56,366 bases of DNA from Candidatus Omnitrophota bacterium. Lineage in GTDB: Bacteria > Omnitrophota > Gorgyraeia > Zapsychrales > Zapsychraceae. Each line of letters starts with the position of its first letter. Positions within the stretch are counted from its first letter, which is position 1. Position numbers and translations under genes: made by a program. The DNA is taken from positions 1 to 56,366 of the forward strand of contig JAJDCB010000004.1 of the NCBI GenBank assembly GCA_029261065.1, in the 5' to 3' direction. Below, piece after piece: positions 1-56,366 of the stretch. The notes below the pieces were generated by a model. That model worked only from the letters and a program-made list of their open reading frames with translations. It had not been told where the DNA came from and searched no databases.

Positions 1-2004
1 ACCCGTTTCCGTAATGAGATCAATGTCTGTCCAATTAATGCCAGCCGTTGTTAAAACATTTAAATCTGTCCAATTGACACCAGTATCACTTAAGACATCG
101 ATATCATTCCAATTAACTCCCGCTTCTGTCAGGACTTTAAAATCTTCCCAATTTATTCCTGCATCAGAGAGCACATCAATATCTGTCCAATTAACTCCCG
201 CATCACCAAGAACACGCATGTCATCCCAATTAATACCAGTGTCTGAAAGAACATCTAAATCGTTCCAATTGATGCCAGCTTCTGATAACACTTGAAGGTC
301 ATTCCAATTGACACCTGCATCGGATAACACATTGATGTCACTCCAATTAATTCCCGTTTCACTCAACGAACGTATGTCATTCCAATTCACGCCAGCATCA
401 CTTAAGACATCAATGTCATTCCAGTTGACACCGGCTTCAGTTAAAACTTGGAGATCATTCCAATTCACACCCGCATCACTTAATACATCAATATCATTCC
501 AATTGACGCCTGCTTGAGAAAGGACTGTAAAATCGTTCCAATTGATACCCGCACTACTAAGAACATCTATGTCTGTCCAATTAATACCTGCAGTAGATAA
601 AGAGGTTAAATCCGTCCAGTTAACACCCGCGGCACTTAAAACATCAATTTCAGTCCAATTGATTCCGGCATCGCCAAGGACTTGAAGATCATTCCAATTC
701 ACACCCGCATCACTTAAGACATCAATGTCTCCCCAGTTAATTCCGGACTCTGTCATCACTTTTAAATCTGTCCAATTCACACCCGCCTCAGCTAAAGTAT
801 TAAGGTCTTCCCAGTTAACACCAGCTAAAGATAATTCACCAATGTTTGCCCAATTAACACCAGCAGAACTTAACACATCTACATCAACCCAATTAATGCC
901 TGTCTCACTTAATGCTTTAAGGTCAGACCAATTCACACCCGCATCACTTAAGACATCTATATCAGACCAATTGATTCCGGCATCACTCATCGAACGAATG
1001 TCATCCCAATTTATACCTGTGTCACTGATAACATCTATATCTGACCAATTAATACCAGCTTCACTCAATACTCTAAAATCATCCCAGTTAACACCTGCAT
1101 CAGAAAAAACATCTATGTCTGTCCAGTTAATGCCCGCCGCGGTTAAAACACGTAAATCATCCCAATTAATTCCTGCACCACTTAGGATATCGATGTCTGA
1201 CCAATTGATACCTGCTTGAGTTAAAACACTCATGTCGCTCCAATTAATACCGGCATCACTCCATACATCTATATCAGACCAATTAATTCCTGCCTCACTT
1301 AAAACTTTCCAATCCGTCCAGTTAACACCGATATCACTCATGACCTGAATATCATCCCAATTCACACCCGCATTCGATAAGGTTGCCAAGTTATCCCAAT
1401 TAATCGTTTCAGCCCAATTAATTTTAGCTCCACTCATAACAGCGATGTCCGACCAATTAACACTTGATGTGCTCATAAATTGGATGTCAGCCCAATTAAC
1501 ACCAGCATCACTTAAAACATCAATGTCTGACCAATTAATGCCAGACTCAGACATGACCGTTAGGTTATCCCAATTAACTCCTGCCGAGGCAAGAACATCA
1601 AGGTCATTCCAGTTAATTCCACTTGAAGCAAGAATTCCAACATCTGTCCAGTTAACTCCCGAATCACTTAAGACATCAATGTCATCCCAATTGATACCTT
1701 TATTCGTTAAGCTAAATAAATCATCCCAGTTAACTCCTTTATCAGTTAAGACATCAAGATCCGTCCAATTTATACCTGCCTCACTCAAAGCTCGAATATC
1801 CGTCCAGTTAACACTTGTATCAATGGTGTCCGTTACACTCTTTATACTTGTGACATCCGTTCGAAGAAGATCAACATCGTCCCAATTGATCGTATCCGTA
1901 CTCTGTTTAATAACACCAATGTCATCCCAGTTGATAAGATCTGTCTTGGCTTTTATACCAGTGATATCATCCCAGTTGCTTATAACTCGTCGTCGCGTGT
2001 CAAC
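1..2004 (-). repeat. 39-bp coding tandem repeat array (78-bp higher-order unit)
   Basis: The hexamer ccaatt/ccagtt (Asn-Trp on the minus strand) recurs every 39 bp from 31 to 1396 and, after an 18-bp phase step, from 1414 to 1804. Looser copies lie at 1882, 1927 and 1972. Alternate copies share acatc[a/g]at (Asp-Val), giving a 78-bp super-period. The array stays in one reading frame and has no conserved-repeat/unique-spacer structure. Confidence 0.9.
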
Positions 2005-2886
2005 GATGGTTGGTTTAATAACATCAAGAGAAACAAAGGCATTGTATTCGTTGGCTGTTCCAGATTCTAAGACAGTTATGTCTGCAAAGTACGTATCTTC
2101 AAAATCAGAAGGTGTCCAATTGGTGGAAGAAGTAAAAAGTTCTCGTGTTGTATTGAGTGAAAAATCCGTTGTGGCCAGACTCAATTCCGTTGTCGTTCCG
2201 TCGTTTTGATAAATCACAACAGCAGAAGTGTCACCCGTTTCTAAATCAAACTTATCATCACTTGATGCCACCCACGTTAAAATAGTGTAAGCATCATCGG
2301 ATTCATCCCAAACGGCTAAAATTTTAGGACCCGTACCTGTCTCAACATCAAACGAATTAGAAACAGTTGAAGGAAGACCGGGGGCTGTTGCAACAAGAGT
2401 AAAAAACAAACCAGACTTTGATATTCTTAACCCCTCAAAGCTGGCCACACCATTAGCAGCAACTAGTGTAGTTTCACCCTCTAAATTACCATTGCCAGGA
2501 TTGTTAAAAATATCAAGAGTAATGGGCGTTGTGTTATCAGTTTTTACAAGGTTGCCATAGGAGTCATGAATTTCAATCTCTGGTTGTCTTTCAAAAATCA
2601 AACCATGACGTTCTGAGGAAGGAACTTGTGTGAAAATTAATTTTGCAGCGGCTCCATGCTCAAGAGATTCACTTTGAGAAGAGTCTCCCGTCGTTAATCC
2701 TTCAGAGGACCCACCCGAGAATATATTATCACCAAGCGATGACTCTTCATCTCCTGCAAAACTTCCCCCCGTAAATTGCGCATAGACGACGGCGGGAGTT
2801 TGCGCAAAGACAAACATGAATATCACAAAACAAGAGATTGTTTTGTGAATGACTTGTTGAATTTTAGATTTTTTTCTGTGTTTCAT
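1..2886 (-). CDS. Secreted repeat protein with about 50 alternating 13-residue NWxD repeats (partial, C-terminus off the left edge)
   Basis: The reading frame is open from an ATG at 2886 to base 1 (962 codons) with no stop, so the gene continues outside the window. Residues 1-36 form a long signal peptide (basic start MKHRKKSK, hydrophobic core, AVVYA). Residues about 80-180 look like a bacterial Ig-like (Big) domain (DSYGNLV, ANGVASFEGLRI). Residues 183-300 are a less clear beta-rich region. From about residue 300 to the edge the protein is tandem repeats of 13 residues, consensus NWxDIxVLSxAG[IV], 47 in strict register (36 plus 11, separated by one 6-residue insert) preceded by three looser ones. 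The residue after the Ile/Leu alternates between Asp and Lys/Arg/Gln, giving a 26-residue higher unit. It is the last visible gene of the secretin/FGE cluster and is probably a surface or exported protein. I know no named family for the repeat. No strong ribosome binding site precedes the ATG. Confidence 0.85.
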   Translation of the reverse strand, partial: MKHRKKSKIQQVIHKTISCFVIFMFVFAQTPAVVYAQFTGGSFAGDEESSLGDNIFSGGSSEGLTTGDSSQSESLEHGAAAKLIFTQVPSSERHGLIFERQPEIEIHDSYGNLVKTDNTTPITLDIFNNPGNGNLEGETTLVAANGVASFEGLRISKSGLFFTLVATAPGLPSTVSNSFDVETGTGPKILAVWDESDDAYTILTWVASSDDKFDLETGDTSAVVIYQNDGTTTELSLATTDFSLNTTRELFTSSTNWTPSDFEDTYFADITVLESGTANEYNAFVSLDVIKPTIVDTRRRVISNWDDITGIKAKTDLINWDDIGVIKQSTDTINWDDVDLLRTDVTSIKSVTDTIDTSVNWTDIRALSEAGINWTDLDVLTDKGVNWDDLFSLTNKGINWDDIDVLSDSGVNWTDVGILASSGINWNDLDVLASAGVNWDNLTVMSESGINWSDIDVLSDAGVNWADIQFMSTSSVNWSDIAVMSGAKINWAETINWDNLATLSNAGVNWDDIQVMSDIGVNWTDWKVLSEAGINWSDIDVWSDAGINWSDMSVLTQAGINWSDIDILSGAGINWDDLRVLTAAGINWTDIDVFSDAGVNWDDFRVLSEAGINWSDIDVISDTGINWDDIRSMSDAGINWSDIDVLSDAGVNWSDLKALSETGINWVDVDVLSSAGVNWANIGELSLAGVNWEDLNTLAEAGVNWTDLKVMTESGINWGDIDVLSDAGVNWNDLQVLGDAGINWTEIDVLSAAGVNWTDLTSLSTAGINWTDIDVLSSAGINWNDFTVLSQAGVNWNDIDVLSDAGVNWNDLQVLTEAGVNWNDIDVLSDAGVNWNDIRSLSETGINWSDINVLSDAGVNWNDLQVLSEAGINWNDLDVLSDTGINWDDMRVLGDAGVNWTDIDVLSDAGINWEDFKVLTEAGVNWNDIDVLSDTGVNWTDLNVLTTAGINWTDIDLITETG

Positions 2887-2940
2887 GCAAAACTGTTTGT
2901 GTCGATGATAGGATATTTATCAAAAAATCATTACTGCAAA

Positions 2941-4593
2941 CTATGGTGCCGTTCGGCCCAATCGTCCACCTGCAAAAATTCCTAATGACGAATCATATCT
3001 TTGGTTATATCCGTGACTATCTGGATCTTTAACAGCATACTTTCGCGTGGAGGTTTGAAAGTCTGACATATTAGATGATTGAAAATCACCTCCACGAAAA
3101 CCTGAACCAATTGTGCCTATGACACCACGAGAAGAATCAGTAGTGTCAATACCAGGCCAATCATTGTTGGTTGCGTTTCCTTCAAAACTTGTTAACACAC
3201 TTAACTCCCCATCACCATGGGTTCCTAAAAATTCTCGACCTTCTAAACGGCCAATCGTGACAACCATTTCATTTAAATTTCCGGATAACTCAAGAGCGCC
3301 GTAATAACCGGAGCCACTTGTCACACGGTTAGTTGAACTTTCTGCAAAAACACCAACGCGCAAAGCTCCTGGTTGTCCCTCAGCAATACCACCGACCCGA
3401 CCATCACCCGAACTCCAACCTAAACTGTTTCGATTAATATTGGCACTCCCATCAAAAATTTGCTCTGTTCCAATTTCATCTGTGTCTGGAAAAATTTCAC
3501 CAGCCTCACCTTGGTTGTACGAAGTGGTTCCCCAAACATATTCATTAGCTAATGGCGAAATATCAATACCGCGAGCCGTTTTTTCATATTCCAATTCTGT
3601 TAAAGGCCGTAAGCCCGCCCAGTCAGCATAAGCTAATAAATCAGGCCAAGAAACAAACGACATCGCTCGATCTGGACGCAACGTGGTCGCATCTGACTTT
3701 GGATCATTTACATCCCAACTCACGGTGTTTCGATTAACAACCCCATCAGAATTTTTTCCACCCTGAAAAGAATGGGTAACATCACGCGTCAGCTTCGCGG
3801 CATTAGAAAGCGTATTAAAAAACGCAACCCATTGGCCTTCTGTTAATTCATATTTCATGTGATAAAAGTCACCATAACCCTTAGGAAAGGATGAGGGAAT
3901 TAAGAAAATGGATCCTGTCGAACCTTCACCTGAGGCGCCTGTACTCGTATAATAATATCCATTTGTTGATGTATTTGTCGTCGTGATCGCACCTTCATTT
4001 TGAATATACCAAGGATCATTGTCGCTCGTTCCTTGTTTCAACTTATAATCTGAAGAACTATTTCCGTCTCCCGCATAAAAAGCGCCTTGTGGGACATAAA
4101 TCATTTCGATAGCAAACGCTCGATTAATCGTGTTAGCAGCCATAGCTTGATTGTCTGAAAGTCCATCTTGATTGTAATCCCAAACAAATTGAACATTTTG
4201 TGCTGAAATATTTCCAGTTGCCAAATCTGTTTTTTGCAAGAAAAAACCTTTTTCATCATTTGGAACAATCATTTCAAAACCGACGGGTGGTTGAAAGCCA
4301 GGAGGATTAGTTCCATTACTAGCCATACTGGCATGATGCCAGGTAACACCTGCATCTGTGGAATATTTAAGAAACACCCAAACAGCATCGTAATTATTGG
4401 TATCTCTCCAAGAATTTTCCCAAGTCAAATCACCTTGAAAAGTAATGGTATTAACAGCTTCATTCGTATCAACCACTTCAAAATTATCTATAGTTAGGTT
4501 ATTAGCCACAGCACCTTGAGCAGCAAACAAAACAATAAGTGCTACCAAACAATTCGTGATAAACTTTCTCAATTTTAAATTCTTTTTGGTCAT
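2941..4593 (-). CDS. Secreted FGE-sulfatase-fold (SUMF1-like) protein, copy 1
   Basis: 550 aa from the ATG at 4593, chosen because GGGAG lies about 11 nt upstream and a signal peptide follows directly (cleavage after about residue 30, AVANN). A longer frame to 4644 would overlap the upstream gene. Residues 31-155 form a module shared with the next gene (TWENSWRDTNNYDAVWVF). From about residue 160 the C-type-lectin-like FGE fold follows, with MIYVPQGAFYAGD, MKYELTEGQWVAFFN, LRPLTELEYEKTARG, ELSGNLNEMV and GSGFRGGDF. The mature protein has no cysteine, so the catalytic cysteine pair of true formylglycine-generating enzymes is missing and a binding or structural role is more likely than catalysis. 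It lies 4 bp after the paralogous gene and is surely cotranscribed with it. Confidence 0.88.
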   Translation of the reverse strand: MTKKNLKLRKFITNCLVALIVLFAAQGAVANNLTIDNFEVVDTNEAVNTITFQGDLTWENSWRDTNNYDAVWVFLKYSTDAGVTWHHASMASNGTNPPGFQPPVGFEMIVPNDEKGFFLQKTDLATGNISAQNVQFVWDYNQDGLSDNQAMAANTINRAFAIEMIYVPQGAFYAGDGNSSSDYKLKQGTSDNDPWYIQNEGAITTTNTSTNGYYYTSTGASGEGSTGSIFLIPSSFPKGYGDFYHMKYELTEGQWVAFFNTLSNAAKLTRDVTHSFQGGKNSDGVVNRNTVSWDVNDPKSDATTLRPDRAMSFVSWPDLLAYADWAGLRPLTELEYEKTARGIDISPLANEYVWGTTSYNQGEAGEIFPDTDEIGTEQIFDGSANINRNSLGWSSGDGRVGGIAEGQPGALRVGVFAESSTNRVTSGSGYYGALELSGNLNEMVVTIGRLEGREFLGTHGDGELSVLTSFEGNATNNDWPGIDTTDSSRGVIGTIGSGFRGGDFQSSNMSDFQTSTRKYAVKDPDSHGYNQRYDSSLGIFAGGRLGRTAP

Positions 4594-4597
4594 AATG

Positions 4598-6187
4598 TTA
4601 TAAACTCCCATCATACGTTCTTGCCCCACGTCCGCCCACATCACTAAAAGATGATGCTTGGCCGTTTGCGGCTTGGCTACGATCAGAAATTCTTAAAGCT
4701 GTGCTCGCATCAATAAAAGAACCGCCTCTGAGACCAGACCCTATAGCCGATGTCACGCCACGGCTTGTAACAGCATCAATCCCTGGCCAATCTAATTCAT
4801 TGGCATTGCCTTCAAATCCGCTCGCTGAACTTAAAACACCATCGCCGTGCGTTCCAGCAAACCCGCGACCAGTTGCATTACCAATTGTTACAAGCTGCTC
4901 CATTAAATTCCCAGAAAGTTCCATAACACCGTAATATCCTGCACCCGCTAAAACACGTGTAGAATTTTCTTGAGCAAAAATTCCAGATCTCAACGGACCA
5001 AGACTATAATCAGCTCCACTACTACTGTCTCCACCTGTAAAAGAAATATTGTTATAATTCGCATTTGCATTTGCTGTTAAAATCGTTTCTGTTCCCGTTT
5101 CATCGGCTCCAGAGATTGAAGTGGCCGCGGTAATGGCTATATCTCCCCAAGCAAACTCTCCTTCTGTCGGTACCAAAGGACCACGACTAATTTTTTCAAA
5201 TTCTAACTCTGTCAACGGCCTTAAAGCGGCCCAATCAAGAAAGGCAGCTAGATCCATCCAACTTAAAAAACCAACAGCTCTTGAAGGGCGATCGGTAGAA
5301 CAAGCTAAAGAAGCCCCGCTACAATTAAGAGTGTTTCTTGATTGAACTGTATCCGTTGACTTATGACCTGAGTTTGTTAAATCGCGATTTGATCTTGCAT
5401 TATTAGAAGCTAAGGCATTAAAAAAATCACTCCATTGCCCTTCTGTAATTTCATATTTCATAACATAAAAGTCTCCATACCCTTTCGGATAACTAGCCGA
5501 AATAGAAAAGGAAGAACCTGTAGGATCCTCTGTTGCATTGCCAGCTGAAGAATATAAATAACCATCGTTAGTCGCATTAGAAACACTAATCGAAGAATCG
5601 CTTGAGATGTACCAAGGATCCGTATCGGCATTTCCTTCCATTAAAGAAGCGCTACTCGTTCCATAATCTCCAACATAAAACTCACCCTCAGGGATATAAA
5701 CCATCTCTAGAGCAAAAACGTTTAATTTAACCTCACTCTCATCAGTAAATCCGCAACTAGCGTAATCAATTTTGAATTGAACTTCATTTGAAGCAAGTGA
5801 TTCAACAACACCAAAATTTTTAGGTCTGATAAATGCACCTTTTTTGTCACTTGGCACATAAATATCAATATTTGTTGAATCCCCAGCAGTAAAACCTGCA
5901 GGATTGAGGCCAACACCTGAAAGTTCACAGATATTTTTACTTATCGGAGTTACTGCTGGGTCATATAAACGAACCGTCACCCACACAGCATCATGATTAC
6001 TTTTCGTTTTCCAAGAATTTTCCCAGGAAACATCAAATTGAACCATGACAGTATCGTTAGACGGGTTTCTTTCTTCGAGTGATACATTATCGATTGACAA
6101 ATTGTTGGCAAATAGGGCAGGAACAGAAATAAAAGCTATACTGAGGATTGTCAGGAAGGAAAGGGTTATTTTAAAAACCTTTGTCAT
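4598..6187 (-). CDS. Secreted FGE-sulfatase-fold (SUMF1-like) protein, copy 2
   Basis: 529 aa with a clear signal peptide (residues 1-28, ending PALFANN) and a good ribosome binding site (AGAGGTGAT just before the ATG). Residues 29-150 are the same N-terminal module as its downstream neighbour (SWENSWKTKSNHDAVWV). From about residue 155 comes the FGE-sulfatase fold: MVYIPEGEFYVGD, MKYEITEGQWSDFFN, LRPLTELEFEKISRG, ELSGNLMEQLV, GSGLRGGSF. The C-terminal end (about residues 495-529), where catalytic FGEs carry their cysteines, has none. Four cysteines occur elsewhere in the mature protein, two in the N-module region and two near residue 290. It is the first gene after a 190-bp gap from the secretin operon, so it may have its own promoter. 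It is probably exported to the periplasm or surface. Confidence 0.88.
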   Translation of the reverse strand: MTKVFKITLSFLTILSIAFISVPALFANNLSIDNVSLEERNPSNDTVMVQFDVSWENSWKTKSNHDAVWVTVRLYDPAVTPISKNICELSGVGLNPAGFTAGDSTNIDIYVPSDKKGAFIRPKNFGVVESLASNEVQFKIDYASCGFTDESEVKLNVFALEMVYIPEGEFYVGDYGTSSASLMEGNADTDPWYISSDSSISVSNATNDGYLYSSAGNATEDPTGSSFSISASYPKGYGDFYVMKYEITEGQWSDFFNALASNNARSNRDLTNSGHKSTDTVQSRNTLNCSGASLACSTDRPSRAVGFLSWMDLAAFLDWAALRPLTELEFEKISRGPLVPTEGEFAWGDIAITAATSISGADETGTETILTANANANYNNISFTGGDSSSGADYSLGPLRSGIFAQENSTRVLAGAGYYGVMELSGNLMEQLVTIGNATGRGFAGTHGDGVLSSASGFEGNANELDWPGIDAVTSRGVTSAIGSGLRGGSFIDASTALRISDRSQAANGQASSFSDVGGRGARTYDGSL

Positions 6188-6376
6188 ATCACCTCTTTAT
6201 TTTTATCTCACTGTCTTTTATATATACTTATATATTATATATAAAGAGACATAGAGTACCCCGCGAGATAAATGATTAATTTACTACAAACTATTAGGAT
6301 ACTTAAAGTTATGCCAACCGATACTGCTTTATGTTATGACGCGCGCTTCGTCAAAAAGCCTACTTTATACTACCTT
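6188..6376. other. Intergenic gap upstream of the FGE-fold gene pair
   Basis: 189 bp without a gene. It holds a very AT-rich block at 6217-6245 (runs of tatata, minus-strand promoter-like) close to the start of the downstream gene, and a small TGACG/CGTCA inverted repeat near 6336-6352. I see no hairpin with a T-run and no convincing -35/-10 pair. Confidence 0.4.
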
Positions 6377-7159
6377 TTACCTCTCTAACGGTGAATCCAC
6401 TAATCCACGAATGAATAATTCTGCTTTTACGATTTTTTCTTTTACAAAATCAGAATCTTTCGCTGTTGGATTCAAATACAAATACATCTTGTAATGCTTT
6501 AATGCTGTTTTCTGATCATTTAACTGCTCCCCACTAACAAAAGCCAAATTAAAATGGGAATCTGGATCATCTGGCATTAAAGTAACAGCTTGATAATATT
6601 CTCGAACAGCAATTTCATATTCACCTTTTTGGAAATAGATATTTCCCATATTGTAATGAGCTTTGGCCGCATCTTCTCTTAGTCTCTCATCACCTTCAGT
6701 AAAAGCATCAATGCGTGATAACAAATCTGTTGTTTCATTTTCACGCCCCTTTACTTCCTCAGTGCTTTTTGATTTATTTGCTGCCAATAAAAACACACCA
6801 TCTGTTATTGACTTAGAATCTTGATTAGATTTTTGAATACTATTTCTCGTCGCTGTTTTACTTTTTAAAGAAGCTAATTGCATCGTATCATGAACAACTG
6901 GCATCTCGTTTTTTGTAACTTTCGCGTTCATTCTTAATTTACTAATTTGAGTTTCTAACCTTTGATTTTTCGTGGCCAAACTATGATTTTGTTCGATAAC
7001 ATTTTTTAGCGTTTCACTCATTGCTGCAACTTGCTTTTCTTTGATGGTTAGATCGGCACTTGCAAATGTTGCGCTAAGAACAAACATTACTGTCAGTGAA
7101 AGAGTTAAAGCTGTGAGACTTTTTTTCATCTTTCTTTGATTTTCATATTTTGTGGCCAT
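6377..7159 (-). CDS. Exported coiled-coil/TPR protein linked to the secretin
   Basis: 260 aa from the ATG at 7159, picked because GTGAGG sits 9 nt upstream; the frame is open to 7174 but without a better site. After a basic stretch comes a hydrophobic export signal (SLTVMFVLSATFASA), so the protein is probably periplasmic. Residues about 30-90 are a predicted coiled coil (VIEQNHSLATKNQRLETQIS). The C-terminal third holds two to three TPR units (AKAHYNMGNIYFQKGEYEIA; PDSHFNLAFVSGEQLNDQKT). It starts 38 bp after the secretin stop. TPR proteins of this kind often assist secretin assembly (the PilF/PilW type), so a pilotin- or scaffold-like role is inferred from position only. Confidence 0.8.
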   Translation of the reverse strand: MATKYENQRKMKKSLTALTLSLTVMFVLSATFASADLTIKEKQVAAMSETLKNVIEQNHSLATKNQRLETQISKLRMNAKVTKNEMPVVHDTMQLASLKSKTATRNSIQKSNQDSKSITDGVFLLAANKSKSTEEVKGRENETTDLLSRIDAFTEGDERLREDAAKAHYNMGNIYFQKGEYEIAVREYYQAVTLMPDDPDSHFNLAFVSGEQLNDQKTALKHYKMYLYLNPTAKDSDFVKEKIVKAELFIRGLVDSPLER

Positions 7160-7197
7160 AATTTTTATCCTCACTTGATTAAATTTATCTTCTATTT

Positions 7198-8802
7198 TTA
7201 GTCTGTACTATATGACTTAAACGGCTTAATTGTGCCTTGAACTTTCATGTAATCATCTTTACCCGTAACAATCCTAGGTGTAATAAATATGACAATTTCT
7301 GTTTTAGCAAAATCATCATTTGTTCGACCAAACATAGGGCCAAAAAGTGGAAGATCCATAAGCACAGGAAAACCTTTCTTTGTGTGAACCTTATCATTCT
7401 TCTTTAAACCACCCATAATAATTGTGTGAGCATCTTTAACAAGAACTGTCGTTTCAACTTCAGTTTTATTGACTTGAGGAATTCCGCCCCCTTGAGAGGA
7501 AACCTCTCCAACAACAGATGAGATTTCTGGTCTTAATCGCATTGTGACGTAACCATCATCATTAATGGTCGGTGTCACGTTTAGTTTTAAACCAACGTCC
7601 ACAAACCGAACATCTTCACTAGTAATGGCATTATCACCTGTTCCGGAAGTCGTTGAGATAATATAGGGAACAGTATCACCGACATGAATCTTTGCTTCTT
7701 CATTATTGGTAATTAAGACCGTTGGATTCGATAAGATTTTTGTATCACTAACCTGCTCTAATGATCGAACCGTTGTCTCAAAAGCATCTTCACTAAAATC
7801 ACCTACAGCAAATTGACCATAATGACTAGCCAGTTCGTCACTAGCAGAAATTTTAGCGTTTTGGCTACCCAGATAGAAGTTTGAAAAACTTAATTTTTTT
7901 ATTTGACTATTGCTGCTGTCCCTAAAATCAAGTTGCCAGTCAATACCGACATCATATTTTGGTTTCATTACGATTTGTAAAATACGGGCGCTTATTAATA
8001 CTTCTTTTGTAGGAGAATCTAATTTAGCTAATATTTTCTCGATTTCCTTTTTGCGATCTGGAAATACACGAACAATGAGCTTATTGGAACGCTCATCAGC
8101 CATAATTGATCCAACACTCTTAGCATCAATTCGCGATCTTAGCTTATCTGCCACAACATCAGCACTAGCATACTGCAATGTGTAAACAATTGTCTCAAGC
8201 GGCTTCTCTATTTCTTTAATAGCAGCCTTCATAAGTGCAATCCCCTCAGCAGTATCAATCATAACAACAGATCCCGTGTCTTCATCTATAATAATCTTAC
8301 CGACATTGCTTTTAATACTGTCCAAAGCAGCCAAAACATAACTTGGTTTGGAATATTTAAGATGAATAATCTCAACCATTGTTTTATCACTAAAACTTTT
8401 TCCAAACATCGCTTCATACTCTTGCTCGGTCAAAACTTGTACAATATTACCCTGAACTTTGTAGGCCAAACGATTGGAGATAATGACAATATCTAGAACA
8501 TCTTTGACCGATACGTTTTCTAAGAAAACAGTAGCACGCCCTTCGACACTTGGACTTATAACGACATTAAATTCACCCTCGTCAGCAAGGAACTTAATTA
8601 TGTCGACAATATTCATATCCCGTATTTCAAGCCTTATCTTTCGTTTCATTCTTTCAGAAAGAGCGCCTTTGACATCGGAAATCTTAATGGGCTTCCCATC
8701 AGCAAACAAATCTGTTGCTTGACCTATCATGCCCGCAAAAGCACAGGTAAAGACAACCAAAGGAATACACCATTTTAAAGATTTATTATTTTGAGTTATC
8801 AT
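7198..8802 (-). CDS. Outer-membrane secretin (GspD/PilQ family)
   Basis: 534 aa with a signal peptide (residues 1-35). An STN-like N0 domain follows at about 55-110 (EIRDMNIVDIIKFLADEG), then NolW-type N1/N2 modules at about 140-275 (IIHLKYSKPSYVLAALDSI; YTLQYASADVVADKL), then the secretin pore domain at about 300-525. Pore signatures visible are KIHVGDTVPYI, DVGLKLNVTPTI, ETTVLVKDAHTIIMGGL, LPLFGPMFG and the final EIVIFITPRIV. The protein should form the multimeric outer-membrane channel of a type II secretion or type IV pilus-like machine. Its start overlaps the GspC-like gene by 17 bp, implying translational coupling. It is shorter than GspD (about 650 aa), mainly because it has fewer N domains. 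No assembly ATPase, platform protein or pseudopilin genes lie in the window. Confidence 0.92.
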   Translation of the reverse strand: MITQNNKSLKWCIPLVVFTCAFAGMIGQATDLFADGKPIKISDVKGALSERMKRKIRLEIRDMNIVDIIKFLADEGEFNVVISPSVEGRATVFLENVSVKDVLDIVIISNRLAYKVQGNIVQVLTEQEYEAMFGKSFSDKTMVEIIHLKYSKPSYVLAALDSIKSNVGKIIIDEDTGSVVMIDTAEGIALMKAAIKEIEKPLETIVYTLQYASADVVADKLRSRIDAKSVGSIMADERSNKLIVRVFPDRKKEIEKILAKLDSPTKEVLISARILQIVMKPKYDVGIDWQLDFRDSSNSQIKKLSFSNFYLGSQNAKISASDELASHYGQFAVGDFSEDAFETTVRSLEQVSDTKILSNPTVLITNNEEAKIHVGDTVPYIISTTSGTGDNAITSEDVRFVDVGLKLNVTPTINDDGYVTMRLRPEISSVVGEVSSQGGGIPQVNKTEVETTVLVKDAHTIIMGGLKKNDKVHTKKGFPVLMDLPLFGPMFGRTNDDFAKTEIVIFITPRIVTGKDDYMKVQGTIKPFKSYSTD

Positions 8803-9412
8803 AGCGTATTATTATCTCCTCATCTTCATAGCCTAGTTTGATACTATCGGCATAAATGGTTTTTACAAGTATATCGCCCAATTTGTCTCCAACTTTCTTA
8901 AAATGGGTTTCACTTTTCACGGTATCCTCAATCATCGCCGCAGCACTTTCAACACGGTCAAACCAAGATATACCGACAAGCTTTAAGTGTTGGGTTTTCT
9001 CAACGATCCGCCTATTCTCATCAGAAACATCAACATCTGCTCTTAAATTTTGTTCTTCGGTAAATGGGTAAAAAATGTTGCGGGCTGAAAACTTCATTCT
9101 GTAGAGTGGCAATGGTCTCTTGTCTGGTTCAAAATTATCGTTCTTATTTCCGCTAACCGGCCCACCTAATTTTGTGGCAATGTTTACAGGTTTCCCCATC
9201 TTCTTTTTACCTTTCACAAATTCATTAACAGCAAATCCCGCACCCGCAACAATCAAAAGTAACAATACTAAATTAAGAACTTTTATCAAGCCAATAACAT
9301 CAACAGATTTTTTTGGCTTCTTTTCTTCAGCTTTATTTTGCACAGCACCACTTGCTTCTAACATCTTTAAAAGCTTTTGGTCTGCCGTTTCTTTTTTTGC
9401 TTTAGCTGTCAT
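8786..9412 (-). CDS. GspC/PilP-like inner-membrane linker protein
   Basis: 208 aa. It has a basic cytoplasmic N-terminus (1-40), one transmembrane segment at about 42-64 (LIKVLNLVLLLLIVAGAGFA), and a periplasmic C-terminal domain at about 130-205 that resembles the GspC HR domain (LKLVGISWFDRVESAAAMI...VGDKLGDILVKTIYADSI). In type II secretion this domain contacts the N0 domain of the secretin. Gene order supports that role: it ends inside the start of the secretin gene and follows the ExeA-like ATPase. PilP is the alternative family, but either way it bridges inner membrane and secretin. The start is the ATG just inside the 54-bp gap from the upstream gene. Confidence 0.75.
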   Translation of the reverse strand: MTAKAKKETADQKLLKMLEASGAVQNKAEEKKPKKSVDVIGLIKVLNLVLLLLIVAGAGFAVNEFVKGKKKMGKPVNIATKLGGPVSGNKNDNFEPDKRPLPLYRMKFSARNIFYPFTEEQNLRADVDVSDENRRIVEKTQHLKLVGISWFDRVESAAAMIEDTVKSETHFKKVGDKLGDILVKTIYADSIKLGYEDEEIIIRYDNSK

Positions 9413-9466
9413 ATATTAACAATCTTATCTTATTGAAGTCTAACTTCAAGATAAAATTCACTTTTT

Positions 9467-10366
9467 TTATACTTGATTAATAACTTCAACACCCTCATTT
9501 TTCTCCGCCGAGAAAAACTGTTTTTCTTTTTCAATGACATCCCTAACAAACGTGTTATCAACAATTTTCTGATCTTCCATAACTAATTCTTTCATAATTT
9601 TATGACACAACATGGTAATTTTTCTTGGGTAACCTTTTGTGTAATTATAGACCTCACTAATCGCATCATCTAAAAAAATCTTAGCACCACCTTTGTATCC
9701 CGCTTTATTAATTCGAAAATTTATTAGCTCTTTAGTTTCATTGACATCCAAAGGATTTAATGTGAATTTAAAACTTATGCGATCTAAAAAATTACTCATA
9801 TGCACAATTTTGGAATAAAGTTCAAGCTGACCTAACAAAACAAGTTGGATTAATTTATGCTCATTCGTTTCGAAATTTAACAAAATACGTAATGATTCCA
9901 AAGTGGCCAAATCCAACTTTTGAGCCTCATCCACAATCAAAACTATAGTGCGATTCTCCTTAAGCGTTTTTTGAATCAAAAACGTCTCAATCACATCTCT
10001 AAGCTCCAATAAATCACAATTTTTCACATCTAGATTATCAGGCAAATCAATATCCATGTTTTTCACAAGTGACAGTAAGAATTGATCTTGTGTACTAAAA
10101 GAAGGATCAAGAATCATATGAAAGATGATATCTCCGCGTTTATTAAGCTCATGTAGAAGTTTTCTAGAAAGCGTGGTTTTTCCCGTTCCAACATCGCCTA
10201 AAATGACGGATAAGCCCCTTCTTAGGCGTAATTCTATCAATAAGTTCGTTAAAGCGAGATCATGTTCGCGGGTATGATAAAAAAATTCGGGATTAGGACT
10301 GGTAGAAAAAGGCTCCCTTTGGAAACCAAGAATGGAATAATAACCTAATGTATTATCTGCGGGCAT
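9467..10366 (-). CDS. ExeA/GspA-like AAA ATPase
   Basis: 299 aa. The N-terminus YSILGFQREPFSTSPNPEFF is typical of the ExeA family. Walker A is GDVGTGKTT (57-65) and Walker B is IVLIVDEAQ (about 141-149). The rest is an AAA+ fold with a C-terminal lid (KGYPRKITMLCHKIM). In Aeromonas, ExeA with ExeB helps place the secretin in the cell wall. This protein lacks the C-terminal transmembrane and peptidoglycan-binding parts of full ExeA and ends soon after the AAA domain. It is the first gene of the run ATPase - GspC-like - secretin - TPR. A promoter candidate lies 35-65 bp upstream. A general MuB/TniB-like AAA role is less likely given the neighbours. Confidence 0.85.
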   Translation of the reverse strand: MPADNTLGYYSILGFQREPFSTSPNPEFFYHTREHDLALTNLLIELRLRRGLSVILGDVGTGKTTLSRKLLHELNKRGDIIFHMILDPSFSTQDQFLLSLVKNMDIDLPDNLDVKNCDLLELRDVIETFLIQKTLKENRTIVLIVDEAQKLDLATLESLRILLNFETNEHKLIQLVLLGQLELYSKIVHMSNFLDRISFKFTLNPLDVNETKELINFRINKAGYKGGAKIFLDDAISEVYNYTKGYPRKITMLCHKIMKELVMEDQKIVDNTFVRDVIEKEKQFFSAEKNEGVEVINQV

Positions 10367-10400
10367 ATATATTATTTATAGTTAGTTACTAGTTACTTAC

Positions 10401-10429
10401 TAATAATAATTTATAATAACATACGTCAA
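10401..10429 (-). promoter_or_regulatory. Candidate sigma-70 promoter for the secretin operon
   Basis: On the minus strand TTGACG (10424-10429) is followed after 17 nt by TTATTA (10401-10406), about 35 nt before the ATPase start codon. The -35 is good and the -10 weak; the region is very AT-rich, so other -10 choices exist. Confidence 0.4.
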
Positions 10430-10443
10430 GACCCGCGCAACAT

Positions 10444-11436
10444 TTATTTGGCTTTTTTTAATAGGTTTTTAGCAAAAACATTTATAATCCCCGTCGAGAA
10501 ACCAAATGTTCTTGCAAAAGCTCTCATAAACATAACAAAACCATAAAAAAAAAGTTTTCTTTTCTTTTTTTGCATGATCCAGCTGTAGTAAAGCTCTATC
10601 ATTAATAAACACAAAGAGATTGATGCGCCGCCGATAAAACCTAAAGAAGAATTTACAAAGATGCCATAAATAATACTCATGCAAATCAACAAAGAAAACG
10701 GAACCTCTAACATATCCTTCCAAAATGTGTACTGATCCCCACCAACCATGTTTGGATGCGTTTTATAAAGCCAAGCTCGCCAAAATCCATGTCGAAATTG
10801 CTCCTGAAGATACTTTTTAACACTAGAAGGGTGGTTATGACGCACAATAGCATCTAAGCAAAAATACATTTCATACCCCTTTTTAGTGATTTTATAACTT
10901 AGATCATTATCTTCTCCACTGGCATGGAGATAGGACTCATCAAAACCACCAACCTGCTTAAAAATGGACTTACGCATCCCCACGTTATAACTACCAAAAA
11001 CAACCGTTTTTTCACCCATCAAATACTGATGACGATAAATTATCTCCTGATGTACGCATAAGGCCAATGTGCTTTCTGGATTAGCAATACCATAGCTGCC
11101 CGCCACGACATCTGCTTTTTTATGATTAAAATAAATCATCGCATTTTTAATCCAGTCTTGATCGGCAAAGCAATCGGAGTCCGTAAAAAAAATAACATCT
11201 CCCTTGGCCATTGCAGCCCCTTTATTCCGAGCCTTGGCTGGACCAGCATTAGTTTGATGAAAATATCTCACTTGGTTATATCGTTTTATTAGCTCAGCAG
11301 ATTTATCGCTAGAACCATCATCAACAACAATAACCTCGATAGGTTGATAACTTTGTTGAAAAACACAATCAAGCACTTGGCTTATCGTTTGTTCACAATT
11401 GTAAGCAGGAATAATTATACTGACGAGAGAAGACAT
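10444..11436 (-). CDS. GT2 family glycosyltransferase with C-terminal membrane segments
   Basis: 330 aa from the ATG at 11436, which lies 4 nt after the stop of the preceding methyltransferase gene and starts the GT-A fold directly (MSSLVSIIIPAYNCE). A longer in-frame start would overlap that gene. GT2 signatures are VIVVDDGSSD, the acceptor-side DSD motif (FFTDSDCFAD) and GGFDESYLHASGEDNDLS (ED in the GxxDE/ED region). Two to three hydrophobic segments follow at about 230-300, so it is anchored at the inner membrane. It is last in a four-gene operon with another GT2, a DUF2304 protein and a methyltransferase, fitting lipid- or glycan-linked sugar assembly. Substrate unknown. Confidence 0.85.
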   Translation of the reverse strand: MSSLVSIIIPAYNCEQTISQVLDCVFQQSYQPIEVIVVDDGSSDKSAELIKRYNQVRYFHQTNAGPAKARNKGAAMAKGDVIFFTDSDCFADQDWIKNAMIYFNHKKADVVAGSYGIANPESTLALCVHQEIIYRHQYLMGEKTVVFGSYNVGMRKSIFKQVGGFDESYLHASGEDNDLSYKITKKGYEMYFCLDAIVRHNHPSSVKKYLQEQFRHGFWRAWLYKTHPNMVGGDQYTFWKDMLEVPFSLLICMSIIYGIFVNSSLGFIGGASISLCLLMIELYYSWIMQKKKRKLFFYGFVMFMRAFARTFGFSTGIINVFAKNLLKKAK

Positions 11437-11440
11437 GGAT

Positions 11441-12106
11441 TTAAGGTTTTCGGGCCACTGTGAATAACAGCATTCCAAATAGACGTCCTACCCATTTATC
11501 TGGAGAGAAGGCAAAAGGAAACGTATTAAGACCTCCTTGATTAACAACAAACGCCCCATTTCTTTGATTTAAATCAAGCAGTTGTTTAAATACAAAAGGC
11601 GTTTCTTCAATGCCTGGCATATACAAAGGACGAATGATTTCCCACGGAGAAAATCGATTAGGCACAACTGTAACAATGACACCATCTGTTGTTAGAAGAC
11701 TAAACAAATTTGTAAAAATAACATCTTGCTCTGCTGCTGTAAAATGTTCAAATAATCCGTCTGTAAAAATAATATCAAAACGATTATCAATATCTCCCGC
11801 CAAATTCGCTCTTAAAAGATCTTTTTGTAATAATGTCGTTTGACCCTGTGTCATGGTTCGCGCTATGTCTAATGCTTCTTGTGAATAGTCTAAAGATGAG
11901 GTTTTCATCCCGCTATCACAAAAGTATTTTGAAAAAAATCCACTCCCACATCCCGCATCTAATGCACACCCACCGGGCTTTACATATTCTTGCAAGACCG
12001 ACATAATTCTTTTTTTAGACCAACTGATCTTTGTAAATTTCTTTGTTTGATCTAAACTCCAAAAATGATTCCAATCTTGCGATTGAGGCATTGCTGTTTT
12101 ATTCAT
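11441..12106 (-). CDS. Class I SAM-dependent methyltransferase
   Basis: 221 aa. Motif I is ALDAGCGSGFFSKYF (about residues 48-62), followed by an acidic motif II (SLDYSQEAL) and motif IV (FDIIFTDGLFEHF). The start ATG overlaps the stop of the preceding DUF2304 gene (TAATG), so the two are translationally coupled. Set between two GT2 genes, it probably methylates a sugar or lipid-linked intermediate, but the substrate cannot be read from the sequence. Confidence 0.82.
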   Translation of the reverse strand: MNKTAMPQSQDWNHFWSLDQTKKFTKISWSKKRIMSVLQEYVKPGGCALDAGCGSGFFSKYFCDSGMKTSSLDYSQEALDIARTMTQGQTTLLQKDLLRANLAGDIDNRFDIIFTDGLFEHFTAAEQDVIFTNLFSLLTTDGVIVTVVPNRFSPWEIIRPLYMPGIEETPFVFKQLLDLNQRNGAFVVNQGGLNTFPFAFSPDKWVGRLFGMLLFTVARKP

Positions 12107-12465
12107 TAACTATTACCCTTATCTTCTTTTTTTAATTTTTCAATCTCGTATTCTAACACACCAATTTTTTGTGCCACCGAATCATTACGATTGTTTTGTT
12201 GGCATAAAAATATCGTCATTAATAAACTTAAAAATACAAACACTGCTAACAAAACAAAGAAAATAAAATTACTCGCTAATTCAAAACCAAAAAAATCAGC
12301 CAAAGAAAATAACAACTGATCAAAGATCGAAAATACAATAGATAATAACGAAACAAACAGCCAACCAGCTGCATATTTAAATGTCAATTTTTCTTTTCGA
12401 ATCAATTCAATAATTAACAAAAAGATAATTGAGGAAAGAAAAATCGCAAGATACTTAATATTCAT
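12106..12465 (-). CDS. DUF2304 family small membrane protein
   Basis: 119 aa with three hydrophobic segments (about 4-20, 32-55, 66-88) and a charged coiled-coil tail (VLEYEIEKLKKEDK). Length, topology and the YAAGWLFVSLLSIVF pattern match DUF2304 proteins, which usually sit directly next to a dolichyl-phosphate-mannose-synthase-like GT2, as here (8 bp after that gene). The function of the family is not established; a membrane partner for the GT2 is the usual guess. Confidence 0.75.
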   Translation of the reverse strand: MNIKYLAIFLSSIIFLLIIELIRKEKLTFKYAAGWLFVSLLSIVFSIFDQLLFSLADFFGFELASNFIFFVLLAVFVFLSLLMTIFLCQQNNRNDSVAQKIGVLEYEIEKLKKEDKGNS

Positions 12466-12473
12466 AAATCGCT

Positions 12474-13235
12474 TTAAATTTCTTTAGCTTTAAGTTTATC
12501 CAATAAAATGGCAACCGTAACCTTTATCATGTAATAAAGTGTTTTTAGATATCGTATAGAGCTGTGTCCTGCGACACGCTTGCGCATCGTAACAGGAACC
12601 TCGATTATTTTCGCATTATATCGTCGGGCAACAACAATGGCCTCAGGCTCAGGAAAGTCTTGTGGATAATAGCGAGCAAATACATCAATACACTTTCGAT
12701 CAAAGGCCCTAAAGCCCGAAGTTGGATCAGATATTTTACATCCCGTTAAAAAACTAATGAGGCGTGCAAAAAAATTAATACCAATACGCCTTACAAAAGC
12801 AGAACGATAACTAAGAAATGGTGGAATAAAACGACTACCTATTGTCATATTCATACCATTATTAAAAATGGGTTCTAAAATATTTGCTAAAAACTTTACA
12901 TCATGTTGTCCATCGGCATCAACTTGAACAGCAATGTCAAAATTGTTATCGCGCGCAAACTGAAAGCCTGTTTGAACAGCACCACCTATTCCTAAATTAA
13001 AAGGTAAAGAAACAACATCAACACCCATCGCTTTTGCTTCTTGAGCAGTCTTATCCTTAGAACCATCATTGATCACTAAAATTTGAAGAGGGTACGATAA
13101 TGAAAGTATATCTTGGATTGTTGAGCGAATACTTCCCTCTTCGTTGTAAGCTGGAATTATAATTAATGTTTTATGCGTTAATAACTGATGAGAAATCGAT
13201 TCTGCAGATATATTTGGATTAAGTGTATGAGACAT
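12474..13235 (-). CDS. GT2 glycosyltransferase, polyprenyl-phosphate sugar synthase type
   Basis: 253 aa. Motifs of the DPM1-like subfamily are LIIIPAYNEEGSI, ILVINDGSKDKT, NLGIGGAVQTGF and VQVDADGQHD (DxD), then DPTSGFRAFDRKC. No transmembrane segment is obvious, so it would need its DUF2304 neighbour or the membrane surface for anchoring. It begins the four-gene operon. Likely role: loading a sugar onto undecaprenyl phosphate or a related carrier for surface glycan synthesis. Confidence 0.88.
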   Translation of the reverse strand: MSHTLNPNISAESISHQLLTHKTLIIIPAYNEEGSIRSTIQDILSLSYPLQILVINDGSKDKTAQEAKAMGVDVVSLPFNLGIGGAVQTGFQFARDNNFDIAVQVDADGQHDVKFLANILEPIFNNGMNMTIGSRFIPPFLSYRSAFVRRIGINFFARLISFLTGCKISDPTSGFRAFDRKCIDVFARYYPQDFPEPEAIVVARRYNAKIIEVPVTMRKRVAGHSSIRYLKTLYYMIKVTVAILLDKLKAKEI

Positions 13236-13262
13236 GCGTTTAATAAAAAAACATTTTTACCG

Positions 13263-14608
13263 TTACTTAGTATTATCTTGCATTTTTAAAACGTCTTTAG
13301 TATCAAGATTCATTTCTTTAAGATTAATATAAACGAGATATTTAGCGGCATACGTAACAATATCAGATTCTTCTTCCTTTTCAAAACGCTTATCTGGAAT
13401 TAAGCCCTCAAAACTAAACACGCTGCCATCAGGATGATGCCCTCTAGCGGTAATTAATAATACATAGATTCATCATCAAAGTGAAACATACTTTTAAGCA
13501 TTACTTGGCCGGCCGAATTTTGCCCCATTAAGACAGCCCTCCTCCTTCTTTGCAAAACACCAGAGAACAATTCTGAAGCACTTCCGCTCTTTTCATTGAC
13601 TAATATCACCATAGGACCATCATAATGAAAATTATCAGGGATTGTAGGCACATCTAAATTCGCTTTTGGTTGGCCTTTCTTTTGAAAGTATGCAAAATCT
13701 TCTCCGGGGGGAAGAAAAAACGATGAAATTTCACGCGCAGCAAGCGGTGGACCACCAGGATTGTTCCTTAAATCCAAGATCAAGCCCTTAAAATGCTCTT
13801 TTGTCTTAAAAAACTTGATAAAACGAAACAAATCTTCCGCCGTCTTTCGATTAAAACGTCTTATCTCTAAACAATAGATACCTTGGAAATTAACATCAAC
13901 CATAAACACAGTTTGTTTAAAATATTCTTTGGTTGTTACATCTATTTTTTTTAAAACATCACTCAACACAGTTAAATACTGCAACTTTACAAAAGAGTTT
14001 TCCAAAGGAGTCAATAACTCCGCTATCTCCTCTTGCGATAATGTTTGAACATCTTTATCATCAATCTGTAAAAGGATGTCACCTTTTCTTAATCCCTTAC
14101 CATAAGCATCCGAACGAGGCTCAACCTGTGTCGTTTCATATCCTTCTTCTGTTAAACTCCCATCTATGCCTAAATCCATTCTTTTACCTAAAGAGGTTTG
14201 TTCGTATTCTTTTGCAGGTTCTGGAGGATAAAAGGCTGAGAACACATCTTCCGATGTTTTTAACGTGTCAATCATTTTAGCAGCTGAACGCCACCGAATA
14301 TAATCACTAGATTTATTTTGATTTTTAAGTTGTGGATAAATTTTTGTATTAAATTGATGAATAAAACGATCAAATTTCTCAGGAAGAACATCCTTGTAGT
14401 AATTTTTAGTAACTACGTCATACACTTCTTTAAAAAAATCAACATACTCTTGATAGACATCCCATTCTTGTTGCATACTCGCATCTTTCTCGTCCTTATT
14501 ATTAGCTGTATCACTATATGAAACATTCGCACAACATAAAAAAACCATAGACATACAAATCGCTAAACAAAATCGGTCTTTCAATCTATAAAGGGATATA
14601 TTTTTCAT
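13263..14608 (-). CDS. S41 family C-terminal processing peptidase, frameshifted near the 3' end
   Basis: The main frame (stop at 13454) encodes an export signal, a PDZ domain (about 150-215, GLRKGDILLQIDD) and the S41 core with the catalytic serine (EKSGSASELFSGV), and ends ...DDESMYY. A stop then cuts the protein, but the frame shifted by one base continues as LLITARGHHPDGSVFSFEGL and on to a stop at 13263, giving the usual C-terminal end of the family. One missing base near 13457-13466 (run ATGTATTATTAATT) explains this: a mutation, a sequencing error, or less likely a -1 slip. The start is the ATG at 14608; an upstream GTG lies inside the terminator hairpin. The protein should be a periplasmic Ctp-type protease. 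Confidence 0.8.
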
Positions 14609-14617
14609 TGATAAAAT

Positions 14618-14655
14618 AAAAAACCTCACGCACTTTTATACGTGAGGTTTTTTTT
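14618..14655. terminator. Bidirectional rho-independent terminator
   Basis: CCTCACG (14624-14630), a 10-nt loop, CGTGAGG (14641-14647), flanked by an A-run on the left and a T-run on the right, so each strand ends in a U-tract. It lies 30 bp past the EF-hand gene and just before the start of the protease gene. Confidence 0.85.
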
Positions 14656-14686
14656 GGGGATCTACGGGAATATACATCAATATTTA

Positions 14687-15151
14687 TTATTTAAATTGCT
14701 TTTTTATTCCAGGAATTTCTGCGCGACTAATTAAACCATCTTCATCATTATCAAACTTTTTTAATAATTCAGAACGCGCGGAGAACTCACCTCTTCTTTC
14801 AACAGAAGATACAACATCTTTTAAAAACTCAGATACTTCATCTCGTTGTAACGAACCATCTTGATTCACATCATAAATACGTTCAATACGGCTTGATACT
14901 TTAGGATTAGCATCTAATACATTGATGGTTTGTTTCGTCTTTTTTTCAACCTTTGCCGTACGACCATATCTTGCCTTTTTTTCTTTACGCTGAACTTTTT
15001 TAACTTTCACTGGAGCCGGAGCAGTTTTTTCTTGAGCAGGAGTAACGGCTTCTTTGCTGCGACGATTATAATTGATGAGCTGAGCATCGGCTAAGGATGT
15101 TAAAAATATGACACCTAAAACAAACGATAATAAAAAAATTGTTTTTCTCAT
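14687..15151 (-). CDS. Secreted EF-hand calcium-binding protein
   Basis: 154 aa with a signal peptide (1-23, ending SLADA). A Lys/Ala/Pro-rich basic linker at about 30-75 is followed by two EF-hand loops, DVNQDGSLQRDE (about 93-104) and DNDEDGLISRAE (about 133-144), both with the Asp/Asn and Glu ligands in canonical places. It should bind calcium in the periplasm or outside the cell. It stands alone between the lplA side and the terminator. A ribosome binding site (GGAGGGTG) precedes the ATG. Confidence 0.85.
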   Translation of the reverse strand: MRKTIFLLSFVLGVIFLTSLADAQLINYNRRSKEAVTPAQEKTAPAPVKVKKVQRKEKKARYGRTAKVEKKTKQTINVLDANPKVSSRIERIYDVNQDGSLQRDEVSEFLKDVVSSVERRGEFSARSELLKKFDNDEDGLISRAEIPGIKKQFK

Positions 15152-15294
15152 CTAACACCCTCCTTAAAAATATTTTTAATAATTTTTTACGCTCTCAGCG
15201 CTCTTTGCAAAACTATAAATGATACTCTTTCTAATTGAATTCGCTTTATTATATTACAACTTCATATCGTGTCAATCACCCATTAGCATTAGAT

Positions 15295-16014
15295 TTATGG
15301 AGCAACTAACACTTCTTTTTCCGCTAAATATTTTTGCAACAATTCTTCTTCTCTATTACTTAATACATTGGTTGCTTCCTTAATATCAAACTCATCTTTG
15401 ATATTATTTTTTAATTTTTTTGGATCAACATCTAAATTGGAAACAAAATTTAAATGTGGCCTCTTCTTTCGATAATCTGGTACAGATTTAGGATACTTTA
15501 AATAGCTTTCAATATGCTTTAAAGAAAAAGTGTTAAGTAATGTCCCATGATGCAAAATATAATGACGTGATCGTTTTTGCGCATTACCAGAAATTTTCTG
15601 ATGCGTTTGTGTTAATGCGATATCAGATATAGGTAAATACTGCGCATGCACATTTAGTTTTTCTAAGGCATGGACGATCTTAGATAAAACGTAACTATAC
15701 GCTTGATGCAGTTGATTAATACTTGGATGTTTTTCTTTTGATAAAATTAAAGAATAATTTAAACAACCTGGTCCTTGTAAAACGGTCCCTCCCCCAGAAG
15801 ATCTTCGACAGATAGGGATACTATCCTTTATAGCCTGATCCACATTAACATCATCTTCCATCTTTGAAATTCGCCCTAACACCACAAAAAGAGATGATGA
15901 CTCCCAAAAACGTAAAGCATCACTTGATTCTCCTTTTTCAGCAAGTTCAAGTAAAACCTCATCGTATAGTATGTTTTCTTCTGGCGTGGCTAAAGAAATA
16001 TCTTTTAAAATCAT
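15295..16014 (-). CDS. lplA: Lipoate-protein ligase A family protein
   Basis: 239 aa of the BPL/LPL fold. The lipoyl-binding loop reads RRSSGGGTVLQGPG (about 71-84) and the catalytic lysine region is KISGNAQKRSRHYILHHGTL. Known LplA enzymes activate lipoate with ATP and attach it to lipoyl domains; octanoyltransferases of the LipM type share this fold, so the donor is not certain. It follows gcvPB by 43 bp at the end of the glycine cleavage operon, so GcvH is the obvious acceptor. The C-terminal accessory domain is short (about 40 aa) compared with E. coli LplA. Confidence 0.85.
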   Translation of the reverse strand: MILKDISLATPEENILYDEVLLELAEKGESSDALRFWESSSLFVVLGRISKMEDDVNVDQAIKDSIPICRRSSGGGTVLQGPGCLNYSLILSKEKHPSINQLHQAYSYVLSKIVHALEKLNVHAQYLPISDIALTQTHQKISGNAQKRSRHYILHHGTLLNTFSLKHIESYLKYPKSVPDYRKKRPHLNFVSNLDVDPKKLKNNIKDEFDIKEATNVLSNREEELLQKYLAEKEVLVAP

Positions 16015-16056
16015 CGCTTTTTTTCAAGACTTAAAGGTTAGGTATTTGGGCACACA

Positions 16057-17514
16057 CTACGACTTCTTGCTAAAATAATTCGTATTGAGTTCTCGGGCTG
16101 CTTTGACTTCATCTGGACGGGAAACGGGTGTTGTTTGTGGAAATTCTGCAAATTTCTCAGGCTGCGTTTTACTGAGTTGATCAGCCTCTTTCATCGCCTC
16201 AATAAAAACATCGATCATTTGTTTCGATTCTGTTTCCGTTGGCTCGATCATAATCGATTCTTTAACTGTTAATGGAAAATAAACAGTAGGAGGATGGATC
16301 TTTTGATCAATTAAAAATTTAGCGATATCGATAGCATGCACATTACGCTCAGCTTGATTTTTGGCAGAGAACACACATTCATGCATGCATAAACGATCAA
16401 AAGGTAAATCATAAACACTTTTAAGTTGTTCTTTAATATAATTTGCATTTAAGACCGCATGATTACTAACGGCTCTTAAGCCTTCTTCTCCCAACAAAAG
16501 AATATAGGCATACGCTCTTAATAAAAGACTAAAGTTACCATAAAACGGAGCAATGTAACCAATGGATTTTGGATGATCATAGCTTAATCGATAGGACCCA
16601 TCATCTGCTTTAATAATACGTGAAATGGGTAAAAAAGGTTCTAATTTTTTTGTCACCCCAACAGGACCAGCTCCAGGCCCCCCGCCTCCATGAGGTGTCG
16701 TAAATGTTTTATGCGTATTAATGTGCATGACATCAAAACCAACATCTCCGGGTCGACAACGTCCTAACACAGCATTTAAATTTGCACCATCATAATACAT
16801 GATTCCATCCACGGAATGGATGATCTCAGATATTTTATCAATTTGACTATTAAAAAGACCATGTGTATTTGGAGACGTTATCATTAATCCAGCAACCTCA
16901 TCCGTCACTTTTTCTTTTAATAATTCGATATCCATAACACCATCTTCATTTGATGGAATCGAAATTATCTCATACCCGGCAATGGAAACAGTAGCAGGAT
17001 TTGTCCCATGCGAAGAATCGGGGACAATGACATATTTTTTCTTATTCCCTCGCGCTTTATGATAAGCGGCCATCATCATAACACCTGTTAACTCACCATG
17101 CGCACCAGCAAGAGGTTGCATAGTAAAATGATCCAATCCTGTCATCTCAGCCATCAAGCGTTCCATTTCATATAAAACTTCCAAAGCCCCTTGAGTTAGC
17201 GTTTCCCCTTGTTTTAACTGCGGTAACAAAGGATGTAATTGAGAAAAACCCGTCATACGGGCAGCTACCTCGGTAAATTTCGGATTGTACTTCATGGTAC
17301 AAGAGCCTAAAGGATAAAAATTGGTATCTATCGAGAAATTTAATTGCGAAAGCTGCGTAAAATGACGAACGACATCCAACTCTGAAAGTTCTGGCCACTG
17401 ACAATCATCCTCGCGTTTAAACTGTTGTGGCACCTCAGCTGTAAGACCAACATCAGAGCTTGGACTAAAATAACCACGCCTATTGTTAACACTTTTATCA
17501 AATATTGTTTTCAT
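16057..17514 (-). CDS. gcvPB: Glycine dehydrogenase (decarboxylating) subunit 2
   Basis: 485 aa, the usual length of the beta subunit of split P-protein. The pyridoxal-phosphate lysine is in MHINTHKTFTTPHGGGGPG (about 245-263), and GSCTMKYNPK lies near the N-terminus. Together with GcvPA it decarboxylates glycine and passes the aminomethyl group to lipoyl-GcvH. The gene is separated from gcvPA by an unusual 180-bp spacer full of hairpins, whereas the two are normally adjacent. No clear ribosome binding site precedes the ATG. Confidence 0.96.
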   Translation of the reverse strand: MKTIFDKSVNNRRGYFSPSSDVGLTAEVPQQFKREDDCQWPELSELDVVRHFTQLSQLNFSIDTNFYPLGSCTMKYNPKFTEVAARMTGFSQLHPLLPQLKQGETLTQGALEVLYEMERLMAEMTGLDHFTMQPLAGAHGELTGVMMMAAYHKARGNKKKYVIVPDSSHGTNPATVSIAGYEIISIPSNEDGVMDIELLKEKVTDEVAGLMITSPNTHGLFNSQIDKISEIIHSVDGIMYYDGANLNAVLGRCRPGDVGFDVMHINTHKTFTTPHGGGGPGAGPVGVTKKLEPFLPISRIIKADDGSYRLSYDHPKSIGYIAPFYGNFSLLLRAYAYILLLGEEGLRAVSNHAVLNANYIKEQLKSVYDLPFDRLCMHECVFSAKNQAERNVHAIDIAKFLIDQKIHPPTVYFPLTVKESIMIEPTETESKQMIDVFIEAMKEADQLSKTQPEKFAEFPQTTPVSRPDEVKAARELNTNYFSKKS

Positions 17515-17528
17515 AGATTTTAATGTAT

Positions 17529-17556
17529 TGATTCCCGATGCCTCGGGAATGACAGA
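17529..17556. repeat. REP-like palindrome
   Basis: attcccgatgcctcgggaat followed by gacaga; inner stem TCCCGA/TCGGGA. It belongs to the same class as elements near 35861, 36902 and 45480 in this window. Confidence 0.7.
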
Positions 17557-17612
17557 ATGGTAAGAAGCTTATACCAAACCATTATTAAATCAACGGGATA
17601 TTACACCAACCT

Positions 17613-17697
17613 GGAATTTCGTTAAAGCTTCGAAATTCCTAGCATTTCGTTAAAGCTTCGAAATTCCTAGCATTTCGTTAAAGCTTCGAAATTCTTA
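17613..17697. repeat. Three tandem 28-bp palindromic repeats between gcvPA and gcvPB
   Basis: Copies begin at 17616, 17644 and 17672 with unit atttcgttaaagcttcgaaa plus ttcctagc. Each is an inverted repeat, best in the first copy: GGAATTTCG, 9-nt loop, CGAAATTCC. The last copy ends within a few bases of the gcvPA stop codon. Confidence 0.9.
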
Positions 17698-19056
17698 AAC
17701 AGATGACGATAATTTTTCTAATACGCTTTTTAAACTTTGCGCATAATCAAGAATCTCTTTTTTGGAACGCTTCTCTGTCACAGCAATAATCATATAACGT
17801 TCCATACCTTGATAATATTGACCTAAAGGAAAACCAGCAGCAAAACCATCAGCGATCATCGCTTCCACCACTAAAGAGGCATCCATAGGTAACTCAACGG
17901 TAAATTCATTAAAGGTAGGAGCGCTCCTTTTAACATTTACGCCTTCAATCTTTTCTAATTCTAAACGTGTAAATTCAGCCTTATTAAGATTCGTTTGAGC
18001 CAACTCTTTAAATCCTTGTTTACCAATCAAAGACATATAAACCAAAGATTGCAAAGCGCACAATGATACGTTCGTACAAATATTTGATGTTGCCTTCTCT
18101 CGTCGAATATGTTGCTCACGTGCTTGCAAAGTATTAACAAAACAATCGCGCCCTTTTTTATCTGTTGTCTTCCCTATAATACGACCTGGCATTTTTCGAA
18201 CCAATTGTTTGCGTGTTGCCATAAATCCTAAATAAGGTCCTCCAAAATTAAGAGGCAATCCCAACGACTGGCCTTCTCCTGTTACAATGTCTGCCCCCAT
18301 CTCCCCAGGCGTTTTTAATAACCCTAAAGAAATAGGATAAACGCTTTCGATGACTAAAACTCCATGTTTTTTAGCCTCGGCAATAATGTCAGAATGATCA
18401 TCAATGGCACCAAAGAAATTTGGATTTTGTAAAATTATGGCAGATGTTTTATCATCTAATACATTTTTAATGTGTGCACGATCACTTTGACCATGGGCAA
18501 CGGGTAGCTCCTGAAAGTCAATAGACAAATTGTGCGTATAACTACGAAGCATCTTTCGATAAATCGGATTTAAGCCACCATCCATCACAATTTTTTTTCG
18601 TTTATTAATCCTCATCGCCATCATAACCGCTTCATAAATAGCCGTACCCCCATCATATAAAGAGGCATTAGAAACTTCCATTCCTGTTAAAGTACAAATG
18701 GCACTTTGATATTCGTAAAGTGCTTGAAGTGTGCCCTGGGAACATTCTGGTTGATAAGGTGTGTAGGCGGTATAAAATTCGCCTCGAGAAATAATAGATG
18801 AAACGGCCGCGGGGATATAGTGATCGTAGTATCCGCCTCCAATAAATGGAATCAAGGCCGTCGAGTTTTTTAGAGCTAATTGTTCAATGCGTTTAAGACA
18901 ATCATATTCGCTTAAGCCTTTGGGTAAATTAAAAGACTTAGGGACTTGGTGGGGTTGAATGTCTACAAAAAGATCATCAATGGAGTTAACTCCAATAACC
19001 TTAAGCATTTCTTCAACATCATGATCTGTATTAGCAATATAAGGGATCAACAACAA
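17695..19056 (-). CDS. gcvPA: Glycine dehydrogenase (decarboxylating) subunit 1
   Basis: 453 aa, the usual length of the alpha subunit of split P-protein. Typical blocks are FIGGGYYDHYIPAAV, YTPYQPECSQGTLQALYEYQ, GEGQSLGLPLNFGGPYLG and ATSNICTN. It partners GcvPB. There is no ATG: three TTG codons in a row (19056, 19053, 19050) follow AAGGA, and the last has the best spacing (8 nt), so translation probably starts at a TTG here. It lies 58 bp after gcvH in the operon. Confidence 0.95.
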   Translation of the reverse strand: MLLIPYIANTDHDVEEMLKVIGVNSIDDLFVDIQPHQVPKSFNLPKGLSEYDCLKRIEQLALKNSTALIPFIGGGYYDHYIPAAVSSIISRGEFYTAYTPYQPECSQGTLQALYEYQSAICTLTGMEVSNASLYDGGTAIYEAVMMAMRINKRKKIVMDGGLNPIYRKMLRSYTHNLSIDFQELPVAHGQSDRAHIKNVLDDKTSAIILQNPNFFGAIDDHSDIIAEAKKHGVLVIESVYPISLGLLKTPGEMGADIVTGEGQSLGLPLNFGGPYLGFMATRKQLVRKMPGRIIGKTTDKKGRDCFVNTLQAREQHIRREKATSNICTNVSLCALQSLVYMSLIGKQGFKELAQTNLNKAEFTRLELEKIEGVNVKRSAPTFNEFTVELPMDASLVVEAMIADGFAAGFPLGQYYQGMERYMIIAVTEKRSKKEILDYAQSLKSVLEKLSSSV

Positions 19057-19114
19057 TATCCTTACAGGTGGTTTTAAATATAAAGGGAATTAAGTTTTCG
19101 AAAAGAATTATTTT

Positions 19115-19501
19115 TTATTCGACACTTCGCAAATAATTAGTATATTCTTCGGCTGTCAAAAGATTAGAAGATTCTTCCATCTCAGCAATTTGAATCTTAA
19201 CCATCCATCCCTTTTCATAACACGATTTATTGATTAAACCTGGCGTCTCTTCTAACTCTGTATTAACTTCCAAAATCTTTCCAGCCATGGGTAAAAAAAT
19301 ATCGCTAGCCGCTTTAACGGATTCAATAGAGGCAAATTGTTCAAACTGATCAAATTCATCATCTGCACTAGGCAACTCTATAAATGTAATATCTCCCAAA
19401 GCAGACTGCGCATATTCGGATATACCGATTGTCGCTTCATTACCATCAATATTTATCCATTCATGTTCTTTGGTATAAAGAAAATCTGCTTCTACGTCCA
19501 T
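19115..19501 (-). CDS. gcvH: Glycine cleavage system H protein
   Basis: 128 aa, full family length. The lipoylated lysine is in the segment ASIESVKAASDIFLPMAG (about residues 58-75). It carries the aminomethyl intermediate between P-protein and T-protein. A very strong ribosome binding site (AGGAGAGGAGC) precedes the ATG, consistent with higher translation of the carrier protein than of its neighbours. Confidence 0.97.
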   Translation of the reverse strand: MDVEADFLYTKEHEWINIDGNEATIGISEYAQSALGDITFIELPSADDEFDQFEQFASIESVKAASDIFLPMAGKILEVNTELEETPGLINKSCYEKGWMVKIQIAEMEESSNLLTAEEYTNYLRSVE

Positions 19502-19552
19502 GCTCCTCTCCTTTTATTTTTTTAATCGTTCAATAAATTTATATTAAATACT

Positions 19553-20653
19553 TTAAGATTTCAATGAATCACTTTTAAAAAATATCTTTCCTGTGATAGT
19601 GGCTTTAAATTGATTTTTTTCATTGCCTATCAATATTCCAGCATCTTTTTCATATTGATCTGTTTGAATATATCCAAGACCTATCCCCGCATTTAACGAA
19701 GGGGAAAATGTACCACTGGTGACACTACCAATTTCTTTTTTTTCTGCATTATATATTTTGTGATCAACTCTTGGTGAACGTCTCGAGCCTGACTTAAATC
19801 CAATTAACTTCTTCTCGACACCATTCTCTTTTTGTTTTACTACAGCCTCTTTACCAATAAAATCTTTTGAAAAGTCTATAAATCGCGTTAATCCCGCCTC
19901 CATGGGAGAAATATCCTCGGTAATTTCATGACCGTACAAACTATAACCAACCTCTATTCTTAAGACGTCTCTCGCCCCTAAACCGGCAGCCTTGACTCTA
20001 TCATTTTCTAATAATTTTTGCCATAAATCTTTTGTTTTTTCCCACGGATAAAATATTTCGTAACCTAACTCTCCAGTGTAACCCGTACGGCTAATAAGCA
20101 CATTCTCACCCAAAAGGTCAAATTGATCAAATTCAAAATAGTTTAATTTCTCAATACCTTCAACAAAACTTTTTAATATATCTCTGGAGGCTGGTCCTTG
20201 AATATCTATTTTTCCCAAATCTTGACTAACATTCTTAAAGCAAACAGGACTTGTTAAATTATTCTTAAAATGTTGGGCATCTTTCTCAGTCGTAGCACCA
20301 TTAACCACAACAAACCACTTCTCCTCTTCCAATCGAAAAACAATAAGATCATCTATCACATGACCATTATCATTTAAAATCATTCCATAACGGCTTGATT
20401 TAAGAGGCATGTCACCAATGGCTTGCGTTAGGATACGATCCAAACCCGTTTCTTTATAATGACCTTCAACTAAAAATTCTCCCATATGAGAAATATCGAA
20501 TAATGCGGCTTCTTGACGTGTAGATTGATGTTCAGAAAGAATGCCTTCGTATTGCACAGGCATTAGCCAACCACCAAATGGAATCATGCGAGCTTTTAAA
20601 GCAATGTGCTCTTCATAGAGAGGAGTTTTTTTAAGAACTTCTGTAGCAGACAT
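19553..20653 (-). CDS. gcvT: Glycine cleavage system T protein (aminomethyltransferase)
   Basis: 366 aa. Family blocks visible are MPVQYEGILSEHQSTRQEAALFDISHMGE (in part), SRTGYTGELGYEIF, GLGARDVLRIEVGYSLYG and the C-terminal GSVTSGTFSPSLNAGIGLGY. It releases ammonia from the H-protein-bound intermediate and makes methylene-tetrahydrofolate. First gene of the gcvT-H-PA-PB-lplA operon. Its leader holds a perfect palindrome 20 nt before the start and a promoter candidate about 90-115 nt upstream. No clear ribosome binding site. Confidence 0.96.
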   Translation of the reverse strand: MSATEVLKKTPLYEEHIALKARMIPFGGWLMPVQYEGILSEHQSTRQEAALFDISHMGEFLVEGHYKETGLDRILTQAIGDMPLKSSRYGMILNDNGHVIDDLIVFRLEEEKWFVVVNGATTEKDAQHFKNNLTSPVCFKNVSQDLGKIDIQGPASRDILKSFVEGIEKLNYFEFDQFDLLGENVLISRTGYTGELGYEIFYPWEKTKDLWQKLLENDRVKAAGLGARDVLRIEVGYSLYGHEITEDISPMEAGLTRFIDFSKDFIGKEAVVKQKENGVEKKLIGFKSGSRRSPRVDHKIYNAEKKEIGSVTSGTFSPSLNAGIGLGYIQTDQYEKDAGILIGNEKNQFKATITGKIFFKSDSLKS

Positions 20654-20672
20654 AAGAATGATAGAAAGCTAA

Positions 20673-20685
20673 TCGCCATTGGCGA
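20673..20685. promoter_or_regulatory. 13-nt palindrome in the gcvT leader
   Basis: TCGCCATTGGCGA is a perfect inverted repeat 20 nt upstream of the gcvT start codon. It could be an operator or a small RNA hairpin over the translation start. I see no glycine riboswitch architecture around it. Confidence 0.35.
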
Positions 20686-20739
20686 AAAATGTGTATTTTT
20701 CTATTCAGCGAAAAATATTTTTTCAATTAAAGTTGCCCT

Positions 20740-20768
20740 ATCTTATTAAATTCTTTTATCTTTGTAAA
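20740..20768 (-). promoter_or_regulatory. Candidate promoter of the gcv operon
   Basis: Minus strand TTTACA (20763-20768), 17-nt spacer, TAAGAT (20740-20745), giving a leader of roughly 80 nt before gcvT. Confidence 0.45.
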
Positions 20769-20817
20769 GGACATTTCTATCAATCCAAGAGGCTTCCAAT
20801 AAATCAAAGAAAAAAGA

Positions 20818-21372
20818 TTATGTCTTTTTTTTGTTAATTAAGGCGGAAAGTAAATCTGCGGCCGCATCGGTGGAACTAACTTGTGGGGTTTCCTCAACGG
20901 CTTGGGCTTTCTTATACTGATAGGAGACAACCACCTGAAAGATAACTTTGTCACATCGATAAAATCTTTGAACATATTCTTTTTTTTGAGAGGCCTCTAT
21001 AGAAACAGCAACACCAATTCGACTCCCGGGAATGCTAATATCAAATTTACAACCATCGGCATAAAACAAAGTCTTTACGCCACCAGCAATCATATTAGCT
21101 ATTTCACCAAAACCATCTAAAACATCTTCGGACCCTTCATCAACGTCATTTCCTAACATCTTTGAGACAACAGAAACAGCAGAAGAATGATCAGAAAAAA
21201 CTGTTAATTTTCCCGTCAAATCTCCTTTAATTAAAATATTACTACGAATCCCCTCTCCCAAAAGAGCAGAACCATCACTGACAATTTCTGGCTCTAAAGA
21301 GAACATGGAAAAGGCATCAGAAACAGATTTATCTAAATGCGCTAAAACTTTTTGTTTGATATCATCAGGCAT
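20818..21372 (-). CDS. cheX: CheX-like chemotaxis phosphatase domain protein
   Basis: 184 aa. The CheC/CheX/FliY-family fold is indicated by a single ExxN signature, DGFGEIANMIAGGVKTLF (about 85-102), where Glu and Asn are the residues that dephosphorylate CheY-P in known CheX proteins. The C-terminus (about 150-184) is an Ala/Lys-rich tail. It lies 94 bp after a hybrid kinase at the end of a signalling operon, with no chemotaxis genes in view, so it may dephosphorylate one of the neighbouring receiver domains rather than act in classical chemotaxis. Confidence 0.8.
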   Translation of the reverse strand: MPDDIKQKVLAHLDKSVSDAFSMFSLEPEIVSDGSALLGEGIRSNILIKGDLTGKLTVFSDHSSAVSVVSKMLGNDVDEGSEDVLDGFGEIANMIAGGVKTLFYADGCKFDISIPGSRIGVAVSIEASQKKEYVQRFYRCDKVIFQVVVSYQYKKAQAVEETPQVSSTDAAADLLSALINKKKT

Positions 21373-21465
21373 AATTTTTATCGATTTTATAAAAATATAC
21401 TACTAAAAAAAAATTTGCCCGTAAATCATTTTATTAGAAAATTAATAACACACCTCATTCAACAA

Positions 21466-23259
21466 TTAGTTAGAATCTAATAGCTGAAAAATATATTTCT
21501 CAAATTCATCTTTAATTACTGGTTTTAGCATGTACAAATCAGCATTTTGTGAATGTTCTTTACTCTTATTTAGGCTTAGCCTCTGAGAGGTGATCGCCAT
21601 AATCTTTAAACAACTGCACTTCTCATGTGAACGCAGCTTATCAATAAACGCAGAAAAAACCTTTCCTTCCTCAGAGTTACAAATGATCGCATCTGGCACA
21701 CCTTTATGATTATCTAAATATGTACTCATATGTTGTAAAGCAGCCTCTTTGGAATTTAAAGAAGTAATAACGTTTAATCCCATATCTTGACAAAATTCAT
21801 TCATCATATTTAATGATCTAACATTAGAATCAATAAGTATCACTTTTTTATTCCTTATATTAGCATGATCACAAGCCACATCGACTTCATTAGATTTCAT
21901 CAGTTTAATATTAAAGATAAAATCACTCCCTTTTCCAATTTCAGAATGAACTCTTATATTTCCTTTCATCGCTTCAATAAGTCTTCGACAAATCGCTAAT
22001 CCTAACCCTGTTCCTCCAAACTGACGTGTCGTTGAACTATCAGCTTGTGAAAAAGATTCAAATATGACACCCTCCTTATTCTCACTAATACCGATTCCTG
22101 TATCTTTCACAGTAAGAATAAGACTTAGTTCTTCACCTTCACTATTATTATGATCAACAACAACAGCGACACCTATCTCTCCATCTTCTGTAAATTTAAA
22201 AGCATTACTGATTAAATTTAAAAATATCTGTTTTAATCGCGTTGGATCACCTTTCAATTGTTGAGGAACATCTCGAGCTATGTCGATATAGACATCGATA
22301 GGCTTATTTGAAAACTCAGCTTGCACCATTTTAAAGATGTCAAGAATCAGATAAGATAAATTAAAATCGATATGTTCCAATTCGACTTTTCCAGCCTCTA
22401 ACTTACTCAAATCTAAAATGTCATTGATGAGGTTCAATAACATATCACCGCTACTTGATATGGTATAAACATATTCTTTTTGATCCGCATCCAATCCTGT
22501 CGATTTCAATAATTCTGTAAAACCATTAATGGCATTTAAAGGCGTCCTTAATTCATGGCTCATACTAGCTAAAAATAAACTCTTTGCCTGATTCGCTAAA
22601 TTTGCTTCATTCGCCAGCTTTAATACAGTATCCCGTTCTTTTCTTAAATCATGATTGCGCTGTCTTAGATCCTCTTCTCGCCCCTGAAGCAACAAATGCA
22701 AATAACAAATAAAAAAACCAAAAACGTTATAGATTAATACGTTAACAATAAAATCAAACTCTTTTATGGCAATAACATTAACACCTTGCATTCCAACAAT
22801 ATGTACTAAACCCATTGATTGGAGGAAGACGAAAGAGATATAAGAAACGAAGGCTATGTTTGAAAAAAAGAAGGCAGCAAACGGTGAAAAAACAATTCCA
22901 GAATAAATAAACATAATAGGATAAATCAAGAGTATGTAAAAAATATCATGATTTCCCACTATATGAATAGATCCAACCGTTAAGAGAACATCTATTAGTT
23001 GATTAAAGATAAAAAAACGTTGAGGATCCTTTAAACGTTTTAATATAAAATTGTAAGGTTGATTCAACAACATTTGGAGACAAAGAAAAAAAACTAATGT
23101 TGCTGAATGATAGTCAAACCAACCAAATGCTTGACCAAAAAAATATACAACCAGAATAATAAGTGAAGTTAAATAACGAACTTTAACGATCCAATTAAAC
23201 TGATCAAATAGATTTTTACGATTAGATATACGATGCTGGAAAATTGAAAAAAATCTCAT
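21466..23259 (-). CDS. Membrane histidine kinase with degenerate C-terminal receiver
   Basis: 597 aa. About six transmembrane segments occupy residues 28-195. A coiled linker is followed by HisKA at about 228-290 with the phospho-accepting His in MSHELRTPLNAINGF, then HATPase with N, G1 and G2 boxes (LNLISNAFKF, DTGIGISENK, GTGLGLAICRR). The last 120 residues have a receiver fold, but the phospho-acceptor Asp is Asn (PDAIICNSEEG) and the acidic pair is IDSN, though the Lys of LKP remains. It is probably a non-phosphorylated protein-protein or dimer module. The start overlaps the upstream stop (ATGA). Confidence 0.88.
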   Translation of the reverse strand: MRFFSIFQHRISNRKNLFDQFNWIVKVRYLTSLIILVVYFFGQAFGWFDYHSATLVFFLCLQMLLNQPYNFILKRLKDPQRFFIFNQLIDVLLTVGSIHIVGNHDIFYILLIYPIMFIYSGIVFSPFAAFFFSNIAFVSYISFVFLQSMGLVHIVGMQGVNVIAIKEFDFIVNVLIYNVFGFFICYLHLLLQGREEDLRQRNHDLRKERDTVLKLANEANLANQAKSLFLASMSHELRTPLNAINGFTELLKSTGLDADQKEYVYTISSSGDMLLNLINDILDLSKLEAGKVELEHIDFNLSYLILDIFKMVQAEFSNKPIDVYIDIARDVPQQLKGDPTRLKQIFLNLISNAFKFTEDGEIGVAVVVDHNNSEGEELSLILTVKDTGIGISENKEGVIFESFSQADSSTTRQFGGTGLGLAICRRLIEAMKGNIRVHSEIGKGSDFIFNIKLMKSNEVDVACDHANIRNKKVILIDSNVRSLNMMNEFCQDMGLNVITSLNSKEAALQHMSTYLDNHKGVPDAIICNSEEGKVFSAFIDKLRSHEKCSCLKIMAITSQRLSLNKSKEHSQNADLYMLKPVIKDEFEKYIFQLLDSN

Positions 23260-24416
23260 GCGTTATTTTGGTAATATCGATCAACGACTGAAGGAATGTC
23301 GACTGTAACATCGCCTAAAGGAAAACAAAAAACGAAATTTGCACCATTTCCGGGAGTAGATCTTACAAGTAAATCACCTTGATGCATTCGAACTATTTTT
23401 TTGGCAATCGATAAACTCAAACCCTGACCAGAATGATGATGCTCGATATCTCCAATAGAAAACTCCTCAAAGATATAATTAAATCTTGAACTATCTAAAC
23501 CTTCCCCCATATCTTTAATACTGAGTAAACAACAATCATCTACTTCCAATAAAGTCAGAGTAATAACTCCATTCACCGGAGAGTATTTAATAGCATTTTC
23601 TAATACAAACCTAAAGGCATTTTCCATAAGATGGAAATCGATCATTAATTTTTGATGGGTTTCTTTAACAAAATTAAACTCAACAGTAGCCTCTAAGGCT
23701 TTGACTTGCAACTTACGAAGAATACTCCCGAGCAAATCACCAATTGAAACAGGTTCCTTGTAAAGCTTAAAATCCTGTTTGAGTTCGCAAAGTAATATAG
23801 CCTTTTGTGAAAATTCCAAAAGCTGTCGACCAGATTCTAAAATAACGTTAATATGAGCTTTTTCACATTCAGATAAAGATTTACTTTGGTTTAAGATTGA
23901 AGCGAAACCAAGAATACCATTTAATGGTGTACGCAATTCATGTGAAATAAGATGAAGCAAAAAACCCTTTAATGAGTTTACTTCTTCTGAAGACTTAAAT
24001 TTAAGAAAAACATTAACCTTGGCACGTAGCTCCTGTTCATCAAAAGGTTTAGTAATATAATCATCAGCTCCCATGTCATAGCCCATTAGGCGTTCATTTA
24101 ACATCGCCTTTGCCGAAACGATAATAGTTTTTATAAATCGAAACTCCTTGTGAGCGCGTATCTTTTTGCAGACTTCATAACCATTCATGTTCGGCATCAT
24201 AATATCAAGGAGAATCACATCTGGCAGAAAAGAAGGAATAACATCCAAAGCCCTTTCTCCAGATTCAACAGTCATTAACTTAACAGAAGGATCTTCATCA
24301 AAAATATTTTCTATAATCCTCAAATTGACTGGTTCATCATCAACGACTAAAACTTTTTTTACAGCTTCATTCATTTTGATACGTTCAAATTTTTGAATAT
24401 TCTCATTATTGTTCAT
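23256..24416 (-). CDS. Receiver-histidine kinase (REC-HisKA-HATPase)
   Basis: 386 aa, no membrane segment, so cytoplasmic. The intact receiver at about 18-135 has the acidic pair VDDE, Asp in LPDVILLDIMMPNM, and Lys in ITKPFDE. HisKA follows with His in ISHELRTPLNGILGF (about 158-172), then HATPase (LENAIKYSP, DMGEGLD, GQGLSLSIAKK). This order resembles kinases whose own receiver tunes kinase output. It overlaps the upstream kinase gene by 11 bp and the downstream kinase gene by 4 bp. Confidence 0.88.
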   Translation of the reverse strand: MNNNENIQKFERIKMNEAVKKVLVVDDEPVNLRIIENIFDEDPSVKLMTVESGERALDVIPSFLPDVILLDIMMPNMNGYEVCKKIRAHKEFRFIKTIIVSAKAMLNERLMGYDMGADDYITKPFDEQELRAKVNVFLKFKSSEEVNSLKGFLLHLISHELRTPLNGILGFASILNQSKSLSECEKAHINVILESGRQLLEFSQKAILLCELKQDFKLYKEPVSIGDLLGSILRKLQVKALEATVEFNFVKETHQKLMIDFHLMENAFRFVLENAIKYSPVNGVITLTLLEVDDCCLLSIKDMGEGLDSSRFNYIFEEFSIGDIEHHHSGQGLSLSIAKKIVRMHQGDLLVRSTPGNGANFVFCFPLGDVTVDIPSVVDRYYQNNA

Positions 24417-25608
24417 AGACTATTGAACCTTCTCTTTCTTTGTTTTTCTTTGCTAAAGAGACAAAAAATGTTGCCCCTCCCTCAACATTACTTTCTGCCC
24501 ATATATGCCCGCCATGATCCTCTACAATTCTCTTAGAAATAGCTAACCCTAAACCTACCCCACCGGCGCCGCTATCGGTTTGACTACTTTGTTTAAATTT
24601 CTCAAAAATAACATCTAACTCATCTTGAGGAATTCCCATGCCATTATCTTTAATTTTTAAAACACAATTATTTTCTTTCTCCAATATATCAATTGAAATA
24701 CAACATTCTTCTTTTGTAAATTTAATGGCATTGGAAAGGATATTAATAACAACTTGAATAATCTTATCTTTATCGATATACACATCATTTAAAAATGGAG
24801 GCTGAAGAAGATTAAGTTTAATATTTTTATTCTCTAAAAGCGATTGCATCTCAGCAACCGCTAAGACAACCGTTTCATACAAACTTCTCTGTTGATAATT
24901 ATAAATAACCTTATCAGATTCTAACTGAGAGAAATTCAGAAGATCATTTAACAATCTAAGCAATCTTTCTCCACATGAGTGAATTTCTTGAAAATAACTT
25001 TGTAGTTTTTTCTGATCAACTCTATCAATACGCTCTATGCCAAATTTAGCAAAACTCAAAATGCCATGCATAGGTGTTCGTAATTCATGGCTCATATTGG
25101 CTAAAAACTCCGACTTAGCTTTGTTGGCAGCTTCAGCTTGTAACTTGGATTTTATAGCATCATCCGTACGTTGAAAAACCAATTCTTCTAGATGATCCTT
25201 ATAATGATGTAGTTCATCTAACGCTTTTGCTCTTTCTTTTAGTACAGCAACATAATCCAACGCTTTTTTAACCGTGTGTTGAAAAACAAAAATATCAAAA
25301 GGCTTTTGTATAAAATCAATGGCCCCCTTCTTTAAGGATTCAACGGCTAATTGAACTGTACCTTCAGCGGTCACCATGACGCATTGATAGCCAGAATCCA
25401 ACTTATTAATCTCTTCAAGCGTCATCATCCCATCCATATCCGGCATACGCTGATCCAAAAGAATCAAATCTGGAACATATGTTTTCAATACCTCAAGGGC
25501 TTCAACACCATTAACGGCTTCTTCAATATCATAGCCCTTTAACGCATGTCTCATCAAATTTCGTGTATTTTTATCATCATCTACAATTAGAATTTTTTTC
25601 TCAGACAT
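24406..25608 (-). CDS. Receiver-histidine kinase (REC-HisKA-HATPase)
   Basis: 400 aa from the ATG at 25608; a GTG four codons upstream is the alternative. The receiver at about 1-120 is intact (IVDDDKN; LILLDQRMPDMDG; FIQKPFD). A coiled linker leads to HisKA with His in MSHELRTPMHGILSF and HATPase (INILSNAIKF, DNGMGIPQDE, GVGLGLAISKR). Cytoplasmic. It is the first gene of the operon and a paralog of the following REC-kinase, so the two may cross-phosphorylate or form mixed dimers. A promoter candidate lies about 110 bp upstream. Confidence 0.88.
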   Translation of the reverse strand: MSEKKILIVDDDKNTRNLMRHALKGYDIEEAVNGVEALEVLKTYVPDLILLDQRMPDMDGMMTLEEINKLDSGYQCVMVTAEGTVQLAVESLKKGAIDFIQKPFDIFVFQHTVKKALDYVAVLKERAKALDELHHYKDHLEELVFQRTDDAIKSKLQAEAANKAKSEFLANMSHELRTPMHGILSFAKFGIERIDRVDQKKLQSYFQEIHSCGERLLRLLNDLLNFSQLESDKVIYNYQQRSLYETVVLAVAEMQSLLENKNIKLNLLQPPFLNDVYIDKDKIIQVVINILSNAIKFTKEECCISIDILEKENNCVLKIKDNGMGIPQDELDVIFEKFKQSSQTDSGAGGVGLGLAISKRIVEDHGGHIWAESNVEGGATFFVSLAKKNKEREGSIVYEQ

Positions 25609-25718
25609 TGCTTTATTCACCCATTTTTTGTTAAAAAACTACAACTATCTTTTTTCTTCCTATATATGACATTTTTCTATCTATATTATTTTCAATGACT
25701 TACAGCAATTTTATGTTT

Positions 25719-25746
25719 ATTATGCCATTAAATATGTGTTTTGCAA
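25719..25746 (-). promoter_or_regulatory. Candidate promoter of the kinase operon
   Basis: Minus strand TTGCAA (25741-25746), 16-nt spacer, CATAAT (25719-25724), then an AT-rich leader of about 105 nt to the kinase start. Confidence 0.45.
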
Positions 25747-25861
25747 AATCTTTTTAATATATTTAATGTAATGATTGAAAATTTCAGTAGATTATGAATA
25801 ACTAAAGGGTGGACCTTGATCTTAGAACGTACATACTAAAAAAAATCAAGATAAGAAATGG

Positions 25862-25878
25862 CGCGCCTGAGAGGATTC
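25862..25878. repeat. 17-bp direct copy of the tRNA-Arg 3' end
   Basis: cgcgcctgagaggattc here is identical to 25983-25999, the discriminator, acceptor and part of the T-arm of the tRNA-Arg gene, 121 bp away in the same orientation. It could be an attachment-site remnant or the stub of a decayed second tRNA gene. Confidence 0.7.
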
Positions 25879-25948
25879 TCCCGCCCTTCTAATCAATTTT
25901 GTTGGCGGGATCCCGCCTTCATTATCTCTTTCAAGATTGGCGGGAGAA
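25876..25948. repeat. Nested inverted repeats of GGCGGGA
   Basis: TTCTCCCGCC (25876-25885) pairs with GGCGGGAGAA (25939-25948), and between them lies the perfect palindrome GGCGGGATCCCGCC (25904-25917). The heptamer thus occurs four times in alternating orientation in 73 bp. Confidence 0.8.
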
Positions 25949-25982
25949 CCTTTTGTTCTCTTCTTTGAATTTGGTTCAAAAA

Positions 25983-26056
25983 CGCGCCTGAGAGGATTCG
26001 AACCTCTGACCCTTGGTTCCGAAGACCAATGCTCTATCCAGCTGAGCTACAGGCGC
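25983..26056 (-). tRNA. tRNA-Arg (anticodon TCG)
   Basis: 74 nt including the discriminator G; CCA is not encoded. The cloverleaf is complete: acceptor GCGCCTG/CAGGCGC, D-stem GCTC/GAGC, anticodon stem TTGGT/ACCAA with loop CTTCGGA (anticodon TCG, reads CGA/CGN), T-stem AGAGG/CCTCT with loop TTCGAAT. Confidence 0.96.
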
Positions 26057-26131
26057 ATAAGTAGATAAGGACACAAACTATACCATTTTTCCTTTTTTGT
26101 GCAAAGTGTTTTCTTTTTTTGAAAAATAACT

Positions 26132-26137
26132 TATAAT
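26132..26137 (+). promoter_or_regulatory. Candidate -10 box for the heptose/glycan module
   Basis: A perfect TATAAT 38 bp before the GT2 start codon at 26175, in the space between the divergent tRNA and this gene. The -35 region (ttttct) is poor. Confidence 0.35.
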
Positions 26138-26174
26138 ATATTTTTAATAACGCAACACCCTCTACCCCTAAACC

Positions 26175-27152
26175 ATGAATACTTTTTTTCAGAATAACAT
26201 CAAACTCTCCGTTATTGTTCCGACCTTTAATGAAGAAAATAACATTAAACCCTTTCTAAACCGCATCATTCCTATCCTTGACAATATCGGCTCCTATGAA
26301 ATTATTTTTTGTCTTGATCCTTGTACCGATCAAACGGAAACCTTGATTGAACGTGAGATTCATCTCAACGATCGCATTGGAATGATCACCTTTAGTCGTC
26401 GATTTGGTCAAGCGGCAGCAACGATTGCTGGAATTTTAAATTGTCGCGGCAACCATTGCGTGGTCATTGATATTGATTTGCAAGATCCTCCCGAATTAAT
26501 ATTAAAGATGTACTCAAAGATTGAAGAAGGCTTTGATGTGGTAGCGGCCAGGCGAAGAACTCGCAAAGGAGAAACCCTCCTTAAACGGATAACCGCATCT
26601 CTTGGTTACAAACTCATAAACAAATTAGCTGAAACACCTGTTCCCAAAAATACCGGAGACTTTCGTATCATCTCAAGACGTGTCATTGAAGAGATGCGTC
26701 ATCTTAAAGAAACTCACGGCTTTCTTCGTGGCCTCGTCCCTCTCATCGGATTTAAACAAACCTTTATTGATTTTGATCGTGACGCAAGAGCGTCGGGAGA
26801 TGGTAATTACAATCGTTTTTTCGGGTCCATCAAAGTAGGGGTTAATGGCCTTGTCTGCTTTTCTAACAAACTTCTCACAATCGCTTCTCTAACGGGATTT
26901 CTAATCACGGGTCTATCACTCTGTTTAACACTCGCTCTCATCGTGACAAAAATATTTTTTAAACAAGCTTACCCCATAGATTTCCCGCTCACAGCAATAC
27001 TCATTTTATTTATAGGCGGCATTCAACTCATAACCATTGGAATTCTAGGGGAATACATCGGACGCATTTATGATGAAGTAAAGGCAAGACCTCAATATAT
27101 CATTGATCGAAAAGTCAATGTCGATGCCGTCTCCTCAAAAATCACCGTTTAA
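26175..27152 (+). CDS. GtrB/ArnC-like GT2 glycosyltransferase
   Basis: 325 aa. GT-A domain at about 10-225: SVIVPTFNEENNI, FCLDPCTDQT, FSRRFGQAAA, DIDLQDPPE (DxD) and KNTGDFRIISR. Two C-terminal transmembrane helices at about 237-262 and 272-297 end in the motif ILGEYIGRIYDEVKARP that is typical of GtrB-type enzymes. Known members load a sugar onto undecaprenyl phosphate for later transfer by a GT-C enzyme outside the inner membrane. It opens a plus-strand run with an epimerase, a nucleotidyltransferase, a GHMP kinase and a polytopic GT-C-like protein. Confidence 0.9.
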   Translation: MNTFFQNNIKLSVIVPTFNEENNIKPFLNRIIPILDNIGSYEIIFCLDPCTDQTETLIEREIHLNDRIGMITFSRRFGQAAATIAGILNCRGNHCVVIDIDLQDPPELILKMYSKIEEGFDVVAARRRTRKGETLLKRITASLGYKLINKLAETPVPKNTGDFRIISRRVIEEMRHLKETHGFLRGLVPLIGFKQTFIDFDRDARASGDGNYNRFFGSIKVGVNGLVCFSNKLLTIASLTGFLITGLSLCLTLALIVTKIFFKQAYPIDFPLTAILILFIGGIQLITIGILGEYIGRIYDEVKARPQYIIDRKVNVDAVSSKITV

Positions 27153-27168
27153 TCTCTAATATATTATT

Positions 27169-28125
27169 ATGTCAAAATTTTTCATTACAGGTGGTGCCGG
27201 TTTTATTGGAAGCAATCTTTGTACCCAATTACTTAACGAAAATCATGCCGTTACCGTATATGATAATCTTAGCTTGGGAGAAAAGAAATTCATTGAAATT
27301 CACTTAAACAACCCAAACTTTCAATTCATCCAAAACGATCTTCTTGATTTAGAATCACTTAAAAAATCCATAAAAGATCATGACATTGTTTTTCATTTAG
27401 CGGCCAATTCAGATATTTCGCTGGGACGTGAAGTAACAGACCATGATTTGAAACAAGGAACCCTTTGCACTTACAATGTATTAGAAGCCATGCGTCATTG
27501 TGGTCTTTCAAAAATTATCTTTGCCTCAACCTCAGCCATTTATGGTGAGGCTAAAACATTACCCATCAAAGAAAACTACGGACCTCTCCTTCCTATTTCT
27601 CTTTATGGGGCCAGCAAATTGGCAAGTGAAGGCTTAATCAGCGCCTTTTGTCACAATTATAAGATGCAGTCCTGGATTTATCGATTTGCCAATGTCGTTG
27701 GTCTCAATGGCACACACGGCGCCCTTTTTGATTTTATTAAAAAATTACAACGTGATTCCTCTACTCTTGAAATTTTAGGCGACGGCAAACAAATCAAACC
27801 CTACATTTATGTTGATGATTGTGTGGATGGAATGTTATTTGGTTTAAACAATGCAGAAGAAGAAGTTAATGTTTATAACCTAACATCTCAGGGAAGAACA
27901 TCTGCCCAAGAAATTGCTGATAGCGCCGTCCAAGCGATGAATTTAATTGATGTCACTTATTTTTTTACAGGTGGATCGAGAGGTTGGATGGGTGATGTTG
28001 TGAAAGTGGACTTATGCGGAGAGAAGATGAAACAATTAGGTTGGCAAGCCCAATTTAACTCAGCTGAAGCTATGAGCAAAGCGGCTAAAGTTCTATCAAA
28101 ACAATTAGAAGTGATAAACTCTTAA
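27169..28125 (+). CDS. NAD-dependent epimerase/dehydratase (extended SDR)
   Basis: 318 aa. The NAD-binding motif is GGAGFIGSN (about 8-16), VFHLAA lies near 70, and the catalytic residues are YGASK (Tyr/Lys, about 144-148) with an upstream Ser/Thr in FASTSAIYG. Most likely it interconverts a nucleotide sugar. Placed between a GtrB-like transferase and heptose-activation enzymes, it may modify a GDP-heptose or the sugar that the transferase uses. It starts 16 bp after the GT2 gene. Confidence 0.87.
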   Translation: MSKFFITGGAGFIGSNLCTQLLNENHAVTVYDNLSLGEKKFIEIHLNNPNFQFIQNDLLDLESLKKSIKDHDIVFHLAANSDISLGREVTDHDLKQGTLCTYNVLEAMRHCGLSKIIFASTSAIYGEAKTLPIKENYGPLLPISLYGASKLASEGLISAFCHNYKMQSWIYRFANVVGLNGTHGALFDFIKKLQRDSSTLEILGDGKQIKPYIYVDDCVDGMLFGLNNAEEEVNVYNLTSQGRTSAQEIADSAVQAMNLIDVTYFFTGGSRGWMGDVVKVDLCGEKMKQLGWQAQFNSAEAMSKAAKVLSKQLEVINS

Positions 28126-28129
28126 TATT

Positions 28130-28852
28130 ATGCAAGCAATCATATTAGCCGGTGGTCTAGGAACACGCTTAGGATCCCTCACAAAAAACACTCCCAAACC
28201 TATCGTTTCTGTTTGCAATAAACCTTATCTGTACTATCAACTCACTTATCTTAAACGATTTCAAATCCATAATATTCTTATCCTCACGGGATATTTAGGA
28301 GAACAAATTCAAAACGAATTTAAAGATGGCCGCGCCCTGGATTTAAATATTTCGTATTCCCACGAGAAAGAACCACTTGGAACCGGTGGAGCCCTGATCT
28401 TCGCCCAAGAAAAAATTGAAAATCAATTTTTACTTATTAATGGCGATTCTTTTCTACCCATCGATTATATGGATTTTATCACCACATTTAAGGAATCTCA
28501 AAAATCAGGATTATTATGCGTTTATCAAAATCAAAAAGATAAAGTGATCGTTCCAAGCAATATTAGTTTAGAACCCACAAACCAAATCATCACGGATTAC
28601 TGTAAAAAAACACGAGACGAACACATGCAACATGTTGATGCCGGTGTAGGTTTGTTTGAAAAAAAAGTTCTTAATCTCATTAATGATCAAGAAAAATTTT
28701 CATTTGAAAACGACATCTATCCTTTATTAATAAAAGACAAACAACTAAAAGCCTATCCAACTCAACAACGTTTTTATGATATTGGAACCCCCCAACGTTT
28801 AAAAGAATTTGTAGAATATTTAAAAAATGATTATCTCAAAGACACCATTTAG
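28130..28852 (+). CDS. Sugar-1-phosphate nucleotidyltransferase (HddC-like)
   Basis: 240 aa. The nucleotide-binding signature is AIILAGGLGTRLGSLTKNTP (about 3-22), followed by PKPIVSVCNKPYL, the metal-binding LLINGDSFL and EKEPLGTGGAL. With the overlapping HddA-like kinase downstream it fits the D-glycero-D-manno-heptose-1-phosphate guanylyltransferase role, although RfbA/GalU-like relatives activate other sugars. Its 3' end overlaps the kinase gene by 26 bp. Confidence 0.82.
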   Translation: MQAIILAGGLGTRLGSLTKNTPKPIVSVCNKPYLYYQLTYLKRFQIHNILILTGYLGEQIQNEFKDGRALDLNISYSHEKEPLGTGGALIFAQEKIENQFLLINGDSFLPIDYMDFITTFKESQKSGLLCVYQNQKDKVIVPSNISLEPTNQIITDYCKKTRDEHMQHVDAGVGLFEKKVLNLINDQEKFSFENDIYPLLIKDKQLKAYPTQQRFYDIGTPQRLKEFVEYLKNDYLKDTI

Positions 28853-29798
28853 AATCAGCTTTACCGGCGGTGGCACTGATTTCAAAGACTTCTATGAACA
28901 AACTCCTGGTCTTATTATTAGCACCACTATTGATAAGTACATGTTTATTACTGTTAATAAACGCTTTGACCATACCCTTCGTGTGAGTTACTCCAAAACA
29001 GAAATTGTTGAGCGTGTTGAGGAGATAAAACATCCCATTATTCGCGAATGCCTTAAATGGGTTGGTATTAAAAATGGTATCGAAATCACATCGATCGCCG
29101 ATATCCCCTCTGGAACAGGATTAGGCTCTTCAAGCAGCTTTACAGTTGGTTTGCTCCATGCCCTCTACGCGTATTTAGGTCAACATAAATCAGCCAATGA
29201 TCTGGCACTGGCCGCCTGTCAAATAGAAATAGACATTTTAGGAGAACCCATTGGCAAACAAGACCAATACGCAGCAGCGTACGGTGGATTGTTACGTATG
29301 GAATTTAATAATGATGAGAATGTGTTTGTTGATCCCATCATTTGTTCAAAGCAAACGAAAGACATCCTAAATAACAATCTTCTACTGTTTTATACCGGCA
29401 TGACACGTTCAGCCAGCAATATTCTTAAGCATCATCAAAATAAAATTAAAAAGAACTTCTCTCAATTAACAGAAATACGCGACTTCTCAAATATCCTAAA
29501 AGAGACTCTACAAAATGGAAAAAAATTTGATTCGATAGGAGAAATCCTTGATAAATCTTGGAAAATTAAAAAGCAACTGACTAACAACATCACCAACGAT
29601 ACTGTTGAAGATATCTATCAGACAGCGATAAAAGGTGGTGCCGTGGGTGGAAAATTATTGGGGGCTGGAGGGGGTGGATTTTTGCTACTCTATTGTCCCT
29701 CTCATAAACAAAAAGCTCTGCGCAGCAAACTTAAACATCTAAGGGAATTACCATTTCAACTAGAATCTCAAGGAAGCAAAATAATCTACGTCGACTAA
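28827..29798 (+). CDS. hddA: GHMP kinase, D-glycero-D-manno-heptose 7-phosphate kinase-like
   Basis: 323 aa. It starts with the HddA-type SKTPFRISFTGGGTDFKDFY, has the GHMP ATP loop IPSGTGLGSSSSFTVG (about 94-109), GEPIGKQDQYAAAYGG, and the C-terminal GGKLLGAGGGGFLLL. HddA phosphorylates heptose-7-phosphate at C1 on the way to GDP-heptose for S-layer or LPS glycans. The partner isomerase (GmhA) and phosphatase (GmhB) are not in the window. Fucokinase-like GHMP enzymes are the alternative. Confidence 0.82.
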   Translation: MIISKTPFRISFTGGGTDFKDFYEQTPGLIISTTIDKYMFITVNKRFDHTLRVSYSKTEIVERVEEIKHPIIRECLKWVGIKNGIEITSIADIPSGTGLGSSSSFTVGLLHALYAYLGQHKSANDLALAACQIEIDILGEPIGKQDQYAAAYGGLLRMEFNNDENVFVDPIICSKQTKDILNNNLLLFYTGMTRSASNILKHHQNKIKKNFSQLTEIRDFSNILKETLQNGKKFDSIGEILDKSWKIKKQLTNNITNDTVEDIYQTAIKGGAVGGKLLGAGGGGFLLLYCPSHKQKALRSKLKHLRELPFQLESQGSKIIYVD

Positions 29799-29822
29799 AA
29801 ATCAGTTGCCTATAAACTCACG

Positions 29823-31628
29823 ATGAATAACCATAAAAACCTTACCCATGCCTTTCTTTTTATTCTCATCATTTTTTATATTTTCATCAAATTTTTTAGC
29901 CCAGCGATTATCCAAAACCTCTACGACAATCAATCTTATGAAATTTTAAATAAATTTTCAAACATTGATACCCATCACTCCATCAATTTTTATTTAGGTG
30001 TTATCGAAGAAAACATCACAGGCCCCTTAAGCTCCGCTTTGGCAGGTAGCATTCTCATCATCCTCTCTCTTCTTTATTTCAAAAATTCTAGTCGCCTGAC
30101 CTTTACGCTTTTATTAACATCCTATTTATTTATAACGAAATGGGACGTTTTGTTCTTTCCTCCTTATGGTGATCCTCTCGGGGGTCCATGGGTAGAATCC
30201 ATATGGCTTTTACATCATAACTTTGATTATGGCGGACTTCTCGCGCAACCTGCTTACGCCTCAGGAGGGCCAAAAACCTATATGTTCTCCCTTTTTCCTG
30301 GAGCTATGGCAGTCCTTATGAAAATATGCCCAACACCCGCCTTCTTTTTATTTGTAACACACAGTCTATTTTTTATGCTCGCAGCCTCTTTGATTGCCCT
30401 TTTGCGTGACTGTTTATTAATCATTTTTGACAAATCCACAGCACTTTTAACAGCCTTGATTGTCCTCTCTCTGCCTATTTTTCAATCTATGACTGAGATC
30501 TTAAATATGGAAATGCCCTGCGCCTACTTTGCTATGCTCACCGTTTATTTTCTAATCCATAAAAACTTGGTCTTAGCAAGTGTCGCAAGCATTCTATCTA
30601 CCAGCATTAAAACACCCGGCATCATCACCTGTGTCTTAGTCGTCCTCATAGGGAGCTACCTTCTGACACAGCCTTCTCAAAAACAAAATCACAGAAAAAT
30701 TATTCTAGCCCTTCTATTAACCTTTTTTTTCAGCTTACTTCAAGTCTATCTACGTCAATTTACTCATGATGTCATCGTCTCGCATAATAAATTTGGTTTT
30801 TTAATTGGATGGCCTAATGTTGTGCGCGGCATTTCACAAACAAATTTCATCCTTTTTAGTCTAAGCACCCTAGTTCTTATCATTGCCTTTCTCACACCAT
30901 ATTTTAGAAAGAAAAAGCAGATATGGCCTTTATCAAAAAAACATCTTACAGCTAGCGTCATCTTAATTATGACAGCCCTTTGGTTTGCTCTCTACATTCA
31001 TTTCTCCGTCATGGGACATCGTTACAAGATGCTACTTATCCCTTTTCTTGTACCGATTATTGTCCTTGCTGCAAAAACCATTTGTCCTTCTAAAAAATTA
31101 TTACATATTGGACTTAACCTAAGCATCATCCTTTCATGTTATGGATCTTACGGGGCTTATTTTGGTCCTAGAATTGAGAGTAAAGATTATGCGTATGGAA
31201 AATTAGAGCGGAGTCTTGAGTATCGTAATGATCTTCGACTTTATATGAAAACGGCCCAAGAACTAGAAAAAGATTATTCTAAATTTGCTATCGGCGCTCC
31301 ATTTATTATGGCTCAGGCCTTAGCCTACCCGGAGCTAGGTTATGTAACGAAACCCTTGGATATTATGGTCTATGGCATAGACTTAACGTATGAAGGCATT
31401 CGTAATTTTCCCGGGCTAAGACATTTAAGTTTTCCAAATACCATTTGGCTAGGATTTAAAAGCGCTCTTCCTGAAAAAATGATTTTTCCTATTGATCCAA
31501 GGGATACAATTGTTAAGGACATCTATTACGGGGATAAAAAGATCACCTTTTTTCAAGGCGGGTATGCCATAGAACGCATACGCAATATCATGCTTTATGT
31601 AGAACTACAAAATGCAGTAAACCTTTAA
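29823..31628 (+). CDS. Polytopic GT-C-like membrane protein, copy A
   Basis: 601 aa with about 10-12 predicted transmembrane helices from residue 8 to about 435, then a soluble C-terminal domain of about 150 residues. It is a clear paralog of the protein at 32925-34700. Shared blocks are YGDxxGGPxxE and NFDYxGLxAQ in the first large loop, MEMPC/MEIPC, and MERSLEYRNDL-like / IGAPF / GYxIERxR in the C-terminal part. The topology and acidic first loop fit a GT-C glycosyltransferase using a lipid-linked sugar, but I do not recognise a named family. Its stop overlaps the stop of gdhA on the other strand (TTAA). Confidence 0.72.
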   Translation: MNNHKNLTHAFLFILIIFYIFIKFFSPAIIQNLYDNQSYEILNKFSNIDTHHSINFYLGVIEENITGPLSSALAGSILIILSLLYFKNSSRLTFTLLLTSYLFITKWDVLFFPPYGDPLGGPWVESIWLLHHNFDYGGLLAQPAYASGGPKTYMFSLFPGAMAVLMKICPTPAFFLFVTHSLFFMLAASLIALLRDCLLIIFDKSTALLTALIVLSLPIFQSMTEILNMEMPCAYFAMLTVYFLIHKNLVLASVASILSTSIKTPGIITCVLVVLIGSYLLTQPSQKQNHRKIILALLLTFFFSLLQVYLRQFTHDVIVSHNKFGFLIGWPNVVRGISQTNFILFSLSTLVLIIAFLTPYFRKKKQIWPLSKKHLTASVILIMTALWFALYIHFSVMGHRYKMLLIPFLVPIIVLAAKTICPSKKLLHIGLNLSIILSCYGSYGAYFGPRIESKDYAYGKLERSLEYRNDLRLYMKTAQELEKDYSKFAIGAPFIMAQALAYPELGYVTKPLDIMVYGIDLTYEGIRNFPGLRHLSFPNTIWLGFKSALPEKMIFPIDPRDTIVKDIYYGDKKITFFQGGYAIERIRNIMLYVELQNAVNL

Positions 31629-32923
31629 GGAAAGATTCCTCTTATTTCATACACTTCATCAATATGTTTTAAGGCCACACAATAGGCTGCTGTTCGTAGG
31701 TCACATTTCAGTTCTTGTGACATGCGTTTAACACGATGGGTAGCCTTATTCATCAACCTTTTTAACTTTTTATCAACCACATCCAATTCCCACGTCTCAG
31801 CCTGTCTATTCTGCTTCCATTCAAAATAACTCACCGTAACCCCACCCGCATTACATAATACAGCAGGAAAAATTTCGACGCCCTTACTCGTTAAGAGTTG
31901 ATCTGCCTCAGGTGTAACAGGCATGTTCGCCGCTTCCACTAAAACCTTACAATTAATCATTTTTGCCTTTTTCACATCAATCATTTGCTCAAGGGCCGCG
32001 GGGATAAATAATTCTACTTCCGTTTTATAAAAATGTTCCTCCGAGATCTTATCAGCCCCTGAAAATCCTGCAACGCCTCCTTGCTGCTCAACATACCGGG
32101 CAAGTTCAAAAGGATTTATCCCATGCTCATTTTTAACAAACCCCGTATGATCTCCCACGGCTATCATGCACGCCCCTTTTTCACACAATAATCGCCCTAC
32201 CCAAGATCCAACATTTCCATAACCCACCAAACTAAAACGACAATTTTCTAATGACATAGATTTTTCAGGTAATAATTCTTCTACAACATAAACAAGCCCC
32301 TGACCTGTTGCTTTCTCTCGCCCATGGGAACCGCCATAACACAAAGGCTTACCTGTCACAACACCGATACCTCCAACACTTTTTCGATTATCCAAATTGA
32401 TATAGGTATCAGCAATCCAGGCCATAATTTGCGAGTTTGTTCCCACATCAGGTGCCGGCATATCATAATCAGGTCCTATATTATTTCCCATAGCACTTGT
32501 ATAACGACGCGTTAAACGCATTAATTCATCAGCAGAGAATGTCCGAGGATCCATCTGAACCCCACCTTTTGCTCCTCCCAAAGGAAGCTCTAATAAAGCA
32601 CACTTAATCGTCATAATGGCAGCCAAAGATTTGATATGATCAAGATGGACCGTGTTATCAAAACGTAATCCCCCCTTATAGGGACCTAAAACATTATTAT
32701 GTTGCACACGATACCCTTTAAATAATTTAAAATTACCATCATCCATCCGTACTGGAAAATGAACAATCAACTCATTCTTAGGTTGTGCCAGGATTAACTG
32801 AAGACGTTTAGGGATAGAAAGTTTTTCCGCAGCGTTTAACATCGTATCAATGGTATGAAAATAAAGATTATCTTTATTGTATGTAAAACCTAATTCCTTA
32901 AAAACGGATTCTGTATTGTTCAT
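31625..32923 (-). CDS. gdhA: Glu/Leu/Phe/Val dehydrogenase (glutamate dehydrogenase)
   Basis: 432 aa, usual length. GYRVQHNNVLGPYKGGLRF, the catalytic Lys region LPLGGAKGGVQMDP and DMPAPDVGTN belong to the substrate domain. The Rossmann domain has SLVGYGNVGSWVG, and EAANMPVTPEAD plus NAGGVTVSYFEW follow. It links glutamate to 2-oxoglutarate and ammonia. It starts 1 bp after the GT-C-like gene with a good ribosome binding site (AGGATAAT), so it looks cotranscribed with glycan genes, an odd partner for a central nitrogen enzyme. Confidence 0.95.
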   Translation of the reverse strand: MNNTESVFKELGFTYNKDNLYFHTIDTMLNAAEKLSIPKRLQLILAQPKNELIVHFPVRMDDGNFKLFKGYRVQHNNVLGPYKGGLRFDNTVHLDHIKSLAAIMTIKCALLELPLGGAKGGVQMDPRTFSADELMRLTRRYTSAMGNNIGPDYDMPAPDVGTNSQIMAWIADTYINLDNRKSVGGIGVVTGKPLCYGGSHGREKATGQGLVYVVEELLPEKSMSLENCRFSLVGYGNVGSWVGRLLCEKGACMIAVGDHTGFVKNEHGINPFELARYVEQQGGVAGFSGADKISEEHFYKTEVELFIPAALEQMIDVKKAKMINCKVLVEAANMPVTPEADQLLTSKGVEIFPAVLCNAGGVTVSYFEWKQNRQAETWELDVVDKKLKRLMNKATHRVKRMSQELKCDLRTAAYCVALKHIDEVYEIRGIFP

Positions 32924-32924
32924 A

Positions 32925-34700
32925 TTATCCTTTATTTTTTTGTATCTCTCTCATCAAGAGTCGCATGTGCTCAATTGCAAAGCCCCCGACAAATAAATTC
33001 ACACGATTCTCACCTAATTGAAGTTTCTCAACAACCTTATCGTGTGAACTTATTGGATACTCAAAAGCCCCATAAGATTTTTGCTGCGCTGGCAAACCCA
33101 CCCAAATCGTATTTCTAATATTCATCTCATTGACCCCTCTAAATGGTTTAATGGGGCCATATGTAATCGGCATGCCATATAAAACAACATCAAACTTTTT
33201 ATCAACATAACCTAATTGCGGTATCGTTAACATTTGTGCGGTCAAAAAAGGAGCGCCAATAGTAAAAGAAGGATATTTCTCCTTAAGGACATTGACCATT
33301 TGAACATTCAATTTCAAATCATTGCGATACTCAAGGCTTCTTTCCATAAGAACGTGATAGTTCGCTTGCAATTTATGAAAAAAGAGTCCGTAAGATGCCA
33401 GAGCGCTAGTTAAAATTACTACTATCAATATATATGAGGAAAATTTATAAATAAAGCGGAAGTTAAGAAAAGCGAAGACTAGACTCATCACCATAAAGGG
33501 AACTAACTCTGTTTTATACCGAGGAGAAACGGCTGTAAAATTAAGAAAAAGTCCAAACCACATCGTCATGACAAGAAAAATAACAAATTGAATGTAATAT
33601 TTATCACTTAATGATATAAAAAATGATTTCAGCCCCCCCGCCTGCCCTATCCAATACATTAAAAGTAAAATGACACAAAACAAATAAACCTTTGGTATCG
33701 TCATTGATAAAAACGAGGGCCAACCATAAAAAAGGCCTATTAAATTTCCTAAAGCAGATGGGATTAATAAAACTTTAAGCAAAACAAAAACAACAGGAAT
33801 ACTCGCCCACACAAAAAGTGACATCTTATGTTTCAAATCTTTATCGAAAATAAAAAGATACAGGCACACAAAAGCCACAGAGGCCCCAATAATGACACCA
33901 AGCCCTTTAACCAACATCGCCAATATAGACAACGCACTGGCCAATCCTAAACGTTTATGACATAACGCGTAAATCGCGTACATAGAGACAAACAAACAAG
34001 GAATCTCCATATTAATCGCCTCTGTTTGACTTTGATACAATGGTAAGGCCAACACCACAATTGATGCTAATATCGAACTCTTAGAAGACAACGACTTTTG
34101 CAACAAACTTCTTACCAGCGCAACAATGACGCTCGACATAAAAAAGACAAGTAGATGATTAACGACTAAAAATGTCTTGGGATGCGAAATTAATTTTATC
34201 ATCATAGCCATACCTGCTGGATAAAGAGATAAAAAATAAACCCGGGGGCCCCCCTCATTGTATCCTGCCTGCGCGGCTAAGCCTTTATAGTCAAAATTGT
34301 TTGTAGCCAACCACCACCCTTCTGCAAAAGGCCCACCGATGGCATCCCCATAAATGGGATAAAACAAGACATTAAATTTTGATATCACAAGAAAAAAGAA
34401 AATACTGAGAGCAAAGATTCGCGTAGAAGACTGTTGTAAATAAAGAAAAGAAAAGACAACAAGAATAGCGAAAGAAAACATATTGGTGAGAGGTCCAAGG
34501 CTTGCATCATCAATCTTGCCAATATAATAACCTAAAGAGTGTTTCCCCTCTACTTTGGCGAGTGCATTTAGGAAATCAAACTGTGATTGTTGATAAATAT
34601 TTTCAATGAGGGAGGAACTATTATAATTAACATAGAATAAAAGAAGAGTTAAGGGAATGGCAAGGCAGAAGAAGAGTATTGATTTCTTAGGGAAGGCCAT
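32925..34700 (-). CDS. Polytopic GT-C-like membrane protein, copy B
   Basis: 591 aa, paralog of the protein at 29823-31628 along its whole length, with the same layout: a first transmembrane helix, a short periplasmic loop, about ten more helices, then a soluble C-terminal domain from about residue 440. Shared motifs are YGDAIGGPFAE, NNFDYKGLAAQ, MEIPC, MERSLEYRNDLKL and FTIGAPF. It follows a GtrB-like GT2 gene by 10 bp, which fits the pairing of a lipid-sugar synthase with an exported-side transferase. Function inferred from topology and context only. Confidence 0.72.
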   Translation of the reverse strand: MAFPKKSILFFCLAIPLTLLLFYVNYNSSSLIENIYQQSQFDFLNALAKVEGKHSLGYYIGKIDDASLGPLTNMFSFAILVVFSFLYLQQSSTRIFALSIFFFLVISKFNVLFYPIYGDAIGGPFAEGWWLATNNFDYKGLAAQAGYNEGGPRVYFLSLYPAGMAMMIKLISHPKTFLVVNHLLVFFMSSVIVALVRSLLQKSLSSKSSILASIVVLALPLYQSQTEAINMEIPCLFVSMYAIYALCHKRLGLASALSILAMLVKGLGVIIGASVAFVCLYLFIFDKDLKHKMSLFVWASIPVVFVLLKVLLIPSALGNLIGLFYGWPSFLSMTIPKVYLFCVILLLMYWIGQAGGLKSFFISLSDKYYIQFVIFLVMTMWFGLFLNFTAVSPRYKTELVPFMVMSLVFAFLNFRFIYKFSSYILIVVILTSALASYGLFFHKLQANYHVLMERSLEYRNDLKLNVQMVNVLKEKYPSFTIGAPFLTAQMLTIPQLGYVDKKFDVVLYGMPITYGPIKPFRGVNEMNIRNTIWVGLPAQQKSYGAFEYPISSHDKVVEKLQLGENRVNLFVGGFAIEHMRLLMREIQKNKG

Positions 34701-34710
34701 GGTTTGAATA

Positions 34711-35661
34711 TTAGCGACTTACTGCCTCTGTGATTGTATTGTTCTCTAGAACATATTCCAAAACATACATCGGTCGCCGACGGGATTCGTCATATGTTCT
34801 CCAAAGGTATTCACCCAAAACACCTAACATCATCATCTGCACACCACCAATCACTAAGATGACAACCATTAATGAAGCCCATCCTTCAACCGGCGTTCCC
34901 ATTAGAAAAGCACCAAAAACAACCAACGCATAAAGAAAACCTAAAATAGCAATAAAGAATCCCACAATACTCATATAACGAATCGGAATATCACTAAAGG
35001 ACAACAAAGAATCAACAGCGAGTTTAATTTTTTTAGTCAACGTCCATTTAGATTCTCCTTGGTGCCTTGCCTCTTTAACGTAACCGACACTACTCTGTTT
35101 AAAACCTAACCAGGCTAACGTCATAAATAACGAACTATTTTTTTCAGGAACTTTTTTAAAGGCATCAATAACAGCACGATCAGCTAAAAATACATCAGCG
35201 CCTTTTGGCGGCATTTTGACATTGGTAAAACGATTCATGATCGCGTAATAAACTTTGGAGAAAAAATTCGTTGAAGCTCTCTCACCTTCTCGCTCTAAGC
35301 GTACAGCCCAAACCAAGTTCACACCTTTCTGCCACTCCTCGATCAGTTTTGTCATTATGGAAGGCGGATCTTGAAGATCGGCGGCCAGGACACTTACCGC
35401 ATCGCCCTGACAATGATGCAATCCACACGCAACAGCTGCATGCGAACCACTATTGCGCGCAAACCGAAATACCTTAACCCTCTTGTCTTTAAGATGAAGA
35501 TCTTTTAAAATATCAGAAGATTCATCTTGTGAACAATCATCCACAAAAATTAATTCGAACCTATAATCTTTGATCGCATCAACCACTTCGGTCACACGCT
35601 CATAAAGCTCGTTAAGATTGTCTTTTTCGTTATAAACGGGAAATATAATTGATATCAACAT
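34711..35661 (-). CDS. GtrB-like GT2 glycosyltransferase
   Basis: 316 aa. GT-A motifs are SIIFPVYNEKDNL, IFVDDCSQDES, RNSGSHAAVACGL and AADLQDPPS (DLQD), then KGADVFLADR. Two transmembrane helices (about 230-255 and 264-290) and the final VLGEYLWRTYDESRRRP are characteristic of the polyprenyl-phosphate hexose synthase group. It begins a three-gene run with the GT-C-like copy B and gdhA, and parallels the GtrB-like gene at 26175. Confidence 0.9.
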   Translation of the reverse strand: MLISIIFPVYNEKDNLNELYERVTEVVDAIKDYRFELIFVDDCSQDESSDILKDLHLKDKRVKVFRFARNSGSHAAVACGLHHCQGDAVSVLAADLQDPPSIMTKLIEEWQKGVNLVWAVRLEREGERASTNFFSKVYYAIMNRFTNVKMPPKGADVFLADRAVIDAFKKVPEKNSSLFMTLAWLGFKQSSVGYVKEARHQGESKWTLTKKIKLAVDSLLSFSDIPIRYMSIVGFFIAILGFLYALVVFGAFLMGTPVEGWASLMVVILVIGGVQMMMLGVLGEYLWRTYDESRRRPMYVLEYVLENNTITEAVSR

Positions 35662-35727
35662 ATTTTTAATCTTAATTGCCGTTAACTAAATTATTGAAGC
35701 GCAGGCTCATCTCGCTAGTTCTACTTC

Positions 35728-35843
35728 GGTAGTTAAATCGGTATGTCCCGTGCTCAAATAAATTGCATTCAGCTATTTTTTTGAGTGCTCAAACAACTTC
35801 GCTGCGCTCAGAACTGCGCGCGGGACATACCGATTTGACTGCC
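35728..35843. repeat. Long palindrome with a 64-nt loop (hairpin element 1)
   Basis: Arms 35728-35753 and 35818-35843 pair over 26 bp with a few G-U pairs; the central 16 bp (AAATCGGTATGTCCCG / CGGGACATACCGATTT) are perfect. The loop ends with gctcaaacaacttcgctgcg and on, a sequence that recurs in the hairpins near the right edge of the window. Confidence 0.85.
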
Positions 35844-35860
35844 TACGTAACTATAAGCCT

Positions 35861-35882
35861 GTCATTCCCGCGAAAGCGGGAA
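35861..35882. repeat. REP-like palindrome
   Basis: gtcattcccgcgaaagcggg then aa; stem TTCCCGC/GCGGGAA with loop GAAA. It lies immediately after the stop codon of the formyltransferase gene and could protect or end its mRNA. Confidence 0.8.
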
Positions 35883-35887
35883 CCTTT

Positions 35888-36820
35888 TTAACGTCCCAAC
35901 GTCATCATATGCGACGTCAAATATTGTGACGCATTCATCTCTTCACCCGAGGAATCTATAATCCGTTCAATCAATAATTGCCCCTCTCCACATAAAACAG
36001 CGACATGCTCAGGTTTTACCGAAACAATACGTCCTGGAATATTACCTACATATGATAACGCGTTTTCAGGTAATGAAACTTTTGTAATATATATTTTTTT
36101 ATCGTTTAACGTAGTCCAAGCACACGGATACGGTGGCGCTAACGCTCTGATTAAATTAAAGATGTCCTTTGAAGATTTCGACCAATCAACTTCTCCATCA
36201 TCAGGAATACGCTTACATGTGTAAGTCGCTTCTTTATCATTTTGATCAATTCCTTTTAAAGAATCCGATTTTAATTCTTTAAGATAATCCCTATAAAGTA
36301 CAACCGTGGCCTCAATAATTTTCTGATAAACCTCAAACGCCGTCTCTTTAGATCCAATCTCTACAATCCTTTGTCCATAAATCGGACCGGAATCGATCGG
36401 ACCATCCTCTATCTTAAATAACGTAACCCCTGTTGTCTTCTCGCCATTAATGATTGCCCAATTAACAGGCGCACAGCCTCTATATTTCGGCAACAAAGAG
36501 TCATGTGCCGCCATATAACCAAATTTTGCTTCTTTAAACAAAGCCGGAGGAATTATCGTTCGCCATCCACAAACAAAAGCCACATCAGCTTGAAGTTTTA
36601 ATATCCGAGCAATCTGATCGACTTTAATTCTTTTACACACCACTGCTGGTATCTGGTGTTCTTGACAAAAAGCAACCATCTCATGAGAAATCTTTACCTT
36701 TTCATTTTCATCTTCTTTTAAAATGAACGCCGAAACAACATCTTCTTTCTGCTCAACCAACAACTTTAAAACTTCAAAGCCTCTTGGGGTTCCGCCAATA
36801 AATAAAATCTTTGGTTTCAT
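35888..36820 (-). CDS. Formyltransferase family protein (Fmt/ArnA-N-like)
   Basis: 310 aa from the ATG at 36820; the frame is open to a TTG at 36862 but the fold begins at MKPKILFIGGTPRGFEVL. The N-terminal formyltransferase domain shows HDSLLPKYRGCAPVNWAI and TGVTLFKIEDGPIDSGPI; the C-terminal OB-like domain follows at about 200-300. His and Asp of the catalytic set are present, but the Asn of the usual N-x-H motif is Ala (MAAHDS). It resembles the sugar formyltransferase part of ArnA more than Fmt, and neighbours are a methyltransferase and an oxidoreductase, so sugar modification is the likely role, with catalysis in some doubt. Confidence 0.75.
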   Translation of the reverse strand: MKPKILFIGGTPRGFEVLKLLVEQKEDVVSAFILKEDENEKVKISHEMVAFCQEHQIPAVVCKRIKVDQIARILKLQADVAFVCGWRTIIPPALFKEAKFGYMAAHDSLLPKYRGCAPVNWAIINGEKTTGVTLFKIEDGPIDSGPIYGQRIVEIGSKETAFEVYQKIIEATVVLYRDYLKELKSDSLKGIDQNDKEATYTCKRIPDDGEVDWSKSSKDIFNLIRALAPPYPCAWTTLNDKKIYITKVSLPENALSYVGNIPGRIVSVKPEHVAVLCGEGQLLIERIIDSSGEEMNASQYLTSHMMTLGR

Positions 36821-36897
36821 AAATACTTTGATACTTAAATGTTTAACATTGTTGCCTGTCAACGACAGTGCTATTCCAACCGAAGAGCCAGAATCTA

Positions 36898-37560
36898 CTA
36901 GATTCCCGATGTCTCAGGAATGACAAAATCAGATAGATTCTGAGATTTTCGAGATCTTTTAATCATATGAAACCCCAAAGCTTCATGCCCTAAATAGGAA
37001 TACGTAAAACGTTTAATCGTCCAATCAACTGGAGAAGCCTTGGCCACAAGATCTTTTAACGTTTGTTCATCGCGAACCCAATCACCCCGATCTAATCGAC
37101 GTAACAACCATGCCAATGGCCTAAGCCACGCCCTTTTAGGCCAAACATTATCTAAGACGACAACCAATCCCTCTTCTTTTGTACAGCGAACCATTTCTTG
37201 AACAATTTTAATTGCCGTTTCTTCTGGAAGATGATGAAGCAAACCAAAACATCTCACTTCATCAAAACTTTTTGATTGAAATGGAATTTTTTCGGCTGCA
37301 GCCACAACACCACAAGCTTTTATCTTTTTCACATACTTCTTTACATAATCTTCATGAATATCTAAACCAAAAATATTTGCTTGCGGAATCAACGTATACA
37401 TCTGAGGACCACACCCAACATCTAATACGCGCCCCTTCAAAGGTGTCGGAAGCGATCGAAAATAACGATTCAAAAAAACCTGTTCACCCGGAGCTAAAAC
37501 ACATTGGGATATTTTATAAATTGTAGGATTATTAAGTAAGCGATAAAACAGACGAGTCAT
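36898..37560 (-). CDS. Class I SAM-dependent methyltransferase
   Basis: 220 aa. Motif I is RVLDVGCGPQMYTL (about 42-55), then GLDIHEDYV, AEKIPFQSKSFDEV and CFGLLHHL, the pattern of Methyltransf_11 proteins. The last nine or so residues (FVIPETSGI) are encoded by a REP-like palindrome, which supplies the stop codon. The start overlaps the preceding oxidoreductase gene by 29 bp. Probably acts on a sugar or lipid-linked intermediate. Confidence 0.82.
   Translation of the reverse strand: MTRLFYRLLNNPTIYKISQCVLAPGEQVFLNRYFRSLPTPLKGRVLDVGCGPQMYTLIPQANIFGLDIHEDYVKKYVKKIKACGVVAAAEKIPFQSKSFDEVRCFGLLHHLPEETAIKIVQEMVRCTKEEGLVVVLDNVWPKRAWLRPLAWLLRRLDRGDWVRDEQTLKDLVAKASPVDWTIKRFTYSYLGHEALGFHMIKRSRKSQNLSDFVIPETSGI
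36902..36925. repeat. REP-like palindrome inside the 3' end of a coding region
   Basis: attcccgatgtctcaggaat followed by gaca; a diverged copy of the 17529 element. It overlaps the final codons of the methyltransferase gene. Confidence 0.7.
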
Positions 37561-38593
37561 GAGAAGAGCTCATTGATGATTCGTTATCTTTAAACTTTAT
37601 TAATCGACCTTCGTTTTTTAACGATTCGTTAGCCATCTCTAACATCTTAACCACACGCAATCCAGACTGACCATCATTAATAGGAGTCGTCTTCGTTTTG
37701 ATGCAATCAATAAAGTATTGCAACTCTGTTTTCAGAGCCTCTTGGTAATCCACGCGCGGCGACCACATATCACCAGAACGATAATCAACGAGTAATTTGT
37801 TAATAGCCTCTTTGCTTTCCACATTCACACCACGATCATAAATTTTTATTTTTTCATCAGCCTTCAAATCATCCCAGACAAGCATCTTCTTTTGCCCACC
37901 AATAAGAGTCGTTCGAATTTTCACAGGCGAAAGCCAATTAACATTGATGTGCACAATTAAACTATTATCATAATACAATGTGATGTAGGCAATATTCTCA
38001 TGCCCAGAACCAATATGATCAACACCTTGAGCAATGAGGGCTTGAGGTTTATTTTTAATAATATAATCAATAATGGCTAGATCATGAGGAGCTAAATCCC
38101 AAATAACATTTGTATCTTGCTGAAATAATCCCAGACTTACTCTCGTTGAATCATAATAATACAAATCGCCTAGTTCATTACTATCAATCAACTCCTTAAT
38201 CTTTCGCACTGCCCCTGTAAAAATAAAAGTATGATCCACCATAATAAGGACCTTATTCTTCTTGGCGATGTCTATAAGCTCCTGGGCTTCCTTTGAGTTT
38301 GATGTGAAAGGTTTTTCGATAAAGATATGTTTGCCTGCCTGAAGGGCCGCTTTCGCCAAGGCATAATGTGTTGATACAGGTGTTACAATAGCAACAACAT
38401 CAATGTCTGGTGAATTAATAATATCAAGATAGTCTGAAGTGACAGAATGGTGGGGATATAAATCTTTAATACGCGTAATAATATCGGGATTGACATCGCA
38501 AATCATCTTTATTTCTGCATCTTTCACAGAAATAAGATTGCGAACGATATTGGGGCCCCAATAACCAAAGCCGATAACGCCAAAATTGAGCAT
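37532..38593 (-). CDS. Gfo/Idh/MocA family oxidoreductase
   Basis: 353 aa from the ATG at 38593 (an in-frame TTG lies three codons upstream). The Rossmann motif is FGVIGFGYWGPNIVRN; VSTHYALAKAALQAGKHIFIEKP (in part) contains the family EKP signature with the catalytic lysine; DLAPHDLAI fits the C-terminal substrate domain. Such enzymes oxidise or reduce nucleotide sugars such as UDP-GlcNAc derivatives. It is the first gene of a run with a methyltransferase and a formyltransferase, together suggesting synthesis of a modified surface sugar. Confidence 0.88.
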   Translation of the reverse strand: MLNFGVIGFGYWGPNIVRNLISVKDAEIKMICDVNPDIITRIKDLYPHHSVTSDYLDIINSPDIDVVAIVTPVSTHYALAKAALQAGKHIFIEKPFTSNSKEAQELIDIAKKNKVLIMVDHTFIFTGAVRKIKELIDSNELGDLYYYDSTRVSLGLFQQDTNVIWDLAPHDLAIIDYIIKNKPQALIAQGVDHIGSGHENIAYITLYYDNSLIVHINVNWLSPVKIRTTLIGGQKKMLVWDDLKADEKIKIYDRGVNVESKEAINKLLVDYRSGDMWSPRVDYQEALKTELQYFIDCIKTKTTPINDGQSGLRVVKMLEMANESLKNEGRLIKFKDNESSMSSSHDSSVLSLT

Positions 38594-38726
38594 AGTGTGC
38601 AATGTTTAAGGATTGGAAAACACGTTTGAACGACCTTCTAAAGTCGCCTTGATTTGTGAAATTATTATAACAATATCATAAAAAATAACAATAAAGATCT
38701 TTAAGAGTTCTCATACCTCCCTTATA

Positions 38727-40397
38727 ATGCTGACAATCGTGAAAAACAAGCCACCCAAACACCACCTGCTATGTTTAGCCCTCATCGTAAGTCTTTCTCT
38801 GGCCATAGGTTTCATTTTGGTGAAATTGACTTATCAGATAAATTATTGGCCCACAGACTCACGCCATCTCTATATTCCAGCTGCAAAATCCTTGGGCCAA
38901 CTCCCTTATATCTCAAGCATTCATGAGCACAATCGTTTCAATTCGCTTCATGGCAAAGAAGTATTAGTCATAGGAATACAATACTTTCAGCTTTTGCTTA
39001 ATGATGATCTTACGTTATTTCCCAATGTCTTACTTTTAATTTTCTGCGTTTGTTTCTCCGGAGTCCTTATCTATCTTATCTCCCAACATTTTCATGGTCC
39101 ACCCATTGCTTTCATAACAGCCCTAATTTTCTTAAGCTGCTTTTGGCCTTATCAATATGTATTGCAAGGAGCTCATCAACCTTTAGTATTATTGGTCTTT
39201 CTTTTAGCCACAGCCTGTTTAATCCTTATCACGAACTCTCTTGTTGCCATATGTTTATCTGGACTCTTTTTAGGGAGCATGTTTTTCTGCTCACCGACCT
39301 CTCCTGTTTATTTGCCGTATTATTTAGGGGCCTTACTTTATTTTCTCAAACAAAGACCTATCAAGAACCCCCTTCTTACATTTATATTCTTCTTCATAGG
39401 TTTTATAACAATACCCATCGTCATCAACTTTCCTAATCCGCTTGAAAATCTCTCTAACTACTATTCGTTTATTCGTGATAGCCAACAAAATAATAATTTT
39501 ACAAAACCTCAAATCGATTTTGGAGCGAAATTCCCTTCTCTCTCATCTCGTGGGGCAGGATTAGATTGGGTCCTACAATATATGTTTCTTATCATGCCTA
39601 TATTATTTACCTCCTTCATCGTATCTATTGTTTATCTCACCAAACACTCCTTAAAGAAACCAACATATCTCATCATTATTTTCTTAGGGCTATCAACGCT
39701 TCTTGCCGTCGAGACGATACAAGTTGCGCAATTTGGACGAAACTATTTTTCATGGATTATTGGAATTCTCATTGCCATTAGCTTTGCCATGGCTCATTTT
39801 AAAAATACAACCTATTCTCAACTTCTGTCACAGAATAAAAAAACACTATTTTCGTTATGCATAATTTTACTAGCTACACATATTGCCTTTAATATTAATC
39901 TTTTTAAAAAAGATGTTTACCCCTCACGTATGACAACAAACAGCCTTTATGATTGGATGAAGAATAATCCATCTCACAAATTTTACACATACGCCAATCA
40001 CCCATACAATATCAATATTATTGAACACTTAAACAATCCGCGTGATCAAAAGCCCATTAATATTGAATTTGTTTCCTCCCTTAAGGATGTAGAAGACGGC
40101 TATTTCATCATGCCACCTGTTACCGGAAAAACCATATGGGTCAATTGCCAGTTACCTGGATTTTTTGCTGATATGGAACTATTTAAACTTGTTAGTTCAG
40201 GTTCCTTTCTCGATTATGTATTAAGTGACTTTCCGACTCTAGCCTCAAGTCGTATTTGGCCCCAAGAAGAGGAATACTGTAGTTATCTTGATCTTCATCT
40301 GCATAACATTACCCCTCGTGATCGTTTATTAGGTAAAGTTTACATCTTAGATGCTAAAAAACTTCAAGATCAATGGTTTTCAAAAAATGTTCAGTAA
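38727..40397 (+). CDS. Polytopic membrane protein, probable GT-C-type glycosyltransferase
   Basis: 556 aa with about ten transmembrane helices between residues 14 and 385 and a soluble C-terminal part. The first periplasmic loop has acidic and polar residues (YWPTDSRHLYIPAAKSLGQL), as in PMT/ArnT-like proteins, where an Asp near the first helix is catalytic. I do not recognise a named family. It shares an operon with the larger membrane protein downstream and is divergent from the oxidoreductase gene. Confidence 0.65.
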   Translation: MLTIVKNKPPKHHLLCLALIVSLSLAIGFILVKLTYQINYWPTDSRHLYIPAAKSLGQLPYISSIHEHNRFNSLHGKEVLVIGIQYFQLLLNDDLTLFPNVLLLIFCVCFSGVLIYLISQHFHGPPIAFITALIFLSCFWPYQYVLQGAHQPLVLLVFLLATACLILITNSLVAICLSGLFLGSMFFCSPTSPVYLPYYLGALLYFLKQRPIKNPLLTFIFFFIGFITIPIVINFPNPLENLSNYYSFIRDSQQNNNFTKPQIDFGAKFPSLSSRGAGLDWVLQYMFLIMPILFTSFIVSIVYLTKHSLKKPTYLIIIFLGLSTLLAVETIQVAQFGRNYFSWIIGILIAISFAMAHFKNTTYSQLLSQNKKTLFSLCIILLATHIAFNINLFKKDVYPSRMTTNSLYDWMKNNPSHKFYTYANHPYNINIIEHLNNPRDQKPINIEFVSSLKDVEDGYFIMPPVTGKTIWVNCQLPGFFADMELFKLVSSGSFLDYVLSDFPTLASSRIWPQEEEYCSYLDLHLHNITPRDRLLGKVYILDAKKLQDQWFSKNVQ

Positions 40398-42774
40398 GGA
40401 AAGAAAAACTCAAATATTTATCTGGGCGACGCTTACCTTTTTCTTAATCGCCCCCACATTATATATTATCCTCCAATCACGAATCGTTACCGGCCACGAT
40501 GCCTTTGTTTACTTTGCTCTTCAGTATTTCTTTTTAAACAACGTTGTTACCGCGTATGAAATCCCACAATGGATTCCTTTTATGACGCATGGATCTATCG
40601 CAAACTGGATGCATGTGATTCAAGCAGGATTTTTACAAAACATCCTGTGTCTTACTGGAAGCTTATTTAAAGATGTCAACTTTCTTACCCTTTTTAATCT
40701 TGGATTTATCATTGATGAAACAATTTTCGTTATAGGTACATGGTATTTTGCAAAACGCTTTTTAAAACATCGTTTAAGTTTGTTATTGTTATCCATCACG
40801 ATACTTGGATCCTCCATTTGGATGAGCCAACCCTGGTATAACCTGCACTTTATTTATTGTTTGCCATTAATTCTTCATCTCCTGCACTCCTTTCTTGAAA
40901 CAGGCAAGTGGCGTTTTGTTTTATTAGCTGGCCTTCTCACCGCTTTTCAAATGTTAGGCAACCTCCCCTATTTTTTACCCGTAATCACGTTTGTTGTTTT
41001 TCTATATTTTCTTTTATTTATTCTATGTGACAAAAAAACAGTTAAACAAACATTTAAACAATTATCATTTGGTCTTTCAGCAATCCTAACTCTCTTTTTT
41101 ATTGCCCTCTCTTTTATCTGCATTCACTTAGCCCTTACTATTGGGACTGATGAGATAGTCAATTACAATTTTGGTCGTAAAGTCGATGGCACGATTACCA
41201 TGGAACATTTCAAAGGATACGCAGGAAATCTCGGGTTAGAAAAATGGATGGAACTGTTTATTGGCCTTTCCCCTTGTTTGGATTACACCTTATATATCGG
41301 CATTCTTCCAATCATTTGTGCAGGCTACGGCATTAAACATAGCTTTGAAAGGAAACGGGGACACTTCCTCTTATTACTCATCATCTTATTGCTTATCAGC
41401 GGCGGAACACTTCTCTCCAATGCCTTATATTATATATGGCCTTTTATGCAATATTTTCGTCATCTTGCATTGATGAGTGTCTTTATCAAATTCTTCTTAT
41501 GTGTGATAGCCGCCATTGGTTTTGATACGTTTCTTCAAAAAGCTTTGTCAGATGAAAAGAACTCAAAGATTAAAACCGCATCAACACTATTTGCTTTGAC
41601 GTTATTGGCTATAGCAACAACATTGTTTGTATTTTCTCTTCAACCCCTAAAGACATCCCAAAAAATCGATAATATTGTCAAAGATGGCTTAGTAAAATCA
41701 GGCCAATACGAACATGATCATAACAAAATGTATGGATGGGCCTATCACGACATCATAATCAACAATATTTTTTCACCCACAGCCATTAAAAACATATTCC
41801 AGAAAAACGCCATCATTGCTAGCCTCTTAGCATTAATTTTTCTATTCTTTTCTCATCAGAAATCGATTCCTAAACGCTATCAACTTATTCTCTTTCTACT
41901 TTGCTTACATATCTTCGATATCTTCTCATATAAATTTTTAAACATTCAAACAAAAACTGTCCGCATCAATCATATAAAAGATGATCTCACACGCTTTCAA
42001 AATACTTCTTATCCAAAAAGACGTTCAACATCCTTTTGGAGAGGAAACTCACGCGCCAAACTAATTCATCCAGCCATACCAGTTGTAGGGATTTTTCACT
42101 GGACAAGCAACCTCTTCTTCTTTCACGATGAATTTGATCAACACATCCGTACAGATTACTGGATGAAACCATTCGATCAGTATATTCGTGCATATGCCGG
42201 TCAAGATATTGACGATTTAACTGTTTGGCCTAAGGGATTACAATTTTATTTTGGGTGGGAAATTCCGACGACAAATGTGTCTGCTCAAAAAATATCTGGC
42301 GTGCTTGAGGATAAAATTCAATTCTTTTCTGAAGTGTTATGGTTTGATACCGATAAAAAAATTGCTAAAACTCTTAATGATCCTCAATACCAAGGGGACC
42401 TTCTTCTCTTACACCAAAAAAATCCTCCCCACGCATCCCAAATGACAAAACAATCCAATACGCGCATACACCTTGATTATGACATCCAACAATTTGACGC
42501 CAATAATCTTAAAGTATCTATCAACAACACAACAAACAAAAAAATATGGATGCACTACAGTGATGTATGGCATCCATTTTGGAAAGCTTACCTAGATGGC
42601 AAAGAAATTCCACTATATAAATCTAACTTAGCTTACAAAGCCATTGAAGTTCCTACTGGAAACCATCAGCTTCATATGCAATTTTTAAACCCATTTCTTA
42701 ATACATTAACAATCTTATTCGGTCTTATCTCGACCATAGGACTTTGTTGTTTCATTTTTCTTTTTAAACATTAA
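40387..42774 (+). CDS. Large polytopic membrane protein, YfhO/GT-C-like
   Basis: 795 aa from the ATG at 40387; an earlier in-frame ATG at 40351 would overlap the previous gene by 47 bp and neither has a strong ribosome binding site. It has about 12-13 transmembrane helices. The first loop (SRIVTGHDAFVYFALQYFF) and the C-terminal beta-rich domain with HYSDVWHPFWKAYLDGKE and ending in a final helix match the layout of YfhO-family proteins, which take part in glycosylation of wall polymers in Gram-positives. It is convergent with, and overlaps by 11 bp, a small gene on the other strand. Confidence 0.72.
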   Translation: MFSKERKTQIFIWATLTFFLIAPTLYIILQSRIVTGHDAFVYFALQYFFLNNVVTAYEIPQWIPFMTHGSIANWMHVIQAGFLQNILCLTGSLFKDVNFLTLFNLGFIIDETIFVIGTWYFAKRFLKHRLSLLLLSITILGSSIWMSQPWYNLHFIYCLPLILHLLHSFLETGKWRFVLLAGLLTAFQMLGNLPYFLPVITFVVFLYFLLFILCDKKTVKQTFKQLSFGLSAILTLFFIALSFICIHLALTIGTDEIVNYNFGRKVDGTITMEHFKGYAGNLGLEKWMELFIGLSPCLDYTLYIGILPIICAGYGIKHSFERKRGHFLLLLIILLLISGGTLLSNALYYIWPFMQYFRHLALMSVFIKFFLCVIAAIGFDTFLQKALSDEKNSKIKTASTLFALTLLAIATTLFVFSLQPLKTSQKIDNIVKDGLVKSGQYEHDHNKMYGWAYHDIIINNIFSPTAIKNIFQKNAIIASLLALIFLFFSHQKSIPKRYQLILFLLCLHIFDIFSYKFLNIQTKTVRINHIKDDLTRFQNTSYPKRRSTSFWRGNSRAKLIHPAIPVVGIFHWTSNLFFFHDEFDQHIRTDYWMKPFDQYIRAYAGQDIDDLTVWPKGLQFYFGWEIPTTNVSAQKISGVLEDKIQFFSEVLWFDTDKKIAKTLNDPQYQGDLLLLHQKNPPHASQMTKQSNTRIHLDYDIQQFDANNLKVSINNTTNKKIWMHYSDVWHPFWKAYLDGKEIPLYKSNLAYKAIEVPTGNHQLHMQFLNPFLNTLTILFGLISTIGLCCFIFLFKH

Positions 42775-42991
42775 TTTCATACCTTCGCGATAAGAGATCT
42801 CCATTGACCATTGTCAGAAACCCTTTTACCTTATCACTAGGAATATTAATTTCCGTAACCTTATCATGATTCACATCCTCAAATATAAGCTGAATACAAA
42901 CCTTTTCATTTTCATCCAAGTGATGTCTAGAATACATCTTATAAGAGCTACCAAATTCATCCCATTCCAAAATTTCATTAATTTTAGGCAT
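42764..42991 (-). CDS. Small conserved-looking hypothetical protein
   Basis: 75 aa, no signal or membrane segment. A textbook ribosome binding site (AGGAGAAAGTA before ATG) makes it a real gene despite its size. The sequence is acidic at first (NEILEWDEFGSSYKMYSRHH) and probably all-beta (IQLIFEDVNHDKVTEINI). I recognise no family. It lies 12 bp after the Nramp-like transporter gene and is likely the third gene of that operon. Confidence 0.7.
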   Translation of the reverse strand: MPKINEILEWDEFGSSYKMYSRHHLDENEKVCIQLIFEDVNHDKVTEINIPSDKVKGFLTMVNGDLLSRRYEINV

Positions 42992-43003
42992 TACTTTCTC
43001 CTT

Positions 43004-44275
43004 TTAAAAAAAACATTTCCATATTAAAAACAGAATTCCGAATCCTGTTAAGTAAATCATTCCTATCCATGAAAAAACAAGCAACCAACCCTTTGGCTTA
43101 TCAGCCTCAGGCATATGATCACCCGTGACGGTACGAATATTGATATAAGCAAAAATTGGGGCTGCTAGAAAAGCAAGAATCGTGGCAAAATCGATGAGCA
43201 TTTTCATCCTATGAATAAACATTCCAATAATCACCAACGAAACTAATGCAATTGTAATAATCGAGATAGCATAAATATAATCACCTTTTTCCCTCCATTG
43301 AGGCTTAATCATTATTAAAGCCTCACGGATAACTCTTGGGAAGGCATCTAAGCAGCACAGCGTTGTACTAAACATCGTTGTTGTTGCGGCAATAACAATA
43401 ATCCAATAACTCCAGGGGCCTAATGCTTTTGTGTAAAGAGAAATGACTTGTCCCGTAAACTTTGGTGCCGAATTTTCAAAATTCTCCCCCGTCCCATACA
43501 TAACAAGCGCGCCTAAACTCAAGAAAAAAATCGCCATTACCATAGTTCCCCAATAACCTAGATGAAAATCAAATAAGGCTTCATGCATGGATGGTTTATG
43601 TTGTGTTTGTTTCATGCGCTCCGCACTCCAAAACGAATGCCATACCCCAATCTCAAGGGTTGTTGGCATCCAACCCATAAGGGCAACAAGAAATGTGATT
43701 CCAGCTAAATCCCATTTAAATGGTGTTAGAAATTCCGCCTGGGCTTGAGAACCTTTGGTAACCGCAGCTCCAAACGCAAACACTGTTGAGATCCCTAATA
43801 ATACAATCATGACTTTCATGGATTTATCTAAAAGAGGATATTTCCCTAATAATAGAATCACACAACACAGTAATAATAAAATTGCGCTTAAGACAACAGC
43901 TGGTCCAGTCCAATGAAGAAGATTAACTAATAATCCGGTAGTGACAAGGGTTACAGCAGATTGGATAGGAAACATGGTACACAAGGACAAGAAAAGAAAT
44001 AAATAGAACGCCCATTTTCCTACGCGACGGTAACCATGCAGAAGATGTTCGCCGGTGGCGACTACATAACGGGGGGCAAATTCAAAGAAAGGAAATTTAA
44101 AGATATTAGCGATGAGTACGGCCCATAAAAGCGCAAAACCGTAATCAGCCCCTGCGCGGGTAGACTGAACTAAATGAGAAACACCAATACTGGTGCCAGC
44201 GAAAATAATTCCGGGACCTAAACTTTTAAGAAGTCCTGAAAATGAAAATTTAACTCTTGGTGTATTGTCTTGCAT
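43004..44275 (-). CDS. Divergent Nramp-family metal ion transporter
   Basis: 423 aa from the ATG at 44275 (an in-frame TTG at 44314 is the alternative). About 11 transmembrane helices. The first helix reads LGPGIIFAGTSIGVSHLVQS, where classical Nramp transporters have a DPGN metal site; the helix-6 region is MGWMPTTLEIGV in place of the usual MPH. The fold family seems clear but the metal site is rebuilt, so the substrate is unknown. It overlaps by 26 bp a gene for a two-helix membrane protein, which may be a subunit. Confidence 0.8.
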   Translation of the reverse strand: MQDNTPRVKFSFSGLLKSLGPGIIFAGTSIGVSHLVQSTRAGADYGFALLWAVLIANIFKFPFFEFAPRYVVATGEHLLHGYRRVGKWAFYLFLFLSLCTMFPIQSAVTLVTTGLLVNLLHWTGPAVVLSAILLLLCCVILLLGKYPLLDKSMKVMIVLLGISTVFAFGAAVTKGSQAQAEFLTPFKWDLAGITFLVALMGWMPTTLEIGVWHSFWSAERMKQTQHKPSMHEALFDFHLGYWGTMVMAIFFLSLGALVMYGTGENFENSAPKFTGQVISLYTKALGPWSYWIIVIAATTTMFSTTLCCLDAFPRVIREALIMIKPQWREKGDYIYAISIITIALVSLVIIGMFIHRMKMLIDFATILAFLAAPIFAYINIRTVTGDHMPEADKPKGWLLVFSWIGMIYLTGFGILFLIWKCFF

Positions 44276-44507
44276 TGAGAACTTTGGTCGAAACCCTAAA
44301 AATGATAAGCCCAAAAATAGTACCGACTAATGCAAATAAAGGAACAAAGACTAACAAATTATTTAAAAACATATCCAAATCGAATCGGACAGCATCGGCC
44401 ACTAGCTTTGACTGCTTTAACGTCGTTATAAGTGCCGCCAAAACACCTGTTGGAACACCCCACAAAAAAATACCCACTAACATCCACGTTTTTTTATCGA
44501 TTTGCAT
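44250..44507 (-). CDS. Small two-helix membrane protein
   Basis: 85 aa with two transmembrane segments (about 8-28 and 50-74) separated by an acidic loop (ADAVRFDLDMF). A very strong ribosome binding site (AGGAGGAGATT) precedes the ATG. Its 3' end lies inside the start of the Nramp-like gene, so the two are translationally coupled and may work together. No family recognised. Confidence 0.75.
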   Translation of the reverse strand: MQIDKKTWMLVGIFLWGVPTGVLAALITTLKQSKLVADAVRFDLDMFLNNLLVFVPLFALVGTIFGLIIFRVSTKVLNARQYTKS

Positions 44508-44528
44508 AATCTCCTCCTTGTGTCTCCT

Positions 44529-45431
44529 TTAAGACAACTTCGCAACAATAGACTTTATCTCATCATAACTAGCAAACGGTTTTGATTCAACAACGCGAAT
44601 AACATCTTTGTGAAAATAAGGTAATAATTTCTTTAAATTCATATCGCCCTCAAAAGGAGCCAGATGATCGCGTCGTCCTTTCATACCGTGAATGTGGACA
44701 CCGATTAATTGTTTTTTATATGTTTCGAGAAAGTCTTTATGCGCACGTATTCCTAAACGACTATTCATCTCCGCATGACCCACATCATGCCAATAACCTA
44801 TGGGCTTATCTTGAAAACGGGTTAAAAAGTAGCGAATCTCATCAAAGTCTGGCATCTCTAAGGGATAATAACGCGTTTCTAAACCAATCGTAACCTCATG
44901 CTCCTCGGCATAATCTAAAACATCTTCTAAACTTTGTTCTAAAGAGCGTAAATAAAAAAGTTTTCTTTCTCGACGTAACGTTAAAATTCTTTTACGCTCA
45001 TTTTCAAATTGCTTGGAAGCCACCCGTCCATTGGTGTAAAGTTTAAATAATTGAGGAGAACGATTATCTTCTTCATCAACCACGCCAGCATGAATCACAA
45101 CTACCTTAGCTCTTACACGTTTAGCGGTATCAATAGCAATCTTCGTCCATTTAACAGCTTGTTTACGTTCGTGCTCATCTAATGCGGACAAACGAAAATA
45201 ATTGGAGACATGACGATCGGAGGGTTCGTCGTTGGGGGTGGGGCAAAAGTTGTGGATACTTGAGACTTGAAGTTCAAGCTCGTCTAACACCTCTTCGGCT
45301 TCCTTGAGTTGTTCATGATCGACTTTATAACTAAGTTCGACAGCTGTAAAACCAATTTTCTTAATTTGTTCTAACCAATGCGTTATCCCCTTCTCGGGTT
45401 CGGGCATCCAGGATGTTGATATTGAAAGCAT
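44529..45431 (-). CDS. Sugar phosphate isomerase/epimerase-like TIM barrel protein
   Basis: 300 aa of the xylose isomerase-like / AP endonuclease 2 barrel. Candidate metal ligands sit at barrel strand ends: VVIHAG, TIGLETRYYPLE, YWHDVGHAE, GVHIHGMKGRRDH and VVESKPF. Cytoplasmic, substrate unknown. It starts the run that continues into the small membrane protein and the Nramp-like transporter (21-bp gap). Endonuclease IV is unlikely because its nine-ligand pattern is not fully present. Confidence 0.82.
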   Translation of the reverse strand: MLSISTSWMPEPEKGITHWLEQIKKIGFTAVELSYKVDHEQLKEAEEVLDELELQVSSIHNFCPTPNDEPSDRHVSNYFRLSALDEHERKQAVKWTKIAIDTAKRVRAKVVVIHAGVVDEEDNRSPQLFKLYTNGRVASKQFENERKRILTLRRERKLFYLRSLEQSLEDVLDYAEEHEVTIGLETRYYPLEMPDFDEIRYFLTRFQDKPIGYWHDVGHAEMNSRLGIRAHKDFLETYKKQLIGVHIHGMKGRRDHLAPFEGDMNLKKLLPYFHKDVIRVVESKPFASYDEIKSIVAKLS

Positions 45432-45478
45432 AGTCTCCTTTTAAGTAATAGTATCGTATCAAATAATAAACAAGCACG

Positions 45479-45503
45479 GTTTCCCGCTTCCGCGGGAATG
45501 ACA
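45479..45503. repeat. REP-like palindrome with degenerate copies beside it
   Basis: ttcccgcttccgcgggaatg then aca; stem TTCCCGC/GCGGGAA. Two decayed fragments follow at 45510-45555 (aagcgagaatcacaag and ttagcgggatta). It sits in the 133-bp gap between the barrel protein gene and xseB. Confidence 0.75.
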
Positions 45504-45564
45504 AGTAAAGCGAGAATCACAAGTTAGAGGAAAATGACAAGTTTAGCGGGATTAATAATCATAC

Positions 45565-45759
45565 TTATTCATCAAACCCATCAACAACCTTTTTCACCTG
45601 AAGCTCAGCCTTTTCAATCTTTTCCTTACACGTCTTAATAAGCGTAACAGCTTCCTTCACTTTATCAGATAACTCATCAACATCAATTTCTTCTTTTTCA
45701 ATTTTATCAATGATTTCTTCTAATTTTTGAATTGATTTACTATATTTAACTTCAGCCAC
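45565..45759 (-). CDS. xseB: Exodeoxyribonuclease VII small subunit
   Basis: 64 aa from a GTG at 45759: GGGAGGAG lies 5 nt upstream, so this start is preferred over the ATG at 45774 that contains that site. The typical motif is YSKSIQKLEEIIDKIEKEEI, and the whole protein is a helical hairpin. It binds the large subunit XseA, encoded immediately upstream (overall gap about 20 bp), to form the single-strand-specific exonuclease. Confidence 0.93.
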   Translation of the reverse strand: MAEVKYSKSIQKLEEIIDKIEKEEIDVDELSDKVKEAVTLIKTCKEKIEKAELQVKKVVDGFDE

Positions 45760-45780
45760 CGTGACTCCTCCCATCTTAAT

Positions 45781-47100
45781 CTATAATTTATTCTTTTTTT
45801 GTACTAAACTTATCACATTCCCTCCAACCAATTCCGTTTGCAATTGATCTTCTAAATCAATATCCTCAAGCCGTCTTATGATTTTACCTTGGGCATTTCG
45901 TGTAATACTAAAACCTCGTTTTAAGGTGTTAACAGGATGAAGGATATCAATAATCTTGGTAAAATTATTAAGTTTAACATGTTCCTCTTGAAATCTTTGT
46001 TTCACAATCTTTCCTAGAGCCTCTTCTTTGCTTAAAATATAGCGTCGAGAATCGTTAATAAAAACTTGAGGCCGCTGGGTCAAAGATTCTTCTAAACGTG
46101 TGACCCTCTCATTATGAGATTTTAGAAAGCGATGCGTGGTGTTATGCAAATTCATGGCGACATCTTTTAGGCGTTGTTGCTCTCCTTGAATTTTTGATTG
46201 AACCTCTTCGATCACCACCTTCATTTTCTCATCTAACGTATCTAAATAAGCTGTAACCATCTTAACTAAGCCTTGTGCAAGCGCTGTTGGTGTCTTTGCA
46301 AAGGTATGTGCGGCTAAATCTGTAATCGTTGTGTTAATTTCATGACCAATGCCTGAAAGAATAGGTAATCGGCTCCCTGCAATGGCCTCAACAATATCTT
46401 TATTATCAAAACAACTTAAATCAGCAATCGAACCCCCACCACGTGTAATGAGAATAACATCTAAATCCTTAATACCCTCAAGCTCTTTGATCGCAGCACA
46501 CACATCAGCAGGCGTATTCTTGCCTTGCATTATGGTATTACGCACATAAATCTTAAATCCAAAACCACTTTTTTGTAACTCTGATAAAAAATCATTGTAA
46601 GCGGCTGAATCATCGGATGTGATCAGACCAAGGGAAAGTGGTACGAGGGGTAAACTTAGTGTTTTATTTTTATCTAAAACACCTTTTTGTTTTAACTCGG
46701 CAATAAGCTGTTGCCGATCTTGTGCTAGTTTTCCAAGAGTATAGACAGGATCAATGCTTTCAACGACAAGTCGAACCGCACCATGAGGGGCATAGTAATC
46801 AATCTTGCAAGCAAACTTAACTTCTATGTCATCTTTTAAACTAAACGCATTTTCACTTTTCTTAAGAATATTTTGAATCTGTAATTTTCGATTCGCAAAA
46901 ATAACTAAACCAATACGAGACTTAACATTCCTTGAGTTCTTTTCCTTTTCTATTAGTTCAAAGAACACATGACTCTTATCTTTATTGCGATTAAACCCTT
47001 GAATTTCCCCACAAACCCAAAGGGTCTGAGGAAATCCAGAATTAATCACATCTTTAATATACTGATTTAACTCAGAGACTGTTAGGAATTCTTGACTCAT
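45781..47100 (-). CDS. xseA: Exodeoxyribonuclease VII large subunit
   Basis: 439 aa. N-terminal OB fold (LTVSELNQYIKDVI; LWVCGEIQGFNRNKDKSHVF), then the catalytic domain with LGLITSDDSAAYNDFL, VILITRGGGSIADLSCFD and SGIGHEINTTITDLAAHTFAKTPTALA (in part), all family hallmarks, and a long coiled-coil C-terminal half. It degrades single-stranded DNA to oligonucleotides together with XseB, encoded next. Confidence 0.96.
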   Translation of the reverse strand: MSQEFLTVSELNQYIKDVINSGFPQTLWVCGEIQGFNRNKDKSHVFFELIEKEKNSRNVKSRIGLVIFANRKLQIQNILKKSENAFSLKDDIEVKFACKIDYYAPHGAVRLVVESIDPVYTLGKLAQDRQQLIAELKQKGVLDKNKTLSLPLVPLSLGLITSDDSAAYNDFLSELQKSGFGFKIYVRNTIMQGKNTPADVCAAIKELEGIKDLDVILITRGGGSIADLSCFDNKDIVEAIAGSRLPILSGIGHEINTTITDLAAHTFAKTPTALAQGLVKMVTAYLDTLDEKMKVVIEEVQSKIQGEQQRLKDVAMNLHNTTHRFLKSHNERVTRLEESLTQRPQVFINDSRRYILSKEEALGKIVKQRFQEEHVKLNNFTKIIDILHPVNTLKRGFSITRNAQGKIIRRLEDIDLEDQLQTELVGGNVISLVQKKNKL

Positions 47101-47113
47101 AGGTAAGGCTTAT

Positions 47114-48103
47114 TTAAAAAACGGATTTAAGAGCGCTTCCAAAAAGCTTCTTCATCCCTTTTCTTGTTTTTTCACGAACCTCTTCCTCAACGACATCCGA
47201 AGCTTCTTCCTTAGCTCCCGCAACAGCTCTGTCTCCAAGGGTACTACTATCTGCGGCAACTGATGAAGATTTTGATTTTTTCTGATAAGCTCCTGGATTT
47301 TGTTGCATGTCTTTAAACTTCCTTAAATTTTCCTGCATCTCTGGACTATTAGCCATCTGTTCTTGCAGCTGCTGCATTTGGATCATGGCTTCCTGCATTT
47401 CAGGTGAATTTTGCATCGCATTCATCGCATTCATCGCGGCTTCCATATCTTCAGGATTGACCGGCTCACCATCGCGTCCAACATACTCAGACAGATCTTG
47501 CTCCACAATCTCTACATCGGAAGGCACTCTAAATTTCGATTTCGCGATAGAGACATTTTCCTTAAAGCTTTTTGCTACCATATTAAAAGTCATCCCCATA
47601 ATATTGGTTTCTGTCTTTAAAGGGATGTCTTTATAAATCCAAACTTTCGAATTTCCTAACTTTCTCATTTCATAAACGTCACACAACTTTCCTAATATAC
47701 GCTCTTGACCAACCTTAACAGCATCATAAGCTTCAAGCATCGCCTTACCAAACTCTCGAGGTGACTGCTGACCTGTCACCATTTCCAGCGTATCTTCATA
47801 ATTAATAACGGATCCTGTCTTTTTGATTGGATCATAATTGTACATTAACTCTTCATCAAGAATACTGACATCATTCACCGTATTTTTTATTCCAAACACC
47901 TTCGTTGTTGTATTCTGATATCGGGCTTCCCGCCGACCATAATCCGTCCAATAAAGCGTCTCTGTTCCTTGAACTTGCGCACTATTTTGCTCATACTCAA
48001 TAATCCCAGATCTAATCCTATATCTTTTTTCAGCAGCAAAACCCTGTGTGGCGCTAACACATAACATAAGCCCTACCCATAACACCAATTTCCAATTCTT
48101 CAT
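47114..48103 (-). CDS. Exported protein with Met/Gln-rich NSPEMQ repeats
   Basis: 329 aa from the ATG at 48103, chosen because GGAGGAG lies 5 nt upstream and the signal peptide (residues 1-23, ending TQGFAA) follows; the frame is open to 48151. Residues 24-205 form a beta-rich domain that repeatedly refers to conditions like DUF4412/LolA-like folds but I cannot name it firmly. Residues about 215-275 are rich in Met and Gln with NSPEMQEAMIQMQQLQEQMA and a second NSPEMQE copy, resembling STI1-type chaperone-binding repeats. The C-terminus is a basic amphipathic helix. Probably periplasmic. It lies 13 bp before xseA. Confidence 0.7.
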   Translation of the reverse strand: MKNWKLVLWVGLMLCVSATQGFAAEKRYRIRSGIIEYEQNSAQVQGTETLYWTDYGRREARYQNTTTKVFGIKNTVNDVSILDEELMYNYDPIKKTGSVINYEDTLEMVTGQQSPREFGKAMLEAYDAVKVGQERILGKLCDVYEMRKLGNSKVWIYKDIPLKTETNIMGMTFNMVAKSFKENVSIAKSKFRVPSDVEIVEQDLSEYVGRDGEPVNPEDMEAAMNAMNAMQNSPEMQEAMIQMQQLQEQMANSPEMQENLRKFKDMQQNPGAYQKKSKSSSVAADSSTLGDRAVAGAKEEASDVVEEEVREKTRKGMKKLFGSALKSVF

Positions 48104-48162
48104 TTTCTCCTCCATTATCATTTTTTGGTTACACGATTCTCCAGAGCCCAAAAAACATTCAT

Positions 48163-48414
48163 TTAATTATTGGCAACTCTGTGAAGTAATTCTGAAATAA
48201 AAGTTTGATATTTTACTCCAAATTGTTGCGCCTTCTTTTTTAATAACTTTAGATCATCGCTGTTAATTCGTATATTGAGTACAGAATCTTTTTTTCGTGA
48301 AGCAATGGCTTGAGCTATCTGTTGAAATTCATTATCATTAATTTCAATATATTTACCCTCAATTAAAGTATTTTCAATCTCTTTTTCAGTTTTAGTCAAT
48401 TTAACTTTTCTCAT
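48163..48414 (-). CDS. Ribbon-helix-helix (CopG/BrnA-like) antitoxin
   Basis: 83 aa. The C-terminal part LNIRINSDDLKLLKKKAQQF plus GVKYQTFISELLHRV is a ribbon-helix-helix DNA-binding domain; the N-terminal half probably wraps the toxin. The start overlaps the toxin stop by 4 bp (ATGA). As in known pairs it should neutralise the toxin and repress the shared promoter, which contains a well-placed inverted repeat. In this pair the toxin gene comes first. Confidence 0.85.
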   Translation of the reverse strand: MRKVKLTKTEKEIENTLIEGKYIEINDNEFQQIAQAIASRKKDSVLNIRINSDDLKLLKKKAQQFGVKYQTFISELLHRVANN

Positions 48415-48671
48415 AATTCTCCCTCCTCATATATCTTTGTATATTTCCGAGATGGAAATAATGTTTTCAAAAATATATCTTTATTTTCTTCAACAACATA
48501 TGGTACTACCCAAACATAACGTTTATACAAGAAAAGCATAATATTCTGATTTTTCTTTTTCGGATGCTTCTTGACCGATATTAGCTTTCCTTTAAGAATG
48601 TCCTCAAAAGAGACTCCACGCACTTTTTTTAATCGTTCATTTTTTAACAAATTCCAACGAATATCAGACAT
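48411..48671 (-). CDS. BrnT/DUF4258-like ribonuclease toxin
   Basis: 86 aa. The pattern IRWNLLKNERLKKVRGVSFE near the N-terminus, a central beta sheet (IMLFLYKRYVWVVPYVVEE) and the end IFLKTLFPSRKYTKIYEEGE match toxins of the BrnT/RelE-like fold encoded upstream of a ribbon-helix-helix antitoxin. It would cut mRNA and slow growth when free. The ATG lies only 6 nt after a -10 box and has no ribosome binding site, so the mRNA may be leaderless. Confidence 0.8.
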   Translation of the reverse strand: MSDIRWNLLKNERLKKVRGVSFEDILKGKLISVKKHPKKKNQNIMLFLYKRYVWVVPYVVEENKDIFLKTLFPSRKYTKIYEEGEL

Positions 48672-48677
48672 AACTTA

Positions 48678-48706
48678 AGTATAACACAATACTTTTGTGT
48701 ATACAA
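48678..48706 (-). promoter_or_regulatory. Toxin-antitoxin promoter with operator in the spacer
   Basis: Minus strand TTGTAT (48701-48706), exactly 17 nt, TATACT (48678-48683). The 17-nt spacer is itself the inverted repeat ACACAA-AAGTA-TTGTGT, a good site for the ribbon-helix-helix antitoxin. The predicted transcription start falls at or next to the toxin ATG (48671). Confidence 0.7.
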
Positions 48707-48789
48707 TAGTAATTTGACATACACATTTAAAATTTTAAGTGGATTAATTTATCTCATTATATTACACCATTTCTAAATGTAAAGCTGCA

Positions 48790-49995
48790 TTAAAAATCGA
48801 TAAGAATATTTCTAAGATACCCTAAAAGTCCATCTGCCAACACGTTATGACCCTGTGTTGTTAGGTGGCCATCGATGCTAAAATACAATTTTTGGGAACT
48901 ATTTTGTTGCAACGTCTCTAACATATCCCAAAAAGGAACATCCTCCTTCCTAAAGAATTGCGCCAACTTCTCATTAATGGCTAAACTCGCCCTTTTTCCA
49001 GAATAATATTGGTACGAATTGTCTCCGTAGCTTTCTAAATCGAGCTGTCCTTCCATTGGAATATAAAAATAAATGATAGGGATATTGGCTTGATGCACCG
49101 TCTCTATTAGAGAACTCATATAAAAAAACGACTGAGCCCAAGCTTTTTTGAGATATTCAGGATTTTCATTTAAAGGATTATGTTTTTGAAGAGGAAAAAA
49201 TTGGTATACAGAATTAAATTCGGGCTTATTTTTCATCCTTAAATTTATTTTTGATTTCTTATTTCTTTTAGTCGATACAACAGACATATATTCATAAAAT
49301 CGACTTAACTCCATAAGAGAACTATTAAACTTTTGCCGCCAACCCCTAACAAAATGCCGCGCATCAGAAGGTCCTGAGCGCTGTTCATACTCTTTCATAA
49401 AATAAGGCTGAATCTTAATTGGCAGCCCATCATCAGCGATAATACTCATCTCTCGCACATAATTATCTTCAAAAATGTCATTGGCAAAGAGTTGAACCAT
49501 GATTAAATCGGCGTCAAGTGGCGCTATGCGATGTTTATAAAGCACATAATGTGTAATCGGTGAGAATCTAGACATACCCGCATTAATAACTTCATATTTT
49601 TTTCCATGAGATGCTAATTGATTGAGTTGACTTTCCAGAAGCATGCTAAAATTCTTTTGATAATCGACTTGTAACGCTTCGGTAAATGAATCTCCCATGA
49701 TAACAATGCGAAAAACATCTCTCTTCTTTTTTAGAGCAATATCTTCTCCTATAAATCCGAGTTGATTTGTTTTTTGTTGGGCTCGAAATTCTTTGGACTC
49801 GCGGTTTTGAGAGATAAATTCATTATTCTTAGCATGAAACGAACCCAAATAATAATCAGGAACCCATACCTTTCTTAGCTTCTCACTTGAGGCGTTATGA
49901 ATGCGGATAACAACCTCGGCGATAACAAGACTAATAAAAAGACTACCAAGAATCATTATTCCGGTAAAAAGATAAGTTTTAGCTGTTTTGCCCAA
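48790..49995 (-). CDS. SGNH-hydrolase-like membrane-anchored protein
   Basis: 401 aa, starting at a TTG (49995) overlapping the upstream gene by 17 bp. One N-terminal transmembrane helix (about 9-30) anchors a periplasmic SGNH domain: the nucleophile block is IVIMGDSFTEALQV (about 97-110), Asn is in VINAGMSRFS, and the Asp-His pair is DGHLTTQGH near the C-terminus. Such proteins add or remove acyl groups on extracellular glycans. It is last in a six-gene overlapping operon of glycan-type genes. Confidence 0.82.
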   Translation of the reverse strand: MGKTAKTYLFTGIMILGSLFISLVIAEVVIRIHNASSEKLRKVWVPDYYLGSFHAKNNEFISQNRESKEFRAQQKTNQLGFIGEDIALKKKRDVFRIVIMGDSFTEALQVDYQKNFSMLLESQLNQLASHGKKYEVINAGMSRFSPITHYVLYKHRIAPLDADLIMVQLFANDIFEDNYVREMSIIADDGLPIKIQPYFMKEYEQRSGPSDARHFVRGWRQKFNSSLMELSRFYEYMSVVSTKRNKKSKINLRMKNKPEFNSVYQFFPLQKHNPLNENPEYLKKAWAQSFFYMSSLIETVHQANIPIIYFYIPMEGQLDLESYGDNSYQYYSGKRASLAINEKLAQFFRKEDVPFWDMLETLQQNSSQKLYFSIDGHLTTQGHNVLADGLLGYLRNILIDF

Positions 49996-50674
49996 TGTTT
50001 TTCTCTAAAGCAAAGAGTTGATAATAAAGTCCGACTTGTGTCAAAACGATGTAGGGCATAATAAATATGATACAAACCATATAAAGCGTTTGCCCTAATT
50101 GAGGATTTGTTTGAAGAAATGATCGTAATACCATGGTAGGAATAAGAAAAATACAAGTAATCAGTAAAGAAAATTGTAATACTTTTACAAATTGAGATTT
50201 AACGAGACGTGCACTCCTTTGGAAAGCCGCCATAAATTGTCTTCTCTCTAGAATAACTAAAACATCAGCCAATAAAAATATTGTTCCAACATAAATACCT
50301 GGAATGACAAAAAGCAATATCCCCATTAAAAAAACCATCATAAAGGTAAGATTAACGGCCAAATAAAGCCAATATTTATCAAAGGATTTCACCATCACAT
50401 CTTTTAAATCAAAGCTCTTCCCCTTATAAACCTTGATGCTCGCATAAACTAATCCCATCGAAACCCAATTAGAACCTAACATGCTTAACATAAATGATAA
50501 ACTTCCAAACGTTGAATTCTTTTGACCAAATAACACCCCTGGAATAAGCTGAGATAATCCAAATAAAAGCCCCAAACTTATAAGGGGACGGAAATGCTGC
50601 TTATACAAATCCATGGCGTTAGTCAGTATTGGAGCAATAGCAAAAGTATCATCGTGATTAAAATTACTGTTCAT
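49979..50674 (-). CDS. Multi-pass membrane protein of unknown function
   Basis: 231 aa with about six transmembrane segments. The pattern AMDLYKQHFRPLISLGLLFG at the start and FQRSARLVKSQFVKVLQFSL later is like the membrane domain of glycerophosphodiesterase-type and YciC-like proteins, where a short cytoplasmic arm precedes paired helices. No catalytic domain is attached. It overlaps the macro-domain gene by 11 bp and the SGNH gene by 17 bp. Confidence 0.72.
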   Translation of the reverse strand: MNSNFNHDDTFAIAPILTNAMDLYKQHFRPLISLGLLFGLSQLIPGVLFGQKNSTFGSLSFMLSMLGSNWVSMGLVYASIKVYKGKSFDLKDVMVKSFDKYWLYLAVNLTFMMVFLMGILLFVIPGIYVGTIFLLADVLVILERRQFMAAFQRSARLVKSQFVKVLQFSLLITCIFLIPTMVLRSFLQTNPQLGQTLYMVCIIFIMPYIVLTQVGLYYQLFALEKNIGQNS

Positions 50675-51167
50675 TTAATAATTCCTTGTACAAAGTCAAA
50701 TCATCGTCAGAAAAACAGACAAAAATTATTTTTTTAAATTGTGCATTCATTTTTGTAAAACTAAATACTGTATTAACAGCAATTTGCGCCGCTTGTTGTT
50801 TTGGAAACTCATAGACTCCTGTACTTATACATGGAAAAGCTATTGATTGCAATTTATAATCTATTGCTAATGCTAAACAGTTTTGATAACACTGTGTTAA
50901 CAACTTCTCTTCATTACATGCACCACCCGACCAAACAGGTCCAACCGTATGAATCACATAAGAGGCTGCTAAACGATAGCCCTTCGTAATCTTAGCCTGA
51001 CCGGTAGGACAACCATTTAACGTTTTACACTCCTCTAATAATTCAGAACCCGCGGCACGATGTATCGCGCCATCAACACCACCACCGCCCAACAATGATT
51101 CATTGGCGGCGTTAACAATCACATCAACATTGAGCGTAGTAATGTCTGCACCAATAGCCTCTATCAT
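50664..51167 (-). CDS. Macro domain protein (O-acetyl-ADP-ribose deacetylase-like)
   Basis: 167 aa, a single complete macro domain. Hallmarks are GADITTLNVDVIVNAAN, SLLGGGGVDGAIHRAAG (ADP-ribose loop with the catalytic Asp after GGGGV), TVGPVW and AFPCISTGVYEFP. YmdB/MacroD-type enzymes of this shape remove O-acetyl from ADP-ribose or ADP-ribose from proteins. The gene is embedded in a glycan-type operon, overlapping the methyltransferase stop by 4 bp, which is unusual company. Confidence 0.93.
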   Translation of the reverse strand: MIEAIGADITTLNVDVIVNAANESLLGGGGVDGAIHRAAGSELLEECKTLNGCPTGQAKITKGYRLAASYVIHTVGPVWSGGACNEEKLLTQCYQNCLALAIDYKLQSIAFPCISTGVYEFPKQQAAQIAVNTVFSFTKMNAQFKKIIFVCFSDDDLTLYKELLNEQ

Positions 51168-51817
51168 CTTTGCGTTCCCAATATCATGACACCCCTATCA
51201 AAAAATTCTACAGAACGGTTTAGCCATTCGGCTATCCATTTAAAGGTTTCTTTTTGATAGAACATCACATGAGTGGGTTCCGTGTGATACCACCACTTCG
51301 AAAAATCGATATCCGATTGATACAATTGCGTCATAATCGCCAAATAAGATTTATTGGGCTTTAATAATGCATTAAGCGAGCTCAATTCTTTTCTTGGACT
51401 AAAAAAATGCTCGACTGTTTCTGTGCAAACAATAAAATCATACTGCTTCTTTAATACTTTTTTTTCTGGAAAATAAAAGGGATCATATCGACTCATACCA
51501 AAACCTTGTTTCTCTAACATAAGATCCAGCGTCGGACCCGGGCCGCACCCATAATCAAGCCCCACATCTCCCTTCGTTAGTTTAGGAATTAAGGGTTTAA
51601 CTAAACGATTTAAAAAATTGGTATAATTCTCATCATCTGGGTTATTGTCATGCAAATCATATCTCTTTTTTTCTTCTTCTTTTGATAAAAAAAACTTAGG
51701 TAATAAAAAAATCAGATGACAATTTTGACAACAATCATAACGTTTCAATCCAAACGTTTTGTCTTCTATCTCGTAAAACAAATCCGTCTTTTCTGATTCG
51801 CACAGCGGACAAAACAT
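51164..51817 (-). CDS. SAM methyltransferase with N-terminal zinc ribbon
   Basis: 217 aa. The N-terminus is a CxxC...CxxC zinc ribbon (FCPLCESEK; CCQNCHLIF), as in C-methyltransferases and SAM-dependent enzymes of sugar pathways. Motif I is VGLDYGCGPGPTLDLML (about 85-101) and ICTETVEHF-like FIVCTETVEHFF follows. It starts immediately after the stop of the small coiled-coil protein gene and overlaps the macro-domain gene. Substrate unknown. Confidence 0.85.
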   Translation of the reverse strand: MFCPLCESEKTDLFYEIEDKTFGLKRYDCCQNCHLIFLLPKFFLSKEEEKKRYDLHDNNPDDENYTNFLNRLVKPLIPKLTKGDVGLDYGCGPGPTLDLMLEKQGFGMSRYDPFYFPEKKVLKKQYDFIVCTETVEHFFSPRKELSSLNALLKPNKSYLAIMTQLYQSDIDFSKWWYHTEPTHVMFYQKETFKWIAEWLNRSVEFFDRGVMILGTQR

Positions 51818-52066
51818 TTAATTAGCCGTTTTCAATTGTTGTTGTAACGTCTCTTGCTTCTTATGCATATCATCTAATTGATCACGCGTATCATCGATAA
51901 CATTAAATAACTCTGACATCCCCAAATCCTCTTCTTCCAAACTCGGCTGTTCTTTAAATGAGGTGGCGTTTAATCTGTTCAACATGAGATACGCAAATAA
52001 TCCAATAATAAACATCGTAATTAATATGCTAATACCTGAAATAAACCCATCATTTCTCTTGAACAT
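51818..52066 (-). CDS. Small single-pass membrane protein with coiled-coil tail
   Basis: 82 aa from the ATG at 52066, set by AGGAGG 5 nt upstream. One transmembrane helix (about 9-30, ISGISILITMFIIGLFAYL) and an acidic to coiled-coil C-terminal tail (DDTRDQLDDMHKKQETLQQQ). The GF at positions 7-8 faintly recalls prepilins but the conserved Glu is missing. It overlaps the GT39-like gene by 17 bp. No family recognised. Confidence 0.72.
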   Translation of the reverse strand: MFKRNDGFISGISILITMFIIGLFAYLMLNRLNATSFKEQPSLEEEDLGMSELFNVIDDTRDQLDDMHKKQETLQQQLKTAN

Positions 52067-53645
52067 GGCCACCTCCTATAGTTTGCAAACATTGAGATAA
52101 ATCATAGATATCAATATCTCCACTATGATCATTAACACTATTTAACATCCTTAACGTGTCTATAAAATTTTTATTATGTTCAAACACGAACCTCTTATGC
52201 GTCTCAGTATTAAAATGTCTTACCTTCGCCTCAAGAGAACAACCCTTTCTAATGGCACTCAGTACAGGAGTTAATTGAGTCTTATTCCAAGCCCCATCAA
52301 CAGTATTCATGACATATTGCTCTGGATCAAGCAAAAGATAGGAATAGCCTTGCCCAAGTAAATCATTTAACGCTTGATAATCTTCACGATAAATTTGGGT
52401 TACCTGTGTATGAGGCATATATAACTTCGTATAATACATACTTGAGGAAACAACTCCTGCCTTAGTATCTTGACTCACAATAAAATCTCCAGCCTCTTTC
52501 ATCCCAGAGCGGAAATTTAAAAGCTTTAAACTGTTGATAACTGATGGAAATAAGACTGCAACTATCATGAAGACCAGTGCGGAGCGATTAAATCTTTTTA
52601 TAGTGAATTGTTGATAAAGATTCCAGATGGTTGTCGCACAAAGAATGGAAAGAAAGGGTAAAATCACCGAAATAGACCGCGCCCCACGTTCATCAGCCAA
52701 TGAGGCACCTATAATCTGAACGGCACAAATCAAAATAGGAAGTAAAGTTGAACGTTTATGTTTAATAAACATAAAACTTAGTGCAAGTAAAACATAATAA
52801 CTCGCCCCCTCAATTTGCCCTAAAAAGAAAGGGTACGAGAAAAACCCTAAAAAATCGATTCCTTCAAATTGATGCAAACTTAAATGCCGTCTTAAACCTT
52901 CCCCATAATCCGGAGTAGCAACTCCTAGCGTATTTAAGAGTTGATATAACAAAAAAGCACCAACCATAACACTTAAGATCATATTAAAACCATAGAATAA
53001 AATATTTTTTAAACTATCAATAAACTTTCTCTTTTCAAAACGAATTTCAAAAACCTCAATCAACATCATAAAAACAGGCACTAATCCCACTCTAAAGCGA
53101 TCCAATAAAAACCCCATCCCCGTCGACATCCCAGCTAAGCCCACAAGAAAATAAAGTTTTTGTGACTTAGCGCCCAGATATAAATAGACACTTAACACAG
53201 CAAAGAATATCGTTGCAGATTCAGAAACAGCTAAACGACTATAAAAGATATGATAGGAAGAAAATGATAAAAAAAGAGCGCTAAGAAGGCCAATCATATG
53301 AGATTGATACATTCTTTTGGCTAAAAGATATGTTAAAGAAATCGTTGCTAACGCAAAGATTGCAGATAAAGATTGAATGATAAAAATACTTTGATCAAAA
53401 ACAACCTGTGCCAAAAGAATAAAGGCTAACCAAAGAATTTTGGAATCAACATAAAGATATGAAGAGGAATAACTATGCTCCGAAGATATGACCTTATGAA
53501 TTTCTAAGGCTCTTGTTTGAAAAGAAGCCTCATCAAACAAAACTATGCCTTGATTGGGAAGGCCATAGAAACGAAAGATACTGGCGAGAATTAAAATAAG
53601 AAGAAGCGGCGCATATTTAAGAAAGATATTTGTTTTCAATGCCAC
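52050..53645 (-). CDS. GT39/ArnT-like glycosyltransferase
   Basis: 531 aa, starting at a GTG. About 11-12 transmembrane helices, with the first periplasmic loop carrying the PMT-type acidic motif GIVLFDEASFQTRALEI (Asp-Glu about residues 38-39). A later loop has DYGEGLRRHLSLHQ and the soluble C-terminal part ends in DIYDLSQCLQ. Such enzymes use polyprenyl-phosphate sugars to glycosylate lipids or proteins on the outer face of the inner membrane. It is first in the six-gene operon. Confidence 0.82.
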   Translation of the reverse strand: MALKTNIFLKYAPLLLILILASIFRFYGLPNQGIVLFDEASFQTRALEIHKVISSEHSYSSSYLYVDSKILWLAFILLAQVVFDQSIFIIQSLSAIFALATISLTYLLAKRMYQSHMIGLLSALFLSFSSYHIFYSRLAVSESATIFFAVLSVYLYLGAKSQKLYFLVGLAGMSTGMGFLLDRFRVGLVPVFMMLIEVFEIRFEKRKFIDSLKNILFYGFNMILSVMVGAFLLYQLLNTLGVATPDYGEGLRRHLSLHQFEGIDFLGFFSYPFFLGQIEGASYYVLLALSFMFIKHKRSTLLPILICAVQIIGASLADERGARSISVILPFLSILCATTIWNLYQQFTIKRFNRSALVFMIVAVLFPSVINSLKLLNFRSGMKEAGDFIVSQDTKAGVVSSSMYYTKLYMPHTQVTQIYREDYQALNDLLGQGYSYLLLDPEQYVMNTVDGAWNKTQLTPVLSAIRKGCSLEAKVRHFNTETHKRFVFEHNKNFIDTLRMLNSVNDHSGDIDIYDLSQCLQTIGGGHVQEK

Positions 53646-53665
53646 AAGCTCTTAGATCCTCTCCA

Positions 53666-54229
53666 TTACTCGGTTTTATCAAATGTTAGTGATGCCGAGT
53701 TTATACAATAGCGTTTACCCGTTGGTTCTGGGCCATCATCGAAGATATGACCAAGATGAGATTCACACCGCGCGCAATGCACCTCAACACGTTTCATAAA
53801 AAAACTCGTATCAACCTCTACCTCTACATTCTCCTCAGCAACCGGCTGCCAATAACTAGGCCATCCTGTTCCCGACTTAAACTTCGTATCAGAACTAAAA
53901 AGATCTGTACCACAGCCCACACATTTATAAACCCCTTTTTCTTTATTGTCCCACAACTCTCCTGTAAAGGCTCGCTCCGTCCCCTTCTCCCTTGCCACAC
54001 GAAATTGTTCACGATCCAATTGTGTTTGCCATTCTTTTTTAGTTCTCACGACACGATCAACGTTTTCGAATTTATCTAACAACACGTTATAGATTTTAAT
54101 ACTCTCAGAACCACTTTCTGTATTTTCCTGTGCTGATGTTATCTCAGAATCTTTATCCTTCATTTTCGCCTCCAAAGTTACAAACGTTACTATAAGAAAA
54201 ATGCTTAAAAACAATATGACAAGTTTCAT
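53666..54229 (-). CDS. msrB: Peptide-methionine (R)-S-oxide reductase, exported
   Basis: 187 aa. An N-terminal hydrophobic segment (residues 1-20) directs it to the periplasm. The MsrB domain (about 60-185) has both zinc CxxC pairs (KCVGCGT; HCARCES), SGTGWPSYW, HLGHIFDDGP and the catalytic Cys in RYCINSASL. It repairs oxidised methionine. A strong ribosome binding site (GGAGGGGGC) precedes the ATG. It lies about 33 bp downstream of the helicase gene. Confidence 0.96.
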   Translation of the reverse strand: MKLVILFLSIFLIVTFVTLEAKMKDKDSEITSAQENTESGSESIKIYNVLLDKFENVDRVVRTKKEWQTQLDREQFRVAREKGTERAFTGELWDNKEKGVYKCVGCGTDLFSSDTKFKSGTGWPSYWQPVAEENVEVEVDTSFFMKRVEVHCARCESHLGHIFDDGPEPTGKRYCINSASLTFDKTE

Positions 54230-54262
54230 GCCCCCTCCATTTCCTTTAAAAAAGACGTAACT

Positions 54263-55582
54263 TTAAGATTTTTTTGCTAGCGGATACTTATTCATAAACT
54301 CAACAACACGCGTATCAAGCAAGATATGCCTTTTTAAAATAGGACGACGTAAGATAAGTCCCTCAAAGCTTGTACAACGGCTTAAAGCCACATAAAGCTG
54401 ACCATGCGAAAACGTTCCTCGCCCTATATCTAAAACAACTTTAGAAAATGTTTTACCTTGCGATTTATGAATCGTCATCGCCCAAGCCAGTTTCAAAGGA
54501 TACTGCTTAAATGATCCCACCGATTCTGACTCAATGCTTTCGGTGTCTTCATTAAAAGAGAAATTAAACATCTCCCAAGTAAAAGGTGTCACCTCAACAC
54601 TTCTGCCATCATCAAGCTCAACTTCAATAATATCTGCCCCATAGCCTTCTATATTTAAATACGTAACCTTGCCAATACTGCCATTCACCCACCGACCTTG
54701 TGGGTCATTATTTAATAACATCACCTGAGCGCCTAATTTTAACTCCAAATTTGGAAGCGTGGGAAATTGATTTTTTTGAAAATTTCCTACGATATCAGAT
54801 TCGCAAAACAAAGACGGCTCATCAATCAAATCTAGCTGTTCCTGATTAATACCTTCAGCTAACGCATTGGTTGTTGTTAGATACACATAAAAATCATCCT
54901 CATCGGGTTTAAATCCCGATTTAAAGCGCGTGTTTAGGCGATTGATGGGTTCAATAATTTCAGAATTATTCCGTATGGCACCTAATAGAGAAATGAAGTC
55001 TTTTTCTTTTTGGCGATATATTTTCTTTAACTCAACAACCCTTAATTTCAAACTTGAGAAAGCATTTGAATCAAAAAAATAAGCACTCTTATAAACATCG
55101 GTAAAAATACTTTTCTCAACATTTGTCACAACAGGAGGCAATTGATACATATCACCAAATAAAACTATCTGAACACCTCCAAAAGGCTTCCCCTCATCCT
55201 TACCATATATTCTTAAAAACGTATCAATGCAATCAAGCAAATCTGAACGCACCATAGAAATTTCATCAATAACAATGACATCCAAGTTTCTATAAAGCTT
55301 GGATTGACTACGCCGCATCAGTATCGAATAAACACTATCAACTGTTACATCCGGCTTAAAACGAAAAAATGAATGAATCGTCTGTCCCTTGATATTAACA
55401 GCGGCAACACCCGTAGGCGCTAACACAACCATCTTCTTCGTTGAATGCTCACGAAAATAATGTAGTAGTGTTGATTTGCCTGTCCCAGCTTTACCTGTAA
55501 TAAACAAATTCTCACGTCCATTTTCCAAAAGGTCATAGGCATGAGCAAACTGTTCGTTAAAATCTATATCTTTTGTGATCAC
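54263..55582 (-). CDS. Pif1/RecD-like superfamily 1 helicase
   Basis: 439 aa from a GTG start. Walker A is ITGKAGTGKSTLLHYF (about 27-42), motif Ib/II is VIVIDEISMVRSDLLD, motif III is VLFGDMYQLPPV, and the C-terminal motifs are AWAMTIHKSQGKTFSKVVLD and YVALSRCTS. Pif1-family helicases unwind DNA 5' to 3' and resolve G-quadruplex or replication problems. It overlaps the CBS-domain gene by 4 bp (GTGA), so the two are cotranscribed. Confidence 0.92.
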   Translation of the reverse strand: MITKDIDFNEQFAHAYDLLENGRENLFITGKAGTGKSTLLHYFREHSTKKMVVLAPTGVAAVNIKGQTIHSFFRFKPDVTVDSVYSILMRRSQSKLYRNLDVIVIDEISMVRSDLLDCIDTFLRIYGKDEGKPFGGVQIVLFGDMYQLPPVVTNVEKSIFTDVYKSAYFFDSNAFSSLKLRVVELKKIYRQKEKDFISLLGAIRNNSEIIEPINRLNTRFKSGFKPDEDDFYVYLTTTNALAEGINQEQLDLIDEPSLFCESDIVGNFQKNQFPTLPNLELKLGAQVMLLNNDPQGRWVNGSIGKVTYLNIEGYGADIIEVELDDGRSVEVTPFTWEMFNFSFNEDTESIESESVGSFKQYPLKLAWAMTIHKSQGKTFSKVVLDIGRGTFSHGQLYVALSRCTSFEGLILRRPILKRHILLDTRVVEFMNKYPLAKKS

Positions 55583-56070
55583 TTTAAATCTTTCAAAATC
55601 AAAGATGCCGTAAAAGTAACAATCTCTTGATCTGTAATAACACCACTAATGAATTTATTCTTTTTTAGAATAGGAATACAACTTATTTTTTTCTGAGCCA
55701 TCAAGACAGTTGCCTGAGCAAGATTGTCATCAGGCCCCAAGGTAGGAGCACTTTTATACATAATATTTCTTAAAATATAACTATCAAGGACATCTTTACT
55801 ATAAAAACTATCACCATCAATGAGCAAATCTGGATCATAGGAAGGCGATTCATATACAATTTTTCTAGGAGATTGTGTTTTGTAAACATATTTCTGACTA
55901 ATAAGCCCAACATACTTACCGGCTCTGTTTGTAACCAACAAGTGACTTAATCGATGCGTCTGAAACTTACTTTGCGCTTCACTAAAGTTGTCATCTTCAA
56001 AAACCGTAATAGCTGGAGATTTCATTACTTTCCTAATAGGAACTTCATCGAACAGTTTTTTAACATTCAT
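55579..56070 (-). CDS. CBS-domain pair protein
   Basis: 163 aa, essentially two CBS domains: the first begins at about residue 13 (VMKSPAITVFEDDNFSEAQS) with LLVTNRAGKYVGLIS, the second at about 105 (NIMYKSAPTLGPDDNLAQA) with IPILKKNKFISGVIT. Such stand-alone pairs usually sense adenine nucleotides. It overlaps the helicase gene, suggesting that they are regulated together. The ATG is preceded by GAGGAGAAAAGT, a good ribosome binding site. Confidence 0.85.
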   Translation of the reverse strand: MNVKKLFDEVPIRKVMKSPAITVFEDDNFSEAQSKFQTHRLSHLLVTNRAGKYVGLISQKYVYKTQSPRKIVYESPSYDPDLLIDGDSFYSKDVLDSYILRNIMYKSAPTLGPDDNLAQATVLMAQKKISCIPILKKNKFISGVITDQEIVTFTASLILKDLK

Positions 56071-56129
56071 ACTTTTCTCCTCATGGCTTTGTGTATCGTG
56101 GAAGTATTCAACATTTGTGATTTAATCCT

Positions 56130-56219
56130 CTTGAGCTCTTTTGGGGATGGTATCCATAGCTCAGACAACTCGCTTGCGCTCGTAACTCGCTCTGGATACC
56201 ATCCCCAAAAGAGCTCAAG
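56130..56219. repeat. Long palindrome, perfect 27-bp stem (hairpin element 2)
   Basis: Arms 56130-56156 and 56193-56219 are perfectly complementary (begin CTTGAGCTCTTTTGGGGATG). The 36-nt loop (56157-56192) contains gctcagacaactcgcttgcg and on, related to the loop of the element at 35728. Confidence 0.95.
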
Positions 56220-56332
56220 CTAACAGACGATCCACAAATGTTTAATGCCTATATAATTATTGATCGTATAGCTACTATATTTTTATTTCCTAAATTTATA
56301 CTTCCCTATACGCAGTTGTCATAAGGTATCAT

Positions 56333-56366
56333 GAGCGAGTTACGAGCGCAAGCGAGTTGTCTGAGC
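56333..56366. repeat. Inverted copy of the hairpin-2 loop, cut by the window edge
   Basis: 34 nt from gagcgagttacgagcgcaag to the end are the exact reverse complement of 56159-56192. The bases just before it (ggtatcatgagcgag) also resemble the inverted arm-loop border (ggtatccagagcgag), so this is probably the first half of a third hairpin element. Confidence 0.85.

Follow-up and report, generated by a model that had tools for sequence, protein, structure and literature searches.

Comparison of sequences across the phylum Omnitrophota establishes a 13-residue NWxD repeat as a new repeat family in a fixed protein architecture, and places the giant gene that carries it in close linkage with a T2SS-like machine, a predicted membrane-anchored protein termed c0, and an F-type ATPase without subunit a. 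On these grounds, we consider it somewhat probable that the NWxD array is a stalk of tunable length in a giant protein exported by the Sec pathway, encoded in a conserved Omnitrophota locus and anchored by c0 beside a rotary ATPase. Giant ORFs and odd F-type ATPases are already known in Omnitrophota, the former having been described as poorly conserved and without a clear function; the presence of a conserved giant, an apparent anchor, and an a-less ATPase in one cluster joins scattered observations into a single testable machine.

Results

The giant gene and its repeat array

The window, i.e. the whole stretch of 56,366 nucleotides that was analyzed (G000:C24:1-56366), begins at a contig end, and an open frame on its minus strand runs off this left edge at base 1. 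The N-terminal part of the gene starts at 2886, position 2004 being no gene boundary, and contains the following features.

1..2886 (-): first 962 aa, at the N terminus, of the giant protein with the NWxD repeat, from the ORF list; the left edge is the contig end
2776..2886 (-): signal peptide MKHRKKSK...FVFAQTPAVVYAQ, recognized by eye on the translation; relatives have similar N-termini
1978..2775 (-): head domain of about 266 aa, kept in relatives (compared by eye)
1810..1977 (-): transition made up of 15-residue-type units (NWDDIxxIKxxTDT), which the family conserves
1..1809 (-): 13-residue array of 46 full units with a two-flavor alternation, D/N versus R/Q/K/T after NWxD[ILF]
1402..1419 (-): 6-residue stub NWAETI breaking the array; the alternation phase is the same on both sides

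The array thus comprises 46 consecutive, near-exact full units (aa 360-962) and one stub, the unit being numbered G1-[IV]2-N3-W4-x5-D6-[IL]7-x8-V9-L10-S11-x12-A13, and the head domain has no significant Pfam match. The 3' end of the gene lies at G000:C26:1-1257 (+), where contig C26 opens inside the same repeat and the gene stops after 418 aa; since relatives have a head, an array, and a tail in this order, we infer that the ends of C24 and C26 belong to one gene. Because no sequence overlap was found between these two contig ends, repeat units are missing between them and the repeat number of the window gene is incomplete. Contig C26 also encodes, about 27 kb farther downstream, a different long repeat protein of low complexity (L070:15921-17999, minus strand); it is rich in Ser, Ala, and Asp and has ESLDATLN-type motifs, and its ORF is open at the edge of the fetched sequence.

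The conserved positions of the unit were assessed over 6,290 units, which were selected by [NDS]W so that positions 3 and 4 are partly imposed by the selection: G1 is kept in 85%, D6 in 82%, L/M10 in 90%, and S/T11 in 91%. Only 2 Pro and 0 Cys occur among 81,315 repeat residues. The sequence-only reading of the window had associated the repeat with no named family, and this held true, as no stretch-level match of the array to curated families was found in Pfam, NCBIfam, PHROGs, or PDB sequences. The best matches of a PDB profile search, to a flagellin entry (E = 0.003, on a tag-like repeated stretch) and to LDLR (E = 0.055), were judged spurious, and matches on the repeat to NCBIfam GlrX, DMC1, and RimP and to PHROGs are chance sums across repeats. 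A whole-protein Pfam score of 63 bits, over the cut-off, for Ntox33 (PF15533) would make the protein a secreted toxin, an explanation to which we give next to no credence, since the score adds up many sub-threshold repeat pieces of which 0 single stretches pass, and the C terminus is a coiled tail with no toxin domain. The Ntox33 match on window 1-2886 is an example of a false annotation arising from summing over repeats.

With regard to the fold, AlphaFold2 gave helices from a 70-row alignment (pLDDT 44) and strands from a single sequence (pLDDT 46), two unusable models that contradict each other, and Foldseek with the single-sequence model returned nothing significant (best E = 0.2). A helix capping box, formed by NWxD and a subsequent Gly stop, was considered and would suit helices, whereas G/D/N at position 8 would suit a turn equally. 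Known short-repeat solenoids (β-solenoids, TPR/HEAT-like α-solenoids, and the YWTD repeats of LDLR) likewise have long exact-length runs and conserved hydrophobic positions, but the NWxD array has no convincing sequence match to any of them. From geometry alone, a rod of 794 units would measure about 0.2-0.4 micrometre at common solenoid pitches, which would be roughly comparable to an ultra-small cell.

Two-flavor alternation within the array

In the sequence-only reading, the residue after NWxD[I/L/F] was held to be Asp, once Asn, in every second copy and Lys, Arg, Gln, Thr, Asn, or Ser in the others, in an exact frame and register. The alternation itself was clearly recovered on the minus strand: position 8 is D in 19/23 and N in 2/23 units of one parity, and units of the other parity have R, Q, K, T, G, etc. 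there but in no case D. The mutual information between position 8 and parity is 0.82 bits against an expected 0.18 (p = 2e-4 from 5,000 shuffles of unit order). Asn therefore occupies the Asp slot twice rather than once, and Gly has to be added to the residues of the other slot, from which Asp is indeed absent; similarly, the frame and the phase of alternation hold as claimed but the register is interrupted by the stub. Position 7 also alternates (I versus L, p = 0.001), as does position 12, four residues past position 8 (D versus E, p = 4e-4), and I/V directly before NW leans with parity. The expected excess of correlation at 26 over 13 residues was found by autocorrelation, with identities of 0.46 at lag 13, 0.52 at 26, 0.45 at 39, 0.49 at 52, 0.43 at 65, and 0.48 at 78 residues, such that lags 26, 52, and 78 exceed lags 13, 39, and 65. 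In agreement with this, even unit lags among the 46 units lie above shuffled unit order (z = +3.7 for lag 2 and +3.0 for lag 4) and odd lags lie below it.

An amplification by 78-bp units had been proposed as the source of this pattern. If it were recent, silent sites should match better at lag 2, yet the excess in the window is only slight (z = 1.1, with lag 1 depressed at z = -2.8 and a matched-codon identity of 46% in shuffles); on the other hand, synonymous sites reach a lag-2 z of 2.3-5.0 in the relatives L028, L032, L034, L038, L052, and L060, leaving the proposal weakly supported. The alternation is stronger in the protein than at silent sites, and a pair duplication is plausible but, to judge from these sites, would be old. 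It is quite possible, although we lean the other way, that the alternation has no function and is the neutral trace of an ancestral duplication of two units, a view which bears on the alternation alone and does not conflict with the stalk reading; the synonymous excess in these six relatives and the differences in alternation between lineages speak for it, whereas the near-background silent sites of the window, together with a D or N in 21/23 units of the Asp slot, suggest selection at the protein level. The 26-residue alternation is a lineage-specific super-unit that probably arose from an old pair duplication and has been maintained at the protein level.

The 26-residue super-unit is not shared by the whole family. 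A super-period of 26 residues is present in the window, L028, L032, L034, L036, L038, L052, and L060, with the Asp alternation seen in only some of these (the window, L028, and L032); the super-period is 39 residues in L014, L019, L046, and L053 and absent in L024, L042, L057, L058, and L062, and even the 13 units on C26, at the 3' end of the same gene, show no alternation. The conserved unit is therefore 13 residues, not 26, and the location of the array in the locus is unchanged although the super-period varies. These differences also bear on the idea of a solenoid or filament with alternating charge, which is not supported as a general principle, the Asp alternation being restricted to some members. 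In its specific form, a self-associating filament or layer would be held together by alternating acidic and basic faces with the 26-mer as structural unit; despite the significant alternation in the window, L028, and L032, we regard this as improbable, because relatives with the same locus differ in super-period, the 3' units of the window gene do not alternate, the arrays as a whole have a strong negative charge (net -1.3 per unit), and Lys/Arg are scarce at position 8 in most members.

Distribution and architecture of the family

The repeat is present in 32/55 genomes of the order, including the genome of the window, and in 31/190 genomes sampled from the phylum Omnitrophota. When 84,980 species genomes were scanned with patterns from the window sequence, which detect close relatives only, 38 loci with an array were obtained; their record titles read Omnitrophota, Omnitrophica, or related candidate names, with one MAG titled 'bacterium' only. 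The largest complete example (G045:C70) has 10,962 aa, a mass of 1.196 MDa, a pI of 4.05, and 545 consecutive exact 13-residue units, the longest run in exact register in this uncharacterized family, whose repeats have hardly any Pro and lack Cys. The head and the tail of the protein are conserved as well: a signal peptide and a YTGGSYGGDEESSLG-type start are followed by the head, three 15-residue-type units, the array, and a tail of TLFGKI-type segments and coiled coil that in most members ends with a V[VI]KT[WY][FY]ES-type motif. An assembly artifact was ruled out by the occurrence of the array in dozens of independent, diverged MAGs with ORFs as long as 10,962 aa, and a plasmid or viral origin by the lack of relatives in IMG/VR and PLSDB. 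In L036:1-7400, on the same contig as L097, frame changes split the array into four open frames, reflecting a decaying gene or sequencing errors.

Conserved secretion genes around the giant gene

The genomic context, which the sequence-only reading had no access to, proved more informative than the repeat pattern. In the window, the giant gene is preceded on the same strand by the following genes, listed from the upstream end.

10444..11478 (-): family 2 glycosyltransferase (cluster c9; PF00535), near the upstream end of the conserved cluster
9467..10366 (-): ExeA-like/XrtA-associated AAA ATPase (c10; PF13401; TIGR03015 below cut-off)
8786..9412 (-): GspC-like inner-membrane protein (c8; weak match to PF11356 T2SSC, E = 0.07), conserved in 10 loci
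7198..8802 (-): secretin of GspD/PilQ type (c7; PF00263, 3e-48; NCBIfam PilQ and GspD below cut-off)
6377..7174 (-): TPR protein (c6; Pfam)
4598..6187 (-): second FGE-sulfatase-domain protein (c5; PF03781)
2941..4644 (-): FGE-sulfatase-domain protein (c5; PF03781), in conserved position

An all-against-all comparison of locus neighbors gave the same order upstream of the giant gene, namely the glycosyltransferase, the ExeA-like ATPase, the GspC-like protein, the secretin, the TPR protein, and usually two FGE-sulfatase-domain proteins. The last two, tandem and secreted in the window (2941-6187, minus strand), have the same placement before the giant in most family loci. Downstream, in 18/18 loci (named or own) holding the 3' end of an array, c0 and then F1 α follow; as far as the loci reach, these are succeeded by ε, which is a β-sandwich only, one to three c-like genes, a b-δ fusion, γ, β, and GspE. 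In the genome of the window, the genes past GspE encode GspF, a Peptidase_MA protein, pseudopilin and T2SSK-type proteins, PilM-PilN, and more. The complete locus is present without a contig break in G045:C70, where the ORF of the largest example sits between the upstream and downstream sets. A secretin, GspE, GspF, T2SSG, and T2SSK were all detected, and the Pfam assignments T2SSG, T2SSK, T2SSE, and T2SSF suggest that the machine is T2SS-like and not a plain T4aP system. The locus GspE (L008:8764-11004) combines an MshEN domain with a PilZ domain at its C terminus, and cyclic di-GMP may therefore control the machine.

The c0 protein and its fusions to giant proteins

The c0 protein has a signal peptide, two similar halves predicted to be periplasmic, and a C-terminal hydrophobic/transmembrane helix. 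In the 190 genomes, full-length c0 was found in 30 and the array in 31, the two occurring together in 27 (Fisher p = 3e-25, uncorrected for relatedness); in the four genomes with an array and no full-length c0 found, assembly gaps are possible. In other genomes, a search of the phylum with c0 also revealed parts of c0 within ORFs of about 2,000-12,900 aa. In six fusion loci, L089-L094 (families f15, f20, and f44, with L094 belonging to f1, the family of the window), the giant ORF has c0 at its end and is followed by b-δ, α, γ, β, and GspE/GspF, with two other genes between in L089. No NWxD array was found in these six fused giants, which, where periodic, have repeats of about 94-104 aa, and one of which carries Kre9/KNH Ig-like domains. 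The occupation of one slot by two unrelated kinds of array is as expected of a spacer or stalk, and the fusions indicate that c0 belongs physically with the giant protein. The placement of c0 between the giant and ATPase genes, or at the end of the giant itself, suggests that the giant is kept at the inner membrane and not released.

An F-type ATPase without subunit a

The ATPase of the locus has α, β, γ, ε, c, and b-δ, with the P-loops, the Arg finger of α (R349), and the catalytic Glu of β (E251) being invariant. The c proteins (72 aa) are PF00137-like, slightly below cut-off, and b-δ matches PF00213 OSCP above cut-off. No subunit a gene was found among the genes of the locus. In the window's own genome, the single subunit a is encoded on C17 beside an ordinary ATP synthase, and none of 15 other genomes with the locus has subunit a on the locus contig, where it is either encoded elsewhere or missing. 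It is missing altogether in 5/15 (G001, G017, G039, G142, and G143), though the locus α and β are present; these are MAGs of 91-95% completeness, for which a single absence is weak evidence and five together are not. In G001, G017, G039, and G143, the locus α/β is the only F-type pair, other catalytic pairs being classed as V/A-type by length. Owing to the absence of subunit a, the locus complex is unlikely to be an ATP synthase. However, the helix-2 carboxylate is kept in most c subunits, so ion coupling with an unrecognized a-type partner is possible. Three c-subunit-like genes are in tandem at L008:4496-5190 (G000:C26), the middle one lacking the helix-2 carboxylate and the outer two having Glu; this three-gene set suggests a mixed ring, most relatives having one c gene and one divergent c' gene. 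The genome of the window (C17, C26, C19, and C7) encodes three rotary ATPase catalytic pairs, i.e. canonical F, locus F1-like, and V/A-type (by length), as well as one more distant ATP-synt_ab protein.

Discussion

If the array is a stalk, sequence and gene order, on which all functional readings here are based, suggest that c0 would hold the coiled tail of the giant at the inner membrane, next to the rotary ATPase and its c ring, and the head and stalk would reach outward, perhaps through the secretin. More speculatively, rotation of the c ring by ATP, uncoupled from ion flow, could move or tension the stalk, which might help the bacteria to attach to other cells or surfaces or to move over them. 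Co-localization and fusion are no proof that the ATPase acts on the giant, as the ATPase might serve the secretion machine. In a passive counterpart of the model, the giant would be an adhesin or coat exported by the T2SS-like system, with a long adhesive stalk, and the a-less ATPase would power secretion or pilus dynamics and exert no force on it. This is in keeping with the sharing of a cluster by T2SS genes and the giant, the Sec signal of the giant, the Ig-like domains in a giant that takes the same slot, and the proposal of Seymour et al. (PMC10066038) that giant ORFs are adhesins and the ATPase is part of attachment and motility. We nevertheless hold the passive adhesin to be somewhat unlikely, because the gene order or the fusion puts the apparent anchor c0 between the giant and the ATPase or on the giant itself, and because GspE alone normally powers a T2SS. 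At the opposite extreme, the channel-less rotary F-type ATPase would, via c0, turn or pull the megadalton stalk through the T2SS-like secretin, making it a motorized arm with which nano-sized Omnitrophota could seize or move over other cells; we regard this full version as doubtful.

With the type II secretion system, the locus shares the secretin, GspE (MshEN), GspF, the T2SSG major pseudopilin, T2SSK, N-methylated pseudopilins, and PilM/PilN-type inner-membrane proteins, but it differs by its embedded F-type ATPase, the giant gene, the PilZ-bearing GspE, and a weakly recognizable GspC-like protein. Within the phylum, Seymour et al. (2023; PMC10066038) described a non-respiratory 'symbiotic' type-2/3 F-type ATPase that all classes of Omnitrophota encode next to T4aP-type genes, and in their main text treated the giant ORFs of the same genomes separately, as poorly conserved. 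Their loci are alike in phylum, in having an F-type ATPase beside T4P/T2SS-type genes, and in the giant ORFs; no mention was found in the main text of the repeat, a giant gene in the ATPase locus, c0 or its fusion, or the missing subunit a.

The locus also invites comparison with the gliding machine of Mycoplasma mobile (G1-ATPase), which likewise has an extra F1-like ATPase without subunit a. This ATPase works with very large surface leg proteins. It has been proposed to drive gliding (PMC11864180), and by analogy a similar transmission of force in Omnitrophota is plausible. By NCBIfam score, the locus subunits are closer to ordinary atpA/atpD than to the gliding-subunit models NF045863 and NF045858, for which they reach 365 of 600 and 427 of 850 bits, below cut-off. 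If the ATPase does move the stalk, surface mechanics would be a use to which rotary ATPases have also been put in a two-membrane cell, in a lineage distant from Mycoplasma. Whereas Mycoplasma type 2/3 clusters have no recognizable Fo subunits, b and c included, and contain unrelated membrane proteins (PMC3369863), the Omnitrophota loci keep c and the b-δ stalk and have a T2SS with an outer-membrane secretin as well as c0.
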